Assembly: GCA_027486495.1 (NCBI GenBank)
Contig: JAIXOZ010000115.1
Span: forward strand, 1-64,000
Direction of reading: 5' to 3'
DNA: 64,000 bases
Source of the DNA: Comamonadaceae bacterium
GTDB lineage: Bacteria; Pseudomonadota; Gammaproteobacteria; Burkholderiales; Burkholderiaceae_C
This document shows, piece after piece, positions 1 to 64,000 of the stretch. A program made the position numbers and the translations under genes. The first letter of the stretch is position 1. Each line of letters starts with the position of its first letter. The notes below the pieces were generated by a model. That model was given only the letters and a program-made list of their open reading frames with translations, was not told the DNA's origin and ran no database searches.

Positions 1-138
1 ATCTTTTCAGACACCGCGAGGGTTATTCAAAACCACTCACTTACTCGACCCACCTGGACAATTCCGGGCTTCGGGTCACTTCGCTGGATCACCGCGCCAC
101 GCGGGAAACAGCACCGAAAAATTTCAACCCAAAAGGGT

Positions 139-516
139 TTACTTGGCTTTTGGCTTCTTCGCACCGTACTTGGAGCGAGACTGCTTGCGGTCTTTCACAC
201 CTTGCAAGTCCAAAGAACCGCGGACGATGTGGTAACGCACACCGGGCAAGTCTTTGACACGACCACCGCGCACCAGAACAACAGAGTGCTCTTGCAGGTT
301 GTGGCCTTCACCGCCGATGTAGGAGATGACCTCAAAACCGTTGGTCAAGCGCACTTTGGCAACTTTACGCAGAGCGGAGTTAGGCTTTTTAGGCGTTGTG
401 GTGTACACACGGGTGCAGACACCACGACGCTGTGGAGAGTTTTGCATCGCAGGGCTTTTGGACTTGATCGTTTCGACCTCGCGCCCCTGACGCACCAATT
501 GATTGATGGTTGGCAT
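139..516 (-). CDS. rpsL: 30S ribosomal protein S12
   Basis: This 125-residue protein is ribosomal protein S12, part of the decoding centre of the small subunit. The start [10 protein letters not shown] is the universal S12 start; an ATG further upstream would add 37 residues that do not belong to the family. The streptomycin-sensitive lysines are intact (K43 in [12 protein letters not shown] and K88 in GGRVKDLPG), and D89, the methylthiolation site, is present. The gene reads out of the window on the left, where rpsG and fusA normally follow; the 138 bases downstream hold no gene. Identification is certain from the sequence. Confidence 0.99.
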
Positions 517-578
517 TGTTTGTAACGTCCCTAAACGTTTAAAAAGACAAAAGAAACTTCTCCGCCCCAAAAGCGGAA

Positions 579-609
579 AAGCCCGCCAGTATAACCGCCT
601 AGCGGGCTT
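579..609 (-). terminator. Intrinsic terminator between dacC and rpsL
   Basis: Perfect 8-bp arms, AAGCCCGC and GCGGGCTT, flank a 15-base loop. On the minus strand the hairpin is followed by a pyrimidine stretch rich in T. It lies directly after the carboxypeptidase gene and before rpsL, so it probably separates the two transcription units. The U-run is interrupted, so strength is uncertain. Confidence 0.55.
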
Positions 610-664
610 GTGGCAAGTTATCCACAATTTCGCGGCACAGAATGGCTTTGACCGGGCTTGCGCA

Positions 665-1822
665 TCACTTGATCCACAGCCTCACAGCGTCCCAAGCGCG
701 GCCCAGCACTCCGGCTTGCTCGACAGGCTCCAGCACCACCAAAGGCACTTCGAACAAGGGTTTTTCACCCTGCATCACCTTCAGGCTGCCCACGGCCTGC
801 CCTTTGGCAAAAGGCGCGACCAAGGGGTCCGGGCGTACCACCTGGGTTTTGAGCTGTGCGGCGCTGCCTGCAGGAACTGCCACCACCAAGGGGCGCACCG
901 AGCCCAGTTTGACGACGGGTTGTTTGCCTTTCCACACCGGTGGCGTGACCACCGCCTGGTTGCCTTCAAAGAGCTTGACCGCATCAAAGGCGGCATAACC
1001 CCAGTTGAGCAGCTTTTGGCTCTCATTGGCACGGGCGTTTTCACTTTCAGCTCCCAACACCACACTCAGCAAGCGGCGCGTGCCCACATTGGGCAGTTCG
1101 CGCTTGGCTGAGGCCACCAGGCAGTAACCCGCGGCCTGGGTGTGCCCGGTTTTCAGGCCATCCACACTGGCGTCGCGAAACAGCAGCAGATTGCGGTTCG
1201 TGTCATTGGCTGCCGGTGTGCCTTCGTAGCGGTATTTCTTGATGGCGTAATAAGGCACGTAATCCGGGAAATCGCGCATCAAACGAGTGGCCAGCAACGC
1301 CAGGTCACGGGCAGTGGTGGTGTGGCCTGGGGCTGTGAGGCCTTCGGGGTTTTTATACTGCGTGTTGCGCATGCCCAAAAAGACCGCTTGGTCATTCATC
1401 AACTGCACAAAACGCTCGACGCTGCCCGCCACACCTTCGGCCAAAGCCACCGTCGCATCGTTGCCCGACTGGACAATCATGCCTTTGATCAAGTCATCGA
1501 CGGGTACCTTCATCTTCGGATCGATGAACATGCGCGAGCCGGGCATCTTCCAGGCGCGTTCGGACACCGGCAAAGTTTGCTTGATGTCGATCTTGCGGTT
1601 TTTCAGGGCGTCAAACACCAAATAGGCCGTCATCAGCTTGGTCAGCGAAGCGGGCTCCACAGCCATGTCGGGGTCTTTGGCCGCCAGTACTTGGTTGGCA
1701 GTTACATCCATCAACAAATAGGCTTTTACCGCCATTTCGGGCGCTTGTGGCATCTGGGCCTGGGCAACCCAAGTGACGACGGCCAGCCCAGTGGCGACCA
1801 AAAGTTTTAAAAATGTGTTCAT
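665..1822 (-). CDS. dacC: D-alanyl-D-alanine carboxypeptidase (PBP5/6 type)
   Basis: A periplasmic penicillin-binding protein that trims the terminal D-Ala from peptidoglycan pentapeptides. All three catalytic motifs are visible: SLTK at residues 59-62 (nucleophile S59), SGN at 119-121 and KTG at 224-226. The start chosen gives a clean signal peptide, [20 protein letters not shown], and 385 residues, normal for the family; another in-frame ATG lies 15 bases upstream at 1837. The C-terminal third matches the PBP5 beta-domain and ends in an amphipathic stretch (WDAVRLWIK) expected to anchor the enzyme to the inner membrane. dacA and dacC cannot be told apart from sequence alone. Confidence 0.93.
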
Positions 1823-1925
1823 GCGCTCATTATTCATGCGGTGATGGGTTGCCAGGGGCGACCCGAATCGGGTTGCGCGCTGGGTGTATCGATCGAAAAA
1901 GGCTATTGGGTGCCAAGCCTGGAAG

Positions 1926-2552
1926 TCAGGGACACAGGTGGCGCAAAACCAAGGACTTGAGAAGAGGCAATTTTCCGTGAAAGAAGTGATCACATCCGGG
2001 AATCACCGTGATGGGCAAGGATTGGGGGCGGGCCCAGTCCATCACGCTGGCCAGTGGCACTGTGTCGTCCTGCTCGCCATGCAACACCAGACAGCGCTCG
2101 TGCAAATCGGGGGCCACTGGGGCCACCTCAAAACGCGATGCAGCCGTTCCAACCAGAACCAGGTGATGCGGCGGCCGTTGATCGCCCAGGGCTTGCGCCA
2201 CATGGCTGGTGACAAAAGCGCCAAAGGAAAAACCGGCCAATGCCAAAGGGCCCTCAGGGGCCACCTGCATGATGACTTGCTGCATGTCGATGGCTTCGCC
2301 ACGGCCTTCATCGAAAGTGCCCTCGCTCGCACTAACGCCCCTGAAATTGAAGCGCACAGCTCGCCAGCCTCTTTGCACAAATGCACGCGCCAAAGTTTGC
2401 ACCACTTTGTTTTGCATGGTGCCGCCAAACAAGGGGTGCGGGTGGGCAATCACGACCGTGCCCTGCGCTGCGCCATCTGCCGGCTCGTCCAACATGGCTT
2501 CGATATGCCCTGCCTGTCCTTGAAGACTGAGCGTGCGGGTGGTGGCGTTCAT
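1926..2552 (-). CDS. Alpha/beta hydrolase (COG2945-type)
   Basis: A 208-residue cytoplasmic serine hydrolase of the alpha/beta fold. Visible landmarks are HPHPLFGG near the oxyanion region, the nucleophile elbow GFSFG, the acid region HGEQDD and the catalytic histidine in CDHFFHGKL. The family is widespread in proteobacteria and its substrate is generally unknown. The ATG overlaps the stop of the upstream ferredoxin-like gene as TGATG, indicating translational coupling. No signal peptide is seen. Function beyond hydrolase is not assigned. Confidence 0.85.
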   Translation of the reverse strand: MNATTRTLSLQGQAGHIEAMLDEPADGAAQGTVVIAHPHPLFGGTMQNKVVQTLARAFVQRGWRAVRFNFRGVSASEGTFDEGRGEAIDMQQVIMQVAPEGPLALAGFSFGAFVTSHVAQALGDQRPPHHLVLVGTAASRFEVAPVAPDLHERCLVLHGEQDDTVPLASVMDWARPQSLPITVIPGCDHFFHGKLPLLKSLVLRHLCP

Positions 2553-2896
2553 CAGCGCCCCAAGTGCTCGGGAGTCACCAAACGCTGGACCACCTGACCA
2601 TTTTTCAAATGCGATTCCACGATCTCGTCGATGTCGCTTGTGTCAACATAGCTGTACCAAACGCCTTCCGGGTACACCACGGCCACCGGCCCGCCAGCGC
2701 AGCGGTCCAGGCAACCGGCCTTGTTGACCCGAACTTCGCCAGGACCGGCCAAGCCGAGTTCTTTCACTCGGAACTTGCAGTGGTCAAAGGCGGCCTGGGC
2801 GTTTTGTTGCGCGCAACAGGTCTCGTTGTTTTTGCGCTCGTTCAGGCAAAAAAAGATGTGGCGCTTGAAATAAGGGCTGGGGTTTTCGGTGCTCAT
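2552..2896 (-). CDS. (2Fe-2S) ferredoxin domain protein
   Basis: A 114-residue protein with the thioredoxin-like 2Fe-2S ferredoxin pattern: HIFFCLNERKNNETCC near the N terminus and KAGCLDRCAGGPVAVVYPEG near the middle supply the cysteines. The GxWY tail (GVWYSYVDTSDIDEIVESHL) is typical of the family. It is probably a small electron carrier or a scaffold of unknown role. It is translationally coupled to the following hydrolase and lies 45 bases after the VanZ-like gene, so the three probably form one operon. Confidence 0.88.
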   Translation of the reverse strand: MSTENPSPYFKRHIFFCLNERKNNETCCAQQNAQAAFDHCKFRVKELGLAGPGEVRVNKAGCLDRCAGGPVAVVYPEGVWYSYVDTSDIDEIVESHLKNGQVVQRLVTPEHLGR

Positions 2897-2941
2897 CCAG
2901 CAATTTTAGGCTCCCCGCTTGCGAGTCAAGATTCATCCGAG

Positions 2942-4048
2942 TCAGGAAAGGCCGGGCCAGGACAGTCGGCGCACCAAATACACCAGCAGGGCATAGGGCC
3001 ACAGCCAGCCCAACCACTGGATCAGTCCATGAAAACGGATGAAGCGTCCCTGCTCCCATGTCTGCAACGTCAAGGAAAAATACACATCGGCCGACGCGCT
3101 GTTGAGCAAACTCAACTGCAAGACCAAGGCCGACAAAGCCAACACCCAGCAAAAGCGAGGTGGGCACAAGGACAGCACCGCCGCACCCGCCAAGGCCCAG
3201 ACAAAGCCTTTGAACACCTCGGGGCTGACCCAACCCCACGCATGTGTGGGACCGTATGTCAAAGCAGCCGACAGGGCGCTGGCCAACAAACCCACCGCCA
3301 GACACACCCCAGCCAGCACCCAACGCTGCGGCCTGCGGCGCACAACCCCATACGCCAGCAGACAGGGCAGCAGCAAACCGACGGCCACACACAAGGTCTC
3401 GGTCAAAGGCAACAAAGGCTCCAGTTCTGCCGTGCGCACGGGCCACCAATCCAGCCAGGGGGTGTCTTGTAACCACTCAATCCAAGTGGTCTCTACGCGC
3501 TCAAACACATGGCCCAAACCGAACGGCACGGGGGCCGGAAACAACAAGGCCAACGGCCACAGGCACAACAAAGCCAGGGCACCACTGGCTTCGGATTCAA
3601 ACCAGCGGTCCCTGAAGCGGCCCCAGCGCTCGAGCAACCCCGCCCAAGCCAAGCCGCGTGCCCCCACTGCCCCCGCCCAGGCGCCACCCACGTTCAACAC
3701 CCAATCGAGGTTGGAAGGCACCCGCACCGGCAGGAACATCTGCAGCGACTCCATCGCCAAGGACAAGACAGCGGCGACCAAGGCCGCCATGGTCACTGCA
3801 GGCCAGTGGCGACGGCTGCGGTGCACGGCCAGCGCCAGCAAAAAGCCCAAAGGGGCATAGCCCAGCACGTTGGAAAAAACATCAAACCCGGTCCAATAGC
3901 GTGGCCAAGGTGCTGTCAGGAATGACCAAGACACCAGGCCCTGAAAGCGCCAGTTATCAAAAGGGTACAGGCTGGCATAAACGATCAGGATCGCATACAA
4001 CCAAAACAAAGGCCAGGCGGTGGTTTTGCGCCAGGTGGGCTTGCGCAT
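2942..4048 (-). CDS. VanZ-like membrane protein
   Basis: A 368-residue polytopic membrane protein with about ten hydrophobic segments. Residues 10-130 have the VanZ-like pattern: YASLYPFDNWR, a segment with DVFSNVLGYAPLGFLLAL, and ESLQMFLPVRVPSNLDWVLNVGGAWAG. Proteins of this type in betaproteobacteria are long, with extra C-terminal membrane segments, and their role is not known; vancomycin or teicoplanin resistance should not be inferred. It is the first gene of the three-gene minus-strand unit and starts 20 bases after the hemJ stop, so it may be cotranscribed with hemJ. Confidence 0.75.
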   Translation of the reverse strand: MRKPTWRKTTAWPLFWLYAILIVYASLYPFDNWRFQGLVSWSFLTAPWPRYWTGFDVFSNVLGYAPLGFLLALAVHRSRRHWPAVTMAALVAAVLSLAMESLQMFLPVRVPSNLDWVLNVGGAWAGAVGARGLAWAGLLERWGRFRDRWFESEASGALALLCLWPLALLFPAPVPFGLGHVFERVETTWIEWLQDTPWLDWWPVRTAELEPLLPLTETLCVAVGLLLPCLLAYGVVRRRPQRWVLAGVCLAVGLLASALSAALTYGPTHAWGWVSPEVFKGFVWALAGAAVLSLCPPRFCWVLALSALVLQLSLLNSASADVYFSLTLQTWEQGRFIRFHGLIQWLGWLWPYALLVYLVRRLSWPGLS

Positions 4049-4067
4049 GAGCCTCGCGGATCAGGCC

Positions 4068-4490
4068 TTAAAAAGGCTTGACCACCACCAAAATGACCGC
4101 CAGCAGCATCATCAGCACGGGCACTTCGTTGAACCAGCGGAACCAGACATGGCTGCGCTGCATGTGGCCGTTTTCAAACTTCCGCAAGAGCACGCCGCAA
4201 CTGTGGTGGTAACCCAACAAAACCAACACAATCAGCAGCTTGGCATGCATCCAGCCTTGGCCCATGCCTATGCCGTAGAAAAGCCAAAGCCACAAGCCCA
4301 ACGCCAAAGCCGGAACGGCCAGGATGGTCATGAAACGGTAGAGTTTGCGTGCCATCAGCAGCAGTCGATCGCGCTCTGCGGCCGAGTCTGCTGGCACCAT
4401 GGCCAGGTTGACATAGATGCGCGGCAAATAGAAAAGGCCCGCAAACCAGCTGGCGATGAAAACGATGTGGAGGGCTTTGATCCAGAGCAT
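4068..4490 (-). CDS. hemJ: HemJ-type protoporphyrinogen IX oxidase (UPF0093/CopD-like)
   Basis: A 140-residue integral membrane protein with four predicted helices. The N-terminal LWIKALHIVFIASWFAGLFYLPRIYV is the HemJ signature, with H8 as the likely heme ligand, and the paired YHHSCG and WFRWFNEVPVL motifs follow. HemJ oxidises protoporphyrinogen IX to protoporphyrin IX late in heme synthesis. The neighbouring divergent hemB strongly supports the assignment over a generic copper-resistance CopD protein. Confidence 0.88.
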   Translation of the reverse strand: MLWIKALHIVFIASWFAGLFYLPRIYVNLAMVPADSAAERDRLLLMARKLYRFMTILAVPALALGLWLWLFYGIGMGQGWMHAKLLIVLVLLGYHHSCGVLLRKFENGHMQRSHVWFRWFNEVPVLMMLLAVILVVVKPF

Positions 4491-4539
4491 GCGTCAAGTG
4501 TAGCCAGTGATGCCCGCACCAAGGGCCTGTTCGCCAGAC

Positions 4540-4568
4540 AAAAAAAACCCCCGACCAGAGGCCGAGGG
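4540..4568 (-). terminator. Strong intrinsic terminator upstream of hemJ
   Basis: On the minus strand, arms CCCTCGGCC and GGTCGGGGG pair over nine positions (two G-U wobbles) around a 3-base loop and are followed by eight T residues. It points towards hemJ, although no coding gene ends upstream of it. Confidence 0.8.
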
Positions 4569-4641
4569 CAGGAAGCCTTTTTGCTGTCACACATCAAGGC
4601 GCCCGCTCAGGGAGGAAAAGCGGGAGGCAGCAAGCTGCCTG
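4540..4641 (-). ncRNA. Candidate small RNA in the hemJ-hemB gap
   Basis: The 323-base divergent gap between hemJ and hemB has no open reading frame that looks real. On the minus strand it carries, in order, a sigma-70-like promoter, a hairpin with arms GGCAGC/GCTGCC, a second with arms CCCGCT/AGCGGG, a weaker GCCTT/AAGGC pairing, and a strong U-tailed terminator. The whole unit would make an RNA of about 100 nt ending 50 bases before the hemJ start codon. It is either an independent sRNA or a hemJ leader with an attenuator. No known RNA family is recognised. Confidence 0.4.
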
Positions 4642-4647
4642 ATTTGT

Positions 4648-4676
4648 AATTTATCAAATAACAAAACCAATAACAA
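4648..4676 (-). promoter_or_regulatory. Sigma-70-like promoter for the candidate sRNA
   Basis: Minus strand: TTGTTA, a 17-base spacer and TAAATT, in a very AT-rich stretch. Predicted start is near 4641, just before the first hairpin. The match is moderate (-10 is 4 of 6). Confidence 0.35.
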
Positions 4677-4708
4677 GCACGTGTTTGTTTTTTATAGTGT
4701 TTTTGTGA

Positions 4709-6996
<2,288 letters not shown>

Positions 6997-7021
6997 GCCC
7001 CGAAAACCCCTTGCGGCGTCT

Positions 7022-7090
7022 CGTCACCCCCGACTTGATCGGGGGTCCATGCCTTCGTCAATCATGGATACCCGCATGCACGGGCATGAC
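7022..7090. repeat. REP-like palindromic intergenic element, copy 1
   Basis: An element starting CGTCACCCCCGACTTGATCG and ending in ACGGGCATGAC, with two internal stems (CCCCCGA/TCGGGGG and CCCG-rich) and GGATACCCG in the right half. Its ends are mutually inverted (GTCA/TGAC). A related copy lies at 39514-39606. Such elements are common dispersed intergenic repeats in proteobacteria. It sits between two converging genes, where it may also act as a terminator. Confidence 0.65.
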
Positions 7091-7103
7091 AAACCGTAGC
7101 CCG

Positions 7104-7793
7104 TCAGCCCAGGTGCTGCTTGAAAAACGCCAGCGTGCGCTCGCGCGCCAACTGGGCCGAAGGCGCATGCCAGGAAGCGCGCTGGTCACAGTTGAAGCCG
7201 TGGTGTGCGGCATAGGTGAACACCTGAACTGAAGCATGGGCCTTTTTGAAAGTCTCGACTGTGTCCAACGGAATCCACTTGTCCTCGTCGGCAAAGTGCG
7301 CCATGACAGGCACGCGAGGCTGGCGGGCGGTTTCGGCCTCTGTGGTCACACCACCGCCGTAATAAGGTGCCGCTGCGCTCAGGCCGGACAAAGTGCAGGC
7401 CGCACGCCAGGTCAGCAAGCCGCCCCAGCAATAACCCACAATGCCCACCTTGCCGCCTGAGGCTTGGGTTGCATGGTCAATGGCTGCCTGAATGTCTTGC
7501 AGCACGCAGGGCGCGGGCAAAGCCTCCACCGCCGTTTTGTAGCCAAAGCCTTCGCCCATGTCGGCATCGGTGTACCCCAGCTCCACCCCGGGTTTGACGC
7601 GGTGAAAGGCAGCCGGGGCCACGGCCAGGTAACCCTCTGCCGCATAGCCATCGGCCACTTGGCGGATGTGGCTATTGACACCAAAAATTTCCTGAATCAC
7701 CACCACAGCCCCCTTGGGTGTGCCTGCAGGGCGGGCTTCGTAGGCGGGCACCAACGTGCCGTCTTCCGACTTCAATTCGATCATCGTTCCCAT
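7104..7793 (-). CDS. Dienelactone hydrolase family protein
   Basis: A 229-residue alpha/beta hydrolase with the dienelactone hydrolase cysteine triad: C122 in GYCWGG, D171 in DEDKW and H198 in AAHHGF. E36 in QEIFGVN is also conserved in the family. Members open lactones, typically dienelactone in chlorocatechol breakdown, but many act on unknown substrates; no chlorocatechol genes are nearby. GGAAG lies 6 bases before the ATG at 7793, supporting this start over the ATG at 7784. It follows the HCCA-isomerase-like gene by 28 bases and is probably cotranscribed. Confidence 0.9.
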   Translation of the reverse strand: MGTMIELKSEDGTLVPAYEARPAGTPKGAVVVIQEIFGVNSHIRQVADGYAAEGYLAVAPAAFHRVKPGVELGYTDADMGEGFGYKTAVEALPAPCVLQDIQAAIDHATQASGGKVGIVGYCWGGLLTWRAACTLSGLSAAAPYYGGGVTTEAETARQPRVPVMAHFADEDKWIPLDTVETFKKAHASVQVFTYAAHHGFNCDQRASWHAPSAQLARERTLAFFKQHLG

Positions 7794-7821
7794 GTGTCTT
7801 CCTTTCAGTTAGAAATGCGTG

Positions 7822-8424
7822 TCAACCTGCCAGTGCGCGCTCGACAAAGTCGAGGCGGTCCTGGCCCCAGAACATCTCGCCCTCGACGACATAGCTGGGC
7901 GCGCCAAACACGCCCGCGTCTATCGCCGCCTGGGTATAGGACTCGTAACGCACCTGCACCGCTTGACTGCGTGACTGCGCCATCAAGCTGGCTGGCAAGT
8001 TCTGCTCTTGCAGCAGTTCGGCCAACACCTTGTCGTCGGCCATGTTGCGCTCTTGCGCCCAGCAAGCCGCCAAAATCGCGCCCGCGATGCGCATGGCCGC
8101 CAGCGGGCCTTGGGCCAGATCGGCGGCAATGATCAGACGGGCCGAGTCATCGCCACCAACAGGGAAATACTTGGGCTTGAGGTTCAGTGGCACATTCAGA
8201 TGCTGGCTAAAGCGCTGCAACTCCAACAGACGATAGGCCTGGCGCTGCGGGGCTCGCTGTCCCAAGGGCAAGCCACCCGAAATCGGGAACACCTTGCCCC
8301 CCAAATCGATCGGCATCACCCTCACCGTGGCCCCGTGACGCTGCACCATGTCGGCCAGGCGCTGGTGTCCCAAATAAGCCCAGGGGCTTTGGGGGGCGAG
8401 GTAATAGTCCACTGTGCGACCCAT
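7822..8424 (-). CDS. 2-hydroxychromene-2-carboxylate isomerase family (DsbA-like/GST kappa) protein
   Basis: A 200-residue thioredoxin-fold protein of the HCCA isomerase family. The N terminus YYLAPQSPWAYLGHQRL carries the catalytic serine position of the glutathione-dependent isomerases (S in SPWAY), and the C terminus has the family motif GVFGAPSYVVEGEMFWGQDRLDFVERAL. True HCCA isomerases act in naphthalene breakdown, yet most genomic homologues are of unknown substrate. Here it pairs with a dienelactone-hydrolase-like gene, hinting at an aromatic or lactone detoxification role, which is inference. Confidence 0.88.
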   Translation of the reverse strand: MGRTVDYYLAPQSPWAYLGHQRLADMVQRHGATVRVMPIDLGGKVFPISGGLPLGQRAPQRQAYRLLELQRFSQHLNVPLNLKPKYFPVGGDDSARLIIAADLAQGPLAAMRIAGAILAACWAQERNMADDKVLAELLQEQNLPASLMAQSRSQAVQVRYESYTQAAIDAGVFGAPSYVVEGEMFWGQDRLDFVERALAG

Positions 8425-8505
8425 GCTGTCTCCTTGTGTGTTGTGTAATCTTTGTTCAAGACAAGGGTTTTAACCGTTCTCACCATTTTTTGCAGGAGAC
8501 ACTCC

Positions 8506-9252
8506 ATGAACAAAGTCTTGTTGGTGACCGGCGGCAGCCGGGGCATCGGGGCGGCCACCGCCTTGTTGGCGGCACAATGCGGCTGGGCTGTCGCAGTGAA
8601 CTACACCGCCAACTCGCTGGCGGCCGACGAAGTGGTGCGCCAGATCCGCGCCTCGGGCGGTCAAGCCATGTCGGTGCAAGCCGACGTGGCCGACGAAGCG
8701 CAGGTGCTGCGCATGTTCGAGCACATTGACGCCAAATTCGGTCGCCTGACCGGGCTGGTCAACAACGCAGGCGTGGTGGACGTGACAGCACGCATCGATG
8801 AAATGAGCGTGGCCCGCTGGAAGCGCATGTTCGACATCAACGTGATCGGCAGCATGATCTGCGCCCGAGAGGCCGTGCGCCGCATGAGCACCCGGCATGG
8901 CGGTGAAGGCGGCAGCATCGTCAACGTGTCCAGCGCCGCATCGCGCCTGGGCTCCCCGGGCCAATACGTGGACTACGCCGCCGCCAAAGGCGCCATCGAC
9001 GCCTTCACCATCGGTTTGGCCAAAGAAGTCGCCGCCGAAGGCGTGCGGGTCAACGCCGTGCGTCCGGGCCTGATCGAGACCGAGATCCACGCATCGGGCG
9101 GCTTGCCCAACCGGGTCAAAGACCTGCAGCACTTGGTACCTGCCCAACGCGGCGGCACGGCCGAAGAGGTGGCGCAGGGCATTGTCTGGCTGCTGTCGGA
9201 TGCGGCCAGCTACACCACCATGAGTTTTCTGGACATCTCGGGAGGCCGTTGA
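8506..9252 (+). CDS. SDR family oxidoreductase
   Basis: A classical short-chain dehydrogenase of 248 residues. The nucleotide-binding motif TGGSRGIG is at residues 8-15, NNAG at 86-89, and the catalytic YxxxK is Y157-K161 (YAAAK). Family knowledge gives NAD(P)-dependent reduction or oxidation of a carbonyl/alcohol; the substrate is not evident. A good ribosome site (GGAG, 8 bases) precedes the ATG at 8506. The stop overlaps the start of the MaoC gene (TGATG), so a hydroxyacyl-CoA type pair is plausible. Confidence 0.92.
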   Translation: MNKVLLVTGGSRGIGAATALLAAQCGWAVAVNYTANSLAADEVVRQIRASGGQAMSVQADVADEAQVLRMFEHIDAKFGRLTGLVNNAGVVDVTARIDEMSVARWKRMFDINVIGSMICAREAVRRMSTRHGGEGGSIVNVSSAASRLGSPGQYVDYAAAKGAIDAFTIGLAKEVAAEGVRVNAVRPGLIETEIHASGGLPNRVKDLQHLVPAQRGGTAEEVAQGIVWLLSDAASYTTMSFLDISGGR

Positions 9253-9713
9253 TGGCGCAGATCAAGTATTACTGGGAAGACATGCAAGTGGGCCAGGTGC
9301 GCGACATGGGCAGCATCACGCCCACCCGCGAAGAGATCATCGCTTTTGCCACCCAGTTTGACCCGCAACCCTTTCACTTGGACGATGAAGCGGCCAAGGC
9401 CTCGGTCTTTGGCGCTCTGTCGGCCAGCGGCTGGCACACCTGCGCCATGGCCATGCGGCTGATGGTGACCAACTTTCTGCAAGAGACCTCCAGCCTGGGC
9501 TCACCGGGCATTGAAGGTCTCAAATGGCTCAAGCCGGTGTACCCGAACGACACCCTGCGCCTACAAAGCACAGTGCTCGAGACCAAACCCATGAGCAAGC
9601 GCCCCGATGTAGGCATGACGCGCAACCTGTGGGAAATGTTCAACCAGCATGGCGACAAGGTGCTGCACATGGAAGGCTGGAGCATGTTCCGACGCTGCAC
9701 CCCAGCGGCCTGA
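9252..9713 (+). CDS. MaoC-like hot-dog dehydratase
   Basis: A 153-residue single hot-dog domain protein. The hydratase motif is visible as FATQFDPQPFHLDDEAAKASVFGALSASGWHT, with the D and H of the catalytic pair in FDPQPFHLD. Family members are R-specific enoyl-CoA hydratases or related enzymes. Translation is coupled to the upstream SDR. The two together could reduce or hydrate acyl-CoA intermediates; this is inference from the pairing. Confidence 0.9.
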   Translation: MAQIKYYWEDMQVGQVRDMGSITPTREEIIAFATQFDPQPFHLDDEAAKASVFGALSASGWHTCAMAMRLMVTNFLQETSSLGSPGIEGLKWLKPVYPNDTLRLQSTVLETKPMSKRPDVGMTRNLWEMFNQHGDKVLHMEGWSMFRRCTPAA

Positions 9714-9742
9714 TCCACCGCCCGAAGGGGCACAATGGCGCG

Positions 9743-10381
9743 ATGGACTTCAAACCGCTCATCACCTTATTGGCCATCGTCAATCCCTTGGCTATCGTTC
9801 CGTTTTTCATCCACTACACCCAAGGCTTCAGCCCGGCACAGCGCAAAAAGACGATTTGGGTCTCGTCCTTTTCGGCCTTTGTAGTGATCGCAGCCAGCGC
9901 TCTGCTGGGCCTGCAAATTCTGGAATTTTTCGGCATCTCGCTGGCCAGCTTTCAGGTCGGTGGCGGCATGCTGCTGCTGACGGCCGCCTTGTCCATGCTC
10001 AACGCGCAACCCGCCGAATCCCGTGCCAATGCCCAAGAGGTGCACGACGCCGAAGCCAAAGCCGCCATGGGAGCCAGCATTGCGGTGGTGCCGCTGACCA
10101 TCCCGCTGCTCACAGGACCTGCCACCATGTCCACCGTGGTGATTTACGCCGAAAAAGCCAAAAACTTCGCCCAGCTGGGCACCCTGGTCGGCTACGGCGT
10201 GGTCATTGCACTGGCCACAGCCCTGTGCTTTTCGCTGGCCACCCCGATTGCCCGCATCCTGGGCAAAACTGGCATCAACGTCATGACCCGGCTGATGGGT
10301 TTGATCTTGGCCGCGCTGGCAGTGGAAGTGATGGCCGACGGGCTGCACAAGCTGTTTCCGGTGCTGGCGAGGGGGATTTGA
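9743..10381 (+). CDS. MarC family integral membrane protein
   Basis: A 212-residue protein with six predicted helices, opening MDFKPLITLLAIVNPLAIVPFF, the hallmark of the MarC/UPF0056 family, and containing GGGMLLLTAALSML and the VVPLTIPLLTGPATMST signature. The family was once linked to multiple antibiotic resistance but its function is unknown. The start at 9743 follows the MaoC stop by 29 bases. Confidence 0.93.
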   Translation: MDFKPLITLLAIVNPLAIVPFFIHYTQGFSPAQRKKTIWVSSFSAFVVIAASALLGLQILEFFGISLASFQVGGGMLLLTAALSMLNAQPAESRANAQEVHDAEAKAAMGASIAVVPLTIPLLTGPATMSTVVIYAEKAKNFAQLGTLVGYGVVIALATALCFSLATPIARILGKTGINVMTRLMGLILAALAVEVMADGLHKLFPVLARGI

Positions 10382-10390
10382 GAGGACGCA

Positions 10391-10420
10391 AGTCTGTTGT
10401 TCTTTCAGAACAAAGACAGA
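10391..10420. terminator. Hairpin between converging marC-like and acetyltransferase genes
   Basis: TTGTTCT and AGAACAA form a perfect 7-bp stem with a TTC loop, extended outward by an imperfect CTGT/ACAG. No long U-run follows on either strand, so it is a possible weak bidirectional terminator. Confidence 0.4.
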
Positions 10421-10448
10421 CACTCTTTGAGTGCTGCCCCGTCAGTGC

Positions 10449-10960
10449 CTAAACTGCCAAACGGCAGGAATAGCGAATTTCGTCAACCATCAATCCACCC
10501 AGCTCAAAGGTTTTTGCAGGGAGTTCGTCTCGGTCAAACCCGGCTGCTTGATAAAAACGAATCGCTCGCGCGTTTTGCGCCAGAACCATAAATGACACTG
10601 CCGATGGCCTTGTTCGATCAAACCATTTCGGGCTGACACCCAAAGTTGCCGACCCACGCCCGTTGACCAGGCAACGGGCGACACATAAAAAGCCCAGATT
10701 TCGGCTTCGTCTCTCGTAGCGCCCACATCCCGGCAAGGCCCGGTATTGATCCAGCCCAACAGGCGACCGCCTTCCATGGCCACCTTCAAATCGCCTTGTT
10801 TTTCTGCCAGAAACCGATCCCAGAATGCCTGGCGTGATGACACCGTCAAGGAAGCCAGAAAAGCTTCAGGCATGATGTCCGCATAAGCGGCCCGCCAAGC
10901 ATCAACATGGATTTCAGCGACCGCCCTTGCGTCTTCAGGCACGGCATGACGAATCTGCAT
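10449..10960 (-). pseudogene. GNAT family acetyltransferase, frameshifted
   Basis: The first part, from MQIRHAVPEDARAVAEIHVDAW, is a normal GNAT N terminus and continues through the acetyl-CoA loop region (SPVAWSTGVGRQLW) to GHRQCHLWFW. The family then expects VLAQNARAIRFYQAAGFDRDE, which is present but in another frame, continuing to a stop at 10449. One missing base near 10585-10588 joins the two frames exactly at LW-VLAQNARAIRFY. The truncated first-frame product would end at 10490 with an unrelated tail. It is either a recent loss-of-function mutation or a sequencing error. Confidence 0.85.
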
Positions 10961-11052
10961 CAATCGATCACTTCCAGCGTGCGGTCCAAGCGCGGCAACC
11001 AATTGCCCAAGAACAAGATGAAGCTGCGGTTTTCTTTGAACCAGGATTTCAT
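10960..11052 (-). pseudogene. Short ORF resembling ends of signal peptidase I, coupled to the acetyltransferase
   Basis: A 30-codon ORF encodes MKSWFKENRSFILFLGNWLP followed by RLDRTLEVID. The beginning matches the N terminus of S26-type signal peptidase I proteins (SWFxENRSFxLFL), but the membrane helix stops abruptly and the catalytic Ser and Lys domains are absent; the tail may come from the C-terminal end of such a gene. This suggests an internal deletion remnant. Its TGA overlaps the acetyltransferase ATG as TGATG, so it could serve as a coupled leader ORF. Confidence 0.4.
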
Positions 11053-11346
11053 GGAGAACACCCATTGATAACAAAAATAAAGGGTGCTTTATATCTCAAT
11101 AAATCCTCATGCCTCTGATTTCCCCTGGCCTTTGGGGGCAGCGGCAACCGCTGCAGCTGGCAGGCTCTCAGGGCTCGTGACGCACTTCCAAGAAAATCAA
11201 CTGTCCGCCAAATAAAAAAAGCACCCGTGCAGGAACCGCCATCGCAGACTCGCTTCTGATAGACAACATGCAAGTCGGGTATGAGAAATTTTAAAAAAAT
11301 GCAGCATCCGCGTGACGGGTTATGCGCTATCAAAACCGACCTCATC
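11053..11346. other. Intergenic stretch with no recognised gene
   Basis: No reading frame here has family resemblance on either strand. It contains A/T-rich patches near 11210-11222 and 11290-11302, and the short palindrome-like CTGCAGCTGGCAG near 11150. The parDE promoter begins at its right edge. Confidence 0.5.
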
Positions 11347-11375
11347 TTGCCAAATTTTGCCAAACTCACTATCCT
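11347..11375 (+). promoter_or_regulatory. Probable parDE promoter with repeated TTGCCA
   Basis: TTGCCA, a 17-base spacer and TATCCT form a reasonable -35/-10 pair. A second TTGCCA at 11357-11362 repeats the first ten bases later and could be a repressor half-site. The predicted start falls at or next to the first parD ATG, so the message may be nearly leaderless. Confidence 0.4.
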
Positions 11376-11381
11376 GTGCAG

Positions 11382-11633
11382 ATGAGCACCATGAATATTT
11401 CCCTGCCCGAAACCTTGAAGACTTTCGTGGATATGCAAGTCAGCCAGCGAGGCTACGGCACCAGCAGCGAGTATGTGCGTGAGTTGATACGCAAGGACCA
11501 GGATCGTCTGCAATTGCGTGAACTGCTCCTGGCCGGTGCGGGTTCCGCACCCACTGATGCCGTCAATGCGACTTACTTTGATGGCTTGCGTGAACGGGTT
11601 CATCAAGCTACCCGGACCCACTCACCCCGGTGA
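11382..11633 (+). CDS. parD: ParD-type antitoxin (ribbon-helix-helix)
   Basis: An 83-residue antitoxin (80 if the ATG at 11391 is used). The N-terminal NISLPETLKTFVDMQVSQRGYGTSSEYVRELIRKDQ is the CopG/ParD ribbon-helix-helix DNA-binding domain, and the C-terminal part would wrap the toxin. It is expected to neutralise the adjacent ParE and to repress the operon. Its stop overlaps the toxin GTG start by four bases. Confidence 0.92.
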   Translation: MSTMNISLPETLKTFVDMQVSQRGYGTSSEYVRELIRKDQDRLQLRELLLAGAGSAPTDAVNATYFDGLRERVHQATRTHSPR

Positions 11634-11956
11634 AAACAAAGCCAGTCATCCCACGCGAATTGGCCCTTCGGGATGTTGAGCAAGCTGTTGCCGACTATGT
11701 AGACGAAGGTGCGCCTTCTGCTGCGCTCGGTTTGATTGATGCGCTGGAAAAAGCCTATGCCCACATCGGTCGGCACCCGGCTACGGGATCGCTACGGTAT
11801 GCCCATGAATTGGGCCTGCCGGGTCTTCGGTTTTGGCCACTGACCCGCTACCCACATGGTGTTTTTTACATCGAAAAAGCGGACCACATCGATGTTTGGC
11901 GGGTATTGCACGGTCAACGCGATATTCCTGCCTGGCTTCAAACCGAACCCGATTGA
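11630..11956 (+). CDS. parE: ParE/RelE-type toxin
   Basis: A 108-residue toxin of the RelE/ParE superfamily with GTG start at 11630, overlapping the parD stop. Recognisable features are the helical N terminus (ELALRDVEQAVADYVDEG), IGRHPATGSLRYAHELGLPGLRFWPLTRYPHGVFYIEKADHIDVWRVLHGQRDIP, the last being the typical beta-sheet end. ParE poisons DNA gyrase in the founding members; RelE relatives cleave mRNA. Length and motif order are intact, so the module looks functional. Confidence 0.92.
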   Translation: MKTKPVIPRELALRDVEQAVADYVDEGAPSAALGLIDALEKAYAHIGRHPATGSLRYAHELGLPGLRFWPLTRYPHGVFYIEKADHIDVWRVLHGQRDIPAWLQTEPD

Positions 11957-12011
11957 GTTCACCCTTGACGGCCTTGAAACAGCGGTGCCAAGTCTCATCG
12001 GTGGCGGGAAA

Positions 12012-12950
12012 TCACACCCCAAACCCGCCCTCAAGCCGCTTCTTCAAGTGACCCACCAACGCCGTCACCGCTCTGGGCACATGCGGCGCATACGGCCGGA
12101 TCGCATAAATGGTTTCTGCAAAGGCCCCCACGGGTTTCCAGTCGGGCAGCACCCGCACCAAGTGACCCTTGCGCAACTCGGCTTGGGCGCTGAAATCCGG
12201 CATCAGGGCAATACCTGCGCCCGTGAGGGCGGCTTCGCGCAGGGCCTCGCTGTTGTTGGCGGCGAAATTGCCGCTCACGGGCACCGTGATGCGCTCGCCC
12301 ACTGCTGAAGGCTTACGCAGCTCGAAGGTCCACGCGGGCGTGTCTTGCGAGCGGGGGTAGTGCAAGCAGTTGTGCGCCTGCAGCTCGGTGGGGCTTTGCG
12401 GTTCGCCATGCTGGTCCATGTAAGCGCGGGTGGCCACCAGCACCGACTCGGTCGCGCACAGCGCCCACGCCACATGGGTATCGGGCGGGCGGGCGGTGTG
12501 GCGGATGGCCAAGTCGTAGCCTTCCGTGGCCAAGGCGCTCAAGCGGTCGGAGAGGTCCAGTTCGATGCGCACATCCGGAAAATCTTTCAAAAAAGTGGCG
12601 AACAGCGGCACCAGTTGCTGGCGGGCCAGTGCCACCGGGGCCGTCACGCGCAGCAAGCCACTCGGCTGCTCGGCCAAGTCGCGTACCTGGGCAAAACTCT
12701 GCTCGATTTGTTCAAAAGATGCGCGGGTCTCGTCGACCAGCCTTTGGCCCGCCTCGGTCAGGCGCAGGCTGCGGGTGGTGCGCTGCACCAGCGTGACTTT
12801 GGCGGCCCGCTCCAACTCGGCAATGCGTTGGCTCATGGCGGCCTTGCTCACCCCCAACCGTGCGGCGGCCGCCGTGTAGCTGCCCTGCTGCGCCAGCACG
12901 CTCAGCCAATGCAGGTGCGTCCACAGGGCGTTGATTTTTTGCTCTTCCAT
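12012..12950 (-). CDS. LysR family transcriptional regulator
   Basis: A 312-residue LysR regulator with an N-terminal winged helix (LGVSKAAMSQRIAELERAAKVTLVQRTTRSLRLTEAGQRL) and the periplasmic-binding-like effector domain. It is divergent from mmsA and probably controls it. The start at 12950 was chosen because a longer ORF starting at 12977 would run through a perfect palindrome that looks like the operator; neither start has a strong ribosome site. Confidence 0.92.
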   Translation of the reverse strand: MEEQKINALWTHLHWLSVLAQQGSYTAAAARLGVSKAAMSQRIAELERAAKVTLVQRTTRSLRLTEAGQRLVDETRASFEQIEQSFAQVRDLAEQPSGLLRVTAPVALARQQLVPLFATFLKDFPDVRIELDLSDRLSALATEGYDLAIRHTARPPDTHVAWALCATESVLVATRAYMDQHGEPQSPTELQAHNCLHYPRSQDTPAWTFELRKPSAVGERITVPVSGNFAANNSEALREAALTGAGIALMPDFSAQAELRKGHLVRVLPDWKPVGAFAETIYAIRPYAPHVPRAVTALVGHLKKRLEGGFGV

Positions 12951-12956
12951 CCAAGT

Positions 12957-12978
12957 ATTGTTCACTATTTTGAACAAT
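12957..12978. promoter_or_regulatory. Likely LysR operator
   Basis: ATTGTTCA and TGAACAAT are perfect 8-bp inverted arms around a 6-base spacer, lying in the divergent gap between the LysR gene and mmsA. The T/A dyad with this spacing fits a LysR recognition site. Confidence 0.55.
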
Positions 12979-13089
12979 CAATTCAAATTTATGCACTTGT
13001 GAAGGGTGGCGGGGCTGCCTACACTGGCCAAGTTGCACAAAACATTGGCGCGCAGGGGCGCACTCTCACTTATCAAACGAAAGTCCCAG

Positions 13090-14601
13090 ATGAGCATTTC
13101 CAACATCGGCCATTACATTGGCGGCCAAGTCGCCGCAGGCGCTTCCGGTCGCAGCCAAAGCGTGACCAACCCCGCCACAGGTGCTGTGACGGGCAACGTG
13201 GCCCTGGCCAACAGCGCCGAAGTGGCCCAAGCCGTGGCCGCTGCGCAAGCCGCTTTCCCCGCTTGGGCCGACACACCCCCACTGCGCCGCGCCCGTGTGA
13301 TGTTCAAGTTCCTCGAACTGCTGAACCTGCACAAGGACGAGCTGGCCCACATGATCACCGCCGAACACGGCAAGGTGTTCACCGACGCGCAAGGCGAAGT
13401 CTCGCGCGGCATCGACATCGTGGAATTTGCCACCGGCATTCCGCAGCTGCTCAAGGGCGATTTCACCGACCAGGTGTCGACGGGCATCGACAACTGGACC
13501 CTGCGCCAGCCTTTGGGCGTGGTGGCGGGCATCACGCCTTTCAACTTCCCCGTCATGGTGCCCATGTGGATGTTCCCGGTGGCGATTGCCGCAGGCAACA
13601 CCTTCATCTTGAAGCCCAGCCCCACCGATCCAACACCCTCGCTGTTCATGGCCGAGTTGCTCAAAAAAGCCGGTTTGCCAGACGGCGTTTTCAACGTGGT
13701 GCAAGGTGACAAAGAAGCCGTGGACGCGCTGCTCGAGCACCCCGACGTGAAGGCCATCAGCTTTGTGGGCTCCACGCCGATCGCCAACTACATCTACGAA
13801 ACCGGCGCGCACCACGGCAAGCGCGTGCAAGCCCTGGGCGGTGCCAAAAACCACCTGGTGGTCATGCCCGACGCCGACATCGACCAGACCGTGGACGCGC
13901 TGATTGGTGCGGGCTACGGCTCGGCCGGCGAGCGCTGCATGGCGATCTCGGTCGCGGTGCTGGTGGGCGATGTGGCCGACAAGATCTTGCCCAAGCTGAT
14001 CGAGCGCACCAAAGCCCTGCAAGTGCTCAACGGTGAAAACCTGGCCGCTGAGATGGGCCCCATCGTGACCGACGCAGCACGTCAACGCATCAAGGGTTAC
14101 ATCGACGCAGGCGTGGCCGAAGGCGCACAGCTGCTGGTGGACGGCCGCGAGTTTGACGGCGCCAAAGCCGGTGCAGGTTGCGAGCAGGGCTTTTGGCTCG
14201 GCGGCACCTTGTTCGACCACGTGACCACCGACATGAAGATCTACAAGGAAGAAATCTTTGGCCCGGTGCTGTCCTGCGTGCGCGTGCCCGACTTTACAAC
14301 GGCGGTGCAGATCATCAACGACCACGAGTTCGGCAACGGCGTGAGCTGCTTCACCCGTGACGGCAACGTGGCCCGTGAGTTTGCGCGCCGCATCCAGGTG
14401 GGCATGGTCGGCATCAACGTGCCGATCCCGGTGCCTATGGCCTGGCACGGTTTTGGTGGCTGGAAGCGTTCGTTGTTTGGCGACATGCACGCCTATGGCG
14501 AAGAGGGCGTGCGTTTCTATACGAAGCAAAAGTCGATCATGCAGCGCTGGCCCGAGAGCATCGGCAAGGGTGCTGAGTTTGTGATGCCGACGGCGAAGTA
14601 A
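13090..14601 (+). CDS. mmsA: CoA-acylating methylmalonate-semialdehyde dehydrogenase
   Basis: A 503-residue member of the aldehyde dehydrogenase superfamily. It begins NIGHYIGGQ, has the MMSDH segment [26 protein letters not shown], and the catalytic cysteine C283 in [17 protein letters not shown], which is diagnostic for the CoA-dependent class. It converts methylmalonate semialdehyde (valine or thymine breakdown) or malonate semialdehyde (from beta-alanine or inositol) to propionyl-CoA or acetyl-CoA. It stands alone with a divergent LysR regulator, without mmsB in the window. A strong terminator follows. Confidence 0.95.
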
Positions 14602-14616
14602 ACACATATAAGTATC

Positions 14617-14655
14617 GGCCACCTCGGGTTGAACCCGGGGTGGCCTTTTGTTTTT
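14617..14655 (+). terminator. Intrinsic terminator after mmsA
   Basis: Long stem: GGCCACCTCGGGTT pairs with AACCCGGGGTGGCC across a very short loop and is followed by TTTTGTTTTT. Confidence 0.9.
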
Positions 14656-14815
14656 AGGCAAGGATTTGCTTGCGCCACCCAAGCGGTAAACGTCCTTAAA
14701 AATAACCATCTGTTTGTTTACGATTTGATACTCATATAAGTCAATTGATGATGTTATTAATACTTTTGATGTCTAAAATTTTGACTTTTTAACGACCTGT
14801 CAACTTTTAAAACCC

Positions 14816-15304
14816 ATGAAAAGAATCATCCTTGCATCTTCTTTGGCACTTTTGGCCATTTCCGCTCAAGCACAAACTGCTGGTTTTTACGCAGGCACGG
14901 AGCTGTTCAACAACCGCTTTAACGACCACTCTTCCACCACAGGTGGTGGTATTTTTGGCGGCTACCGCTTGGGCAATGGCCTGGCTTTTGAAGTCAACGG
15001 CAACCGAATTGGCACTTTGGACCTCGGTACATCCAAAGCCAGCTTCAACCAATTGAGCGTATCCGCGCTTTATTCTTTGCCCGTGTCGGACGCGGTCAGT
15101 GTGTATGGCCGTTTGGGCTATGGCACCTTGCGCGTAACTGATGCCAACAACTGGCGTGACAGAGGCGTTAAGCTGGGCAGAGGCACGATTTACGGAGGCG
15201 GCATCAGCTACCAAGTCAACAAGCAAGTGGCCATTCGCGGCGAGTTCCGCAAGCCTGAAGAGGACATCCGTGGCTTCGGCGTGGGCGTGAGCTACAACTT
15301 CTGA
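14816..15304 (+). CDS. Outer-membrane beta-barrel protein
   Basis: A 162-residue secreted protein with a clear signal peptide (MKRIILASSLALLAISAQAQ), alternating hydrophobic strands with glycine and aromatic residues, and a C-terminal phenylalanine (VGVSYNF), the usual signal for the BAM machinery. The size fits an eight-stranded OmpA/OmpX-like barrel without a peptidoglycan domain. No ligand can be assigned. The upstream 150 bases are AT-rich and probably contain its promoter; a good terminator follows. Confidence 0.88.
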   Translation: MKRIILASSLALLAISAQAQTAGFYAGTELFNNRFNDHSSTTGGGIFGGYRLGNGLAFEVNGNRIGTLDLGTSKASFNQLSVSALYSLPVSDAVSVYGRLGYGTLRVTDANNWRDRGVKLGRGTIYGGGISYQVNKQVAIRGEFRKPEEDIRGFGVGVSYNF

Positions 15305-15330
15305 TTCCAAACGGGTTTCAAGCTTGTTTC

Positions 15331-15362
15331 AAAAGCCACCTTCGGGAGGCTTTTGCTTTTTC
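15331..15362 (+). terminator. Intrinsic terminator after the barrel gene
   Basis: AAAAGCC and GGCTTTT arms enclose an inner CC-TTCG-GG tetraloop, with TTTTGCTTTTTC following. The A-rich and U-rich flanks make it a bidirectional type. Confidence 0.85.
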
Positions 15363-15395
15363 AGGCCATCGCCCCCCTGGTGCGCTCATCAGCAT

Positions 15396-15426
15396 CAGGG
15401 ATTTCCCCCGGATCGGGAAATCCCTG
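15396..15426. repeat. Perfect 12-bp inverted repeat
   Basis: CAGGGATTTCCC and GGGAAATCCCTG are exact inverted arms separated by 7 bases. A smaller pair, CGGGA and TCCCG, follows at 15435-15450. There is no U-run directly after, so it looks more like a protein-binding site than a terminator. It lies 46-76 bases ahead of the candidate small transcript at 15451-15592. Confidence 0.6.
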
Positions 15427-15450
15427 AGAAAAACCGGGATCTTGTTCCCG

Positions 15451-15592
15451 TACATTTCAATCACTCGATGCAAAGCAGTACTTGCGTCCCGAGGGCCGAG
15501 GAGACAACTCGACACCCAGAGAATTCGAACATCAACCAACATCCGAACGAGGTGTGATTTTCCCAAGCGTCGCGCAAGCGGCGCTTTTTTTT
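15451..15592 (+). ncRNA. Candidate small transcript ending at an orphan terminator
   Basis: Between the barrel-protein terminator and tauE there are 290 bases with no convincing gene, yet a strong terminator ends at 15592, so something is probably transcribed here. The only ORF is 29 codons (ATG 15468, stop 15557, MQSSTCVPRAEETTRHPENS and onward) with no family resemblance and no clear ribosome site. The transcript start is not defined; 15451 is a guess placed after the inverted repeats. Confidence 0.3.
15566..15592 (+). terminator. Strong intrinsic terminator upstream of tauE-like gene
   Basis: AGCGTCGC and GCGGCGCT pair over eight positions (one G-U) around a GCAA tetraloop, followed by eight T residues. 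No coding gene ends just before it. Confidence 0.85.
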
Positions 15593-15653
15593 GGCCGTGT
15601 CATAGGCCTCTTTACCCCAAGCTTGGCCGCCAACGGGTGCCACAATCGAGCGC

Positions 15654-16412
15654 ATGGAATTACTGATTGTTTCGATGGCCTCCCTCCTGGCCGGACTGAT
15701 CGACTCGATCGTGGGCGGTGGTGGCCTGATCTTGCTGCCCGCACTCTTTGCCACCTTCCCCAATGCGGCCCCCGCCACCTTGTTTGGCACCAACAAAAGC
15801 GCATCCATCTGGGGCACCGCCTTTGCCACGGTGCAATACAGCCGCAAAGTGGTCATGCCCTGGCGCACTTTGCTGCCTGCTGCTGGTGCGGGCCTTTTGG
15901 GTTCGGTCTTCGGGGCCTGGATGGTCACGCAGGTCGACCCGGCCCTGTTTCGCAAAGCCATGCCCGTGATGCTGGCTGCCCTGCTGGTCTACACCCTGGC
16001 CAAAAAAGACATGGGTCGCCAACATGCTCCGCGTTTTGCCGGTCGCCAAGAGGCCTGGATCGCTTCGGGCATTGGCTTGGCCATCGGCTTTTACGACGGG
16101 TTTTTCGGCCCCGGGACGGGCAGTTTTCTGGTATTTGCCTATGTGCGCCTGATGGGTTATGACTTCTTGAACGCCTCGGCCTCGGCCAAGCTGATCAATG
16201 TGGCGACCAATTTTTCAGCGCTCATGCTGTTCGCCTACCAGGGCCATGTGTGGTGGCACCTGGCGCTGGCCATGGCTGTGTCCAACATCATCGGCAGCCT
16301 GATTGGCACCCGGCTGGCCCTGAAACACGGGGCAGGCTTTGTGCGCCAAGTTTTCATCCTCGTGGTGCTGGCATTGATTTGCAAAACCGCCTACGACACT
16401 TGGCTGCGCTGA
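15654..16412 (+). CDS. TauE/SafE family sulfite/organosulfur exporter
   Basis: A 252-residue membrane protein with about eight helices. The paired family motifs are present: SLLAGLIDSIVGGGGLILLPALF near the N terminus and GIGLAIGFYDGFFGPGTGSFLVFAYV in the middle. Members export sulfite, sulfoacetate or related anions, or take part in unknown anion transport. No sulfonate gene is adjacent, so the substrate is open. It converges on the next transporter gene with an 7-base gap. Confidence 0.9.
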   Translation: MELLIVSMASLLAGLIDSIVGGGGLILLPALFATFPNAAPATLFGTNKSASIWGTAFATVQYSRKVVMPWRTLLPAAGAGLLGSVFGAWMVTQVDPALFRKAMPVMLAALLVYTLAKKDMGRQHAPRFAGRQEAWIASGIGLAIGFYDGFFGPGTGSFLVFAYVRLMGYDFLNASASAKLINVATNFSALMLFAYQGHVWWHLALAMAVSNIIGSLIGTRLALKHGAGFVRQVFILVVLALICKTAYDTWLR

Positions 16413-16419
16413 ATGCGCT

Positions 16420-17352
16420 TCAACGCATCCGCCACTTGATCTGCCCGGCGTACTGCGCCAGTGCCACCCCCAACAAAGTCACACCGGCCCCGGTGATCTT
16501 GATCCAGCTGTAGTGCTCACCCGACAGCGCCCAGGCAAACAAGCCCGCCATGGGGGGCATCAGGTACATCAAGGGGGCCGAGCGGGCCACGCCACGGACA
16601 GTGTTGATCCAGCCCCAAGCCAACCAGCCTATGAAGGCCGACACCAAGATGGACCAGAACAAACCCACCCAGCCCCAAAGATCGAGCGCAGCCCAGTTCG
16701 CTGCCATGCCCGCAGGCAGTGACAGCAGCATGACTGGCAAACCGCCCAACAAGGTGGCGTAACCCATGGTCAGCACCGGGCCGTGCTTTTCCATCACCGG
16801 CTTGACGGCCACGGTGTAATAAGAAAAGAAAGCGGCTGCGATCAACAAGACCAGATCGCCTCCGCCCGCTCGCCAATTGCCGCCCAGCAACTTGTCGGAC
16901 AGGAACATCAAAATCCCGCCAAAGGCCAGCGTCACCCCGGCCATTTGCGCTCCGGTCAAACGCTCCAGGCCCTGGATGCGCAAGATCAGCAGGGTCAAAA
17001 TCGGTCCACATGCCAAGATGACCGAGCTGGAAAATGCGGTAGACCAATGGATACCGTAGGTGACCAGCCCCACATGCACAGAATGGCCAAGGAAGCCCAG
17101 CCAGGCCATCTGCATCCAGTCCTTGCGGGGCAAAGGAGGCAGCCAACGGCCAAAACCCCAGCGCATGAGCAGCAGCGCACAGAGGGGCATGATCAAGTAC
17201 CGCGCCCACAAAAAACCACCGGGCGTGATCAGGTCGAGCAGGTACTTTTGCAGGGTGAAATTACCGCCCCAGATGACGATCAGCACCAGGGCCACGGCCA
17301 AGGCGAGATGATCATGGGGGTGCTGCGAAGCGCGGTCAGGCATGACAGGCAT
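16420..17352 (-). CDS. EamA/DMT family transporter
   Basis: A 310-residue protein with ten hydrophobic helices in two EamA repeats (about residues 17-145 and 165-303). The first repeat begins ALVLIVIWGGNFTLQKYLL and the second ends GAGVTLLGVALAQY. DMT transporters export metabolites or amino acids; the substrate is not predictable. It follows alr by 46 bases on the same strand and may be cotranscribed with it. Confidence 0.9.
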   Translation of the reverse strand: MPVMPDRASQHPHDHLALAVALVLIVIWGGNFTLQKYLLDLITPGGFLWARYLIMPLCALLLMRWGFGRWLPPLPRKDWMQMAWLGFLGHSVHVGLVTYGIHWSTAFSSSVILACGPILTLLILRIQGLERLTGAQMAGVTLAFGGILMFLSDKLLGGNWRAGGGDLVLLIAAAFFSYYTVAVKPVMEKHGPVLTMGYATLLGGLPVMLLSLPAGMAANWAALDLWGWVGLFWSILVSAFIGWLAWGWINTVRGVARSAPLMYLMPPMAGLFAWALSGEHYSWIKITGAGVTLLGVALAQYAGQIKWRMR

Positions 17353-17398
17353 TGTGCGGCCACTGGCTAACGGGGCATGTCACGCCTGCAGCAAGCTT

Positions 17399-18496
17399 TT
17401 AGTCTTGCAACTCCACGGGCACACGCTGCGCCAGCGCGCACATCAGCTCATAACCCACGGTGCCCGCCGCTTGCGCCACCTCGTCGATGCTCAGCACCGC
17501 GCCTTGTGCCGACTGCCCCCAGAGCGTGACGGTGCTGCCCACACCCGCATCGGGAAAGGGGCTCAAGTCCACGGTCAGCATGTCCATGCTGACGCGTCCC
17601 ACCGTGCGTCCCCGCTCACCATTGACCAACACCGGTGTGCCCGTGGGGCAAATGCGCGGGTAACCGTCGGCGTAGCCGCAGGCCACCACGCCGATGCGCA
17701 TGGGGCCATCGGCCACAAAGCTGGAGCCGTAGCCGACACTGTCCCCCGCCTGTAAGTGCTGCACCGCGATGATGCGGGCATGCAAGCTCATGGCGGACTT
17801 CAGGCCCCAATGGGCGGCGCTGTGCTCGGGAAAGTCGGGCGAACTGCCATAGACTGCGATGCCAGGTCGAATCCAGTCGGCTTTGACAGCGGCATCGTGT
17901 GCATGGCGCAAGGTGGCGGCGCTGTTGCTCACACTGCGCTCTCCGGGCAAGTCGCGGGTGGCCTCTTCAAAGCGGGCCATCTGCTGGACAATGCCTTTGG
18001 GGCCGTCGGCGTCGCTGAAATGGGTCATGAGCGAGATTTCGTCCACCTGCGGCAAGGCGTTCAGCCGCGTCCAGGCCGAGCGAAAGCGCTGCGGTGCAAA
18101 GCCCAGCCTGTTCATGCCCGAGTTCATTTTGAGGAAGACCCGGTGCGGCTCGTGCGTCTTGTGCAGCGCCAGCATGTCGATCTGTTCGTCGCAGTGCACC
18201 GTGTGCCACAGGTGCAGGCGCGAGCACAACTCCAGGTCGCGCGCCTCAAAAGCGCCTTCGAGCAGCAAGATCGGACCGCGCCAGCCCAGAGCGCGCACGC
18301 GTTCAGCCTCGGCCAAGTCCAGCAAGGCAAATCCATCGGCTCCACGCAGACCTTCAAACACCCGCTCTATGCCATGGCCATACGCATTGGCCTTGACCAC
18401 GGCCCAAACTTGGGCGTCGGCAGCGGCTTGTCGCGCCATGTTCAGGTTGTCGCGCAAGGCGTTGATGTGGATGGTGGCTTGTATGGGGCGGGGCAT
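17399..18496 (-). CDS. alr: Alanine racemase
   Basis: A PLP enzyme of 365 residues that interconverts L- and D-alanine for peptidoglycan. The PLP lysine is K35 in [10 protein letters not shown] and the second catalytic base is Y256 in SVGYGSSF; the C-terminal beta domain has [14 protein letters not shown]. The start MPRPIQATI at 18496 fits the family; the longer frame upstream runs through a terminator for the preceding gene. It may be the catabolic (dadX) or biosynthetic copy; no dadA is adjacent. Confidence 0.96.
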
Positions 18497-18510
18497 GGGG
18501 GAAGACCATA

Positions 18511-18546
18511 AAAAAGGCCGATGAAGTATGCCAGCTTCATCGGCCC
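18511..18546 (-). terminator. Intrinsic terminator after the phytase-like gene
   Basis: On the minus strand GGCCGATGAAG and CTTCATCGGCC form an 11-bp stem around an 8-base loop, followed by six T residues. It ends the upstream esterase-like gene just before alr. Confidence 0.9.
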
Positions 18547-18591
18547 CGAAGACGCGCCGGCCCAACTGGCCCATCATCCAGCGAACACGGC

Positions 18592-19962
18592 TCAGCGGGC
18601 TTTCAAAAAGTCGCCCACTTCCAGCAAGACCAACTCGTTGTCGTCGGCCTTGTTGGGGTCGCGGCTGCTGGAGAACGGCAGGTTGTTGTCGTTGCCCACC
18701 ACAATGTGCGTGGCGTCCACCACGTCCACGTTTTCAATGGTGAAAAACGGAAAGCTCAAAGCCCCGTTGACCAACGGCTTGCGGGCCAGCTTGTTGGGGT
18801 CTTGCATGTTCATCAAATCGATGTAGCCGATCTTGCGCAGCGGGCCGCCCACATTGGTTTCTGTCAGCTCGACTTTGTACACGCGCTTGAACTTGGGCAG
18901 GTCATGGAAGCAATCGGTGCGCTTGACGCCCTCGGGGCAGGCCTTGTCAGGTGTGCCTTCGCCGTTGTCGCGCTCGATGATCAGGCCCGTGGTCTCGTCG
19001 ATCATGTTGAAGTCACCGATGGCGTGGTGGTTGCCTTCCATCACATACTTCCAGTGGCGGCCGGTCCATTTTTCGGCTTTCACATCAAATTCCAGCACGC
19101 GCAAATACTGCTTGCCGTCCAGCATTTCGGGGGCTTTGGTGGCTTCGTCCCACAAAGCGCCTTCCAGCAAGGCATAGAGCTTGCTGCCATCTTTGGAGGC
19201 TGCCATACCTTCATAGCCCCTGGAGCGGCGTGACTGGAAACGCACCAACTGGTCTGGCGAGCCGGGCGTGGTGACGGCAGGGTGGTCGGGCGAGCGCACG
19301 ACTTTGCCATCGACTTGCGTCTCAAACACAGCCTGGACTTTGCCCTTCATGTCAGCCTTGACCAAGAAGGGGCCAAATTCATCGCCGATCCAAATCGAAC
19401 CACCCGCGAACTGAAAGCTCTCGGTGTCAAAGTCCGAGCCGGTCAGGTAACGCTGCTTGGTGCCCTCGTGGACGATGCGAAACGGCACTTTTTTGTCCGG
19501 ATCGTGCAAAAACACGGTGTGTGCGCGCTTGAATTCGCCGGTTTTGAAATCCACTTTGTAATGGTTCAGGTGCAGCATGAAGTCGGGCGAATTGGCTTTG
19601 GAGCCCGCGCCGTTGTCGGTCAAGATCCAGAAGCTGCCGTCGGCCATGCGCTTGATGCCCGAGTGGCCCTGAACAGGCTGACCCTTGAAGGGCAAGAACA
19701 CGCCCGTGGGGCGACCTGCCGACTGGCCTTCGACGCTGCCGATTTTCTCGACGCGCTGACCGGTGGTGAATTTGCCGCTGACCTGCAAATCGGCCGGGGC
19801 GTCTTTGGGTGCAGAGATCAAGGTCATGGCGGGCAGAACGGCGTGGCCAGCCAAGGTGGCGGGGAAAGCGTTTTGCGCTTGGGCCTGCAATGCCCCTGTG
19901 GCGCAAACCAGCATCCAGGCCGCCGCAACGGCGCTCATACGGTGAGGTATTGGGAATTTCAT
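18592..19962 (-). CDS. Secreted esterase-like activity of phytase family protein
   Basis: A 456-residue exported protein with a signal peptide ending around QAQAQ (residue 30). The body is a beta-propeller-like domain of the phytase-esterase family: [65 protein letters not shown] and [23 protein letters not shown]. Such proteins are periplasmic and calcium- or metal-binding; a phosphate-related role is often proposed but unproven. It has its own terminator and is divergent from the DedA gene. Confidence 0.85.
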
Positions 19963-20176
19963 GGTGATCTCCGGAGAAATGAAGGGTTTTTGAAGTTAAT
20001 CACCCCCCGTGAAGCCGGCATGAACTTTTCATGACAAGGGCAAGACGGACGGTGCCTGTTTTCCCCCCCATTCCTCAAGCCGAAAGGGGTTTCCAAATGC
20101 TTTACACTGGCTTGTTGCCTGCTGCTTCCGTGCATTTCGCCACCGGTATCGCAGGCCCGCCGGACCCTTCAGGATC

Positions 20177-20812
20177 ATGGAAGTTTTTCAGTTTTTGATG
20201 CCCATCTTCACCGAATACGGCTATTTGGCTGTGTTCGTGATGCTTTTGATCTGTGGCTTTGGCGTTCCCGTTCCTGAAGATGTGACCCTGGTCACGGGTG
20301 GCGTGATCGCAGGCTTGGGCCATGCCGATGTGCACACCATGTTTGCGGTGGGCATGGCGGGCGTCATGGTCGGTGATGGTCTTATGTTCACGTTGGGCCG
20401 CCTGTATGGTGAGCGCATTTCCAAATTGCCCGGTTTTCGCAAAATCCTGACCCCCGAGCGCTTTGCCAGCGCCCAAGACGCTTTCCAGAAATACGGTAAA
20501 TGGGTCATGTTCGTGGCCCGCTTTTTGCCAGGTTTGCGCACACCCGTGTTCTTCTCTGCCGGTATGAGCCACCGCGTGAGCTTTTCCACCTGGTTCTTCA
20601 TGGACGGCTTTGCCGCCTTGATCAGCGTGCCGATCTGGGTGTACCTGGGTTACTTTGGCGCGCAAAACTGGGACTGGATGTTCGGTGTGCTGCGCCAGTT
20701 CCAGCACGGCATTTTTGCCCTTTTGGGTATCGGCATCGTCTGGCTGGGCTGGCGCTGGTGGCGCAAGCGCCAAGCCACTGCAGCTGCCAAAGCCTCCGGC
20801 GACGCTTCCTGA
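20177..20812 (+). CDS. DedA family membrane protein
   Basis: A 211-residue inner-membrane protein with the DedA/SNARE-associated (VTT) domain: FGVPVPEDVTLVTGGVIAG, the FVARFLPGLRTPVFFSAGMSHRVS motif with the conserved arginines, and C-terminal helices. DedA proteins are linked to undecaprenyl-phosphate or phospholipid translocation and membrane homeostasis. It is followed after 11 bases by the EamA transporter gene, so the two probably share a transcript. Confidence 0.93.
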   Translation: MEVFQFLMPIFTEYGYLAVFVMLLICGFGVPVPEDVTLVTGGVIAGLGHADVHTMFAVGMAGVMVGDGLMFTLGRLYGERISKLPGFRKILTPERFASAQDAFQKYGKWVMFVARFLPGLRTPVFFSAGMSHRVSFSTWFFMDGFAALISVPIWVYLGYFGAQNWDWMFGVLRQFQHGIFALLGIGIVWLGWRWWRKRQATAAAKASGDAS

Positions 20813-20823
20813 TCCGCCCCTCC

Positions 20824-21720
20824 ATGGGCCACGCCTCCCCCAAAAGCCTGGCGGTCGCCGGGCTCCTGTTCAATGCCTTTGTTTGGGGCGTGTGCTGGTG
20901 GCCCTTCAAACAACTCGAAGCCCAAGGCCTGCACCCGCTGTGGGCGACGGCGCTGGTCTACGGTTTCGTTTTTGTGTCCATCGCCTTGTGGCTGTGGCGC
21001 AGCGCTCAGCTGCAAAGCTGGCGCGGTCACCCCGGGCTGTGGCTCTTGCTTCTCGCCTCGGGCCTGACCAATGTCGGCTTCAACTGGGCCGTGACGGTGG
21101 GCGACGTGGTGCGCGTGGTACTGCTGTTTTATTTGATGCCCGCTTGGTCGGTGCTGGTGGCCTGGTGGCTGCTTGGTGAAAAACCCACCCCCATGGCTTT
21201 GCTGCGCTTGGTGCTGGCGCTGGCCGGTTTGTTCATCGTGCTCAAAACGCCCGAGACACCCTGGCCTGTGCCCGAAAGCCTGGCTGACGGACTGGCCCTG
21301 ATGGGCGGCCTGACGTTTGCCATCACCAACGCCCTGCTGCTCAAGCTCAAGGACAGCCCCAGCGCCTCGCGCACCTTGGCCATGTTTGGCGGTGGCGCGG
21401 TCATGGCCACGCTGGCAGCCATCGCCGGTTTGGCCACAGGGGTGGTGGCCATCGGCGCAGCCCCCGCCTGGAGCTGGTTGCCCCTGGTGGCCCTGCTGAG
21501 CCTCTCGTTTTTGCTGGGCAACCTGGCGCTGCAATACGGCGCAGCGCGCCTGGCCGCCCACACCACCGCGCTGGTCATGCTGTCCGAAGTGCTGTTTGCC
21601 AGTGTGTCGTCGGTGCTGCTGGGCGCCTCCAGCTGGGACAGCCGCACCCTGATCGGCGGGGCCTTGATCTTGCTGGCGGCTTTGCTGTCCATTGTGGGGC
21701 CTGGCCACAAAAGCGATTGA
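20824..21720 (+). CDS. EamA/DMT family transporter
   Basis: A 298-residue ten-helix transporter with two EamA repeats (about 12-140 and 155-290). The start at 20824 (MGHASPKSLAVAGLLFNAFVWG) gives a normal length; the longer open frame upstream overlaps dedA and is not used. YLMPAWSVLVAWWLLGEKPT is the typical end of the first repeat. The substrate is unknown. It is only distantly like the other EamA gene at 16420. Confidence 0.9.
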   Translation: MGHASPKSLAVAGLLFNAFVWGVCWWPFKQLEAQGLHPLWATALVYGFVFVSIALWLWRSAQLQSWRGHPGLWLLLLASGLTNVGFNWAVTVGDVVRVVLLFYLMPAWSVLVAWWLLGEKPTPMALLRLVLALAGLFIVLKTPETPWPVPESLADGLALMGGLTFAITNALLLKLKDSPSASRTLAMFGGGAVMATLAAIAGLATGVVAIGAAPAWSWLPLVALLSLSFLLGNLALQYGAARLAAHTTALVMLSEVLFASVSSVLLGASSWDSRTLIGGALILLAALLSIVGPGHKSD

Positions 21721-21760
21721 AACGTTCAGCTCCCCTTCATTTTTCATTCAAAGGATAGCC

Positions 21761-22549
21761 ATGTCCAAATGGATCGTTTTATGTCTGTGTGTGTTAACGC
21801 AATCTTTGGCACTGGCGCAAGTGGTGAGCATCGAGTTCAAAGAAAAAGGGTTCTTATTCAGTGACGCACCCACCCTGAATTTTCTCTGGCCAGCCAAACA
21901 TGCCAAGGCAACCTTGATCTTCATTCCTGGCGGCGAAGGACGGCTGGGGATCACGCTGGATCGCAAAAATTTGGGTGGGTTTTATGGCAGCACCCTCAAA
22001 CCCTTGAGCGACCCGGCTTTATCCCGTGGAGAGTTCAACGTGGTGGTGTTCGACTCACCGATTCAATTACCGGGTATTGAATACCCGATTTCCAGACAAA
22101 GTTCCGAACACTTGCTCCGAATCGAAAGCGTTGTGCGTCACTTCAAAGACCAATTCGGTTTGCCTGTTTGGATCATGGGCCATAGCAACGGAGCCGTCAG
22201 CATCACTGAGTTTTACAAGATGCTTCAAAAGTCAAAAAAAGAAAATTTGATTGATGGTGCCATTTACAGCTCAGGGCGGATGGGTTCCAGCTTCAATGAC
22301 ACAACACGTTTACCTGTTCTTTTCTTGGGTCACGAGCGCGAACAATGCCCCAAGTCACTTCCTTCAAGCGCCAAAATGGTGTTTGAGCAGCAGCAAAAAA
22401 CCAACCCTCTAAAAACCGAGTTCATACTGATAAAAGGCGGCGAGGCGCAGCACCAAAATCCGTGCAGCTCAGGTTTTCACATGTTTTACGGTGCGAGCGA
22501 AGAAGCCTACACTGCCATTGAAAATTTTGTATTCGGTCCTAGGTCCTGA
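21761..22549 (+). CDS. Secreted alpha/beta-hydrolase-like protein
   Basis: A 262-residue protein with a signal peptide (MSKWIVLCLCVLTQSLALAQ) and an alpha/beta hydrolase plan: IFIPGGEGRLGI in the oxyanion position, VWIMGHSNGAVSITEFY as nucleophile elbow (GHSNG), VLFLGHEREQCP in the acid region and SGFHMFYGASEE with a possible catalytic histidine. The coding sequence looks poorer in G+C than its neighbours, which may indicate a different origin. Substrate unknown. Confidence 0.75.
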   Translation: MSKWIVLCLCVLTQSLALAQVVSIEFKEKGFLFSDAPTLNFLWPAKHAKATLIFIPGGEGRLGITLDRKNLGGFYGSTLKPLSDPALSRGEFNVVVFDSPIQLPGIEYPISRQSSEHLLRIESVVRHFKDQFGLPVWIMGHSNGAVSITEFYKMLQKSKKENLIDGAIYSSGRMGSSFNDTTRLPVLFLGHEREQCPKSLPSSAKMVFEQQQKTNPLKTEFILIKGGEAQHQNPCSSGFHMFYGASEEAYTAIENFVFGPRS

Positions 22550-22619
22550 ATAAAAGCATTGCTTCATTTGAACTTCAATCTTGTCATCCATTCATTTTTT
22601 CAATATTCGAAAGAACACC

Positions 22620-23105
22620 ATGAGCCTGTACGACCTCGAAGCCCAAAGCATTGACAACCAAACCGTGCCCTTGTCGCGCTACCAAGGTCAGGTGATGCTG
22701 ATCGTCAACACCGCCAGCGCTTGCGGCTTCACGCCCCAGTTCTCCGGACTGGAAAAGCTGCACAAAACCTACGCTGACCAAGGGCTGACCGTGCTGGGTT
22801 TTCCGTGCAACCAATTCGCCAGCCAAGACCCGGGTGACGACGCGCAGATTGCCAACTTCTGCCAAAAGAACTATGGCGTGAGCTTTCAGATGATGAGCAA
22901 GGTCAAAGTCAACGGCGCTGACGCCCACCCGCTGTACCAATGGCTCACCGCCGAAGCGCCCGGCATTTTGGGCAGCAAGGGCATCAAGTGGAACTTCACC
23001 AAGTTTCTGGTGGGACGCGATGGGCGTGTGATCAAGCGCTATGCACCGCAGGACTCGCCCGAGAAGATCACCAAAGACATCGAGGCGGCTCTGGCGGCCA
23101 CTTGA
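22620..23105 (+). CDS. Glutathione peroxidase family protein
   Basis: A 161-residue thiol peroxidase. The peroxidatic residue is cysteine, C35 in NTASACGFTPQ, not selenocysteine; the catalytic partners appear in FPCNQFASQDPG (Q65) and KWNFTKFLV (W and N). C63 in FPCNQF may be the resolving residue, in which case thioredoxin rather than glutathione would be the reductant. The ATG at 22620 gives the usual N terminus SLYDLEAQSID. It stands alone. Confidence 0.93.
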   Translation: MSLYDLEAQSIDNQTVPLSRYQGQVMLIVNTASACGFTPQFSGLEKLHKTYADQGLTVLGFPCNQFASQDPGDDAQIANFCQKNYGVSFQMMSKVKVNGADAHPLYQWLTAEAPGILGSKGIKWNFTKFLVGRDGRVIKRYAPQDSPEKITKDIEAALAAT

Positions 23106-23122
23106 TGGTGTTTTGATCGCGT

Positions 23123-23152
23123 TTTGATATCAAATCGATGATGGTTTGATAT
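23123..23152. repeat. TTTGATATCAAA palindrome with an extra half-site
   Basis: A perfect 12-base palindrome at 23123-23134 is followed after 10 bases by another TTTGATAT at 23145-23152. It lies between the converging glutathione peroxidase gene and the next minus-strand gene and could be an operator or a chance AT-rich motif. Confidence 0.35.
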
Positions 23153-23245
23153 GAGGCGACGGGGTCAGTACCCAGCGCTTGGGACTGCAAGACTTGTCAC
23201 CCGCCTTTGCATGATGGGACCCCAAGCCCGCCCTGTCTTCTCGGC

Positions 23246-23632
23246 TCAAACCCACCAAGTCAGCACAGCCAACCACAGCAATACCGCTGCGCCGCCCCAC
23301 AGCAACACCCGTGTGCGCAGGCGCAGCATTTCCACGGCGCTGACCAAGCGTGCATTTTGTTCGGCCAACTCGGCCAGGGTTTCGGTGAGTTCGCGCTGGT
23401 TCTGGGCTTGGCGCTCGATCTGGCCTTGCGCAGCGATCAAGGCGTTTTTGAGTTCGCCCAAGCTCGGCACCGCACTCACAGGGGTGGTCGTGGCAGGGGC
23501 CCCAGCTTGGCCTGGCGGCTGAGCGGGTTGACGGTCCATCAGTTTGCGCGCGGCTTTGAGCACCGAAGGCGCGTGTTCGATCACATCACCCCAGGGAATC
23601 ACTTTGAGCGCCATCAACCAAGGTATCGCCAT
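23246..23632 (-). CDS. Conserved hypothetical protein with coiled coil and C-terminal membrane helix
   Basis: A 128-residue protein starting MAIPWLMALKVIPWGDVIEH, a start common in Comamonadaceae proteins of unknown function. A proline/alanine linker (PAQPPGQAGAPATTTP) leads to a predicted coiled coil rich in Q, E and L (about residues 60-105), and the end is a single hydrophobic helix, RVLLWGGAAVLLWLAVLTWWV. The longer open frame adds 14 residues before this start. It is likely tail-anchored in the inner membrane; function unknown. Confidence 0.7.
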   Translation of the reverse strand: MAIPWLMALKVIPWGDVIEHAPSVLKAARKLMDRQPAQPPGQAGAPATTTPVSAVPSLGELKNALIAAQGQIERQAQNQRELTETLAELAEQNARLVSAVEMLRLRTRVLLWGGAAVLLWLAVLTWWV

Positions 23633-23820
23633 CGTCTTGTCCTTTGTGTGCACTGTGCCAGCGCGGTCTTCCATACAGCGTTGAATACTACCCGGGCGGT
23701 CATTTTGGTGTCATTGGGCGCTGGCCTTGCCGGATGGGCAAAAGGACTTTAGGGGGCTGGTGACGCAGCTTAGCGAATCCGGAATCGGGCGTCTCAGGCC
23801 AACAATTTGGGGGACAAGCC

Positions 23821-25053
23821 TCAGCGGTTCAATGGTGCGCGCTGCTCACGCAAATGCGCCCCATCCAGATACTGAGCCAACAGGTCAATGTCTGCATCCC
23901 GCACATTCAGACCTTGAAACACCACTTTCCACTGAGCCACCTGACTGACAGTTTCAGCCACAGTCTGCTGGGCTTGCGCATCTGTCAAGCCAAAGGCACG
24001 CGCCTGCGACAGCGCATTGTCCATGCTGGATTCGTGGCCTAAAGCACCCACACGCATTTGCTGATAACCCAAGCCTTGCGCGGCAGGCAGCACATCAAAG
24101 GCGGGCGACAAGGCATAAAAACCATCCGCACCCCGAACCAGCGCATGGTTTTTTTCATGGTCGTCGGTGTTGTCGATCAGGATGTTGAAGACCATGCGCC
24201 TGAACAGTTCTTGCTGCTGTGCGCGCACTTGATCGGGGTGTCCCAAACGTCAAATGAGCTGGGCCAACTCGGGGTAACCCATGGTCTCGCCTGCTGCGCG
24301 CAAGGCAACATGGGCCGACAACACATGCAAGCGCTTGACGCCCTCACGGTCAAAACGTTTGACCGCCACGGCGTGGCCTTGTGGCAAAGGCAAGGCCAGC
24401 GTGTCGGCTGCATGAATGCCGCATCGGCGCGCCAGCTGCATGCTGGCATGTTCGACCAAGGGCGAATCGAGCTCACCACCCTCTGAAAACTTGACCACCC
24501 AAGACGCGCCATCGATGTGCATCAAGGACTTGGGCCGTGCGCCACCCATGGACACACCGGGCTGCAGCAAACGGCGCTGTTGCTCACTGACGGCTTCTCC
24601 CGCCATGACACGCTGCACGGCTTGGTGCATATCTGCCAAACCATCAAACGTGGGCATGGCCGCTGTAGGGTCGGCAACATAAGTGTCGGGGTTCAACGAC
24701 ACCCCCAAAGCGCCAAAGCGTTCATCGCCTGCAAAGTACAGGTACTCCAGCAAAGACAAGCGGGCGGGACGCGCCAGCAAGCGAATGACACGCTCACCCC
24801 ATTGGTCGGGCCGGGCGTCGTCCACGGCACCCACCGCCGTATTGCGCTCGGCGGGCAACATCAAACCCGCTTGCAGAGGCAGGTCTTCGCTCAGCGCAAA
24901 GCCTTGGGCTGATGCGATCCACGCAGGGTCATAACTCAAGGCCACTTTGCGGCGCTGGTCTTGCAGACTCAATGTACCAATCCGCTTGGGCACGTGCACA
25001 TCGCCCAGCCACCACAGGCTCATGCTGTCCTGGGCTTGATAAGGGCGGTTCAC
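23821..25053 (-). pseudogene. hipA: HipA-type serine/threonine kinase toxin, interrupted by an in-frame stop
   Basis: The two parts are in the same frame and read as one HipA protein apart from a single TGA at 24250-24252. The first 267 residues hold the N-subdomain and the P-loop-like region (GGARPKSLMHIDGASWVVKFSEG). After the stop comes RLGHPDQVRAQQQELFRRMV, then NILIDNTDDHEKNHAL with the catalytic Asp and the AFDVLP metal site. The family expects arginine at the stop, so CGA to TGA is the simplest explanation. The truncated product lacks the catalytic site and should be inactive unless the stop is read through. Its ATG overlaps the hipB stop. Confidence 0.88.
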
Positions 25054-25394
25054 AGCGCGGCCTCGGGCTTGCGCGACATGCGACGGCCACGTTGGCGCAC
25101 CGCCTCAATGTCTTGTTCGAGTGCGTTCAGGTCTTGCGCCGGAGCGGCCACCTCAGGCAAGGCGGCGTGTCGACCCATCAACCACAAAGCCGTTGCGTAC
25201 ACCCCCATGCCCACCGATGGATCGCCCTTTTCCATGCGCATGAGTGTGGGCACCGACACCGCCATGCGGCTGGCCCATGCGCGCAGACTTTCCTTGCGGC
25301 GCTGACGAGCCAGCGCGAGGTTTTCACCCAAGTCCCGCAGTGCTTTGGCGGCGGATGCAGGCAGTTGGTCGGCAGCTGAAGATGGCTTTGGCAT
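25050..25394 (-). CDS. hipB: HipB-type antitoxin, XRE family regulator
   Basis: A 114-residue DNA-binding protein with an XRE helix-turn-helix: LGENLALARQRRKESLRAWASRMAVSVPTLMRMEKGDPSVGMGVY. It is the antitoxin and repressor partner of the adjacent HipA and overlaps it by four bases. The antitoxin frame is intact although the toxin is broken. An imperfect palindrome just upstream is the likely operator. Confidence 0.9.
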   Translation of the reverse strand: MPKPSSAADQLPASAAKALRDLGENLALARQRRKESLRAWASRMAVSVPTLMRMEKGDPSVGMGVYATALWLMGRHAALPEVAAPAQDLNALEQDIEAVRQRGRRMSRKPEAAL

Positions 25395-25395
25395 A

Positions 25396-25427
25396 ACACA
25401 AACTTTAACATAAGCTAAGTTTTGTGT
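25396..25427. promoter_or_regulatory. Imperfect palindrome before hipB, likely operator
   Basis: ACACAAACTT and AAGTTTTGTGT are inverted arms with one extra T in the right arm and 11 bases between them. The site begins two bases upstream of the hipB ATG and overlaps where transcription should start, fitting autorepression. Confidence 0.5.
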
Positions 25428-25439
25428 CGTTTTAATTGC

Positions 25440-26684
25440 TTATGACGGCTTACTGATCGCCCCATCCAACAACTCCACCCAATGCCGCACGGGCAAGCCG
25501 CTGCCGCTTTGCAGGTGGGTGATGCAGCCGATGTTGGCGCTGATCACGCCTTGCGGCTCCAGCGCGTTCAGATGGCCCAGTTTGCGGTCGCGCAGCTGCT
25601 TGGACAGATCGGGGTTGAGCACGCTGTAGGTGCCCGCTGAGCCGCAGCACAGGTGCGATTCATTGGCGGTGACCTTGATCTGGAAGCCCAGGTCGGTCAG
25701 GTGTTTCTCGACGCCGCCTTTGAGTTGCTGGCCGTGTTGCAGCGTGCAGGGTGGGTGGTAGGCCTGAAGGCCTGCGGCTTGCAGCGCCTCAGGTTTGAGC
25801 TTGTCTTTGAGCAGCGGCACCAATTCGGGTAGCAGTTCGCTCAGGTCTTTCGTCAACGCGCCGATTCGGGCGGCTTTGACGGCGTAAGCTGGGTCGTCTT
25901 TGAGCACATGGCCATAGTCCTTGACCATGACGCCGCAGCCCGAGGCGTTCATCACGATGGCTTCGACGTCGCCGCTCTCCACCAGTGGCCACCAGGCGTC
26001 GATGTTGGCGCGCATGTGGTCTTTGCCGCCGCCCTGGTCGTTCAGGTGGAACTTGACCGCGCCGCAGCAACCGGCCTTGGGGGCGGTCACGGTCTGAATG
26101 CCTGCGGCGTCCAGCACGCGGGCGGTGGCGGTGTTGATGTTGGGACTCATGCTCGGCTGCACGCAGCCGGCCAGCATCAGCACCTTGCGCGCATGCGTGC
26201 GGGTGGGCCAGGCACCGGCGTCTTGCGGCGCGGGCACTTTGGCCTTGAGGCTTTCGGGCAGCAGGCCGCGCACCATCTGGCCCATCTTCATGGCCGGGGC
26301 AAACAGGGGCGAAGGCAGGCCTTCCTTGAGGGCCCAGCGTACCAGCTTTTCGCCAGCGGGGCGCTCGACTTTGGCGTCCACCAGCTTGCGGCCGATGTCC
26401 ACCAGGTGGCCGTATTGCACGCCGCTCGGGCAAGTGCTTTCGCAGTTGCGGCAGGTCAGGCACCGGTCCAGGTGTTGCTGGGTTTTGCGGGTGGGCGTTT
26501 GGCCTTCCAGCACCTGTTTCATCAGGTAGATGCGGCCACGCGGGCCGTCCAGCTCGTCGCCCAGCAGTTGGTAGGTGGGGCAAGTGGCGGTGCAAAAGCC
26601 GCAGTGCACGCACTTGCGCAAAATGGCTTCTGCCTCCAGGCCTTCGGGCGTGTTTTGGTATTCGGGGGCGAGGTTGGTTTGCAT
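25440..26684 (-). CDS. glcF: Glycolate oxidase iron-sulfur subunit
   Basis: A 414-residue subunit of glycolate oxidase that passes electrons from the flavin subunits to the respiratory chain. Two 4Fe-4S clusters are evident in CVHCGFCTATCPTYQLLGDELDGPRGRI and CLTCRNCESTCPSGVQYG, followed by two CCG-type domains (AGCVQPSMSP...KAGCCGAV and YHPPCTLQHGQ...ESHLCCGSAGTYS). The start MQTNLAPEYQNTPEG is typical; the longer frame adds 29 residues overlapping glcE. It follows glcE by 11 bases. No glcD is adjacent. Confidence 0.96.
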   Translation of the reverse strand: MQTNLAPEYQNTPEGLEAEAILRKCVHCGFCTATCPTYQLLGDELDGPRGRIYLMKQVLEGQTPTRKTQQHLDRCLTCRNCESTCPSGVQYGHLVDIGRKLVDAKVERPAGEKLVRWALKEGLPSPLFAPAMKMGQMVRGLLPESLKAKVPAPQDAGAWPTRTHARKVLMLAGCVQPSMSPNINTATARVLDAAGIQTVTAPKAGCCGAVKFHLNDQGGGKDHMRANIDAWWPLVESGDVEAIVMNASGCGVMVKDYGHVLKDDPAYAVKAARIGALTKDLSELLPELVPLLKDKLKPEALQAAGLQAYHPPCTLQHGQQLKGGVEKHLTDLGFQIKVTANESHLCCGSAGTYSVLNPDLSKQLRDRKLGHLNALEPQGVISANIGCITHLQSGSGLPVRHWVELLDGAISKPS

Positions 26685-26695
26685 GAAGATTCGCC

Positions 26696-27853
26696 TCAGA
26701 GGGGGTGCATGCGACCGGTGGCGAACACGCCTTTCGGGTCGAATTGTTTTTGTAATTGCTGCTGAACGCATTGCTGCACGGCAACCAACGGCGTGTTGAC
26801 ACTGGCGGCTTTGTCCAGTTGGGCATGGGCAGCACTGGCGCGGAACAAGGTGGCGTGGCCACCAACCGATTGCGCCAATTCACGCAAGGCCACTGCCGCC
26901 GAAGCCGGGGCCCACAACCAGCGCTGCGCACCTTGCCATTCGATGTATTGCGAAGGGTGGTCCAGACCGGGCACATCGAGCACGGGTGCCGTCTGCGGCA
27001 CCGACAAGCGCCACAGGCAAGCATCGGCTGCAGGGGCCTCAAAGAACTGCAGGGTTTGCTCGCCGCTGGCGCGCCAGTCTTGCGCGGCTTCGGTGTTGTT
27101 CATCACCGTGACTTGGGCGCCTTGCGCCACGGCATCGGCCGTCATGCGGGTCGTGGCCGAGTGCACCGCCGCCACCGCGCCGCGCAGGCGCACAAACAAA
27201 TAGTCCGCCACGGGCTGGGCGGTGCTGTCACGCACCCAAGCACTGGCATTCAAAGGCAAAGGCTGACCGCCCCAGCGGTGCAACAAATCGAGCGCCGTTT
27301 TTTGGGGCAAGCCCGCGCACATCAGCGTGGCCTCGGCCGGGGCCACGGGCAAAACCTTCAGGCTGACCTCGGTGATCAGGCCCAGCGTGCCCCAACTGCC
27401 CGCCATCAAGCGGCTGACGTCGTAACCCGCAACGTTTTTCATGACCTGCCCGCCAAAGGTCAGGTGCTCACCCAAGCCGTTGACGAAGCGCGCACCCAAA
27501 ACAAAGTCGCGCGCAGCGCCAGCGGTGGCGCGGGCGGGGCCGCTCAAGCCAGCGGCCAACATGCCACCCACCGTCGCGCCTTCGCCAAAGTGTGGCGGCT
27601 CAAACGCCAGGCATTGGCCTTTTTCGGCCAAAGCAGCTTCCAACTCGGCCAACGGCGTGCCGCATCGGACCGTGACCACCAGCTCACTGGGCTCGTAACT
27701 CACGATGCCGCGATAAGCCCGGGTGTCGAGCACGTCGCCCGAGAGGCTTTGGCCCCAAAAATCTTTGCTGCCACCACCGCGCAAGCGCAAAGTGCGGCCA
27801 TCCGCAGCGGCCTGCCGCACGGCGTCGATGAGGGAATTGAGTTGAGCTTCCAT
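26696..27853 (-). CDS. glcE: Glycolate oxidase FAD-binding subunit
   Basis: A 385-residue flavoprotein of the FAD-linked oxidase (PCMH) family, shorter than GlcD as expected for GlcE. The FAD-binding part is visible in LRLRGGGSKDFWG, FGEGATVGGMLAAGLSGPARATAGAARDFVLG and FGGQVMKNVAGYDVSRLMAGSWGTLGLITEVSLKVLP. With GlcD and GlcF it oxidises glycolate to glyoxylate. The usual upstream partner glcD is absent; the gene upstream is an unrelated nuclease on the other strand. Confidence 0.95.
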   Translation of the reverse strand: MEAQLNSLIDAVRQAAADGRTLRLRGGGSKDFWGQSLSGDVLDTRAYRGIVSYEPSELVVTVRCGTPLAELEAALAEKGQCLAFEPPHFGEGATVGGMLAAGLSGPARATAGAARDFVLGARFVNGLGEHLTFGGQVMKNVAGYDVSRLMAGSWGTLGLITEVSLKVLPVAPAEATLMCAGLPQKTALDLLHRWGGQPLPLNASAWVRDSTAQPVADYLFVRLRGAVAAVHSATTRMTADAVAQGAQVTVMNNTEAAQDWRASGEQTLQFFEAPAADACLWRLSVPQTAPVLDVPGLDHPSQYIEWQGAQRWLWAPASAAVALRELAQSVGGHATLFRASAAHAQLDKAASVNTPLVAVQQCVQQQLQKQFDPKGVFATGRMHPL

Positions 27854-28042
27854 GGGCCAAGATGGTAACCCCCGGCCTTATGGGGCTGTGTGAATTTTTT
27901 GAACGGGCAGGTTGTGGGAAATTACGGGCATGTCGATGAGCCTGGAGCGGTTAGAAATTACCACGGCGGAAAGAATTTGAATTAATAGGTGCTCAAACAG
28001 GCTAAAGTCCCAGCTTCACCATGACAGTACCCGCCAAAAACA

Positions 28043-28966
28043 ATGTCAGTACCAACCTATGACTTGTTCATTGAACCATTGCTGCGTTATCTCGCGGCGA
28101 ACGAGGATGGCGTATCTGCGAAGCTTGCACATGAGCAAGCTGCCGATGCACTTGGTTTGAGCGAAGAAGACAAACAAATTCTTCTCCCGAGCGGTGCACA
28201 GCCGATTTACAAAAACCGGGCGGGTTGGGCACACGATCGACTGAAACGCGCTGGTCTTTCAAGCAGTCCTCGGCGTGGCTTTTGGAAGATCACTCCCGAA
28301 GGGATCGCTTTCATCAAAGACCACCCAGAGTCATTTTCTGCGGCGCTGTCCGAAAAATTGGCCATGGGCTTCATCGGTATCAGTTTGAAACCGTCAAGTA
28401 CCGAGGAAGAAGCTGAGCAAATCACATTTGCAACGCAAACAAGCGCCCTGGCCAGCCCCGATGACCGATTGGGTCAGGCCATCACAGAGCTGAGAGAGGC
28501 TGCCGAGTCCGAATTGCTGGAGCTTCTGGCCAATGTCTCACCTGCATATTTTGAAACCATTGTCTTGGACCTTTTGCACCGAATGGGTTACGGTGCCAGT
28601 CGCGCCGACCTTCAACGGGTTGGCGGCTCGGGTGACGGCGGCATCGATGGTGTGATTTCCTTAGATCGCCTCGGGCTTGAAAAAGTCTACGTTCAAGCCA
28701 AACGTTGGCAAAGTAACGTTGGCCGCCCCGAACTCCAAGCTTTTTACGGTGCGCTTGCAGGCCAAAAAGCAAAGAAAGGCGTGTTCATCACAACTTCTGG
28801 ATTCACAGCTCAAGCCACTGACTTTGCGAAATCCGTGGAAGGCATTGTGCTGATTGATGGCATTCGCCTGGCATCCTTGATGATCGAATGCGAGCTTGGC
28901 GTCACGTCGCGAACCGTCAAGATTCCCAAAATCGACGGTGACTACTTTGACGAAGAAACTGCCTGA
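28043..28966 (+). CDS. mrr: Mrr-type restriction endonuclease
   Basis: A 307-residue protein with an N-terminal winged-helix domain (Mrr_N, residues 5-90: LFIEPLLRYLAANEDGVSAK, AGWAHDRLKRAGL) and a C-terminal PD-(D/E)XK nuclease domain. The catalytic motif is seen as GGSGDGGIDGVI followed by VYVQAKRW (D...QxK), and KKGVFITTSGFTAQATDFAKS completes the Mrr pattern. Mrr-type enzymes cut DNA with foreign adenine or cytosine methylation. It stands alone with no methylase in the window, which suits a modification-dependent nuclease. Confidence 0.92.
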   Translation: MSVPTYDLFIEPLLRYLAANEDGVSAKLAHEQAADALGLSEEDKQILLPSGAQPIYKNRAGWAHDRLKRAGLSSSPRRGFWKITPEGIAFIKDHPESFSAALSEKLAMGFIGISLKPSSTEEEAEQITFATQTSALASPDDRLGQAITELREAAESELLELLANVSPAYFETIVLDLLHRMGYGASRADLQRVGGSGDGGIDGVISLDRLGLEKVYVQAKRWQSNVGRPELQAFYGALAGQKAKKGVFITTSGFTAQATDFAKSVEGIVLIDGIRLASLMIECELGVTSRTVKIPKIDGDYFDEETA

Positions 28967-28972
28967 CAAAAG

Positions 28973-29935
28973 TCAAGCTGACACAAATTCATTCACCGGT
29001 CTCCCCGCCACCTCCACCCGCATCGCAAAAACACACCCCGCCCCCGGGTACTGCGCCAGCTCTTGAGCGCCGCGGCCTTGGCGGGAGGTGGTGATGAACA
29101 GGGTTTTCAGGTCCGGCCCGCCAAAGCAAGGCATGGTGGGGCAAGGCACGGGCGTGGCCACTTCGGCCAACACCTCGCCTGTGGGGGACAGGCGCAGCAG
29201 GCGTTGGCCTTCGTATTGAGCCGACCAGTAGCAGCCCTCGCTGTCCACGGCAGCACCGTCGGGGCGGCCGCCATACTGGGACGCATGAGGCATCTCGCTG
29301 CTCCAAACCCAGCCAGCAGGCTTGGGCGTCATTTGCAGGAACACGCGCCCGGCGCTCAGCTGCCCAGTGGCCGCATCAAGATCAAACGCACGCACCTGGT
29401 GCGCAGCGGTGTCGGCCCAATAGGCGGTGCGGCTGTCGGGTGACCAGGCCAGGCCGTTGGCCGTCACCACACCGTCCATCATGGCGTGCAAACCTTGACC
29501 GTCCAGCATGTAAAGCACGCCCAGCGCCTGGTCTTTGGGCTCGTACAGGCTGCCTGCCCAAAATCGGCCCTGCGGGTCGCACTTGCCATCGTTGAAACGC
29601 AGCTGGGTGGTGTCGTAAGGCGCAGGGGCCAGTGGCTGCAAATCGCCCTGCCACTCTCGCGCCAAATAGATGCCACTGCGTAGGGCCATGACCAAACCGC
29701 CTCCTTGAACCGGCGCGATACAACCGGGCTCTTGCGTCAGGGGCCAGTACTCCACCAGGCCTTGGGCCTGCAGGCCCTCCACGGCCACCCGCGCGATGCG
29801 CCGCCCGGGGATGTCCACCCAATACAGGCGCTGCTCTTGCGGGTGCCAAAACGGCGACTCGCCCAAGCCATCCGGTTCGGTGGTGATGGCGGTCCAAGTG
29901 GGTGAAGACAAGACAGATGAGTGCATGAAATCCAT
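28973..29935 (-). CDS. SMP-30/gluconolactonase/LRE family protein
   Basis: A 320-residue six-bladed beta-propeller lactonase. Metal-binding positions of the family are visible: E in GLGESPFWHP, N in VTANGLAWSPDS and D in GRPDGAAVDSEG, plus the RFNDGKCDPQGRFWAGS motif. Members open sugar lactones such as glucono- or arabinono-lactone. The start at 29935 (MDFMHSS) is the first plausible ATG after the amtB terminator; MHSS at 29926 is also possible. It converges on mrr with a 6-base gap. Confidence 0.9.
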   Translation of the reverse strand: MDFMHSSVLSSPTWTAITTEPDGLGESPFWHPQEQRLYWVDIPGRRIARVAVEGLQAQGLVEYWPLTQEPGCIAPVQGGGLVMALRSGIYLAREWQGDLQPLAPAPYDTTQLRFNDGKCDPQGRFWAGSLYEPKDQALGVLYMLDGQGLHAMMDGVVTANGLAWSPDSRTAYWADTAAHQVRAFDLDAATGQLSAGRVFLQMTPKPAGWVWSSEMPHASQYGGRPDGAAVDSEGCYWSAQYEGQRLLRLSPTGEVLAEVATPVPCPTMPCFGGPDLKTLFITTSRQGRGAQELAQYPGAGCVFAMRVEVAGRPVNEFVSA

Positions 29936-30010
29936 TGTGCCCGAGCGTATGGCGCGTTCGACTACCCCAACAAGGAACGTACCTCGATCAATCGCCACCG
30001 AAACCGCACA

Positions 30011-30049
30011 CCCAAAGAAACAGCCCGCAGAACCGAAGCGCTGCGGGCT
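30011..30049 (-). terminator. Intrinsic terminator after amtB
   Basis: On the minus strand CAGCCCGCAG and CTGCGGGCTG form a perfect 10-bp stem with a 10-base loop, followed by TTTCTTTGG. A second hairpin, GGTGGC-GCAA-GCCACC, lies between it and the amtB stop. Confidence 0.8.
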
Positions 30050-30114
30050 GTAAACATGTTGAACAAGGGGTGGCTTGCGCCACCACTTGCCATTCAACTT
30101 GTCTTATCCGGCTT

Positions 30115-31653
30115 TTAGCCGTGGTAGGCCGACTCGCCGTGTGAAGCAATGTCCAGACCTTCGCGCTCTTCTTCTTCGGTGACACGCAGACCAATGGTCA
30201 GGTCAACGATCTTGAAGGCAACCACCGAAACCACGCCCGACCAGACAATGGTCAGCAGCACAGCTTTGGCTTGGATCCAGACTTGCGAAGCGATCGAATA
30301 GGCGTCAGGTGCCACCATCGCCACCGTGACCCAATCACCCACGGCGCTGGGACCACCCAGAGCGGGCGAGTTGAACACACCGGTCAACAAGGCGCCGACG
30401 ATACCGCCGACACCGTGCACACCGAACACGTCCAAAGAGTCGTCTGCGCCCAGCATCTTTTTCAGGCCATTCACACCCCACAGGCAAGCAAAGCCTGCCA
30501 CGATGCCAATGACCAAACCACCACCGATGCCCACGTTGCCTGCTGCTGGCGTGATGGCCACCAGACCGGCCACAGCACCCGAAGCGGCACCCAACATGGA
30601 GGCTTTGCCGCGCATCAGCGCTTCGCCCACGCACCAGGCCAGCACCGCACCGGCAGTCGCCACCAAGGTGTTGATGAAGGCCAGCGCTGCGAAGCCGTTG
30701 GCTTCCAGAGCCGAGCCGGCGTTGAAGCCGAACCAACCCACCCACAACAAGGACGCACCCACCATGGTCAATGTCAGGCTGTGTGGGGCCATGGCTTCAC
30801 GGCCATAACCCACGCGCTTGCCCACCATGAAGGCACCGACCAAGCCTGCGACAGCGGCGTTGATGTGCACCACAGTACCGCCCGCGAAGTCCAGCGCACC
30901 CCACTGCCAGATCAGCCCGGCTTTGGACGTCATTTCATCGGCCACTTCTTTGGCGGTGTAGGCATCAGGGCCCATCCAGAACCAGACCATGTGCGCCACA
31001 GGCAGGTAGCTGAAGGTGAACCACAGCACCATGAAGGCCAGCACCGCAGTGAACTTGATGCGCTCGGCGAATGCACCCACGATCAGTGCGCAAGTGATGC
31101 CTGCGAAGGTGGCCTGGAAGGCGGCAAACGTGATCTCAGGAATGACCACACCCTTGCTGAAGGTGGCTGCGTTGGCAAAGGTGCCAGCTGCGTTGTCCCA
31201 AATGCCTTTCATGAACAAGCGGTCAAAGCCGCCGATGAAAGCATTGCCTTCCGTGAACGCGAGGCTGTAGCCATAGATGAACCACAACACCGTGATCATC
31301 GAGAAGGTGACCACGACCTGCATCAGCACCGACAGCATGTTCTTGCTGCGCACCAAACCGCCGTAGAACAGGGCCAGGCCGGGAATCACCATCAAGATCA
31401 CCAAGATGGTGGAGACCATCATCCAGGCAATGTCGCCCTTGTTGGGCACAAGTGCAGGTGCGGCTTCGGCCGCAGCGGGGGCTGCGGCAGCAGGCGCATC
31501 AGGTGCCGGTGCTGCATCGGCCGGTTTGGCTTCTGCAGCTGGAGCGGTCACGGCAGCAGGGGCAGCGGTTTGTGCGGTGGCAACGGATGCCGCGCCAAAC
31601 ACACCAAGACCCAGACTCAGGCCCAAGGCCAGGGTAGCGAGTAGTTTTTTCAT
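30115..31653 (-). CDS. amtB: Ammonium transporter
   Basis: A 512-residue Amt channel that brings in ammonium and is gated by the GlnK protein encoded just upstream. A signal peptide (MKKLLATLALGLSLGLGVFG) is followed by an unusual Ala/Pro-rich stretch (residues about 29-76) before the first core segment DIAWMMVSTILVILMVIPGLALFYGGLVRSKN. The Amt signature DFAGGTVVHINAAVAGLVGA and twin histidines (VVHIN, FGVHGVGG) are present. The start at 31653 gives the signal peptide; the longer frame adds nine residues. It is the last gene of a porin-glnK-amtB operon. Confidence 0.96.
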   Translation of the reverse strand: MKKLLATLALGLSLGLGVFGAASVATAQTAAPAAVTAPAAEAKPADAAPAPDAPAAAAPAAAEAAPALVPNKGDIAWMMVSTILVILMVIPGLALFYGGLVRSKNMLSVLMQVVVTFSMITVLWFIYGYSLAFTEGNAFIGGFDRLFMKGIWDNAAGTFANAATFSKGVVIPEITFAAFQATFAGITCALIVGAFAERIKFTAVLAFMVLWFTFSYLPVAHMVWFWMGPDAYTAKEVADEMTSKAGLIWQWGALDFAGGTVVHINAAVAGLVGAFMVGKRVGYGREAMAPHSLTLTMVGASLLWVGWFGFNAGSALEANGFAALAFINTLVATAGAVLAWCVGEALMRGKASMLGAASGAVAGLVAITPAAGNVGIGGGLVIGIVAGFACLWGVNGLKKMLGADDSLDVFGVHGVGGIVGALLTGVFNSPALGGPSAVGDWVTVAMVAPDAYSIASQVWIQAKAVLLTIVWSGVVSVVAFKIVDLTIGLRVTEEEEREGLDIASHGESAYHG

Positions 31654-31676
31654 TGGTCGACTCTCTTTCTGATTCA

Positions 31677-32793
<1,117 letters not shown>

Positions 32794-32830
32794 GAAAAAC
32801 TCCAAAAGTGATGAAAGGACATAGCCTCTA

Positions 32831-32846
32831 AGCAGGTAGCGTGCCA
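32831..32846 (-). promoter_or_regulatory. Sigma-54 (RpoN) promoter of the porin-glnK-amtB operon
   Basis: Minus strand TGGCACGCTACCTGCT matches the -24/-12 consensus TGGCACG-N4-TTGCT at every position but one, with the correct 10 bases between GG and GC. The predicted start lies about 25 bases before the porin ATG. NtrC control is expected from the operon content. Confidence 0.75.
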
Positions 32847-33336
32847 AGCTTTCGGCAGCACCCCCAATAAGGCTGTGATGGGCGCGCTTTCTCTCTGCAC
32901 ACGCATCCCCTGCATTCCACCCCGTAAGGTTGAGCTTCACTGTGGGCCAGGCCACTCAGCACGCACCAACTTGAGGCATCGAGCGCTTTCAGGTCTCAGT
33001 TTGGTGCGCGACTGCGCATCTCCTGGCTCGGGCGCGCGCCTTGACACCTTTGCGGTGCACGATTGAGCCCATGCTTGCCTGTTGATGATCTGGCTCGTTG
33101 ATGTTTGCTAGGTGTGTGCAATGACATTTTTTAGGTCGTTAGCCTCAGCCCCGACATGGCTGACTTCGGCGCGGGCTGTATGTCGGGGCTTGAGCCACCG
33201 ACAACATCTTTGAAGATGAGTACTGCACTGAGCCTTGTTTTTAGAATGCACAACGCACTGGACGCCTCCATAAAGACACCCCAAAGCAGCCGCCCTCCTC
33301 TACACTGGTGCCCATAAAAAGTAGGGAGGACGAGAC
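32847..33336. other. Divergent intergenic region between the nitrogen operon and comM
   Basis: No gene is supported in these 490 bases. They hold distant inverted half-sites GCACCAA (32963-32969) and TTGGTGC (33001-33007), which resemble halves of the NtrC site TGCACC-N5-GGTGCA, and GGTGCA near 33052. A long inverted repeat lies at 33147-33190. The comM promoter must lie in the right part, with a CCTCCT-like complement and GGGAGGAC ribosome site just before 33337. Confidence 0.5.
33147..33190. repeat. Perfect 11-bp inverted repeat, hairpin
   Basis: AGCCCCGACAT and ATGTCGGGGCT are exact inverted arms separated by 22 bases that are G+C-rich and partly self-complementary. No U-run follows on the plus strand. 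It may be a structured element in a 5' leader of comM or a dispersed repeat. Confidence 0.55.
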
Positions 33337-34869
33337 ATGGCATTGGCCACCATCCACAGCCGCGCCCTGGTGGGCCTGGCCGCACCGGCCGTCATGGTCG
33401 AGGTGCATCTGGCCAACGGCCTGCCCAGCTTCACACTGGTGGGGCTGGCCGATGTCGAAGTCAAGGAAGCGCGCGAGCGTGTGCGCTCGGCCTTGCAAAA
33501 CAGTGGGCTCGACTTTCCGCACAACCAGCGCATCACCGTCAACCTGGCCCCTGCCGACCTGCCCAAAGATTCAGGGAGACTCGATTTGCCCATTGCGCTG
33601 GGCATCCTGGCCGCAAGTGGGCAAATTGAAGCAGCCAAACTGGCCGGTTATGAGTTTGCAGGCGAGTTGTCTTTGTCGGGGGAACTACGCCCAGTTCGCG
33701 GCGCGCTGGCCATGAGCCTGGTACTGCGCCAGCAACAGGTACGCACTCGGCTGGTGCTGCCCCCAGGCAATGCCGAAGAAGCCGCGCTGGTGCCCGATGC
33801 CGAAGTGTTTCGGGCACGCCACTTGCTTGACGTGGTGCAGCAGTTTTTGCCGCCCTCCAACGAAGCCCCGCCCGAACCCGGCGACGGCTGGGTTCGCATG
33901 GCCCCCATCACCCCAAGCGCACCGCCCCCGTACGCGGATTTGGCCGATGTGAAAGGCCAATCGAGCGTCAAGCGCGTGCTCGAGATCGCCGCGGCTGGTG
34001 GCCATTCGCTCCTGATGGTCGGGCCGCCCGGCTCGGGCAAATCCATGTTGGCGCAACGTTTTGCGGGCTTGCTGCCGCCCATGTCAATCGAAGACGCGCT
34101 CGAGTCAGCCGCGATTGCCAGCTTGGCGGGGCGTTTTGTTTTGTCGCGTTGGGCGCAGCGCCCCACGGGCCAGCCCCACCACTCGGCCAGCGCCGTGGCC
34201 CTGGTGGGTGGCGGCTCGCCCCCGCGCCCAGGTGAAATTTCATTGGCGCATCACGGCGTGCTGTTTCTGGACGAACTGCCCGAGTTTCCGCGTGCAGCGC
34301 TCGAAGCCCTGCGCGAACCGCTGGAGACGGGCAGCATCACCATCGCCCGCGCCGCGCGTCGGGCTGAATTCCCGGCCCGCTTTCAGTTGATCGCGGCCAT
34401 GAACCCCTGCCCCTGCGGTTATTTGGGCAGCGCCACACGGGCCTGTCGCTGCTCGCCGGACCAAGTCAGCCGCTACCAAGGCAAGCTGAGTGGCCCGTTG
34501 CTGGACCGGATTGACCTGCACATCGAAGTGCCCAGCCTGCCCGCACCCGATTTGCTGAACGCTCCGCCCGGCGAAAGCACCGTCGCCATCGCAGCGCGCA
34601 GCCTGGCAGCCCGCGACCGCGCCCTGGCCCGCCAAGGCTGCGCCAATGCCGACCTGCAAGGCCAGGCCATCGACCAAGAGTCACGCCTGGAGGACAGCGC
34701 CACCGCCTTGCTGCAAAAGGCTGCCGTCAAACTCGGCTGGAGTGGGCGCAGTGTGCACCGCAGCCTGAAAGTCGCACGCACCATCGCCGACTTGGCGGGC
34801 AGCGACACCATTGCCGCCGTGCATGTGGCCGAAGCTGTGCAATACCGGCGGGTGCTCAAGGAGCAGTGA
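33337..34869 (+). CDS. comM: YifB/ComM family AAA ATPase (Mg-chelatase-like)
   Basis: A 510-residue hexameric helicase that promotes branch migration during natural transformation. The N-terminal ALATIHSRALVGLAAPAVMVEVHLANGLPSFTLVGLAD domain, the Walker A MVGPPGSGKSMLAQRFAGLLPP (about residue 226), Walker B GVLFLDELPEF (about 306), and the C-terminal Mg-chelatase domain with CPCGYLG and ACRCSPDQVSRYQGKLSGPLLDRIDLHI are complete. A good GGGAGGA ribosome site precedes the ATG. Presence suggests competence genes elsewhere. Confidence 0.96.
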   Translation: MALATIHSRALVGLAAPAVMVEVHLANGLPSFTLVGLADVEVKEARERVRSALQNSGLDFPHNQRITVNLAPADLPKDSGRLDLPIALGILAASGQIEAAKLAGYEFAGELSLSGELRPVRGALAMSLVLRQQQVRTRLVLPPGNAEEAALVPDAEVFRARHLLDVVQQFLPPSNEAPPEPGDGWVRMAPITPSAPPPYADLADVKGQSSVKRVLEIAAAGGHSLLMVGPPGSGKSMLAQRFAGLLPPMSIEDALESAAIASLAGRFVLSRWAQRPTGQPHHSASAVALVGGGSPPRPGEISLAHHGVLFLDELPEFPRAALEALREPLETGSITIARAARRAEFPARFQLIAAMNPCPCGYLGSATRACRCSPDQVSRYQGKLSGPLLDRIDLHIEVPSLPAPDLLNAPPGESTVAIAARSLAARDRALARQGCANADLQGQAIDQESRLEDSATALLQKAAVKLGWSGRSVHRSLKVARTIADLAGSDTIAAVHVAEAVQYRRVLKEQ

Positions 34870-34982
34870 GGCTTGGGGGCCTTCTCACAAGCACTTACAA
34901 CTTCACAGTCCTGCTGTGCCGCGCAGTCAACGCACAGCGGCACCCGTCGTTAAAGAGCCAATTTCACTCACAAGGCCTCTTC

Positions 34983-35360
34983 ATGAGCAACGTCTTGCGC
35001 CCACTGGTCTTGGGCATTTTGATCGCCAGCGTGAGCAGTCTGGCCCTGGCCGAAGGACGCCACGGCTCTCGCCACCCAGGCACCAGTCGTGGCCACCACG
35101 GCAAACATGTCAACCACCGCGCCGCCGAGTGGCTGGGGGCTTTGGTGGTTCTGGGCTTGGCCGGTGCTGCCATCAGTGCCGCAGCGAGCCCAGCCGAACC
35201 TGCACCCCCCCTTGTCAGCTACGTTTCACTGCCCATCGGCTATGCAGTACCCCCGCCTGAACCGGTCAACGCCAATTATTTTTGCGCTTCGGCCAGCCAG
35301 TTCTACCCTGACACCGCTTACTGTCCCGAGGGTTGGCAACTGGTCTTGCCTGCGCGCTGA
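34983..35360 (+). CDS. Small exported hypothetical protein
   Basis: A 125-residue protein with signal peptide MSNVLRPLVLGILIASVSSLALA, a His/Arg/Gly-rich stretch (GRHGSRHPGTSRGHHGKHVNH), a hydrophobic segment LGALVVLGLAGAAISAAAS and a C-terminal motif FCASASQFYPDTAYCPEGWQ. The spaced C...YYP...CPxGW motif is seen in many small exported proteobacterial proteins of unknown role; the two cysteines could form a disulfide. The start at 34983 was chosen for the signal peptide. Confidence 0.75.
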   Translation: MSNVLRPLVLGILIASVSSLALAEGRHGSRHPGTSRGHHGKHVNHRAAEWLGALVVLGLAGAAISAAASPAEPAPPLVSYVSLPIGYAVPPPEPVNANYFCASASQFYPDTAYCPEGWQLVLPAR

Positions 35361-35411
35361 GGGCCTGCGCGCGTTGAAGACCCGGGGTGACGGGTTCACG
35401 ATAATGTGCCC

Positions 35412-36635
35412 ATGCAGAATTCACCTGGCCAATCCATGAGAACTTTAAATTTGGGCCCTTTCAGCTTCTGGCTGTCGCTGCCCCAGCTCATCACATGGGG
35501 CAGTGTTTTCTACACCTTCTCGCTGTTGATGACACCACTCGAAGCCGAGTTGGGCATGACACGCGCCGAGTCGTCTTTGGCCTTCAGCATGTCGTTGCTC
35601 GCCGAGGGTTTGATGGCCTATGGGGTGGGACGCTGGATCGATGCCGGGCGGGAGCGCTGGGTGATGACACTGGGCTCCGTGTGGGTGGGTGTGGGTCTGG
35701 TGGGTCACAGTTTTGTGACCACCGTCGCGGGTTTTTATGCCGCCTGGATCTGGCTGGGACTGGGCATGGCGGCCACGCTTTACACACCGGTGTTTGCCTT
35801 GGTCACACGCCGCTTTCCGCAGGACTTTCGGCGCGCCATCATCACCCTGACTTTTTTGGGCGGGCTGGCCAGCACGGTCTTCATTCCGCTGTTCGCTTGG
35901 TGGATGGAGCTGTGGGGTTGGCGTCAAGCCCTGTGGGCGCTGGCGGCGCTGCAGTTTTTGATTTGTGCGCCGCTACACGCCTGGTTGCTGAAAGGCGCGC
36001 CGCGCACAGTGATTGAGCCATCGGCCTCGACTGACAAGCCGCCATTGACTTCCGTGCGCGAACACCTTCGCCACGCGCCATTTTGGCTGCTGGCAATGTT
36101 CATGGTGCTCACCATGTCGGTCACCTCGGCCTTGCCCGCGCACATGATCGCCTTGCTGCAAGAGTCGGGCTTGTCCCCGGCCTGGGTGATTGCCATTCCG
36201 GCGGCCATTGGGGTGATCCAGGTGCTGGGGCGCTTGGTGCTTTTTGTGTTTGAGCGCTACTGGGACGTGCACGCCGCCAACCGCTGGATTCCCACGCTGA
36301 TTCCAGCGGGTGTGCTGACTTTACTCCTGGGCGGGCTCAGCCCCATCGCCTCGCTGGTGTTTGTGCTGCTGTACGGCCTGGGCAATGGCATGAACACCAT
36401 CGTCAAGGGCACGGCCATGGCGCAATATGTGAGCCGCCAGCATGTCGGGCAGCTCAACGGTCTGCTGGGCCTGCCGATTGCGCTGGCCCGTGCCGCCGCG
36501 CCTTTGACGCTGGGTTTGATGTGGTCGCCCGAGCACGGCTATACCCTGGCGCTGTGGTGGCTGTTGCTGGCCAGTTTGCTGGGCACCGCTGCTTTGTGGG
36601 CCGCGCAAAGGTATGCCCGTTCCGCACAGCACTGA
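35412..36635 (+). CDS. MFS transporter
   Basis: A protein of about 407 residues with twelve predicted helices of the major facilitator superfamily. FSMSLLAEGLMAYGVGRWIDAGRERWVM is the typical loop 2-3 motif region, and the second half begins near LRHAPFWLLAMFMVLTMSVTSALPAHMIALLQESGL. Substrate unknown; the pattern is of the oxalate/formate or monocarboxylate-like MFS branch. The start is ambiguous between ATG 35412 and ATG 35436 (MRTLNLGPF). Confidence 0.88.
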   Translation: MQNSPGQSMRTLNLGPFSFWLSLPQLITWGSVFYTFSLLMTPLEAELGMTRAESSLAFSMSLLAEGLMAYGVGRWIDAGRERWVMTLGSVWVGVGLVGHSFVTTVAGFYAAWIWLGLGMAATLYTPVFALVTRRFPQDFRRAIITLTFLGGLASTVFIPLFAWWMELWGWRQALWALAALQFLICAPLHAWLLKGAPRTVIEPSASTDKPPLTSVREHLRHAPFWLLAMFMVLTMSVTSALPAHMIALLQESGLSPAWVIAIPAAIGVIQVLGRLVLFVFERYWDVHAANRWIPTLIPAGVLTLLLGGLSPIASLVFVLLYGLGNGMNTIVKGTAMAQYVSRQHVGQLNGLLGLPIALARAAAPLTLGLMWSPEHGYTLALWWLLLASLLGTAALWAAQRYARSAQH

Positions 36636-36654
36636 ACTGTGCATCCGGATGGTC

Positions 36655-36678
36655 TTATATCTACTTGGACATATATAA
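36655..36678. promoter_or_regulatory. AT-rich inverted repeat upstream of the rhodanese gene
   Basis: TTATAT and ATATAA are separated by 12 bases, about 85 bases ahead of the sulfurtransferase ATG. A short hairpin, TGGCCA-CAATC-TGGCCA with TCTTTT after it (36713-36735), follows between this site and the gene and could attenuate transcription or end the MFS message. Confidence 0.3.
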
Positions 36679-36761
36679 CCAACTAAAAAATCGTTCTCAT
36701 GTCTGAAGGGGCTGGCCACAATCTGGCCATCTTTTGATCATCTCCTTCAGGAAACGACCCC

Positions 36762-37712
36762 ATGAAACACTTCTCTGCTTTGGTCTTGGCCTTGACAGCC
36801 GCCAGCTTCAGCGCCAGCGCCTTGGCGTCTCAGCCACTGCTCAGCCCTGCAGAATTGCAAGCCAAACTCTCTGACGCCAACGTGCGCGTGATCGACATAC
36901 GTGACCCCAAATCGTACGCTGCCAACCACATCCCCGGCGCAGTCAATGCGCCTTATGGCACCTGGCGCGGTCCGGCCAACAACCCCGGCGAGTTGCCTGG
37001 CCTGCCCAAGCTGACCACCTTGGTGCAAAGCCTGGGCCTCACGCCCAGCACCCACGCGGTGGTGGTCTCCAGCGGTGCCGATGCCACCGACTTTGGTGCC
37101 TCGGCGCGCGTGTACTGGACGCTCAAGGTGCTGGGCCTCAAAGAGCTGTCGGTGCTCAACGGCGGTGTAAAAGCCTGGACCACGGCGGGACTGCCGCAAA
37201 ACAACACGGCCGTGAAAGTTGCAGCCAGCAATTTCCAGCCGCAAATTGACAAAAGTCTGGTAGCCACCAAAGAAGAGCTGGTGGCCCGCGTGAAGTCGGG
37301 CGACGCCGCCCTGATCGATGCGCGACCAGCCGACTTCTTCAAAGGCGACACCCGCCACGTGGCCGCCAGCGTGCCTGGCACCCTGCAAGGCGCGGTGAAC
37401 GTGGAGCATGACAAATGGTTTGCCCCCGGCACCTCCACCTTTGTGAGCACCGACCTGGCCCAAAAAGTGGCCGCGGCCAGCCCCATCGATCCGGCCAAAG
37501 AAACCGTGTCGTTTTGCAACACCGGACACTGGGCAGCGACCAACTGGTTTGCCATGTCCGAGGTGCTGGGCCAGAAAAACGTGAAGCTCTACGCCGGCTC
37601 GATGGTCGAGTGGTCCAAAGACCCCAACGGTCTGCCCATGGCCAACGTGCCCAGCCGCCCCAAACAGTTGCTGATCGACGCCAAGTTCTGGGCTGAGAAA
37701 ACCTTCAAATAA
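36762..37712 (+). CDS. Periplasmic thiosulfate sulfurtransferase (double rhodanese)
   Basis: A 316-residue exported protein with signal peptide MKHFSALVLALTAASFSASALA and two rhodanese domains (about 28-150 and 170-300). The first has RVIDIRDPKSYAANHIPGAVNAPY without a catalytic cysteine; the second carries the persulfide cysteine C252 in SFCNTGHWAA. It transfers sulfane sulfur, for example from thiosulfate. The next gene encodes a YeeE-type thiosulfate permease 9 bases downstream, so the pair is probably a thiosulfate capture unit. Confidence 0.92.
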   Translation: MKHFSALVLALTAASFSASALASQPLLSPAELQAKLSDANVRVIDIRDPKSYAANHIPGAVNAPYGTWRGPANNPGELPGLPKLTTLVQSLGLTPSTHAVVVSSGADATDFGASARVYWTLKVLGLKELSVLNGGVKAWTTAGLPQNNTAVKVAASNFQPQIDKSLVATKEELVARVKSGDAALIDARPADFFKGDTRHVAASVPGTLQGAVNVEHDKWFAPGTSTFVSTDLAQKVAAASPIDPAKETVSFCNTGHWAATNWFAMSEVLGQKNVKLYAGSMVEWSKDPNGLPMANVPSRPKQLLIDAKFWAEKTFK

Positions 37713-37721
37713 ACCTGCGCC

Positions 37722-38795
37722 ATGAAACGACTGCCCTTGACGGCCCTGCTGGCCGCCTTCTTCCTCTTTTTGGCGCTGGCCGTCTCCATCCGCCAGGCGG
37801 TGCTGATGCTGGTGGGCGTGGGCATGGGCGCGGCTTTGGCGGGAGCGCGCTTTGGTTTCACCACCGGCTGGCGGCAGCTCATTGAGCAGCGCAACCCGCA
37901 AGGCGTGGCCGGGCAGGTGCTGCTGCTGGCGCTGGCCAGCTTGGCCGCGCTGCCCTTGCTGGGGCAGTTTTCTGAATTGCAAGCCGCCTTGGGGCCACCC
38001 AGCGTGAGCTTGCTGCTGGGTGCCTTCGTGTTCGGGCTGACCATGCAAATTGCGGACGGCTGCGGCTCGGGCACTTTGTACAAAGCCGGCCTGGGCGTGC
38101 CGTTGAACATGGGCATCTTGCCGCTGTTTGCACTGGGCAGTTTCCTGGGATCGGTGCATCTGGACAGCTGGCTGTCCCTGGGCCAAATGGCCCCTGTCAG
38201 TTTTTCAGCCGCGTACGGCACAGGCGGCGCGCTGGCCCTGACGCTGGCTTTGCTGGCCGCCGTGCTGGTGGCGGTGCGCCTGTGGGTGGGCGCGGGCCAA
38301 ACATGGTTGGACAAACGCTGGATTTGGGGTGCCGTGGCGCTGGCGGTGCTGGCCACACTCAACTTGCTGCTGGCAGGCCAGCCCTGGGGCGTGGTGTACG
38401 GCTTTGGCCTGTGGGCCGCCAAGGTGTCGGTGGCGCTGGGCGCTTTTGACCCCACGGCCAACGCCTTTTGGGGCCAGGCGGGCAATGCGCAGCGCCTGAC
38501 CCAAACCGTTTTCATGGACGTCACCACCATCACCAACATCGGCATTCTGGGCGGTGCACTGTGGGTTTCGGCCAAAGCCGCCTCCAACAGCACGCCTTTG
38601 ACCACCCAGCAATGGGTGATTGGCCTGGTCGCCGGTTTTGTCATGGGCTACAGCTCGCGCTTGGCGTTTGGCTGCAACATCGGCGCCATGCTCAGCGGCA
38701 TCTCCACCGGCAGCTTGCACGGCTGGATCTGGGTGCCCTTGGCTTTTGCAGGCACCTTGATCGGTGTGCGCGTGCGCCGCCACTACCAATTCTGA
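37722..38795 (+). CDS. YeeE/YedE family thiosulfate/sulfur transporter
   Basis: A 357-residue membrane protein with about ten helices made of two YeeE/YedE-type repeats. The conserved cysteines lie in the pore motifs MQIADGCGSGTLYKAG (first repeat) and RLAFGCNIGAMLSGISTGSLHGW (second repeat), the arrangement found in the thiosulfate transporter TsuA/YeeE. It immediately follows the exported rhodanese. A 55-residue protein gene follows 10 bases later, with a good ribosome site. Confidence 0.92.
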   Translation: MKRLPLTALLAAFFLFLALAVSIRQAVLMLVGVGMGAALAGARFGFTTGWRQLIEQRNPQGVAGQVLLLALASLAALPLLGQFSELQAALGPPSVSLLLGAFVFGLTMQIADGCGSGTLYKAGLGVPLNMGILPLFALGSFLGSVHLDSWLSLGQMAPVSFSAAYGTGGALALTLALLAAVLVAVRLWVGAGQTWLDKRWIWGAVALAVLATLNLLLAGQPWGVVYGFGLWAAKVSVALGAFDPTANAFWGQAGNAQRLTQTVFMDVTTITNIGILGGALWVSAKAASNSTPLTTQQWVIGLVAGFVMGYSSRLAFGCNIGAMLSGISTGSLHGWIWVPLAFAGTLIGVRVRRHYQF

Positions 38796-38805
38796 AGGAG
38801 ACCGC

Positions 38806-38973
38806 ATGAGCAACACACACAAACTGCAAGCGGTTTTCTGGCTCAGCCTGGCTGTCTTCTTAAGCTGGGACTTCATGGTCTCGGCCCCGGTGGACCTGCG
38901 CAACGAACCCCCGCTGATCGCGGCGGGTTCTGGCCAGGCTACCAGTGGTGGGCATTGTTCGATGGCGAAGTAA
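38806..38973 (+). CDS. Small hypothetical membrane protein
   Basis: A 55-residue ORF with a strong ribosome site (GAAGGAG, 6 bases) and an N-terminal hydrophobic segment AVFWLSLAVFLSWDFMVSAPV. The C-terminal part GSGQATSGGHCSMAK contains one cysteine. It follows the YeeE-type gene by 10 bases and probably belongs to that operon. No family is recognised; it may be an accessory subunit of the sulfur unit. Confidence 0.6.
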   Translation: MSNTHKLQAVFWLSLAVFLSWDFMVSAPVDLRNEPPLIAAGSGQATSGGHCSMAK

Positions 38974-39103
38974 ACCCCCACATGTAAAGGTTTATGTGCA
39001 AATAAAAATGTCACAATTTCGTGACACTGAATTAGCATATCGGCTTGACTTCAGGCCAACCGCCCATCCAGACGGCCCTGATTGTTCGCATCAGGAGCTT
39101 GCC

Positions 39104-39352
39104 ATGAACCTCTACATCTCTTTGTTCCTCGTCTTTGGCGCTGTATTCGGTCTCTCGACCTTTTCTTACAGGCACATTTTCAGCGAGGGGCCTCAACAGG
39201 TCGAGACAACCGAAGGTGGCTCCACTCTGGGCAGCCGCGTGTTGTGGGCCATGGTCTGCACTTTCTTGTGGCCCATCATGCTCCTAACCGGCCTCAACTC
39301 AGCCCGGATACTGGCCAGGCGTAAACGCCAAGCACTGGCTGCCAAGCACTGA
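39104..39352 (+). CDS. Small hypothetical membrane protein
   Basis: An 82-residue protein preceded by CAGGAG at good spacing. It has two hydrophobic segments, NLYISLFLVFGAVFGLSTFSY and VLWAMVCTFLWPIMLLTGL, with a polar loop between them and a basic end (RRKRQ). The 130 bases before it are AT-rich and probably contain a separate promoter. Function unknown. Confidence 0.6.
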   Translation: MNLYISLFLVFGAVFGLSTFSYRHIFSEGPQQVETTEGGSTLGSRVLWAMVCTFLWPIMLLTGLNSARILARRKRQALAAKH

Positions 39353-39513
39353 AGCATGGCAGTGATCTGTCTGCCTTGTTGGGTCGCATTTTGACAATGC
39401 GGGCAGTGCATGGGCCCTAGGGTCTGCCAACGCCCTTGTTGATACGGCCCTGTGAAGTTAGAAATGTCAGGGCGAATCTTGAACTTCTGTGATCCTGGAG
39501 TTGGTTTGTCTGT

Positions 39514-39606
39514 CGTCACGGCCTTGAGCCGGCATCCGGTGCATGCTGCTGGTCTTGCAATAGGCTGTGGTGCGTACTGGATCCCGTGTTTTCGCCAGGG
39601 ATGACA
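39514..39606. repeat. REP-like palindromic intergenic element, copy 2 (degenerate)
   Basis: It begins CGTCACGGCCTTGAGCCGGC and ends CCAGGGATGACA, with ATCCGGTGCAT and ACTGGATCCCG in the two halves. The ends are inverted like those of the copy at 7022-7090, and the TTGA core after the first stem is shared. It lies in the gap between converging genes, as does the first copy. Confidence 0.55.
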
Positions 39607-39642
39607 AAAGCTTCTTGGATATTTCAAATCCATTGGGCCAGA

Positions 39643-40557
39643 TCAATGGGCCTGAAGCAGATGCAGCGCCGCTGCGGCCTTGACCGCCTGGGTCAGGCGC
39701 TGCGCTGACGGGGCTTCGCGTGCCCAGTGCTGCCAATACAGGGCCACATCTACCGTGGCCCCCGGCAGCAGTTCTTGCAGCGTTGGGCGTTGGGCCAGGT
39801 GCTGCTCGGGCACCATGCCCCAGCCCAGGCCGAGCTCGATGGCGGTCTCAAACGCGCCCACGGCAGGGGCAAAGTGGCGCGGGTAATGGGGTTGCTGCAG
39901 GCCAAAGTGTTGGGCCAAAAACGTGTCTTGCAAGGCGTCCTTGCGGTTGAAAATCACGGCCGGTTGGGTCAGCAGTTTGTGCACCGACACCGCGCCAGCG
40001 GCCGTGCGGCAGCGCTTGAGCACCTCCGGGGTGGCCACACAGCGGTAACGTATGAGCCCCAAGGGCTCGGCCACGCAGCCGCGCATCGGCTCGGCCAGGG
40101 TGGTCACGCAGCCCATCACGTCGCCGCTTTTGAGCGCGTCGTGCGTGTGGTCCTGGTCGTCGATCATGATGTCGAGCAGCACATGGTGGCGCAGCAGCAT
40201 CGCGGCCACACCCGGCAAAAACCAGCTGTCCACCGAGTCGGCGTTGATCGCCACGCTCAGCGACTGCCAGCGCACCACCTTGCCTGCCCCACTGTGACTG
40301 GACGTGCCTTGCAGACCGCCCAGCACATCGGCTTCCATCATGCGCACTTGCTTGATGTGGGCCAGCAAGGCCTGTCCGGCGGGGGTGGCCCGCACCTGCT
40401 TGCCCCGCACCAGCAAGCGCTGGCCCAGTCTTTCTTCCAGCGCCTTGATGCGCAAAGACACCGCCGCCAGCGTGATGGACAACGCCTGCGCCGCCACGCC
40501 AAAACCCCCGTGTTCGACCACGGCGGCCAGGGCTTCAAGTTGACGGGCGTCGAGCAT
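39643..40557 (-). CDS. argP: ArgP/LysG-type LysR regulator
   Basis: A 304-residue LysR protein of the ArgP (IciA) branch: MLDARQLEALAAVVEHGGFGVAAQALSITLAAVSLRIKALEERLGQRLLVRG, and an effector domain with LSVAINADSVDSWFLPG, typical of ArgP. In relatives it senses lysine or arginine and activates the exporter gene. It is divergent from a LysE-family gene at 40669, the standard arrangement, which supports the name. The 111-base gap between them is AT-rich and should hold the operator. Confidence 0.93.
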   Translation of the reverse strand: MLDARQLEALAAVVEHGGFGVAAQALSITLAAVSLRIKALEERLGQRLLVRGKQVRATPAGQALLAHIKQVRMMEADVLGGLQGTSSHSGAGKVVRWQSLSVAINADSVDSWFLPGVAAMLLRHHVLLDIMIDDQDHTHDALKSGDVMGCVTTLAEPMRGCVAEPLGLIRYRCVATPEVLKRCRTAAGAVSVHKLLTQPAVIFNRKDALQDTFLAQHFGLQQPHYPRHFAPAVGAFETAIELGLGWGMVPEQHLAQRPTLQELLPGATVDVALYWQHWAREAPSAQRLTQAVKAAAALHLLQAH

Positions 40558-40668
40558 GTTGGGTTTAAAAAATATTGAGTGATGTGAGTTTAATTCAACA
40601 TCATTTAATTAAACGCCTGTCTGACGCACACTCCAGCCCATTCGCAGCCGCCCCTCAGGAGATTTTTC

Positions 40669-41340
40669 ATGGTTTTGAGCCTTCCCACTTTCACCGCCGG
40701 CATGGTGCTCAGCATCTCCTTGATCATGGCCATCGGCCCGCAAAACGCCCATGTGTTGCGCATGGGCCTGCAGCGCCAGCACCTGTGGTTGACGGTGGCG
40801 GTGTGCGCGGTGTCCGACATCGCCCTGATTGGCCTGGGCGTGCTCAGCCTGGCGCAGCTTGGCGGTCTGTCTGACAAATTGCACGGTGCGCTGGTCGGTG
40901 CGGGCATGCTGTTTTTGGCTGTCTATGGCTGGCAAGCGTTTCAGCGGTTTTTGCAGCCGCGTGTTTTAACCCTGGATGTGCCGTCGAGCGACACGACCAA
41001 CGCATCGGCGAGCACAGCATCCAACACCCGATCGAACCCCGTGGCAGTCACGCGTCGTCAAGCCGTGTTGTCAGCGCTGGCGTTTTCTTGGCTCAACCCA
41101 CACGCATGGCTGGACACGGCTGTGCTGATCGGCACCACTTCGCTGGCCTACGGACAAGGCAGCACCTCTTTTGGCCTGGGCGCGGCCGCCGGTTCTATGC
41201 TGTGGTTTTTGGTGTTGGGCGCAGCAGCATTCTGGCTGGGCCGCCGCCTGCATTCCCTGCACATCTGGCGCGCACTCGACGGCGCGGTGGCGTTGATGAT
41301 GTGGGGCACGGCCGCGTGGTTGGCTTTCAACTTGTTTTGA
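40669..41340 (+). CDS. argO: LysE/ArgO family amino-acid exporter
   Basis: A 223-residue inner-membrane exporter with six helices, opening FTAGMVLSISLIMAIGPQNAHVLRMGLQRQH, the LysE signature. LSALAFSWLNPHAWLDTAVLIG is the second conserved part. It should export basic amino acids (arginine or lysine) under control of the divergent ArgP. A hydrophilic insert between helices 3 and 4 (residues about 103-125) is longer than in the E. coli protein. Confidence 0.93.
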   Translation: MVLSLPTFTAGMVLSISLIMAIGPQNAHVLRMGLQRQHLWLTVAVCAVSDIALIGLGVLSLAQLGGLSDKLHGALVGAGMLFLAVYGWQAFQRFLQPRVLTLDVPSSDTTNASASTASNTRSNPVAVTRRQAVLSALAFSWLNPHAWLDTAVLIGTTSLAYGQGSTSFGLGAAAGSMLWFLVLGAAAFWLGRRLHSLHIWRALDGAVALMMWGTAAWLAFNLF

Positions 41341-41384
41341 GCAACCCAGCACCTTTTGTCCAACCAGTCAGGGCTCGATCACGA

Positions 41385-42716
41385 TCAGATCTCAGGTGCC
41401 CCAGTAGTACCCGCAGGTGTGAATTTGGCTCTCGGTCTTATCAAGGTCGTGGAAAGCCTCTGCTCTTGAACATGCGCCACCCAGCCCGCTACGCGGCCCA
41501 AAGCGAACAAAGCAGGTGCAGCACTTTCATGAATGTCCATGCTGTCACACAGCGCAACCAAAGCACATTCGTGTCGCGGGTACAAGGCGTATCGCTGTGC
41601 CATGAAGTTGGACAAAGCCACCAATTTAGATGCCCGCCCCGTCAATCGCTCACGGGTTTTGATCAGCGCCAGCAATGTCTTAGCGCGCGGATCACCATTC
41701 GGATACATCGGATGGTCAAACCCCGGAACACGCTGCCCGCTTTCTACCAGCTCTTGGGCTTTGGTCAGCAGCACAGACACCGATGTCCCTTTCTTCACAA
41801 AATGACCAATGCTGTTGTAGATCAAGGCCACCTCGGTGCCTGAACTGACGGACATGGCAGACGCCACGCAGCTGTGAACTGAAGCGCCACTGGAGGCGGC
41901 AACGCGGGCGGACAAGGTCCCCGGAGACAACTCATGGTCCGCCATCAGCACCAATATGGCGTTCATGGTTCGAATGTTTTCAACACTCAGCGGTGCCCCG
42001 AGTGCTTGCAGGACAACCTCGCCAAAGCCAATTCCAGATCGGGCATGTACATACCGTTTTTTGGGGCCCAAAAGACCCATGCAGCCAGCGAGGGCCAGCA
42101 AGATTTCCCTGGCCGCTTGAAGCAAACTTCCTGACACCAACCTCTTTTCAATGGCACCGCGGCCCAGCGCCAAATGCATCACCACCGAAGCGAATATCTC
42201 AACCATTTGATGCTGGATAGCCCCTGCTGGCAAACGGTCCGTCAAGCGTTGCATCACAACTGGTTCAGGGTAGGACTTCCAACAAAATGGCTGCGCGTGC
42301 CACATGCCCGTCCACAGCAACTCGGACACCTGCTCAAAACTGGCCTCTTGGTTGACCAGGTCTATGGCCAACTTGCCGCGGTAACTGGGCCCTTCAGGGG
42401 TGATATCGGTGATTTGCGTCGGGATGATGGGCTGCCCCAGATTCAGCGCCGAGGCCGCGATCGCACTTTGACCCGAACGAGCCTGAGCTTTGGTGCGCAG
42501 ACGCTCGAGATCTTCACGCAAATACAAACGCTGTCGCTGACCCGCAATGGAAACGCTGCGGATGAGTCCACGGCTGACGTACGCATAAAGGGTGCCAATC
42601 CGTATCCCCAGCGATTGGGTCGCCTGCTGGGCATCGACATAATCTCGCGCGCTGTAGGAATGGATCTTCACACCGTGCTCCACATGGGTATCTTGTGAAT
42701 TCAAAACGGACTTCAT
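41385..42716 (-). CDS. Citrate-synthase-family enzyme with N-terminal helix-turn-helix
   Basis: A 443-residue two-part protein. Residues about 22-78 form a MerR/excisionase-like helix-turn-helix (VDAQQATQSLGIRIGTLYAYVSRGLIRSV...RLYLREDLERLRTKAQAR). The remainder is a citrate-synthase-like domain, with the catalytic histidines in ADHELSPGT and GFDHPMYPNGDPRAKTLL and the late catalytic acid near CDSMDIHESAAPALFALGRVAGWVAH. It may make or cleave a citryl-type CoA ester, or act as a CoA-ester-sensing regulator. It is divergent from a Bug receptor gene with palindromes between them. Confidence 0.85.
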   Translation of the reverse strand: MKSVLNSQDTHVEHGVKIHSYSARDYVDAQQATQSLGIRIGTLYAYVSRGLIRSVSIAGQRQRLYLREDLERLRTKAQARSGQSAIAASALNLGQPIIPTQITDITPEGPSYRGKLAIDLVNQEASFEQVSELLWTGMWHAQPFCWKSYPEPVVMQRLTDRLPAGAIQHQMVEIFASVVMHLALGRGAIEKRLVSGSLLQAAREILLALAGCMGLLGPKKRYVHARSGIGFGEVVLQALGAPLSVENIRTMNAILVLMADHELSPGTLSARVAASSGASVHSCVASAMSVSSGTEVALIYNSIGHFVKKGTSVSVLLTKAQELVESGQRVPGFDHPMYPNGDPRAKTLLALIKTRERLTGRASKLVALSNFMAQRYALYPRHECALVALCDSMDIHESAAPALFALGRVAGWVAHVQEQRLSTTLIRPRAKFTPAGTTGAPEI

Positions 42717-42721
42717 TCACA

Positions 42722-42747
42722 TTGATCATTTAATCAAGATTGATCAA
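42722..42747. promoter_or_regulatory. Clustered TTGATCA palindromes, possible operator
   Basis: TTGAT-CATTTA-ATCAA is an inverted repeat at 42722-42737, followed at 42740-42747 by the perfect palindrome TTGATCAA. The cluster begins 6 bases upstream of the ATG of the helix-turn-helix citrate-synthase gene, in the divergent gap before the Bug receptor, a natural place for autoregulation. Confidence 0.5.
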
Positions 42748-42830
42748 CTTATTTTTTGACTCTAGTATGCACTGGTGTGCTTCAGAAATGAGGCACTCCA
42801 AGCCCAGTTCAAACAATAGGAGACATCAGC

Positions 42831-43823
42831 ATGAACAACGTCAAAGGCAAGCTGCCCAACCGCCGTCAGATCATCGGTTTGGCCGCCGCCGCCATGTCAC
42901 TACCGGTCTTGGCCCAATCCAGCACCTTTCCACAAAAACCAGTCCGTATCGTGGTTCCTTACACCACGGGTGGCAGCAACGACGTGATTGCACGCCTGCT
43001 GGCTCAACAACTTCAGGAGGCCTGGGGACAACCCGTGTTGGTTGAAAACAAACCTGGCGCTGCGGGCAATATTGGCTCATCGGACATTGCCAAGTCAGCA
43101 CCTGACGGTCATTCTCTGTTGCTGACCAACATCAACATTGTCTCGATGAACCCGGGTCTTATTGCCAACATGCCATTTGATCCGCAAAAGGACTTTGCAC
43201 CCATTTCCTTGCTGGGCACCTCTGCCTTGGCGTTGGTTGCGCATCCCAGCGTGGCGGCAAGCAATGTGCGAGAGCTCATCGATTTGGCACGCAAGGGGCC
43301 CGGCCGTCTGAATTACGCGTCGAGCGGCAATGGCAGTCCGCAGCACATGTCGGCCGAGATGTTCAAGGCCATGACCAAAACCAGCTTGACCCACATTCCA
43401 TACAGAGGCGCGGCGCCAGCCATCAATGACCTTCTGGCGGGCCAAGTACAAGTCACCGTTGGTGTTATCAATCAGCTGCTTCCTCACATTCGTGCAGGCA
43501 AACTGAAGGCTTTGGGCGTCACCTCGCGCAAACGTTTGGCACAAATGCCCGATGTCCCCACTTTGGACGAAGCAGGTGTGCCTGGTTATGAAAGCGAGAT
43601 TTGGTTAGGCTTGGCCGCCCCTGCTGCCACACCACCCGCCATCATTGAGCAAATCAATCAGGCCGTTCGCAAGGCCATGGCAACAGCCGACGTGGTGAGC
43701 AAGCTGCAAGCACAAGGCATTGATGTGCTGGTGAGCAGCCCGGATCAAATGCGTCAACGTGGCTTGGAAGATCTCAAGCGCTGGGGTGACATCATCCGCA
43801 CCGCCGGCATCAAGGTTGATTGA
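42831..43823 (+). CDS. Bug family tripartite tricarboxylate transporter receptor
   Basis: A 330-residue periplasmic binding protein. The signal peptide contains NRRQIIGLAAAAMSLPVLAQ, a possible Tat-like RR. The mature part has the Bug signatures FPQKPVRIVVPYTTGGSNDVIARLLAQQLQEAWGQPVLVENKPGAAGNIG and YASSGNGSPQHMSAEMFKAMT. It should bind a carboxylate. No TctA/TctB membrane genes are nearby, as is common for Bug genes. It is separated from the ThDP enzyme gene by 20 bases and likely cotranscribed. Confidence 0.95.
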   Translation: MNNVKGKLPNRRQIIGLAAAAMSLPVLAQSSTFPQKPVRIVVPYTTGGSNDVIARLLAQQLQEAWGQPVLVENKPGAAGNIGSSDIAKSAPDGHSLLLTNINIVSMNPGLIANMPFDPQKDFAPISLLGTSALALVAHPSVAASNVRELIDLARKGPGRLNYASSGNGSPQHMSAEMFKAMTKTSLTHIPYRGAAPAINDLLAGQVQVTVGVINQLLPHIRAGKLKALGVTSRKRLAQMPDVPTLDEAGVPGYESEIWLGLAAPAATPPAIIEQINQAVRKAMATADVVSKLQAQGIDVLVSSPDQMRQRGLEDLKRWGDIIRTAGIKVD

Positions 43824-43843
43824 TTTTTTTTCTGGAGCACTTT

Positions 43844-45631
43844 TTGACAAAGTCCCATTTGCCTCGTCGCGATGTGCCTGTTCCATCTTCTCCGAGTGAG
43901 AAGGTTTGGGGCAGTGATGCGATTGCCGATGTTTTGCGTGCTCTCGACATCCCCTACGTTTTACTCAATCCGGGAGCCAGCTTTCGCGGTCTGCACGACA
44001 GCCTCGTCAACTATTTGGGCAATGAGAAGCCTCAGATGTTGATGGTTTTGCACGAAGAGCACGCGGTGGCCATTGCCCATGGCTACACCAAGATCACCGG
44101 TCGCCCGCTGGCAGCCATTTTGCACAGCAATGTCGGACTCATGCATGGCTCTATGGCCATTTTTGATGCCTGGGCTGACCGTGTTCCGGTGTTGGTACTC
44201 GGCGCCACTGGCCCGGTGGATGCTGCACGCCGAAGGCCGTGGATTGACTGGTTGCACACGGCGCAAGATCAAGCGGCGCTGGTGCGGCACTTCATCAAGT
44301 GGGATGCGCAACCTGCATCCATCACAGCCGCCCAAGAAGCAATTTTGCGTGCCCACAAAATTGCCGATACCGCGCCCCGCGGCCCCGTGTATGTTTGCTT
44401 TGATGCAGCTTTGCAAGAGTCTCGCCTGGAAAGCAGACCCGAAGTACCGAACGTGGCCCGTTATCGTCCGCCACAGGCGGTGGCCCCAGCGCCACAAGAC
44501 ATGTCGCTGGTTGCGCAATGGTTACAAAATTGCCAACACCCTGTGATTTTGGCTGGCCGAGTCTCGCGCAGCCAAGCGGGTTGGGGTGCACGCATCCAAT
44601 TGGCCGAATCCCTTGGCGCGCGCGTGATCACGGACCTCAAGGTCGGTGCGGCTTTTCCAACCCAACACCCATTACATGCCGGACCCGCCGGCATGTTTTT
44701 GTCGGCGGCCAGTGCGCAAGTTCTTCGACAAGCCGATGTGGTGATCTCGCTGGACTGGCTAGACCTGGGCGGCACACTCAAGCAAGCTTGGGGGCAAGAG
44801 GCGGTAAGCGCTCGAATCGTTCAGGTGTCAATGGACCACCAACTCCACAACGGCTGGAGCATGGACCATCAATCTCTGCCTCCCACTGATTTGCACCTGG
44901 CGTGTGAACCAGAACCCTTTGTGCAAGCGCTGAACTTGTTGCTTCCTGCAGCCACCCCTTCAACGTTTGCACCCCTTCAAGTCCGACCTGAACCAGCGGC
45001 TCTGGCATCCGATCAGGTGCTCAAGGTTGCCGATGTCGCGCACTTGTTGCGCCAGCGTGTCGAGCCCCGCGACATCTGCTTGCTGCGTTTGCCTCTAAGT
45101 TGGAGTGGGGATCTTTGGGACTTTGTCAGCCCTTTGGATTTTTTGGGTTACGACGGCGGCGGCGGTATTGGCTCCGGTCCGGGCATGGCCGTTGGTGGAG
45201 CGCTGGCACTCAAAGGCACCGACCGCTTGCCCGTCGCCATCATTGGTGATGGTGATTTCATGATGGGCGTCACGGCCTTGTGGACCGCCGCCAACGCAAG
45301 ACTGCCTTTGCTGATCATCGTGGTCAACAACCGGTCTTTTTTCAATGATGAATTGCACCAAGAACGTGTCGCCGTCGAGCGCGATCGCCCTGTTGCCAAC
45401 CGCTGGATCGGGCAACGTATCGACGACCCTGCGCCCGATCTGGCGATGATGGCCAAGGCACAAGGTTTGATCGGCATGGGCCCTTTAAATAATGCAGGCG
45501 AGTTCGATCAAGCTTTGCAATTGGCCATTGAGCACGTCAGATCTGGCCAAGCCGTTGTGCTGGATGTTCATGTCATGACGGGCTATGCGCCCAGCATGAC
45601 TCAGGGCATGACACGCAATTACAAGGATTGA
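43844..45631 (+). CDS. Thiamine-diphosphate-dependent enzyme (acetolactate synthase/benzoylformate decarboxylase superfamily)
   Basis: A protein of about 595 residues with the three ThDP-enzyme domains. The catalytic glutamate is in LHEEHAVAIAHGYTKITGRP, the central domain has HPVILAGRVSRSQAGWGARIQLAESLGARV, and the Mg-ThDP motif is GDGDFMMGVTALWTAANARLPLLIIVVNN. Start: TTG at 43844 has GGAG seven bases upstream; a TTG at 43820 overlapping the Bug stop is also open. It could decarboxylate a 2-oxo acid to an aldehyde, fitting the aldehyde dehydrogenase encoded next. The exact reaction is not assigned. Confidence 0.88.
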   Translation: MTKSHLPRRDVPVPSSPSEKVWGSDAIADVLRALDIPYVLLNPGASFRGLHDSLVNYLGNEKPQMLMVLHEEHAVAIAHGYTKITGRPLAAILHSNVGLMHGSMAIFDAWADRVPVLVLGATGPVDAARRRPWIDWLHTAQDQAALVRHFIKWDAQPASITAAQEAILRAHKIADTAPRGPVYVCFDAALQESRLESRPEVPNVARYRPPQAVAPAPQDMSLVAQWLQNCQHPVILAGRVSRSQAGWGARIQLAESLGARVITDLKVGAAFPTQHPLHAGPAGMFLSAASAQVLRQADVVISLDWLDLGGTLKQAWGQEAVSARIVQVSMDHQLHNGWSMDHQSLPPTDLHLACEPEPFVQALNLLLPAATPSTFAPLQVRPEPAALASDQVLKVADVAHLLRQRVEPRDICLLRLPLSWSGDLWDFVSPLDFLGYDGGGGIGSGPGMAVGGALALKGTDRLPVAIIGDGDFMMGVTALWTAANARLPLLIIVVNNRSFFNDELHQERVAVERDRPVANRWIGQRIDDPAPDLAMMAKAQGLIGMGPLNNAGEFDQALQLAIEHVRSGQAVVLDVHVMTGYAPSMTQGMTRNYKD

Positions 45632-45632
45632 A

Positions 45633-47147
45633 ATGAGCGCCTTCAAAATGGGTTTGGAAATTCGATCACCAGAGGAGATGGCTTCGGCCGACCTCTCTTC
45701 GCTTGTCAACAGCACATTGCCTGCACAGGCGCGTCATTTCTGGGGAGGCTCCTGGCATGCAGGCGGCCCCATGTTTGTCAGCCACAACCCCAGCACCGAA
45801 TTGCCTCTGGGTGAATTTGCAATGGGTGGCACCGCTGAGATCGATGCGGCCGTTCAGTCTGCACACCGTGCATTTCCGTCATGGTCTGGCACCCCACCGC
45901 TGGAGCGGGCTAAACGATTACGTTTGGCGGCCAGCATTGTGCGAGAGCATGCCCTTGAATTGGCTTTGCTTGACGCGGCCGACTGCGGCAATCCGGTCAA
46001 AGCCATGCAAATGGACGCCGAGATCGCAGCATTTCAATTGGAATACTTTGCTGGGCTTGTTCTTGAAAACAAGGGCGAGACCTTGCCCACTGGCAATGGC
46101 TCGCTCAATTACTCACTGCGCGAACCCTTAGGCGTTGTGGGTCGAATCTTTCCCTTCAATCACCCGTTCATGTTCGCTGCAGGCAAGATGGCCGCACCAC
46201 TTGCCGCTGGCAACACCCTTGTTCTGAAACCCCCAGAACAAGCGCCCTTGTCGACCATGCGCTTGATGGAGTTGCTGGAGCCGGTTTTCCCGCCAGGCGT
46301 GCTCAACATGGTCACAGGAGGTCGTGAAGCTGGTGAGGCCTTGGCGTCGCATCCCCAAGTTGCCGCTGTGGGCTTGATCGGCAGTATTGCGGCAGGGCAG
46401 GCCGTGTTGCGCGCCTCGGCGGGCAATTTGAAAAGAACCCTCTTGGAGCTTGGTGGAAAAAATGCGATGGTGGTGTATCCCGACGCTGATTTTCAAGCAG
46501 CGGTCGATGGCGCTGTTCGCGGGATGAATTTCACATGGTGCGGCCAGTCTTGCGGGTCGACCAGCCGTTTATTGGTCCACGAGAGCCTCTATGAATCTTT
46601 TGTGCAAGCGCTCGTCAACCTTTTGGCTTTGCGTCACACACCTGGTATTGCCACCCACATGGGCACCACCATGGGCGCCTTGGTCAACCAGGTCCAATAC
46701 GAGCGCTCACTGGATTACATCCGTACCGCCCATGCCGAAGGTGCCAAACTCGTCATTGGTGGGGGCAGACCCGCCAACCTGGATCGGGGATTTTTCATTG
46801 AGCCAACGGTTTTCAAAGATGTGCAGCCGCATCACCGCCTCGCCCGGGAAGAGGTTTTTGGCCCTGTGCTGGGCGTGATGCCTTGGCGTGATGAAGAGGA
46901 CATGTTGGCCATTGTCAATGGACTGTCCATGGGTCTGACAGCCTCCGTCTGGACACGCGATCTGGTGACAGCGCACCGCGCTGCGATGCGTATCCAGGCG
47001 GGTTATGTGTGGATCAACGATGCTTCGATCCACTTGCCCGGGGCGTCATTTGGCGGCTACAAGCAGTCCGGTTTGGGGCGCGAAGAGTCTTTTCAAGAAC
47101 TCCATGAATTCACCCAAATCAAGAACATCAATGTTGCCTTGCGTTGA
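45633..47147 (+). CDS. NAD(P)-dependent aldehyde dehydrogenase
   Basis: A 504-residue aldehyde dehydrogenase starting one base after the ThDP enzyme stop. The cofactor segment is GRIFPFNHPFMFAAGKMAAPLAAGNTLVLKPPEQAPLS, the general base lies in LLELGGKNAMVVYPDAD, and the nucleophile is C307 in GQSCGSTSRLLVH. The C-terminal signature VWINDASIHLPGASFGGYKQSGLGREES is complete. It probably oxidises the aldehyde released by the preceding enzyme. Confidence 0.94.
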   Translation: MSAFKMGLEIRSPEEMASADLSSLVNSTLPAQARHFWGGSWHAGGPMFVSHNPSTELPLGEFAMGGTAEIDAAVQSAHRAFPSWSGTPPLERAKRLRLAASIVREHALELALLDAADCGNPVKAMQMDAEIAAFQLEYFAGLVLENKGETLPTGNGSLNYSLREPLGVVGRIFPFNHPFMFAAGKMAAPLAAGNTLVLKPPEQAPLSTMRLMELLEPVFPPGVLNMVTGGREAGEALASHPQVAAVGLIGSIAAGQAVLRASAGNLKRTLLELGGKNAMVVYPDADFQAAVDGAVRGMNFTWCGQSCGSTSRLLVHESLYESFVQALVNLLALRHTPGIATHMGTTMGALVNQVQYERSLDYIRTAHAEGAKLVIGGGRPANLDRGFFIEPTVFKDVQPHHRLAREEVFGPVLGVMPWRDEEDMLAIVNGLSMGLTASVWTRDLVTAHRAAMRIQAGYVWINDASIHLPGASFGGYKQSGLGREESFQELHEFTQIKNINVALR

Positions 47148-47177
47148 CCTTTTTTAAGACCTGGACGAAAGAACCCG

Positions 47178-47687
47178 ATGAACCATGACAGCACACCCGA
47201 AATCGCCCTCAGCAGTTTGGCATGGCGTAACGCCATGACGCGCATGGCTGTTCACGACAAACCCGGTTTTTTTGCGCTCAGAGCCCAACTCCCGGAACAA
47301 GGGCGTACCAACCAGGTCATGGCAGCCACAGCGCAACTCAATGTGGTGCTTAAAACTTATGCCAGTGGTGGCGAAAACGAGTTGCACGCGCACACCAATG
47401 AAGACCATTTGTTTGTTGTCATGCAAGGCAGCGCAACTTTTTATGGGCCTGGCAACGAAAACCGGGTGGTGGGCTTACATGAAGGTGTCGTCTTGCCGCG
47501 GGGAGTCCTTTACCGATTTGTGGCCAACGGACCCGATCCGCTTGTTTTGCTGCGCGTCGGTGCGGTCATTGACCCCTCCAAGGACCCCTTGGCTCGGGTG
47601 GATGAAAAGGGGCATGACTTTGATGGCTACACCGCAAACAACCACGAAGTGCCCTGCATTCTTTCGAAAGATCGCTGGTTCAGCTGA
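47178..47687 (+). CDS. Cupin domain protein
   Basis: A 169-residue single-cupin protein. The two cupin motifs are visible: GGENELHAHTNEDHLFVVMQGSATFYG (with two His and a Glu-type position for metal) and LPRGVLYRFVANGPDPLVLLRVG. Such proteins may be dioxygenases, isomerases or small-molecule binders. It is 30 bases downstream of the aldehyde dehydrogenase gene and probably in the same operon, so a step in the same pathway is likely. The specific reaction is unknown. Confidence 0.85.
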   Translation: MNHDSTPEIALSSLAWRNAMTRMAVHDKPGFFALRAQLPEQGRTNQVMAATAQLNVVLKTYASGGENELHAHTNEDHLFVVMQGSATFYGPGNENRVVGLHEGVVLPRGVLYRFVANGPDPLVLLRVGAVIDPSKDPLARVDEKGHDFDGYTANNHEVPCILSKDRWFS

Positions 47688-47693
47688 TGTCGA

Positions 47694-48428
47694 TCACCGC
47701 ACCATCAGCAAGGTGCCCAGAAACAGCAACAAGGCCAAGAGCAGAAGCCTGAACTGTTTTTCATTGAGGCGTTCTCGCAAGTTTGTACCCATCAACAACC
47801 CGGCATAGACGGGCAACAGGGCCAGGGTTGACCAAGCCACCTCTGACCAACCAAAACGCCCCCACCAGAGCATGCCTGCGTACATCGGAAGCGCGCCCAA
47901 CAAATACACCACACTGATGCTGCCCACAAAAACGTCTCGGGGCAATCGCAAGGCCATCAAGTAGGTGATGAGCAAAGGCCCAGTGAGTGAAGACAAGCCC
48001 GCCATCGCACCTGCCAAAGCCCCCACCATCGGCCCCAGCCATTTTTCCTGAGCCGGTGAAATAGTGCCTTTGGGTTGCAAAATCATCACGGCAACAGCCA
48101 CCAAGACCGTCAAGCCCATGGCCTTGTCCAGTGATTTGCCCGACCACCCAATGCTCCAATAGATGGCCAGCAAAGTGGTGACGGCCTGCGCAGCCATCAA
48201 TGTCCCAAATCGGCGCACCGAGATGCGCCACAAGCCTCCCTGCAGTGCTTGGTAAACATTGGAAACCAGCACGGGCATGACGAGCAGCCCCATGGCCTGC
48301 GAAGCAGGCAAGATGAGGGTCAAAAGCGGCACGACCAGTAAAGGCAGGCCCACGCCCAAGGTGCCTTTGACGACGCCGCCAGCCACAAACATCAGGGCGG
48401 CGGGAGCCGCCAGCGCCAGAGAAATCAC
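47694..48428 (-). CDS. TauE/SafE family exporter
   Basis: A 244-residue eight-helix membrane protein: FVAGGVVKGTLGVGLPLLVVPLLTLILPASQAMGLLVMPVLVSNVYQALQGG and MVGALAGAMAGLSSLTGPLLITYLMALRLPRDVFVGSI are the two TauE halves. Its ATG overlaps the stop of the upstream Bug receptor gene by four bases, so receptor and channel are translationally coupled. That link raises the possibility that this TauE-type protein acts as the membrane partner for the receptor or exports a product. Confidence 0.88.
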   Translation of the reverse strand: MISLALAAPAALMFVAGGVVKGTLGVGLPLLVVPLLTLILPASQAMGLLVMPVLVSNVYQALQGGLWRISVRRFGTLMAAQAVTTLLAIYWSIGWSGKSLDKAMGLTVLVAVAVMILQPKGTISPAQEKWLGPMVGALAGAMAGLSSLTGPLLITYLMALRLPRDVFVGSISVVYLLGALPMYAGMLWWGRFGWSEVAWSTLALLPVYAGLLMGTNLRERLNEKQFRLLLLALLLFLGTLLMVR

Positions 48429-49402
48429 TCGGCCTTCAAGTCCGCAACTTTGGCAGCGCGCGCCATGGCTTCATTTTCCTTCGCAATGGCAAGTCCGTAG
48501 GTGCGTGGATCCGAGCCCACGGGATCGATGACCGCAGCCTGGAATGTTTTGACCAGCTCGGGGTGTTTTACGACTTCTGCAATTTCCTGACTGATTTTCT
48601 GGATGGCGCTGGACGGTGTGCCAGCTGCGGCCATGACGCCAATGATGACGGAAAAGTCAAACCCGGGAACTGTTTCCGCAATGGCCGGGATGTCCGGTGC
48701 TTGTGTGGAGCGAGCGGCTGCATTGCTGGCCAAGATACTGACCTGCCCGTTTTTCGCAAACCCCTGCATGGAAGGCAAAGCCGCTACCGAGAAATCCACT
48801 TGGCCACCGACCAATGCCGGCGTGGATTGACCAGAGCCTCTGAAAGGAATGTGACGGACATCGATTTTCATTGCCGCCTTCAGGGCTTCCATCGTCAAAT
48901 GGTGCGTGCTGCCAATGCCAGAGGAGCCGTAAGTGAAATTGCCAGGCTTGCTTTTGACCAAATTCAGAAAATCCTGGAAATTATTGACCCCTGTTTTGGG
49001 GTGCGCCACGATGAAAAGGGGCGATCGCGCAATGAGCGAGACAGGCAAAATATCCACGCCTGCTTTGTAGGGCGCATTTTTGTTGAGCAGCGGCGTGATC
49101 GAGAGCATGGAGCCATCCGAGACGATGAAGGCATGGCCATCTTGAGGGGAGCTTTGCAGCAAAGCTTGGTAAGCCACAACCCCATTGCCGCCTGGCTTGT
49201 TGTCCACCACCACCGATTGACCCAGTCGCTCAGTCAATCTCTGCGCCACAACGCGCGCCACAGTGTCAGGCAAACCTCCAGCCGCATAGGGCACGATGAA
49301 TTTGATCGGTTTGCTGGGGTAGGCCTGTGCCAGCACAGCGGTCGGAAGGGCTGTTGCAAGCGCCAGCGTTGAAACCAGTGCGGTGAGTGTTCTGCGTTGC
49401 AT
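48425..49402 (-). CDS. Bug family tripartite tricarboxylate transporter receptor
   Basis: A 325-residue periplasmic binding protein with signal peptide MQRRTLTALVSTLALATALP and the Bug patterns AYPSKPIKFIVPYAAGGLPDTVARVVAQRLTERLGQSVVVDNKPGGNGVVAYQALLQSSPQDG and FTYGSSGIGSTHHLTMEALKAAM. It is divergent from the reductase gene at 49577 across an AT-rich gap with a palindrome, and precedes the TauE gene on its own strand. Ligand unknown. Confidence 0.94.
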   Translation of the reverse strand: MQRRTLTALVSTLALATALPTAVLAQAYPSKPIKFIVPYAAGGLPDTVARVVAQRLTERLGQSVVVDNKPGGNGVVAYQALLQSSPQDGHAFIVSDGSMLSITPLLNKNAPYKAGVDILPVSLIARSPLFIVAHPKTGVNNFQDFLNLVKSKPGNFTYGSSGIGSTHHLTMEALKAAMKIDVRHIPFRGSGQSTPALVGGQVDFSVAALPSMQGFAKNGQVSILASNAAARSTQAPDIPAIAETVPGFDFSVIIGVMAAAGTPSSAIQKISQEIAEVVKHPELVKTFQAAVIDPVGSDPRTYGLAIAKENEAMARAAKVADLKAE

Positions 49403-49466
49403 GATCGTCTCCTGTTGAGTGAATGAATTGTTTCAGGTGCTGGTACAACTTGCATATGATTAGCCA

Positions 49467-49486
49467 CCTAATATAATAATTTTAGG
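49467..49486. promoter_or_regulatory. Imperfect 20-bp palindrome, candidate MarR operator
   Basis: CCTAA and TTAGG arms flank a TATAATAATT centre that is itself nearly symmetric. It sits in the divergent gap between the Bug-TauE unit and the reductase-dehydrogenase-MarR operon and contains a TATAAT-like -10, where a repressor would act. Confidence 0.4.
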
Positions 49487-49576
49487 GACCTTCACGTCCG
49501 TGTCAATAAGGTTTATCTCCACCTTGTCCCGTGACAGACGAACGTTTTTCAACTTCATCACCTTGAGCACGCACCC

Positions 49577-50527
49577 ATGAACATGAATCTCAAAGTCGCC
49601 AGCAAAGCGACCGTTGCCCAAGACATTTACCAATTTGAATTGCAGCACGTAGACGGTGCTCCTTTGCCCGCCTTTACCGCTGGTGCGCACATTCCTGTTC
49701 TCACCCCCAGTGGCAGCATGCGCTCCTATTCGCTTTGCAACGACCCTGAAGAAACACACCGCTATCTGATTGCGGTCAAACGCGAAGCTGCTGGTCGTGG
49801 CGGTTCGATCAGCATGATCGATGGTTTGCATCTTGGCGATACAGTGGCGGTCGGCCAACCACTTAACCATTTTCCACTTGACCCGCAGGCCCAGAAATAC
49901 GTCTTGATTGCCGGGGGCATCGGCATCACGCCTTTGATGGCGATGGCCAAAACCTTGTACCAGTGGGACAAGCCCTTCAAGCTTTATTACCTGACGCGCG
50001 ACCCGGAAAGCACCGCTTTTTTGAATCAACTCAAGGCCGAACCTTTTGCTCAAAATTTGGTCTGTCACCATGATGCAGGCCTACCTGGAAACAACTTTGA
50101 TCTTTGGCCTGTCCTGGAAAAATCGGGCAGCCTCGCCGGTCTGCAGCTTTATTGTTGTGGTCCTGCAGGACTCATGAGCGCCGTCAAAGACATGACTGGC
50201 CACTGGCCATCGAGCGCCGTGCATTTTGAAAGCTTTGGCGTTCAACAAACTTCCCAAGTCAATGACACGCCCTTCACCGTCAATTTCAGCAAAAGCGCTC
50301 ATCAAGTGAACGTCCCCGCCGGAACAAGTATTTTGCAAATGGCGCGCTCTGTCGGTATTGCCATGCCGGCTTCCTGCGAAAGTGGCACCTGTGGGTCCTG
50401 TAAAACAAGGTTACTGGAAGGCTCAGCGGACCATCGAGACCATGTTCTCCTGCCAGAAGATCGTGCGCACTGGATCATGCCCTGCGTTTCACGCGCTCTT
50501 TCTGACCACTTGACGCTCGAGGCATGA
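49577..50527 (+). CDS. PDR/VanB-type oxygenase reductase
   Basis: A 316-residue reductase of the phthalate dioxygenase reductase/VanB class, with FMN domain first (FTAGAHIPVLTPSGSMRSYSLCNDPEETHRYLIAVKREAAGRGGS), then the NAD domain (VLIAGGIGITPLMAMAKTL; LYCCGPAGLMSAV), and a C-terminal plant-type 2Fe-2S domain (PASCESGTCGSCKTRLLEGS...MPCVSRAL). It supplies electrons to a Rieske oxygenase, presumably the one encoded at 52847-54166. Its stop overlaps the next start (ATGA). Confidence 0.95.
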   Translation: MNMNLKVASKATVAQDIYQFELQHVDGAPLPAFTAGAHIPVLTPSGSMRSYSLCNDPEETHRYLIAVKREAAGRGGSISMIDGLHLGDTVAVGQPLNHFPLDPQAQKYVLIAGGIGITPLMAMAKTLYQWDKPFKLYYLTRDPESTAFLNQLKAEPFAQNLVCHHDAGLPGNNFDLWPVLEKSGSLAGLQLYCCGPAGLMSAVKDMTGHWPSSAVHFESFGVQQTSQVNDTPFTVNFSKSAHQVNVPAGTSILQMARSVGIAMPASCESGTCGSCKTRLLEGSADHRDHVLLPEDRAHWIMPCVSRALSDHLTLEA

Positions 50528-51714
50528 AATCTCCCATCGGTCTTGGCGTCATTGGCATGGGCCGCGCCTTCACGTTGATGCTGCCGACCTGGGCAGCCGA
50601 TGCGCGTATACGCCTCATCGCCGCCCATGACCCTCGCCCCTCGGCCTGTTTGGCCTTTGAGAAAACCCTGGGCGGGACAGCCTGCCAACGGCCTGAGGAG
50701 GTTTGTGCCCACCCGGACGTTGAATGGGTCTACGTCGCCTCGCCACATGCCATGCATGTCGAGCACGTCCTGCTGGCGGCACGCTACGGCAAGAATGTGC
50801 TGGTGGAAAAGCCAATGGCCTTGAACTTGGCCGACTGCGAAGCAATGATCAAGGCTTGCCAGCAAGCGGGCACCCATCTTGTTGTCGGGCACAGCCACAG
50901 TTTTGATGCCCCTGTTCGTTTGGCCCACCAACTCATTGCCAGTGGCCAATGGGGCCGAGTGCGCATGATCCAGGCATTGCAATACACCGACTTCCTTTAC
51001 CGTCCACGTCGCCCTGAAGAGCTTCAAACCGCTTTAGGGGGCGGCGTGGTCTTCAGCCAAGCGGCGCACCAAGTGGATGTGGTGCGCTTGTTGGCCGGCA
51101 CACCGGCTCGTAGCGTCAGAGCCATCACCGGATCCTGGGATGCGCGTCGACCTACAGAAGGCGCTTACAGCGCCTTGCTGACTTTTGATGATGGCGTTTG
51201 GGCCAACATGACCTACAGTGGTTATGGCTTTTTCGATACCGATGTGTGGATGAATGGTGTGGGTGAACTGGGCACACCCAAATCGCCCTTGGCCCACAGC
51301 GCCACGCGCAGCAAACACGCACAAATGAAGGACGAGGCTGCCGAAGCTCAGGCCAAGGCCGAACGCAACTTTGGCGGACGCGACTACCCGGGGATAGACG
51401 CCTTGGCCCCGGTCAATTACCAACATTTTGGCCCAGTGATTGTCAGCTGCGAAAACGCTGACCTGCAATTGCTGCCCAACGGCGTGATGGTGATGGACGC
51501 CAGCGGCGCTAAGCTTCACGGCTTGGCAGCGCCCATCGTTGCTCGGCAGGAAGTGGTCGATGAAATGTGGGCCGCTGCCCGCTTGGGCCAAGCTCCCCAG
51601 CATGACGGCAAATGGGCCATGGCAACCCTTGAGGTTTGTCTGGCTTTGCTCAAATCGTCAACCCTTGGACAAGATATCATTCTTTGCGCCCAAACCCCCA
51701 CCCCTCGCATATGA
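50524..51714 (+). CDS. Gfo/Idh/MocA oxidoreductase, phthalate-dihydrodiol-dehydrogenase-like
   Basis: A 396-residue NAD(P)-dependent enzyme. The Rossmann start IGLGVIGMGRAFTLMLPTWAADARIRLIAAHDPR and the family motifs VYVASPHAMHVEHVLLAARYGKNVLVEKPMALNLADCEAMI and the EKP motif are clear. Its length and C-terminal part (AERNFGGRDYPGIDALAPVNYQHFGPVIVSCENADLQLLP) resemble the 4,5-dihydro-4,5-dihydroxyphthalate dehydrogenases, which fits the neighbouring oxygenase and reductase. It overlaps both neighbours by four bases. Confidence 0.85.
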   Translation: MKSPIGLGVIGMGRAFTLMLPTWAADARIRLIAAHDPRPSACLAFEKTLGGTACQRPEEVCAHPDVEWVYVASPHAMHVEHVLLAARYGKNVLVEKPMALNLADCEAMIKACQQAGTHLVVGHSHSFDAPVRLAHQLIASGQWGRVRMIQALQYTDFLYRPRRPEELQTALGGGVVFSQAAHQVDVVRLLAGTPARSVRAITGSWDARRPTEGAYSALLTFDDGVWANMTYSGYGFFDTDVWMNGVGELGTPKSPLAHSATRSKHAQMKDEAAEAQAKAERNFGGRDYPGIDALAPVNYQHFGPVIVSCENADLQLLPNGVMVMDASGAKLHGLAAPIVARQEVVDEMWAAARLGQAPQHDGKWAMATLEVCLALLKSSTLGQDIILCAQTPTPRI

Positions 51715-52229
51715 CGTCCAGAGTTGCCCCCATTCCGCACATGCTGCGCCACTGGCGTGAGGCCGTTCCGAATGATCGTCTGGCCCATTTGATAAGAGAC
51801 GTGAGCCGCGCACAAATGCGCGCTTTGCATGCCCGCCTGATCGTCCATGGTGTTTCTTTTGGACACTGGACATTTTTGCGGATTTTGTGGCTCCAAGACG
51901 GTCTGACACAGCGTGAACTCAGTCATTTGGCTGGGGTCATGGAACCTACCACCTTAACTGCCGTTCGCGCCATGCAGGGCATGGGCATGGTCGAGCGGCG
52001 TCAGCTCGAGGGCAACCGCAAAAACATGCACGTGTTTCTCACAGAGTCTGGACGTGCGCTGGAGCAAGTTCTGGTGCCACTGGCTGAAGATGTGAACCGC
52101 ATCAGTGTCGGCGAGCTGAACCAACGCGATGTGGCCACCACACGGCGTGTCTTGCTCAGCATGCTGGAAAATCTGGCACACGACCCACAGCTATCCGAAT
52201 CCACCGACAACCCATCAACATCTCTTTAA
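51711..52229 (+). CDS. MarR family transcriptional regulator
   Basis: A 172-residue winged-helix regulator: HWTFLRILWLQDGLTQRELSHLAGVMEPTTLTAVRAMQGMGMVERRQLEGNRKNMHVFLTESGRALEQVL is the MarR domain. The ATG at 51711 overlaps the dehydrogenase stop (ATGA), so it is expressed with the operon and probably represses it. A palindrome at 49467-49486 ahead of the operon is a candidate target. The frame open further upstream is not used. Confidence 0.92.
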   Translation: MTSRVAPIPHMLRHWREAVPNDRLAHLIRDVSRAQMRALHARLIVHGVSFGHWTFLRILWLQDGLTQRELSHLAGVMEPTTLTAVRAMQGMGMVERRQLEGNRKNMHVFLTESGRALEQVLVPLAEDVNRISVGELNQRDVATTRRVLLSMLENLAHDPQLSESTDNPSTSL

Positions 52230-52846
52230 ATAGCGCAGATCTCGTTGATTGCCAGATGAAATTTTCTTCAATCTGCATTTGTCGCTGAGAATGGCCTTGC
52301 GAAAGGAGGCAACTCCATCATGCGTCCAACTTGGCACGGTTGGCACCCACACCGTAAGCCCAAAAATACTGCCCCATGGTTTCCCGCGCCGCCTTGAGCT
52401 GTTCCACTACAAAGGGTAGTTTCACTTTGGTTGCTGTCTTTTCAGTCATGGCCTCCAGATCCGCTCCTTTGGCTTGGTTGAATGCCTTGAAAACCGCATG
52501 GTCAACCGTGGGGGCTCTTCGCATCCAGTAGGGTGAGCCCCCACACAGTGCATGCTGCTAAAAATGCCCGTGCGCTTGCAGTCATCTTTATCAGCTGCTG
52601 TGGGGTCCTCTTAATGCCAGCCCACAGCCAGGCTCCTCAAGGCGTATTCGCTGGGTGGCCTGGGGGTCATGAACCCATCGATGACACCCCGGTCGAGCAA
52701 TTGAGAAATCGTTGACCCTTGGGGTGGATTTTCAATATGAACAGGATCTACTTCGGCGGTTTGCAACCGTCCATCAAGCAGTGCCTGTGTGCGGTCTTAT
52801 TCGCCTATCGCGACCGATAACCTGAGTTCATTCAAATCGAGCCTTC
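52230..52846. other. Degenerate region between the MarR and Rieske oxygenase genes
   Basis: 617 bases without an intact gene. It contains the decarboxylase-like remnant on the minus strand (52318-52524). On the plus strand a 60-codon frame with a GTG start (52533-52715) encodes a signal-peptide-like stretch ARALAVIFISCCGVLLMPAH followed by SQAPQGVFAGWPGGHEPIDD, then stops; it may be the beginning of a lost exported protein. The last 130 bases hold nothing recognisable. Confidence 0.5.
52318..52524 (-). pseudogene. C-terminal remnant resembling 4,5-dihydroxyphthalate decarboxylase
   Basis: An open stretch of 68 codons reads AVFKAFNQAKGADLEAMTEK, then LPFVVEQLKAARETMGQYFW and AYGVGANRAKLDA. 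This resembles the C-terminal part of 4,5-dihydroxyphthalate decarboxylases and related PhnD-fold proteins (family pattern W/F-V-x-E-L-x-x-T/R-x-x-M-G-x-x-Y/F-W-x-Y-G-V-x-x-N-R-x-x-L). The normal protein has over 300 residues; here the N-terminal 80 percent is missing and a TGA cuts the last segment. It would complete a phthalate-type pathway beside the oxygenase and dehydrogenase genes. Confidence 0.5.
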
Positions 52847-54166
52847 TCACACTTTGACAACGTAGGCGTTGTCACTTTGGGCAGGCGCATCGGTATCGTC
52901 CCAAATGAAACGTCCCTCAAACGAACGCCAGTCATCGGTTTTCGGCAGCACCTGCTGATAAGAGCAGACATTGGCCGGCACTTGTCTTTCTCCGGTTCCA
53001 ATCGCGATTGCATCTTGCTGAAATTGTTTGACCGCTTCGATCATTTGCTTGCGAAACTCGACAATCGCCAGATCACTCGCTCCCAGTCGATCTTGGCTGC
53101 GATCTGCAATCTTGCCCATGGTCACCCACATCGCTATGTCCTGATTGGGAAAGCCTTTGATGCCGGTGAAGTTGCCCGCCTTCATTGCTTGCCTGTCCTG
53201 CCAAAAACGGTTGTCGTAATTGCGCAGTGGGCGGTAGTACGTGTCCAGATCAACCCCAACCGTTTGCCCCAAAAATTTGCGCCAAGTTTCTGTTTCTGGC
53301 GTCTGCGCAGGATGACCCCATGCAATGAAATAAAAGCAGGTGTTGGTGTCGTCTATTGGCACATTGACGTTGGCAACGTTGTACAAGTTGTTGGGCGGAA
53401 CAAGAACCGTCCAAGGTGCAACGAACACAGTCGTACGGATGTAATCATGTGTTTGCGCATTGAAGATAGGCCTGCGGATGGCGGCATACCGAAACCCATA
53501 ATCTGTGCGCTGAACCTGAAGCCGAGGAGCTTTATCGGTCGAAGGTCGCAGCCAATTTTTATCGGTCGCCTCACCACTTTGCACTCGAGCAGGAACCATG
53601 TCCGAACTGTGCAAACTCGAGCTGTGCGCCGAATCAATCGCACCCTCCAAGATTTGAGCCCAATTGACTGGCAACACCGCTTTGGCGATCGACACGCGCG
53701 CTTGCGCCGTTGGCGCCCATCTCGGTGGCTCAAAGGCAGGTACCCGGTCTTGGGGCCCCATGAAGGCCCACACCAGTCCACCCCACTCCTGCACCGGATA
53801 TGCTTTTTGCTTCACTTTGCAGGCCATCTCACTGGACTGAGGCTCTGAAACCATCTCCAGCACATTGCCTTTGACATCCATTTTCCACCCATGGTAGAGG
53901 CACCTCAAACCTCCTTCTTCATTGCGCCCCATGAGCAATGAAGCACGGCGGTGTGGGCAGTACTCGTCCAACACACCCACCTGTCCGGCAGTGTCTCTGA
54001 ACACCACCAAGTCTTCACCCAGAATGCGTGCCTTCACAGGGGTCCCATCTGGAGCCTCAACTTCTTCACTCAAGCAAATGGGTACCCAATGTTCACGCAT
54101 CAGTTGCCCCATAGGGGCCTTAGCTTCTACACGGCAGAGCAGTTCATTTTCTTCAAGCGTCAACAT
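52847..54166 (-). CDS. Rieske non-heme iron oxygenase, phthalate 4,5-dioxygenase-like
   Basis: A 439-residue oxygenase component. The Rieske cluster ligands are C70, H72, C89 and H92 (EYCPHRRASL...RCLYHGW). The mononuclear iron region is EGAIDSAHSSSLHSSD with D178, H181 and H186. Start MLTLEENELLCRVEAKAPMGQLMREHWVP is typical of phthalate 4,5-dioxygenase-like proteins, which are alpha-only oxygenases using a PDR-type reductase. The partner reductase lies 2.3 kb away on the opposite strand. It should hydroxylate an aromatic acid; the substrate is not fixed by sequence. Confidence 0.93.
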   Translation of the reverse strand: MLTLEENELLCRVEAKAPMGQLMREHWVPICLSEEVEAPDGTPVKARILGEDLVVFRDTAGQVGVLDEYCPHRRASLLMGRNEEGGLRCLYHGWKMDVKGNVLEMVSEPQSSEMACKVKQKAYPVQEWGGLVWAFMGPQDRVPAFEPPRWAPTAQARVSIAKAVLPVNWAQILEGAIDSAHSSSLHSSDMVPARVQSGEATDKNWLRPSTDKAPRLQVQRTDYGFRYAAIRRPIFNAQTHDYIRTTVFVAPWTVLVPPNNLYNVANVNVPIDDTNTCFYFIAWGHPAQTPETETWRKFLGQTVGVDLDTYYRPLRNYDNRFWQDRQAMKAGNFTGIKGFPNQDIAMWVTMGKIADRSQDRLGASDLAIVEFRKQMIEAVKQFQQDAIAIGTGERQVPANVCSYQQVLPKTDDWRSFEGRFIWDDTDAPAQSDNAYVVKV

Positions 54167-54334
54167 CTCTTCAATACTCCTAGAGCCAAAGTATGGGGCA
54201 TCGTTTTCAAGAACACCTTAATATACTTTGTTACCTAAGCAAATTAACCGGGGTTAACCCTAGGCTTCTGTTGCCCATCTGCTCTTCAACTCTGATGCGT
54301 TTTCGGTGCTGTCTTCAAAAAGTAAGCAGCACCC

Positions 54335-55030
54335 TCAGGAAAGCTTCAGCGCCGCAGCCAACAAAATGCGTTTGTTGTCTCGGCTGCGGCGAGCATGCTC
54401 GCGCATCAGCGCCTCTGCCCTGGCGCTTTCGCCCGCCAAAATGGCAGACAGGACATCCTCATGATCGAGTTGGGCACGCTGAATAAAGGCGAACTCCCGT
54501 TGCGGCGCAATGCCATGCAAACTCAAGGCCTGCGCACCCACCAATGGCATTTGTCCGATTTCACGCATGGCATTGGCCAAGACTTTGTTGTCCGCGGCAG
54601 CAATCAAGGTGGCGTGAAAACGCGCATTCATGGCTATCCACCCTTGTGAATCCAACACGAAGTTGTTGTCTGCCGCTTGACTCAATAACGCGCGACCTTG
54701 ATCGACACACGATTGAAGGATCTCTTGGTTGACCGCCGTGAGGGTGCGCTCTGCCACCAACCTGGCGGCCATCCCTTCCAGCACGCCGCGCACATCAATC
54801 GCGTCCGCCAAGTCAACGGCATTGAATGATCTGACTCGAAAACCGCGTGTGGGCAATCGCTCCAGCAGCCCTTCCTTGGTCAGCTCTTCAAAAGCCAAGC
54901 GAATGGGCGTCCGCGAAGCACCCAAATCTGCTGACACTTGCAACTCCACCAGTCGCGCACCTGGGGCGTAAATCCCCGCACCAATGCGGCGACGAAGTTC
55001 ATGGGCAACAAGATGAATTTGGGTAGCCAT
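54335..55030 (-). CDS. GntR family regulator with FCD domain
   Basis: A 231-residue regulator: N-terminal GntR winged helix (HELRRRIGAGIYAPGARLVELQVSADLGASRTPIRLAFEELTKEGLLERLPTRGFRVRSF) and a C-terminal FCD effector domain with the metal histidines in LDSQGWIAMNARFHATLIAAADN and EFAFIQRAQLDHEDVLSAILAG. FCD proteins sense carboxylates or sugar acids. It is divergent from a Bug receptor gene and separated by matching palindromes, so it probably controls that gene and the next one. Confidence 0.94.
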   Translation of the reverse strand: MATQIHLVAHELRRRIGAGIYAPGARLVELQVSADLGASRTPIRLAFEELTKEGLLERLPTRGFRVRSFNAVDLADAIDVRGVLEGMAARLVAERTLTAVNQEILQSCVDQGRALLSQAADNNFVLDSQGWIAMNARFHATLIAAADNKVLANAMREIGQMPLVGAQALSLHGIAPQREFAFIQRAQLDHEDVLSAILAGESARAEALMREHARRSRDNKRILLAAALKLS

Positions 55031-55052
55031 GCGCTGAGTGTACCGATCATCT

Positions 55053-55113
55053 ATGCATGCAATTTTTGAAATATTTGCATGATTTATCTCTTCAGGCCTA
55101 TGATTGCATGCAT
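55053..55113. promoter_or_regulatory. Triple GntR/FCD operator candidate
   Basis: ATGCATGCAAT (55053-55063) and ATTGCATGCAT (55103-55113) are exact inverted copies 39 bases apart, with a related ATTTGCATGAT (55073-55083) between them. They fill the gap between the GntR gene and the Bug receptor gene, so binding could loop the DNA and control both. Confidence 0.65.
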
Positions 55114-55131
55114 TAACCCCAGGAGATCCCC

Positions 55132-56115
55132 ATGGTATTTCAAAGTCGACGCTCCCTTATGGCCATCGCTTGCTGGATGATCGCAAGCGGTGCCTTTGCA
55201 CAAAACAGCGCGGAGAGTTACCCCAACAAGCCCGTTCGGGTGGTGATCCCGTTTGTGGCGGGCGGCGGCGGTGACAACCAGGCCCGGCTCATCTTGACCA
55301 AGGCGGCTCAGGAGCTGGGGCAAAACTTTGTTTTCGAGAACGTTCCAGGAGCAGGCGGGAATGTGGGCGCTGTCATGGTCTCGCGCGCAACGCCCGATGG
55401 TTACACCTTGTTTTATGGGACCAATGGAACGCACGGCATCAACCATGCTCTTTACAAAAACACGGGCTTTAACCCGCTGAAGGATTTTGAGGCCGTGGGC
55501 CGAATGAGCAGCATTCCGGCCATGCTGGTGGTTCGCCCTGGGATAGCAGCCACCAACCCTGGCGAATTGATCAAATTGATGAAAGAAAAGCCGGGCTCTT
55601 TTTCTTTTGCATCGGCTGGCAATGGCACCACGTCCCACCTGACTGGAGAAATGTTCAAAGCACAAGCTGGCGTGGAGGCGGTCCATATCCCTTACAAAGG
55701 AGGTGCTCCGGCCATGATCGATCTGATTGGCGGGAGGGTCGACTTCATGATCGACGTCATGCCCAACACCGCCCCGCAAGTGCGAGGCGATCGCCTCAAG
55801 GCTCTGGCCGTGACCTCAGCGCAGCGCTTGGGCAGTTTCCCCAACGTTCCCACCTTGATCGAATCGGGCCTGGAAGGTTTTCAAGTGACCGCCTGGGATG
55901 CGGTTTTTGCCCCCGCAGGTACACCAGCGGCCATTGTTCAAAAAATCAACGCCGCTTTGAACAAAGCCTTGAGCAACCCCGAATTACGACAACAACTCGC
56001 CAGTCGCGGCAGTGAGGTTTACCCAAGTAGCCCTGCGGAATTGAGTCGATTCATTGCCACGGAAATGGAGCGTTGGGGCATGGCCGTCAAACGCGCCGGA
56101 GCCACCATCGACTGA
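55132..56115 (+). CDS. Bug family tripartite tricarboxylate transporter receptor
   Basis: A 327-residue exported binding protein with signal peptide MVFQSRRSLMAIACWMIASG and typical Bug motifs: YPNKPVRVVIPFVAGGGGDNQARLILTKAAQELGQNFVFENVPGAGGNVGAVMVSRATPDGYTL and FASAGNGTTSHLTGEMFKAQAG. It is the third Bug receptor in 13 kb. It is under a divergent GntR regulator and 23 bases ahead of the next gene. Confidence 0.95.
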   Translation: MVFQSRRSLMAIACWMIASGAFAQNSAESYPNKPVRVVIPFVAGGGGDNQARLILTKAAQELGQNFVFENVPGAGGNVGAVMVSRATPDGYTLFYGTNGTHGINHALYKNTGFNPLKDFEAVGRMSSIPAMLVVRPGIAATNPGELIKLMKEKPGSFSFASAGNGTTSHLTGEMFKAQAGVEAVHIPYKGGAPAMIDLIGGRVDFMIDVMPNTAPQVRGDRLKALAVTSAQRLGSFPNVPTLIESGLEGFQVTAWDAVFAPAGTPAAIVQKINAALNKALSNPELRQQLASRGSEVYPSSPAELSRFIATEMERWGMAVKRAGATID

Positions 56116-56138
56116 ACCACACGCAAGCCTCACCCATC

Positions 56139-57296
56139 ATGAATGCAACGCCCACTTACGCCGGTCTGCCGATACCGCTCGCGCCAGCCATCATCGACAC
56201 CAAGCATTTTTATCAAGCGCTGGACAATTTCGTGCGCACCTTCGCATTTCGAAGGGGCGATGAGGTGCTGGTTTTGGCCGACCCCCTGCTGGACACCCGC
56301 GTCATGGATGCGATCCACGGCCATGCCAAAGCGCGTGGCGCCACCGTTCGCCTCTACATGGAACCCAGCTCACGCGTGACTGAAATACCCGAGGACGTCA
56401 AACCCATCCTCGCACGAGCCAGTTTTGTGGTGTCCACATGGTTTTGCTCGGTGTTCGATCCTTTTTGTCTATCGTTACGCAAAAAAGGACAGCGCTGGGT
56501 CAAGATCACCTACTTCCGCAACCTTGATCTTTTGCATACCCCTCAAGCTCGTTTTCCGATCGATGTGGTGGGAGAAATCACGCGTTGCACAGCTCGGCGG
56601 TTTCCGCAAGGCGTTGCTTTCGATCTGCACTTTACCGACGAACGCGGCAGTGACTTTCGAATAGGCTTCACGCCCGAAATGCGCGACAACCAACTCAACA
56701 CGAACCGCTGGCGTGGCAAGATGACCGCCGATGAGGACGGCTGCTATGTGCACTACCTGGCTTCCCATGGCCCTAACCTTTGGGACCACAACTCCGTCAA
56801 AAACGATATGTCGGTGACCACGCGCATGAGCGGTGTCCTTTATCCGCAATGGGCCGTCGGTTTTGCCGAGCCCTTCAAGGAGCGAATCGGCGTTTTCTTT
56901 GAAGGCGAGTACATCAGTCATGTCAGCGGTGAAACCGAAGATGCCCAACTGTTGCGGGACATGCTGATCGGAGGAAGGCTGATCGAAGGGGGGGGTTGCG
57001 GCTTCAATCCCAAAGCCCCACGCCACACCATCTACCCGGCCGGCTCCAACGCTCCGGGTGCGCTGCACTTCGGAATTGATCTGGTCAAACCCGCCGATTA
57101 CATCAGGCGCACCATGCCCGACTGGGAGGAGCCCCCCATTCATGTGGACTTGGTGATTCTGGATGCCACGGTCACTGCTGGCGACAACCGACTGATCGAC
57201 AAGGGGTTCTTGTGCGCACTGCGGGATCCGGAAGTGATTGCCATGGCCCAAAACTACGGCGACCCCATCGAGTTGCTGGAGGCCGTTGTCTTTTAA
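56139..57296 (+). CDS. Uncharacterised protein, possibly aminopeptidase T (M29)/NicX-like fold
   Basis: A 385-residue cytoplasmic protein starting MNATPTYAGLPIPLAPAIID. The N-terminal half has DEVLVLADPLLDTRVMDAIHGHAKARGATVRLYMEP and a segment DVVGEITRCTARRFPQG; the C-terminal half has GVFFEGEYISHVSGE, GGGCGFNPKAPRHTIYPAGSNAPGALHFGIDL and PPIHVDLVILDATVTAG, with several His, Asp and Glu that could bind metal. The layout reminds me of the M29 aminopeptidase/2,5-dihydroxypyridine dioxygenase (NicX) fold, but this is a weak impression. It follows a Bug receptor gene, so its substrate is probably the ligand of that receptor or a product. Confidence 0.4.
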   Translation: MNATPTYAGLPIPLAPAIIDTKHFYQALDNFVRTFAFRRGDEVLVLADPLLDTRVMDAIHGHAKARGATVRLYMEPSSRVTEIPEDVKPILARASFVVSTWFCSVFDPFCLSLRKKGQRWVKITYFRNLDLLHTPQARFPIDVVGEITRCTARRFPQGVAFDLHFTDERGSDFRIGFTPEMRDNQLNTNRWRGKMTADEDGCYVHYLASHGPNLWDHNSVKNDMSVTTRMSGVLYPQWAVGFAEPFKERIGVFFEGEYISHVSGETEDAQLLRDMLIGGRLIEGGGCGFNPKAPRHTIYPAGSNAPGALHFGIDLVKPADYIRRTMPDWEEPPIHVDLVILDATVTAGDNRLIDKGFLCALRDPEVIAMAQNYGDPIELLEAVVF

Positions 57297-57321
57297 GACT
57301 CAGAACCCAAAAGCCATCGCT

Positions 57322-58191
57322 TCAGCGCGTCAACCAACGCCGCGCCGCAAAGCTCAGCGCATCCACACAAGCCACCATCAGCAGCATGGCTGCCAAAATG
57401 GTGGCCGTCTTGTTCATGTGGAACAGCCCCATGTGGAAGGACAGCAGCTGCCCCAAACCACCCGCGCCCACCACGCCCAACACGGCGGCGGCTCGGATGT
57501 TGTTTTCCCAGCGGTACAGCGTGTAACTCATGAGCTGCGGCAAAACCTGCGGCAAGGTGGCGTAAAAGAACACACGCAGTGGCCCCACACCTTGGGTGCG
57601 CAAGGCGTCGCCGGGACCAGTGGGCACGTTTTCCATCGCCTCGGCAAACAGGCGCCCCAACACGCCGCTGGTGTGCAGCGCCAGCGCCAAGGTGCCCGCC
57701 ATGGGGCCCAAGCCTGCAGAGATCAGCAGCAACGCGGCCCACACCAGTTCAGGAATCGCGCGCAGGGCATTGAGCACCCAGCGCGTGGGGCTGCGCAGCC
57801 AAGCGGGGTCTTGGGCGGACATGCGGCTGGCGGGCACGGCCAGCGCCAGGCCCAGCGCCGCCGCCATGACCGTACCCAATGCGGACATGGCCAGGGTTTC
57901 CCAAGCGGCCCAAGCGACTTTGTCCACAAACACGGGTGAGAGATCGGGCGGGAAAAATTCCGCCACAAAGCGGCCCATGCTGCGCGCTGCTTCCATCGAT
58001 GCAAAGGCGGCCCAATCCAGGTCGAGCGAGACAAAACTGGCCACCACCAACACCAGCAAAGCGGCCGTGAACCAGCAAGCGCGGCAACGCGCATCAAACA
58101 GGGGCGGCGGCAATTTCCAGGGCGGGTTGGCCGCTTCTGGGGCAAAGGCCTGGGCCACAGGCGCGGCGTCGGGTGTCGAGGTGGGCTTCAT
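57322..58191 (-). CDS. phnE: PhnE-type ABC transporter permease (second)
   Basis: A 289-residue permease with six helices and the ABC permease loop (SYTLYRWENNIRAAAVLGVVGAGGLGQLLSFHMGLF), the PhnE signature. The start at 58191 overlaps the stop of the first permease gene as ATGA; a longer frame running to 58962 is a shadow of that gene. With the first permease it forms the membrane channel of a phosphonate/phosphite-type importer. Confidence 0.92.
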   Translation of the reverse strand: MKPTSTPDAAPVAQAFAPEAANPPWKLPPPLFDARCRACWFTAALLVLVVASFVSLDLDWAAFASMEAARSMGRFVAEFFPPDLSPVFVDKVAWAAWETLAMSALGTVMAAALGLALAVPASRMSAQDPAWLRSPTRWVLNALRAIPELVWAALLLISAGLGPMAGTLALALHTSGVLGRLFAEAMENVPTGPGDALRTQGVGPLRVFFYATLPQVLPQLMSYTLYRWENNIRAAAVLGVVGAGGLGQLLSFHMGLFHMNKTATILAAMLLMVACVDALSFAARRWLTR

Positions 58192-59072
58192 GCCAAAGCC
58201 TTTCGCAGCCAGGCGCTCACGCGGTCGGCCAGCGCCACCAGCGCAATGAACACCAACAGCAAGGTGGCCACTTCGCCGCCATTGAACATCTTCATCGAGT
58301 TGTCCAGTTGCTGGCCCAGGCCACCTGCGCCCACAAAGCCCAGCACCACCGAGGAGCGGATAGCACATTCCCATCGGTACACCGTGTAAGACGCCAGCTC
58401 GGCCGCGTGGCTGGGCAGCAACGCATAAACAAAAGCCTGCAGGCGGCCACTGCCGTTGCGCATCAGGGTTTGGGTGGCGTGGCTTTCGCCGCTTTCTAAA
58501 ATCTCGGCGTACACCTTGCCCAGCATGCCGCCATAGGTCAGCGCAATCGCCAGCACGCCCGCCGTGGGGCCCAGGCCCACCACGCGCACAAACACCAGCG
58601 CCCACACCAGCTCGGGCACGCTGCGCAGCACGATCAATGTGGCCCGCACGCACCAACGCACCACAGCAGGCCAGCGGTCCATGCGGCCCGTCAAGGCCGA
58701 GAGCGACAGCACGCGTGTGGCCATCAGGCTCAAGGGCACGGCCAGCACCAGCGCCAGCGTGACACCCGCCGTGGCCATGGCCACAGTGCGCCAGGTTTCG
58801 CGCACCACCATGTTCATGAATTCGGCGTGGTGCACCAGCGGCCAAAAGCTGGCCACAAAGTCGGCCGTGACCTTGCGGTTTTCGGGCGCCCACAACACCC
58901 AGGGGCGGAACTCGGTGGCCACACACAGCGGCCACAGCAGGACCAGCGCCAGGCTCAGCCAAAACACCCGAGACAAAAACGCAGGGTCTCGCGCAGGTGC
59001 AGCCGGGCGCGAACTGGGCGGTGGCAGCCCAGGAGGCTGCACATCGGGCATTCGAGAAACGGTGACTGACAT
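58188..59072 (-). CDS. phnE: PhnE-type ABC transporter permease (first)
   Basis: A 294-residue permease. Its proline-rich N terminus (residues 8-30) precedes the first helix LVLLWPLCVATEF. The coupling loop SYTVYRWECAIRSSVVLGFVGAGGLGQQLDNSMKMFNGGEVATLL matches the PhnE class and the helix before it (RSVPELVWALVFVRVVGLGPTAGVLAIAL) does too. It is similar to the following permease, consistent with a heterodimeric channel made by duplication. Confidence 0.92.
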   Translation of the reverse strand: MSVTVSRMPDVQPPGLPPPSSRPAAPARDPAFLSRVFWLSLALVLLWPLCVATEFRPWVLWAPENRKVTADFVASFWPLVHHAEFMNMVVRETWRTVAMATAGVTLALVLAVPLSLMATRVLSLSALTGRMDRWPAVVRWCVRATLIVLRSVPELVWALVFVRVVGLGPTAGVLAIALTYGGMLGKVYAEILESGESHATQTLMRNGSGRLQAFVYALLPSHAAELASYTVYRWECAIRSSVVLGFVGAGGLGQQLDNSMKMFNGGEVATLLLVFIALVALADRVSAWLRKALA

Positions 59073-59120
59073 GTCGCGTGTATGAAGGGTCAGGGATCTG
59101 AGGTCAGGTCGCAGTCCGCA

Positions 59121-59957
59121 TCAGCGGCAGTGCATCACGGCCGGCGCAGTCGCTGCCGGGGCTGGCTCGTCCACCCTGATCGTCGCTTGGCCGTGCAGCT
59201 CGTGTTCGTGCTGGTCGTAAAGGTGGGCCAGGTGCGCGCGGCTGACTTGTGCTGACGGCAAGTCAAACACCAACTGCCCGTCGCGCAAGCCGACGATGCG
59301 CGGGAAATGCGCCAAAGCCATGTCCACCTGGTGCAAGGTGGCCACCAGCGTCACTTGGCGTTCGGCGGCCAAGCCCACCAAAGCCGTCATGGCCATGCGT
59401 GCGCGCATCGGGTCAAGCGCCGACAGCGGCTCGTCGATCAGCCACAGGCTGGCCGGGGCCAACAAGGCGCGGGCCAAGCCCACGCGCTGACGCTCACCGC
59501 CCGACAAGCGGTCGACCCGCTCGAACAATTTGTCACCCAAATCAAAGTGCGCCAGCGCTTCATAAGCCGCCGGGATGTCGGTGGGGTAAAAAAGTGAGCG
59601 AAGACTCGCCCAAAAACCCAGGACCGGCAATCGCCCAGCCAGCACCGAAGTCACCACACGCTGGCGCGGCGGCAAGGGCGGCACCTGCGGAGCCAAAAAC
59701 AACTGGCCACGCAAACCACGCAAGGCGCCGGGTGATTGCGTCCAGGGGTTCACGCCCGACAACTGCAGCGCGCCCTGGGTGGGCCGCTGCGCGCAAGCCA
59801 ACACCTGCAGCAAGGTCGTCTTGCCTGCGCCCGAGGGGCCGATGATGGCCACCTGCTCGCCAGCAGCCAGTTGCAGGTTCAGGGCACGCAAAGCCGCAGC
59901 CGCACCAGCCAAAGCAGCCGGGTGGCGGGCCTCAAGAGACTGCAGATCGATCTTCAT
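59121..59957 (-). CDS. phnC: PhnC-type ABC transporter ATP-binding protein
   Basis: A 278-residue ATPase with Walker A GPSGAGKTTLLQVL, signature LSGGERQRVGLARALL and Walker B LWLIDEPLSALDP. Its closest class is PhnC, the ATPase of phosphonate/phosphite importers. It lies 18 bases downstream of the binding protein gene and 48 bases before the permeases, giving the order phnD-phnC-phnE-phnE. Confidence 0.92.
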   Translation of the reverse strand: MKIDLQSLEARHPAALAGAAAALRALNLQLAAGEQVAIIGPSGAGKTTLLQVLACAQRPTQGALQLSGVNPWTQSPGALRGLRGQLFLAPQVPPLPPRQRVVTSVLAGRLPVLGFWASLRSLFYPTDIPAAYEALAHFDLGDKLFERVDRLSGGERQRVGLARALLAPASLWLIDEPLSALDPMRARMAMTALVGLAAERQVTLVATLHQVDMALAHFPRIVGLRDGQLVFDLPSAQVSRAHLAHLYDQHEHELHGQATIRVDEPAPAATAPAVMHCR

Positions 59958-59975
59958 GCGTGGAGCGTTATCGGA

Positions 59976-60845
59976 TCAAAGCAAGCCCAGATTGCGCGCG
60001 GCGGCTTCCAGCTCTTTGTAGTTTTCTGGCTTGGTTTCGATATACCGCGTGGCCCGGTTCAGGCGCAGGATTTCAGCGTGCTCGGGGTTGGCCGGGTTCA
60101 AGGCCAATAAGGCCGCCTTGATCTTGTTTTGCAGCACCACAGGCATGTCCGCGTGGACCGACCAGTTGTAGTTGAAGAAGGTGGGCGTGGTGAAAAATAC
60201 ATTCACGGCCTGCGTGTCCACCTTGTTTTCTGCGACAAACTTTTTCCACACCGTGATGTCCAGCGCTGCCGCATCGACCTTGCCGCTGACCACTGAGGCG
60301 ATGGTGGCATCGTGCGCGCCGCTGTAAGCGATGCGTTTGAAGTCTTTTTCAGGGTTGATCCCCGCTTGCACCAGCACGCCTCGGGGCATCGCATGCCCAG
60401 AGGTGCTGCTGGCAGAACCAAATGAGACTTGCTTGCCCTTCATGTCGGCCAGCGTCTTGATGCCTGAATCGGTTTTGGCGATGAACACCGACTGGAACCG
60501 CGTATCCTCTTCGCGCTGCGCCAAGGGCACGACTTTGTCACCCGAGCGGAGTTTGGCCTGAACGTACGTGAAGCCACCAAACCAGACCAAATCGACCTTT
60601 TTGTTCACCATCGACTCCACGGCCGCGGGGTAATCGGTCACAGGCGTGAACACCACCTTCATTCCCAACTGCTTTTCCAGGTAATTGGCCAGCGGGGTGA
60701 ATTTGCGCACCTGCTCGGTGGCCGCTTCTTCGGGGATGGTGGTCACCCGCAGCGTGGTTTGGGCTTGGGCTGCGCTCATGAGCGACAAGCCCAGCAAAGC
60801 AGCACAGGCCGAGGACATGATTTTGGAGAAGAAGGCGTGGGTCAT
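59976..60845 (-). CDS. phnD: PhnD-type substrate-binding protein
   Basis: A 289-residue exported binding protein (signal peptide up to about residue 28, AAQAQ). The oxyanion-binding loop of the PhnD class appears as SFGSASSTSGHAMPRGVLVQAG, with YPAAVESMVNKKVDLVWFGGFTYVQA and YSGAHDATIASVVSGKVDAAALD framing the pocket. Class members bind phosphonates, phosphite or similar oxyanions. No C-P lyase or phosphonatase gene is in the window; the neighbours are egtD and senA/senB, so a selenium oxyanion or other ligand should be considered. Confidence 0.9.
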   Translation of the reverse strand: MTHAFFSKIMSSACAALLGLSLMSAAQAQTTLRVTTIPEEAATEQVRKFTPLANYLEKQLGMKVVFTPVTDYPAAVESMVNKKVDLVWFGGFTYVQAKLRSGDKVVPLAQREEDTRFQSVFIAKTDSGIKTLADMKGKQVSFGSASSTSGHAMPRGVLVQAGINPEKDFKRIAYSGAHDATIASVVSGKVDAAALDITVWKKFVAENKVDTQAVNVFFTTPTFFNYNWSVHADMPVVLQNKIKAALLALNPANPEHAEILRLNRATRYIETKPENYKELEAAARNLGLL

Positions 60846-60960
60846 GTTGGCTTTTCTAAAATGGAACTTTCAAGATTACACACTGAAATCCTTGCACCCC
60901 GCGCTGCAGGGGCCAAACCTGCAAGGTCCTGTAGTTTGAGCATTGGCTTACTATCCTTTC

Positions 60961-61929
60961 ATGAACATCCCCCAATTCATCCAGCTGTACCAGCACAACG
61001 CCAGCGCTGTAGCACACGAGCTTTTGCAAGGCCTGAGCGCCCCGCAGGCCTTCACCTCCCCCAAATACCTTTACGACACACTGGGCTCGCGCCTGTTTGA
61101 GGCCATTACTGAACTGCCCGAGTACGACCTGACACGTACCGAGGCGCAACTCATGCGCTTGCACAGCGCCGACATGATCCGACATGTGCCCACAAACGCT
61201 TGCTGGATCGACCTGGGCGCGGGCAACTGCGAAAAAGCCGGGCGACTGTTGGGCCCCCTGAAAGCCGAACGCTATGTGGCGGTGGACATTTCGGTGGACT
61301 TTGTACGTCAAGCCCTGGGCAGCCTGCAGCACCAGCACCCTGGCCTGGCCATGGTGGGCCTGGGCACCGACTTCTCGGGTGGTCTGGATTTGCCAGATGT
61401 GTTGGGCCTTAACCCTGCACAAGCGCGCGTGTTGTTTTATCCGGGCTCAAGCATCGGCAACTTCACGCCCGATCAAGCCTTGGACTTTTTGCAAAGCCTG
61501 CACCGCGCTTGCGGTACGGCCATGGGCAGTGGTTTGCTGATCGGGGTGGATTTGGTCAAGGACGCGGCCGAGTTGGAAGCGGCCTACGATGACGCATTGG
61601 GCGTCACCGCCGCTTTTGACCTGAACTTGCTGCTGCACATCAACCGCTTGGTGGGCAGCGACTTTGCGCTGCGCGACTGGCGCCATTTGTCGCGCTTCAA
61701 CGCACTGGAATCGCGCGTGGAGATGCACCTGCAGGCACGCCACGCGGTCACCGTGCAATGGCCAAGCGGCGTGCGGCTTTTTGCTGCAGGCGAGACCATC
61801 CACACTGAAAATGCATACAAATGGACGGTGCCTAACTTTGAAGCCTTGCTCCACTCGGCAGGCTTTACCCAAACCCGCGTCTGGACAGATAGGGCCCAGC
61901 GCTTTGCAGTCTTTTGGGCCACGGCCTGA
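60961..61929 (+). CDS. egtD: L-histidine N-alpha-methyltransferase
   Basis: A 322-residue SAM-dependent enzyme that trimethylates histidine to hercynine, the precursor of ergothioneine and selenoneine. Conserved segments are SPKYLYDTLGSRLFEAITELPEYDLTRTEA, the SAM motif WIDLGAGNCEKAGRLL and YPGSSIGNFTPDQALDFL, plus the substrate-binding region TAAFDLNLLLHINRLVGSDF. The ATG at 60961 is preferred; an upstream start at 60943 adds six residues. It faces senA and converges on it with a 49-base gap. Confidence 0.95.
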   Translation: MNIPQFIQLYQHNASAVAHELLQGLSAPQAFTSPKYLYDTLGSRLFEAITELPEYDLTRTEAQLMRLHSADMIRHVPTNACWIDLGAGNCEKAGRLLGPLKAERYVAVDISVDFVRQALGSLQHQHPGLAMVGLGTDFSGGLDLPDVLGLNPAQARVLFYPGSSIGNFTPDQALDFLQSLHRACGTAMGSGLLIGVDLVKDAAELEAAYDDALGVTAAFDLNLLLHINRLVGSDFALRDWRHLSRFNALESRVEMHLQARHAVTVQWPSGVRLFAAGETIHTENAYKWTVPNFEALLHSAGFTQTRVWTDRAQRFAVFWATA

Positions 61930-61978
61930 TGAGGCAGTGCTTGGCGTGGTCAGGGATGTCTCTTTCGCCGACAAACTG

Positions 61979-63157
61979 CTAAAGCGACACTGACCGGAAA
62001 CCCGCAAAAATATCGCGCCGCTGGGGCACAAAGAAGTTGCGATACCGCACATCCACCACATGCGCCGAGGTCGCAGCGCAGGCCCCACGCAGCACGCGGT
62101 GGTGGTACCACCAAGGCTCTGAATAATCGCGGTAGGGATGCGCCTCAAAACCCGGATAAGGCGCAAAGTCGCTGGCCGTCCACTCCCAGACTTGGCCCCA
62201 CGCAAAGCCGAGCTGCTGCGCCGCGCACGCCCATTCGGCCTCTGTGGGCAAGCGCCTGTTAGCCCATTGGCACCAAGCCTGGGCATCGAGCGCATTCAGG
62301 TGCACCGCCGGGGCCTGCAGATCCAGCGCCTTCCATTGACCAAAACGCTGCGCTTGCCACACCCCTTGCGAACATCGCACATGTGGGGGCAAAGCGTGGC
62401 CGGTGGCATTTACAAAAGGCAGGTAACGCGCCCAGGTCACGGCGGCTGCATCGATCTCGAAGGCGGCCAGCACCTGCGGATGGGCCTGCCTCTCGTTGTC
62501 AAAAACGAAGCCTGGCCCCTGATGCCCCAGCGTGTAAGCCTGCTCAGGCAACAAGATGCCCCCGGAGCAACCCACGGGCTTTTCTTGCGCAACTGCAGCC
62601 CCGCTCGCGGGCTCACGCCAGCACAAGGCAGGCGGCAGCTCCAAGCCCAGGTCTTGGGCCATGTAGACCGCAGCTTCGTTGTGCATGTCTTCGTGCTGCA
62701 GCACCAAGCGCCAAAAATACAGGTGTTCGTCGCTCTCACCCTGACCGTCAGCCTCGACCGCTTGCAGCTGCTCCAGGCTGCGCTCTAAAACCTGCGCCAA
62801 ATAGGCTTGTGTTCCGGCCAAATTGGGCAAAGGCAGCGCCCAGCGGCTGTCGTGCGCGACTTCGCTGGAGTTGTAGAGCGCATCGGCATCGGGCAACAGC
62901 GAGGCGTCAAAGTCAGCGCCGCTGCTGGCACTGCGGGTGCCCAGGTGGCGCTGGCGGTTGCGCACCGTCCACCACTCCTGAAACCAGGCGATATGGCCCC
63001 ACTCCCAAAGCGGTGGGTTCATGCCCGGCAAGGGCGGCACCGACAGATCGGGCATGGCGTTTTGCCAGGCCTGCATCAAGCCCAAGGTGCGCTTGCGGGT
63101 GCGTTGCAAGGCCTGGGCCAATTGCGCCGCACTGGCCGTGCGCGCAGCGCTGTGCAC
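61979..63157 (-). CDS. senA: Selenoneine synthase (EgtB-like non-heme iron enzyme)
   Basis: An EgtB-type protein of about 392 residues: N-terminal DinB-like domain with iron ligands H55 (WEWGHIAWFQEWW), H155 and H159 (LQHEDMH), then a C-terminal FGE-sulfatase domain (LPTEAEWACAAQQLG, WEWTASDFAPYPGFE, RVLRGACAAT, YRNFFVPQRRDIFAGFRSV). EgtB makes the ergothioneine sulfoxide; the adjacent SenB-type gene and egtD point to the SenA branch, which joins a selenosugar to hercynine. Start is uncertain: GTG 63157 gives the usual N-terminal length, while ATG 63289 would add 44 residues and leave 13 bases to senB. Confidence 0.82.
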   Translation of the reverse strand: MHSAARTASAAQLAQALQRTRKRTLGLMQAWQNAMPDLSVPPLPGMNPPLWEWGHIAWFQEWWTVRNRQRHLGTRSASSGADFDASLLPDADALYNSSEVAHDSRWALPLPNLAGTQAYLAQVLERSLEQLQAVEADGQGESDEHLYFWRLVLQHEDMHNEAAVYMAQDLGLELPPALCWREPASGAAVAQEKPVGCSGGILLPEQAYTLGHQGPGFVFDNERQAHPQVLAAFEIDAAAVTWARYLPFVNATGHALPPHVRCSQGVWQAQRFGQWKALDLQAPAVHLNALDAQAWCQWANRRLPTEAEWACAAQQLGFAWGQVWEWTASDFAPYPGFEAHPYRDYSEPWWYHHRVLRGACAATSAHVVDVRYRNFFVPQRRDIFAGFRSVSL

Positions 63158-63302
63158 AGGCCCCAGGCAGCCAACAAAAGCTCTGTCAAACACGCCCCCC
63201 GAAGAAGGGCCCAAAAAAACACTTGAAAACACGCTCAAAGATGGGCTTGGGGTAGCCTGCCTTGCCCCCGCCGAAGTACTGCCATTCATGTATAAACCGT
63301 CC

Positions 63303-64000
63303 ATGCAAAAACTTCGTGTAGTGATTGTCAGCCCTGCCTTGGCCGACGCCAACAACGGCAACTGGCAAACGGCGCGCCGCTGGAAACAGCTGTTGTCTGC
63401 GCATTCTGCCCGCATCGTGCGCCAATGGCCGGATGCATCGGCCGACCAAGACGATGTGATGCTGGCCCTGCATGCGCGGCGCTCGGCCTGTGCGGTACAA
63501 GCTTGGCATGATCGGCACGGCCAGCGCGGCCTTGGCGTCGTGCTGACGGGCACCGACTTATACCGCGACATCGCTCACGACCCACAGGCGCAACGCTCCT
63601 TGGCCCAGGCACATTCGCTGGTGGTGTTGCAAGGGCTGGGTGTGCAAAGCCTGCCCAGCGAGCACCAAGCCAAGGCCCGCGTGATCTTTCAGTCGACCGG
63701 TACGCGCCAAACCCTGCGCAAAACCACGCGCCACCTGCGCGTGGTGATGGTGGGCCACTTGCGCGACGAAAAAGACCCCCTGACCTTGATGGCCGCCGCC
63801 CGCTTGCTGCCCCCTGCCAGCGGCATCTTGATCGACCACATTGGTGCACCACTCGATGCCACACTGGGCCAGGCCGCACAGGCCACGCAGGCGCAGTGCC
63901 CACATTACCGCTGGCTGGGGGCATTACCCCACCGCCAGACGCTGCAGCATATCCAGCGCGCCCACCTGCTGGTGCACTGCAGCCGCATGGAAGGCGGCGC
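63303..64000 (+). CDS. senB: Selenosugar synthase SenB-like glycosyltransferase (partial, cut by window end)
   Basis: The first 232 codons of a GT4-type glycosyltransferase: MQKLRVVIVSPALADANNGN, WQTARRWKQLL, ADQDDVMLALHARRSACAVQ, LGVVLTGTDLYRDIAHDP, HLRVVMVGHLRDEKDPLTLM and HLLVHCSRMEGG, the last being the nucleotide-sugar site. This is the pattern of SenB proteins, which build a selenosugar from selenophosphate and UDP-N-acetylglucosamine. Divergent from senA. senC (a selD-type gene) would be expected beyond the window. Confidence 0.85.
   Translation, partial: MQKLRVVIVSPALADANNGNWQTARRWKQLLSAHSARIVRQWPDASADQDDVMLALHARRSACAVQAWHDRHGQRGLGVVLTGTDLYRDIAHDPQAQRSLAQAHSLVVLQGLGVQSLPSEHQAKARVIFQSTGTRQTLRKTTRHLRVVMVGHLRDEKDPLTLMAAARLLPPASGILIDHIGAPLDATLGQAAQATQAQCPHYRWLGALPHRQTLQHIQRAHLLVHCSRMEGG

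Follow-up and report, generated by a model that had tools for sequence, protein, structure and literature searches.

The window, that is the whole analysed stretch of 64,000 nucleotides of Comamonadaceae DNA, contains beside its selenoneine biosynthesis genes four genes whose products probably form a high-affinity ABC transporter importing a selenium oxyanion. The most likely cargo is selenite (HSeO3-/SeO3 2-), which would feed the selenophosphate pathway. The importer is a strong candidate for a dedicated selenium uptake system. This prediction draws on the genes present and the families they belong to, on repeated linkage to and joint occurrence with selenium genes, and on the conservation of residues in the binding pocket.

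Importer and selenoneine genes

The importer is encoded by four open, intact, co-directional genes on the minus strand (57322-60845): two PhnE-type permeases, a PhnC-type ATPase and a PhnD-type receptor. Both permeases contain PF00528; permease 2 (57322..58191, 289 aa) scores 260.6 bits with TIGR01097, and permease 1 (58188..59072, 294 aa) 201.3 bits, slightly below the cut-off of 216.7. The ATPase (59121..59957, 278 aa; PF00005) has Walker A, signature and Walker B motifs recognizable by eye, and scores 186.4 bits with the PhnC model TIGR02315, below the cut-off of 266.1. The receptor gene (59976..60845) is separated from the divergent egtD by an intergenic region of 115 bp between the starts (60846..60960). 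Inspection by eye of both divergent intergenic regions in the window, and of the sequence upstream of the receptor in ten relatives, showed no common regulator site.

On the other side of this region, egtD (60961..61929, plus strand, ATG at 60961) encodes L-histidine N-alpha-methyltransferase for hercynine synthesis (TIGR03438, 335.1 bits against 290.9), the sole PF10017 match in the genome. It is followed by the selenoneine synthase gene senA (61979..63157, minus strand, putative GTG start at 63157; NF041186, 450.7 bits against 420) and the selenosugar synthase gene senB, which begins on the plus strand at 63303, crosses the end of the window at 64000 and ends at contig position 64277 (TIGR04348, 420.9 bits against 300; 306.5 bits for the in-window part taken alone). 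The contig continues past the window to 76,073 bp, and directly after senB it encodes a fused oxidoreductase-SelD protein of 788 aa (contig 64278-66644; TIGR03169, 495.5 bits against 310; TIGR00476, 299.8 bits against 125). SenA, SenB and SelD/SenC each score above the respective cut-off, and selenoneine production by this sen cluster is predicted. SelU is also encoded in the genome. Two observations of the earlier note, the joint occurrence of egtD, senA and senB and an intact importer divergent from egtD by about 115 bases, are confirmed by these coordinates and scores.

Family of the receptor

With the curated NCBI cut-offs (250 bits for TIGR04553, 261.1 bits for the PhnD model TIGR03431), the receptor belongs to TIGR04553 (344.5 bits) and falls below the PhnD threshold (175.5 bits), so its naming as PhnD in the earlier note needs correction. 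A true PhnD is encoded separately in this genome (locus L216, 316.2 bits). PhnJ of C-P lyase, the usual although not strictly defining partner of PhnD, had no match anywhere in the draft assembly (95.4% complete), whereas the E. coli control was detected; for PhnJ, the earlier remark that no phosphonate-degrading gene lies nearby can be extended to the entire draft. Phosphonate import by a PhnD protein was rejected because of the model score and the absence of PhnJ.

The NCBIfam name of TIGR04553 is "putative selenate" receptor, and this label is a hypothetical equivalog; the selenium idea is already on file there. A paper using the phrase "putative selenate ABC" reads that system, in the relevant passage, as export. 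We found in the literature no selenium-ligand test on any TIGR04553 protein.

Linkage and co-occurrence with selenium genes

In an order-wide sample of 399 genomes, TIGR04553 is present in 92 and absent from 307. SelD occurs in 86 genomes of the former group and in 199 of the latter, kinship being uncorrected; the genome sets behind these cross-tabulations agree in size with the original tallies (92, 89, 285 and 108). Among the six TIGR04553 genomes lacking SelD, one has SelA, SelU and SenA (G002), one has SelU (G198), and one has a SenA match one bit below the cut-off (G170). SelD, SelA, SelU and above-cut-off SenA were all missing from G159 and G195, which belong to one family group, and from the outlier G205.

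Genes of the selD/sen/egtD set lie within 9 kb at 23 of the 92 TIGR04553 loci, in several gene orders and at times with the importer inside the run; no selenium gene was found within this distance at the other 69. The linked loci are spread over 10 of the 24 family groups having TIGR04553, and placing the linkage label on the receptor tree takes nine changes. For selD alone, 22 loci have it within about 9 kb, against about 0.4 expected by position alone (again with kinship uncorrected). In two loci (L088, L084) the importer is located inside a one-direction run of SenA-family, SelD, receptor, ATPase, two permeases and EgtD, and in another (L180) it heads a run of different gene order. Among named relatives, sen, egtD or selD genes were found at 47 of 80 loci, and within about 10 kb in 35 of the first 40 listed. 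At six order-wide loci (L050, L052, L053, L054, L072, L074) egtD adjoins a gene whose product shares just 25-29% identity with the SenA of the window and is perhaps EgtB; BLAST counts of "SenA" therefore refer to the SenA/EgtB family.

The earlier note named absence of this adjacency from related sen-bearing genomes as a refutation; the adjacency was recovered both among close relatives and in a number of further family groups, an outcome in favour of the note. However, it is not universal: among 89 genomes whose SenA exceeds the cut-off, just six show TIGR04553 on the same contig at a distance of up to 20 kb (many contigs are short), and 43 have it anywhere in the genome.

The main rival to selenite import is that the system takes up phosphite or phosphate in the manner of PhnD1, the selenium-gene neighbourhood being a genomic habit and not a function. 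We regard this as unlikely. Linkage to selD and sen genes in ten family groups and several gene orders, even inside sen runs, argues against it, as do the enrichment of SelD among TIGR04553 genomes and the retention of other PhnD-type systems in the genome. The neighbours of loci without selenium genes point the same way: 86 of 127 references were examined, look-alikes being dropped by eye, and the 25 listed of their 72 Pfam families include no phosphorus-oxidising family. Nor do these 25 families include any arsenic or sulfite family, which speaks against import of a different oxyanion (sulfite, arsenite and arsenate, for example). The latter possibility derives from the receptor fold shared with ArrX (arsenate) and AioX (arsenite), but these proteins are only 19-25% identical to the receptor and score much lower; we consider it very improbable.

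Binding pocket

The AlphaFold2 model of the window receptor (pLDDT 93.7) is closest to the solved picocyanobacterial PhnD1 structures 7S6G and 5LQ5 (TM-score 0.90-0.92), and both of these score as TIGR04553 (338 and 301.6 bits). PMC10284923 names eleven pocket residues of PhnD1; the window receptor has the identical residue at eight of these positions, and a profile alignment identifies the elements of a PhnD1/PtxB phosphite-type pocket: Y42, S117-T118-S119, H148 and the capping Y196. The cap partners and ligand-facing Asp of 7S6G, D11/N174/D203, correspond to E9/D166/N195. The E/D/N residues form a coupled set in 34 of the 92 TIGR04553 members, D/N/D occurs in 54, and four are mixed or unread (a D/N/D tally of 56 counts two PhnD1 rows as well); in a set of 34 aligned members, 21 have the D/N/D set of PhnD1 at these three differing positions. 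The pocket subtype was rejected as a marker of selenium linkage, since linked loci occur in both types, and the placement of PhnD1 in the receptor tree was set aside because long branches meet there.

The first-shell residues do not discriminate a selenium site from a phosphorus site. Being largely common with PhnD1, they are compatible with phosphite or phosphate, and the closest solved relatives bind both (PMC5700983, PMC10284923), with affinities for PhnD1 of 0.05-4.3 uM for phosphite and 7-182 uM for phosphate. In the exoproteome figures of one study, a Pseudomonas putida receptor known by its annotation, "phosphonate/selenate", rises about 3-fold without phosphate, from 0.31 to 0.96%, and in plant-pot samples it accounts for 0.27% with PstS near zero (PMC9426549). 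On the other hand, Prochlorococcus strains that have PhnD1 and lack both the second system and the enzymes belonging to it make no use of phosphite (PMC10284923).

Selenate (SeO4 2-) would agree with the curated name of TIGR04553. It is a common form of selenium. As the cargo it seems quite unlikely, slightly more so than phosphite or phosphate: the tabulated constants of PhnD1 and PtxB give phosphite, with three oxygens, a 6- to ~3,600-fold tighter binding than phosphate, with four, the Tyr cap restricts the fourth position, and the ligand-facing Asp of most members would fit a protonated ligand oxygen, absent from selenate at neutral pH. However, the pocket argument is not decisive, as 7S6G contains phosphate and the window receptor has Asn at the Asp position.

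Uptake of external selenoneine, hercynine, ergothioneine or selenosugar is suggested by proximity to egtD, senA and senB and by nothing else. The conserved residues form a small capped oxyanion site and not an amino-acid betaine or sugar site; the PhnD1 site excludes bulky ligands, and its residues are mostly kept. Moreover, at three loci (L068, L092, L186) TIGR04553 neighbours selD, and the surrounding stretch yielded no senA, senB or egtD. Selenoneine and selenosugar were dismissed by pocket type, and the whole group of cargoes has hardly any probability. Of the cargoes proposed in the earlier note, a selenium oxyanion is the best supported, a selenosugar product is unlikely given the small Tyr-capped pocket, and phosphite belongs, together with phosphate, to the main rival reading.

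Proposed pathway and implications

The following scheme, including the route of supply and the choice of selenite over selenate as the transported anion, is our inference. Selenite would act as a three-oxygen mimic of phosphite: in the periplasmic receptor it would be clamped, beneath the capping Tyr, by the Tyr, Ser-Thr-Ser and His residues that line the PhnD1-type pocket. Import through both permeases, together with the ATPase, would follow, and cell reductants would presumably convert the anion to selenide. The fused oxidoreductase-SelD could then produce selenophosphate, from which SenB would form the selenosugar that SenA couples to the hercynine supplied by EgtD, yielding selenoneine. 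SelU would draw on the same selenophosphate pool.

According to a 2024 study, a transporter specific for selenium is not known (PMC11097638), and a 2026 review states that prokaryotes have no identified specific high-affinity system for selenium transport (PMC13188914); a short summary of the original Nature 2022 selenoneine paper mentions no transporter (PMC9814287).

PhnD1 is described as a phosphite binder or a medium-affinity phosphate importer, beside tesA (PMC10284923). It binds phosphite in strains unable to use it, and each of the 97 picocyanobacteria in one database is reported to have the phnD1-phnC1-phnE1 system. One tentative generalization, to which we give somewhat less than even chances, is that the TIGR04553 family constitutes the specific, high-affinity route of selenite uptake in bacteria, embedded in the selenoneine gene runs of Burkholderiales and, as phnD1-phnC1-phnE1, supporting selenium use in picocyanobacteria. 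If so, mimicry of selenite by phosphite would explain phosphite binding in non-using cells, a possible answer to the PhnD1 paradox in abundant marine cyanobacteria. The proposal singles out one named family with solved structures for selenium uptake and links uptake to a known selenium product.

Comparison with known systems

The locus resembles the sen cluster of Variovorax paradoxus in having senA, senB and selD with egtD adjoining; it differs by the added importer and the fusion of SelD to an oxidoreductase. The E. coli phosphonate importer PhnCDE has the same gene types and fold, but its PhnD has a larger pocket, the window receptor does not reach the PhnD cut-off, and PhnJ has no match here. 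PhnD1 (7S6G, 5LQ5) is similar in family by model score, fold and most pocket residues, whereas it is described for phosphite and phosphate, and selenium is absent from the main text of its study (PMC10284923). The earlier selenium or selenium-linked transport candidates, YedE, SaoX/SaoB and the methanogen transporters, are named as other families, and the relevant parts of these sources demonstrate specific selenium import for none of them (PMC5322559, PMC13188914, PMC11097638). Finally, the NCBIfam label of TIGR04553 names selenate, whereas the cargo proposed here is selenite.

The importer locus

The four importer genes (57322-60845, minus strand; receptor gene 59976-60845) are all open frames of normal length. 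They are separated by 115 bp from the divergent egtD at the right end of the window, which confirms the earlier note's placement of the importer beside egtD, senA and senB. Past egtD, senA lies on the minus strand and senB on the plus strand. The contig runs past the window: senB ends at contig position 64277 and is directly followed on the plus strand by a gene for a 788 aa fusion of a pyridine-nucleotide-disulfide oxidoreductase with selenophosphate synthetase SelD (64278-66644; 7279-9645 in the extracted stretch L002), the sole SelD match in the genome. Then comes a katG-like gene (assigned by eye) on the opposite strand. The closest named loci are those of Limnohabitans, with receptor identity of 86-88%. 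In one Limnohabitans about 4 kb separates the divergent egtD and importer (L134, 5789-9904), the last gene there being ABC ATPase-like by eye.

The receptor scores 344.5 bits with TIGR04553, the NCBIfam model of 'putative selenate' receptors (cut-off 250 bits). The PhnC-type ATPase stays under the PhnC cut-off; of the two permeases, the first is under and the second over the PhnE cut-off. Elsewhere the same genome encodes a true PhnD system (L216, 316.2 bits) as well as a third receptor, L215, from the wider family, so genes other than the window importer may serve classical phosphorus import. No match to PhnJ was observed in this genome.

Linkage to selenium genes

We considered about 9 kb on either side of all 92 TIGR04553 genes, some flanks being shortened by contig ends. 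Genes selD, senA, senB or egtD were found in reach at 23 loci, spread over 10 of the 24 family groups holding TIGR04553; mapped onto a phylogeny of all 92 receptors, the presence of linkage requires nine changes. A tblastn recount of these 23 loci yielded selD at 22, egtD at 18, senB at 18 and a SenA/EgtB-family gene at 17, while position alone would give about 0.4 selD neighbours in 92. At six loci the egtD-adjacent gene may be EgtB rather than SenA.

The gene orders differ. The receptor is divergent from egtD in the window and in L043, L055 and L132; the importer is upstream of egtD in one direction in L130, L145 and L165, sits inside a co-directional stretch of SenA-family, SelD and EgtD genes in L088 and L084, and leads such a run in L180. 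SelD precedes the receptor in L066 and L067 and is divergent from it in L068, L092 and L186. Recurrence of the linkage in differing orders argues for a common function of the importer and the selenium genes.

Against this stand the remaining 69 loci, at which none of the four genes was found within 9 kb; among 86 proteins scanned as their nearest neighbours no Pfam family occurred in more than six. Among 80 named loci collected with a 34-member receptor profile, the window being first in the list, at least one of the genes is present in 47 and at least two in 38; of the 47, 35 are among the first 40 loci and 12 among the last 40. Of the 38 loci for which 20 kb or more of sequence was available, 22 carry the genes. 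Thus the linkage is strong among the window's relatives and patchy elsewhere. The adjacency survey proposed in the earlier note, carried out in Burkholderiales, favours the note among near relatives and in several other family groups, but only six of the 89 genomes with SenA above cut-off (G000, G003, G049, G323, G354, G381) have TIGR04553 on the SenA contig and no more than 20 kb away; many of the others lie on short contigs.

Two observations concern annotation. SenA-family genes beside SenB and SelD in L084, L088 and L132 score 372-397 bits, the cut-off of NF041186 being 420, and so divergent selenoneine synthases may escape this model. Receptors 70-84% identical to that of the window come from database metagenome bins (L141, L150, L178, L184, L194, L201, L206) labelled Akkermansia, Singulisphaera, Thermoflexus and Bordetella parapertussis; these labels look wrong.

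Co-occurrence in Burkholderiales

In 399 genomes, TIGR04553 was found above cut-off in 92, SenA in 89 and SelD in 285. SelD accompanies TIGR04553 in 86 of its 92 genomes and occurs in 199 of the 307 others (p 7e-9); for SenA the counts are 43 and 46 (p 1e-9), by Fisher tests that ignore kinship. At the thresholds used, SelA occurs in 108 of the 399 genomes (107 above its cut-off) and SelU in 284 (281 above); the window's genome has SelU and no match to SelA. Of the six TIGR04553 genomes without SelD, G002 contains SelA, SelU and SenA, so the lack of SelD is probably a gap in its draft assembly; G198 has SelU, and G170 a SenA match one bit below the cut-off. None of the selenium genes sought was found in G159 and G195, from one family group, or in G205. 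The G205 receptor is the lowest-scoring family member (282 bits; L133, 9001-9774) and has an altered pocket, Ala-Ala replacing Thr-Ser in the pocket motif; it probably has another ligand.

The binding pocket and the candidate ligand

The AlphaFold2 model of the window receptor is confident (pLDDT 93.7). Its closest matches among solved structures are the PhnD1 proteins of Synechococcus and Prochlorococcus (TM-score 0.90-0.92). In a profile alignment, eight residues of the PhnD1 site are identical in the window receptor: Tyr, Ser-Thr-Ser, His, the capping Tyr, and the water-binding Thr and Ser. At three further positions, those of the two cap partners and of the ligand-facing Asp, PhnD1 and 54 of the 92 members carry D/N/D, and 34 members, including the window's clade, carry E/D/N; these positions (9, 166 and 195 of the mature receptor) change together, which requires a single step on the tree.

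From retention of the PhnD1-type site we infer that the ligand is a small three-oxygen anion. Selenite, which is pyramidal with three oxygens and exists mainly as HSeO3- around neutral pH, thus resembles phosphite. Selenate carries a fourth oxygen and lacks a proton. Since four-oxygen phosphate is bound 6- to about 3,600-fold more weakly than phosphite by the tabled PhnD1 and PtxB proteins, our best guess, by analogy, is that the window importer would carry selenite rather than the selenate of the curated name.

The residues are also compatible with phosphite itself, as known phosphorus-anion binders carry much the same set. A further result against the selenium reading concerns a Pseudomonas putida receptor annotated 'phosphonate/selenate', a possible member of TIGR04553: its abundance is about three-fold higher without phosphate, that of PstS five- to eight-fold higher, and it was also seen in plant-pot samples where PstS was near zero (PMC9426549). 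The reading as an importer of a selenium oxyanion, one of those offered in the earlier note, is well supported by genomic context and unproven in biochemistry.

Comparison with known systems

The name of TIGR04553 shows that its curator already suspected selenium. In open-access literature we found nothing linking this family to selenoneine or testing selenium on it, although subscription papers may mention it; one 2026 paper, in the portion available, takes the annotation as efflux. A study from 2024 (PMC11097638) and a review from 2026 (PMC13188914) both state that no transporter specific for selenium is known, and a note of 2008 had put forward the guess that selenate is the cargo of a phosphate-transporter subunit encoded near an archaeal selD (PMC2276186). 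What appears to be new is the tie of a named-family ABC oxyanion importer, of predicted function, to the selenoneine pathway.

Both PhnD1 proteins score above the TIGR04553 cut-off (338 and 301.6 bits), and thus the PhnD1 literature already covers two members, the family name being absent from the parts available. PhnD1 has binding constants of 0.05-4.3 uM for phosphite and 7-182 uM for phosphate (PMC10284923, Table 1; PMC5700983). According to the available sections of PMC10284923, it is present in all 97 of 97 picocyanobacteria examined, its induction by phosphorus starvation is not reported, and strains with PhnD1 alone do not use phosphite, which the authors call paradoxical, considering the binding fortuitous. 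The main text of PMC10284923 nowhere contains the stem 'selen'. An older paper (PMC1273633) reports that some cyanobacteria carry ybbB, which encodes SelU, and that an NADH-dehydrogenase-like extension is joined to SelD in Prochlorococcus marinus and in a Synechococcus, the same kind of fusion as that beside the window's senB.
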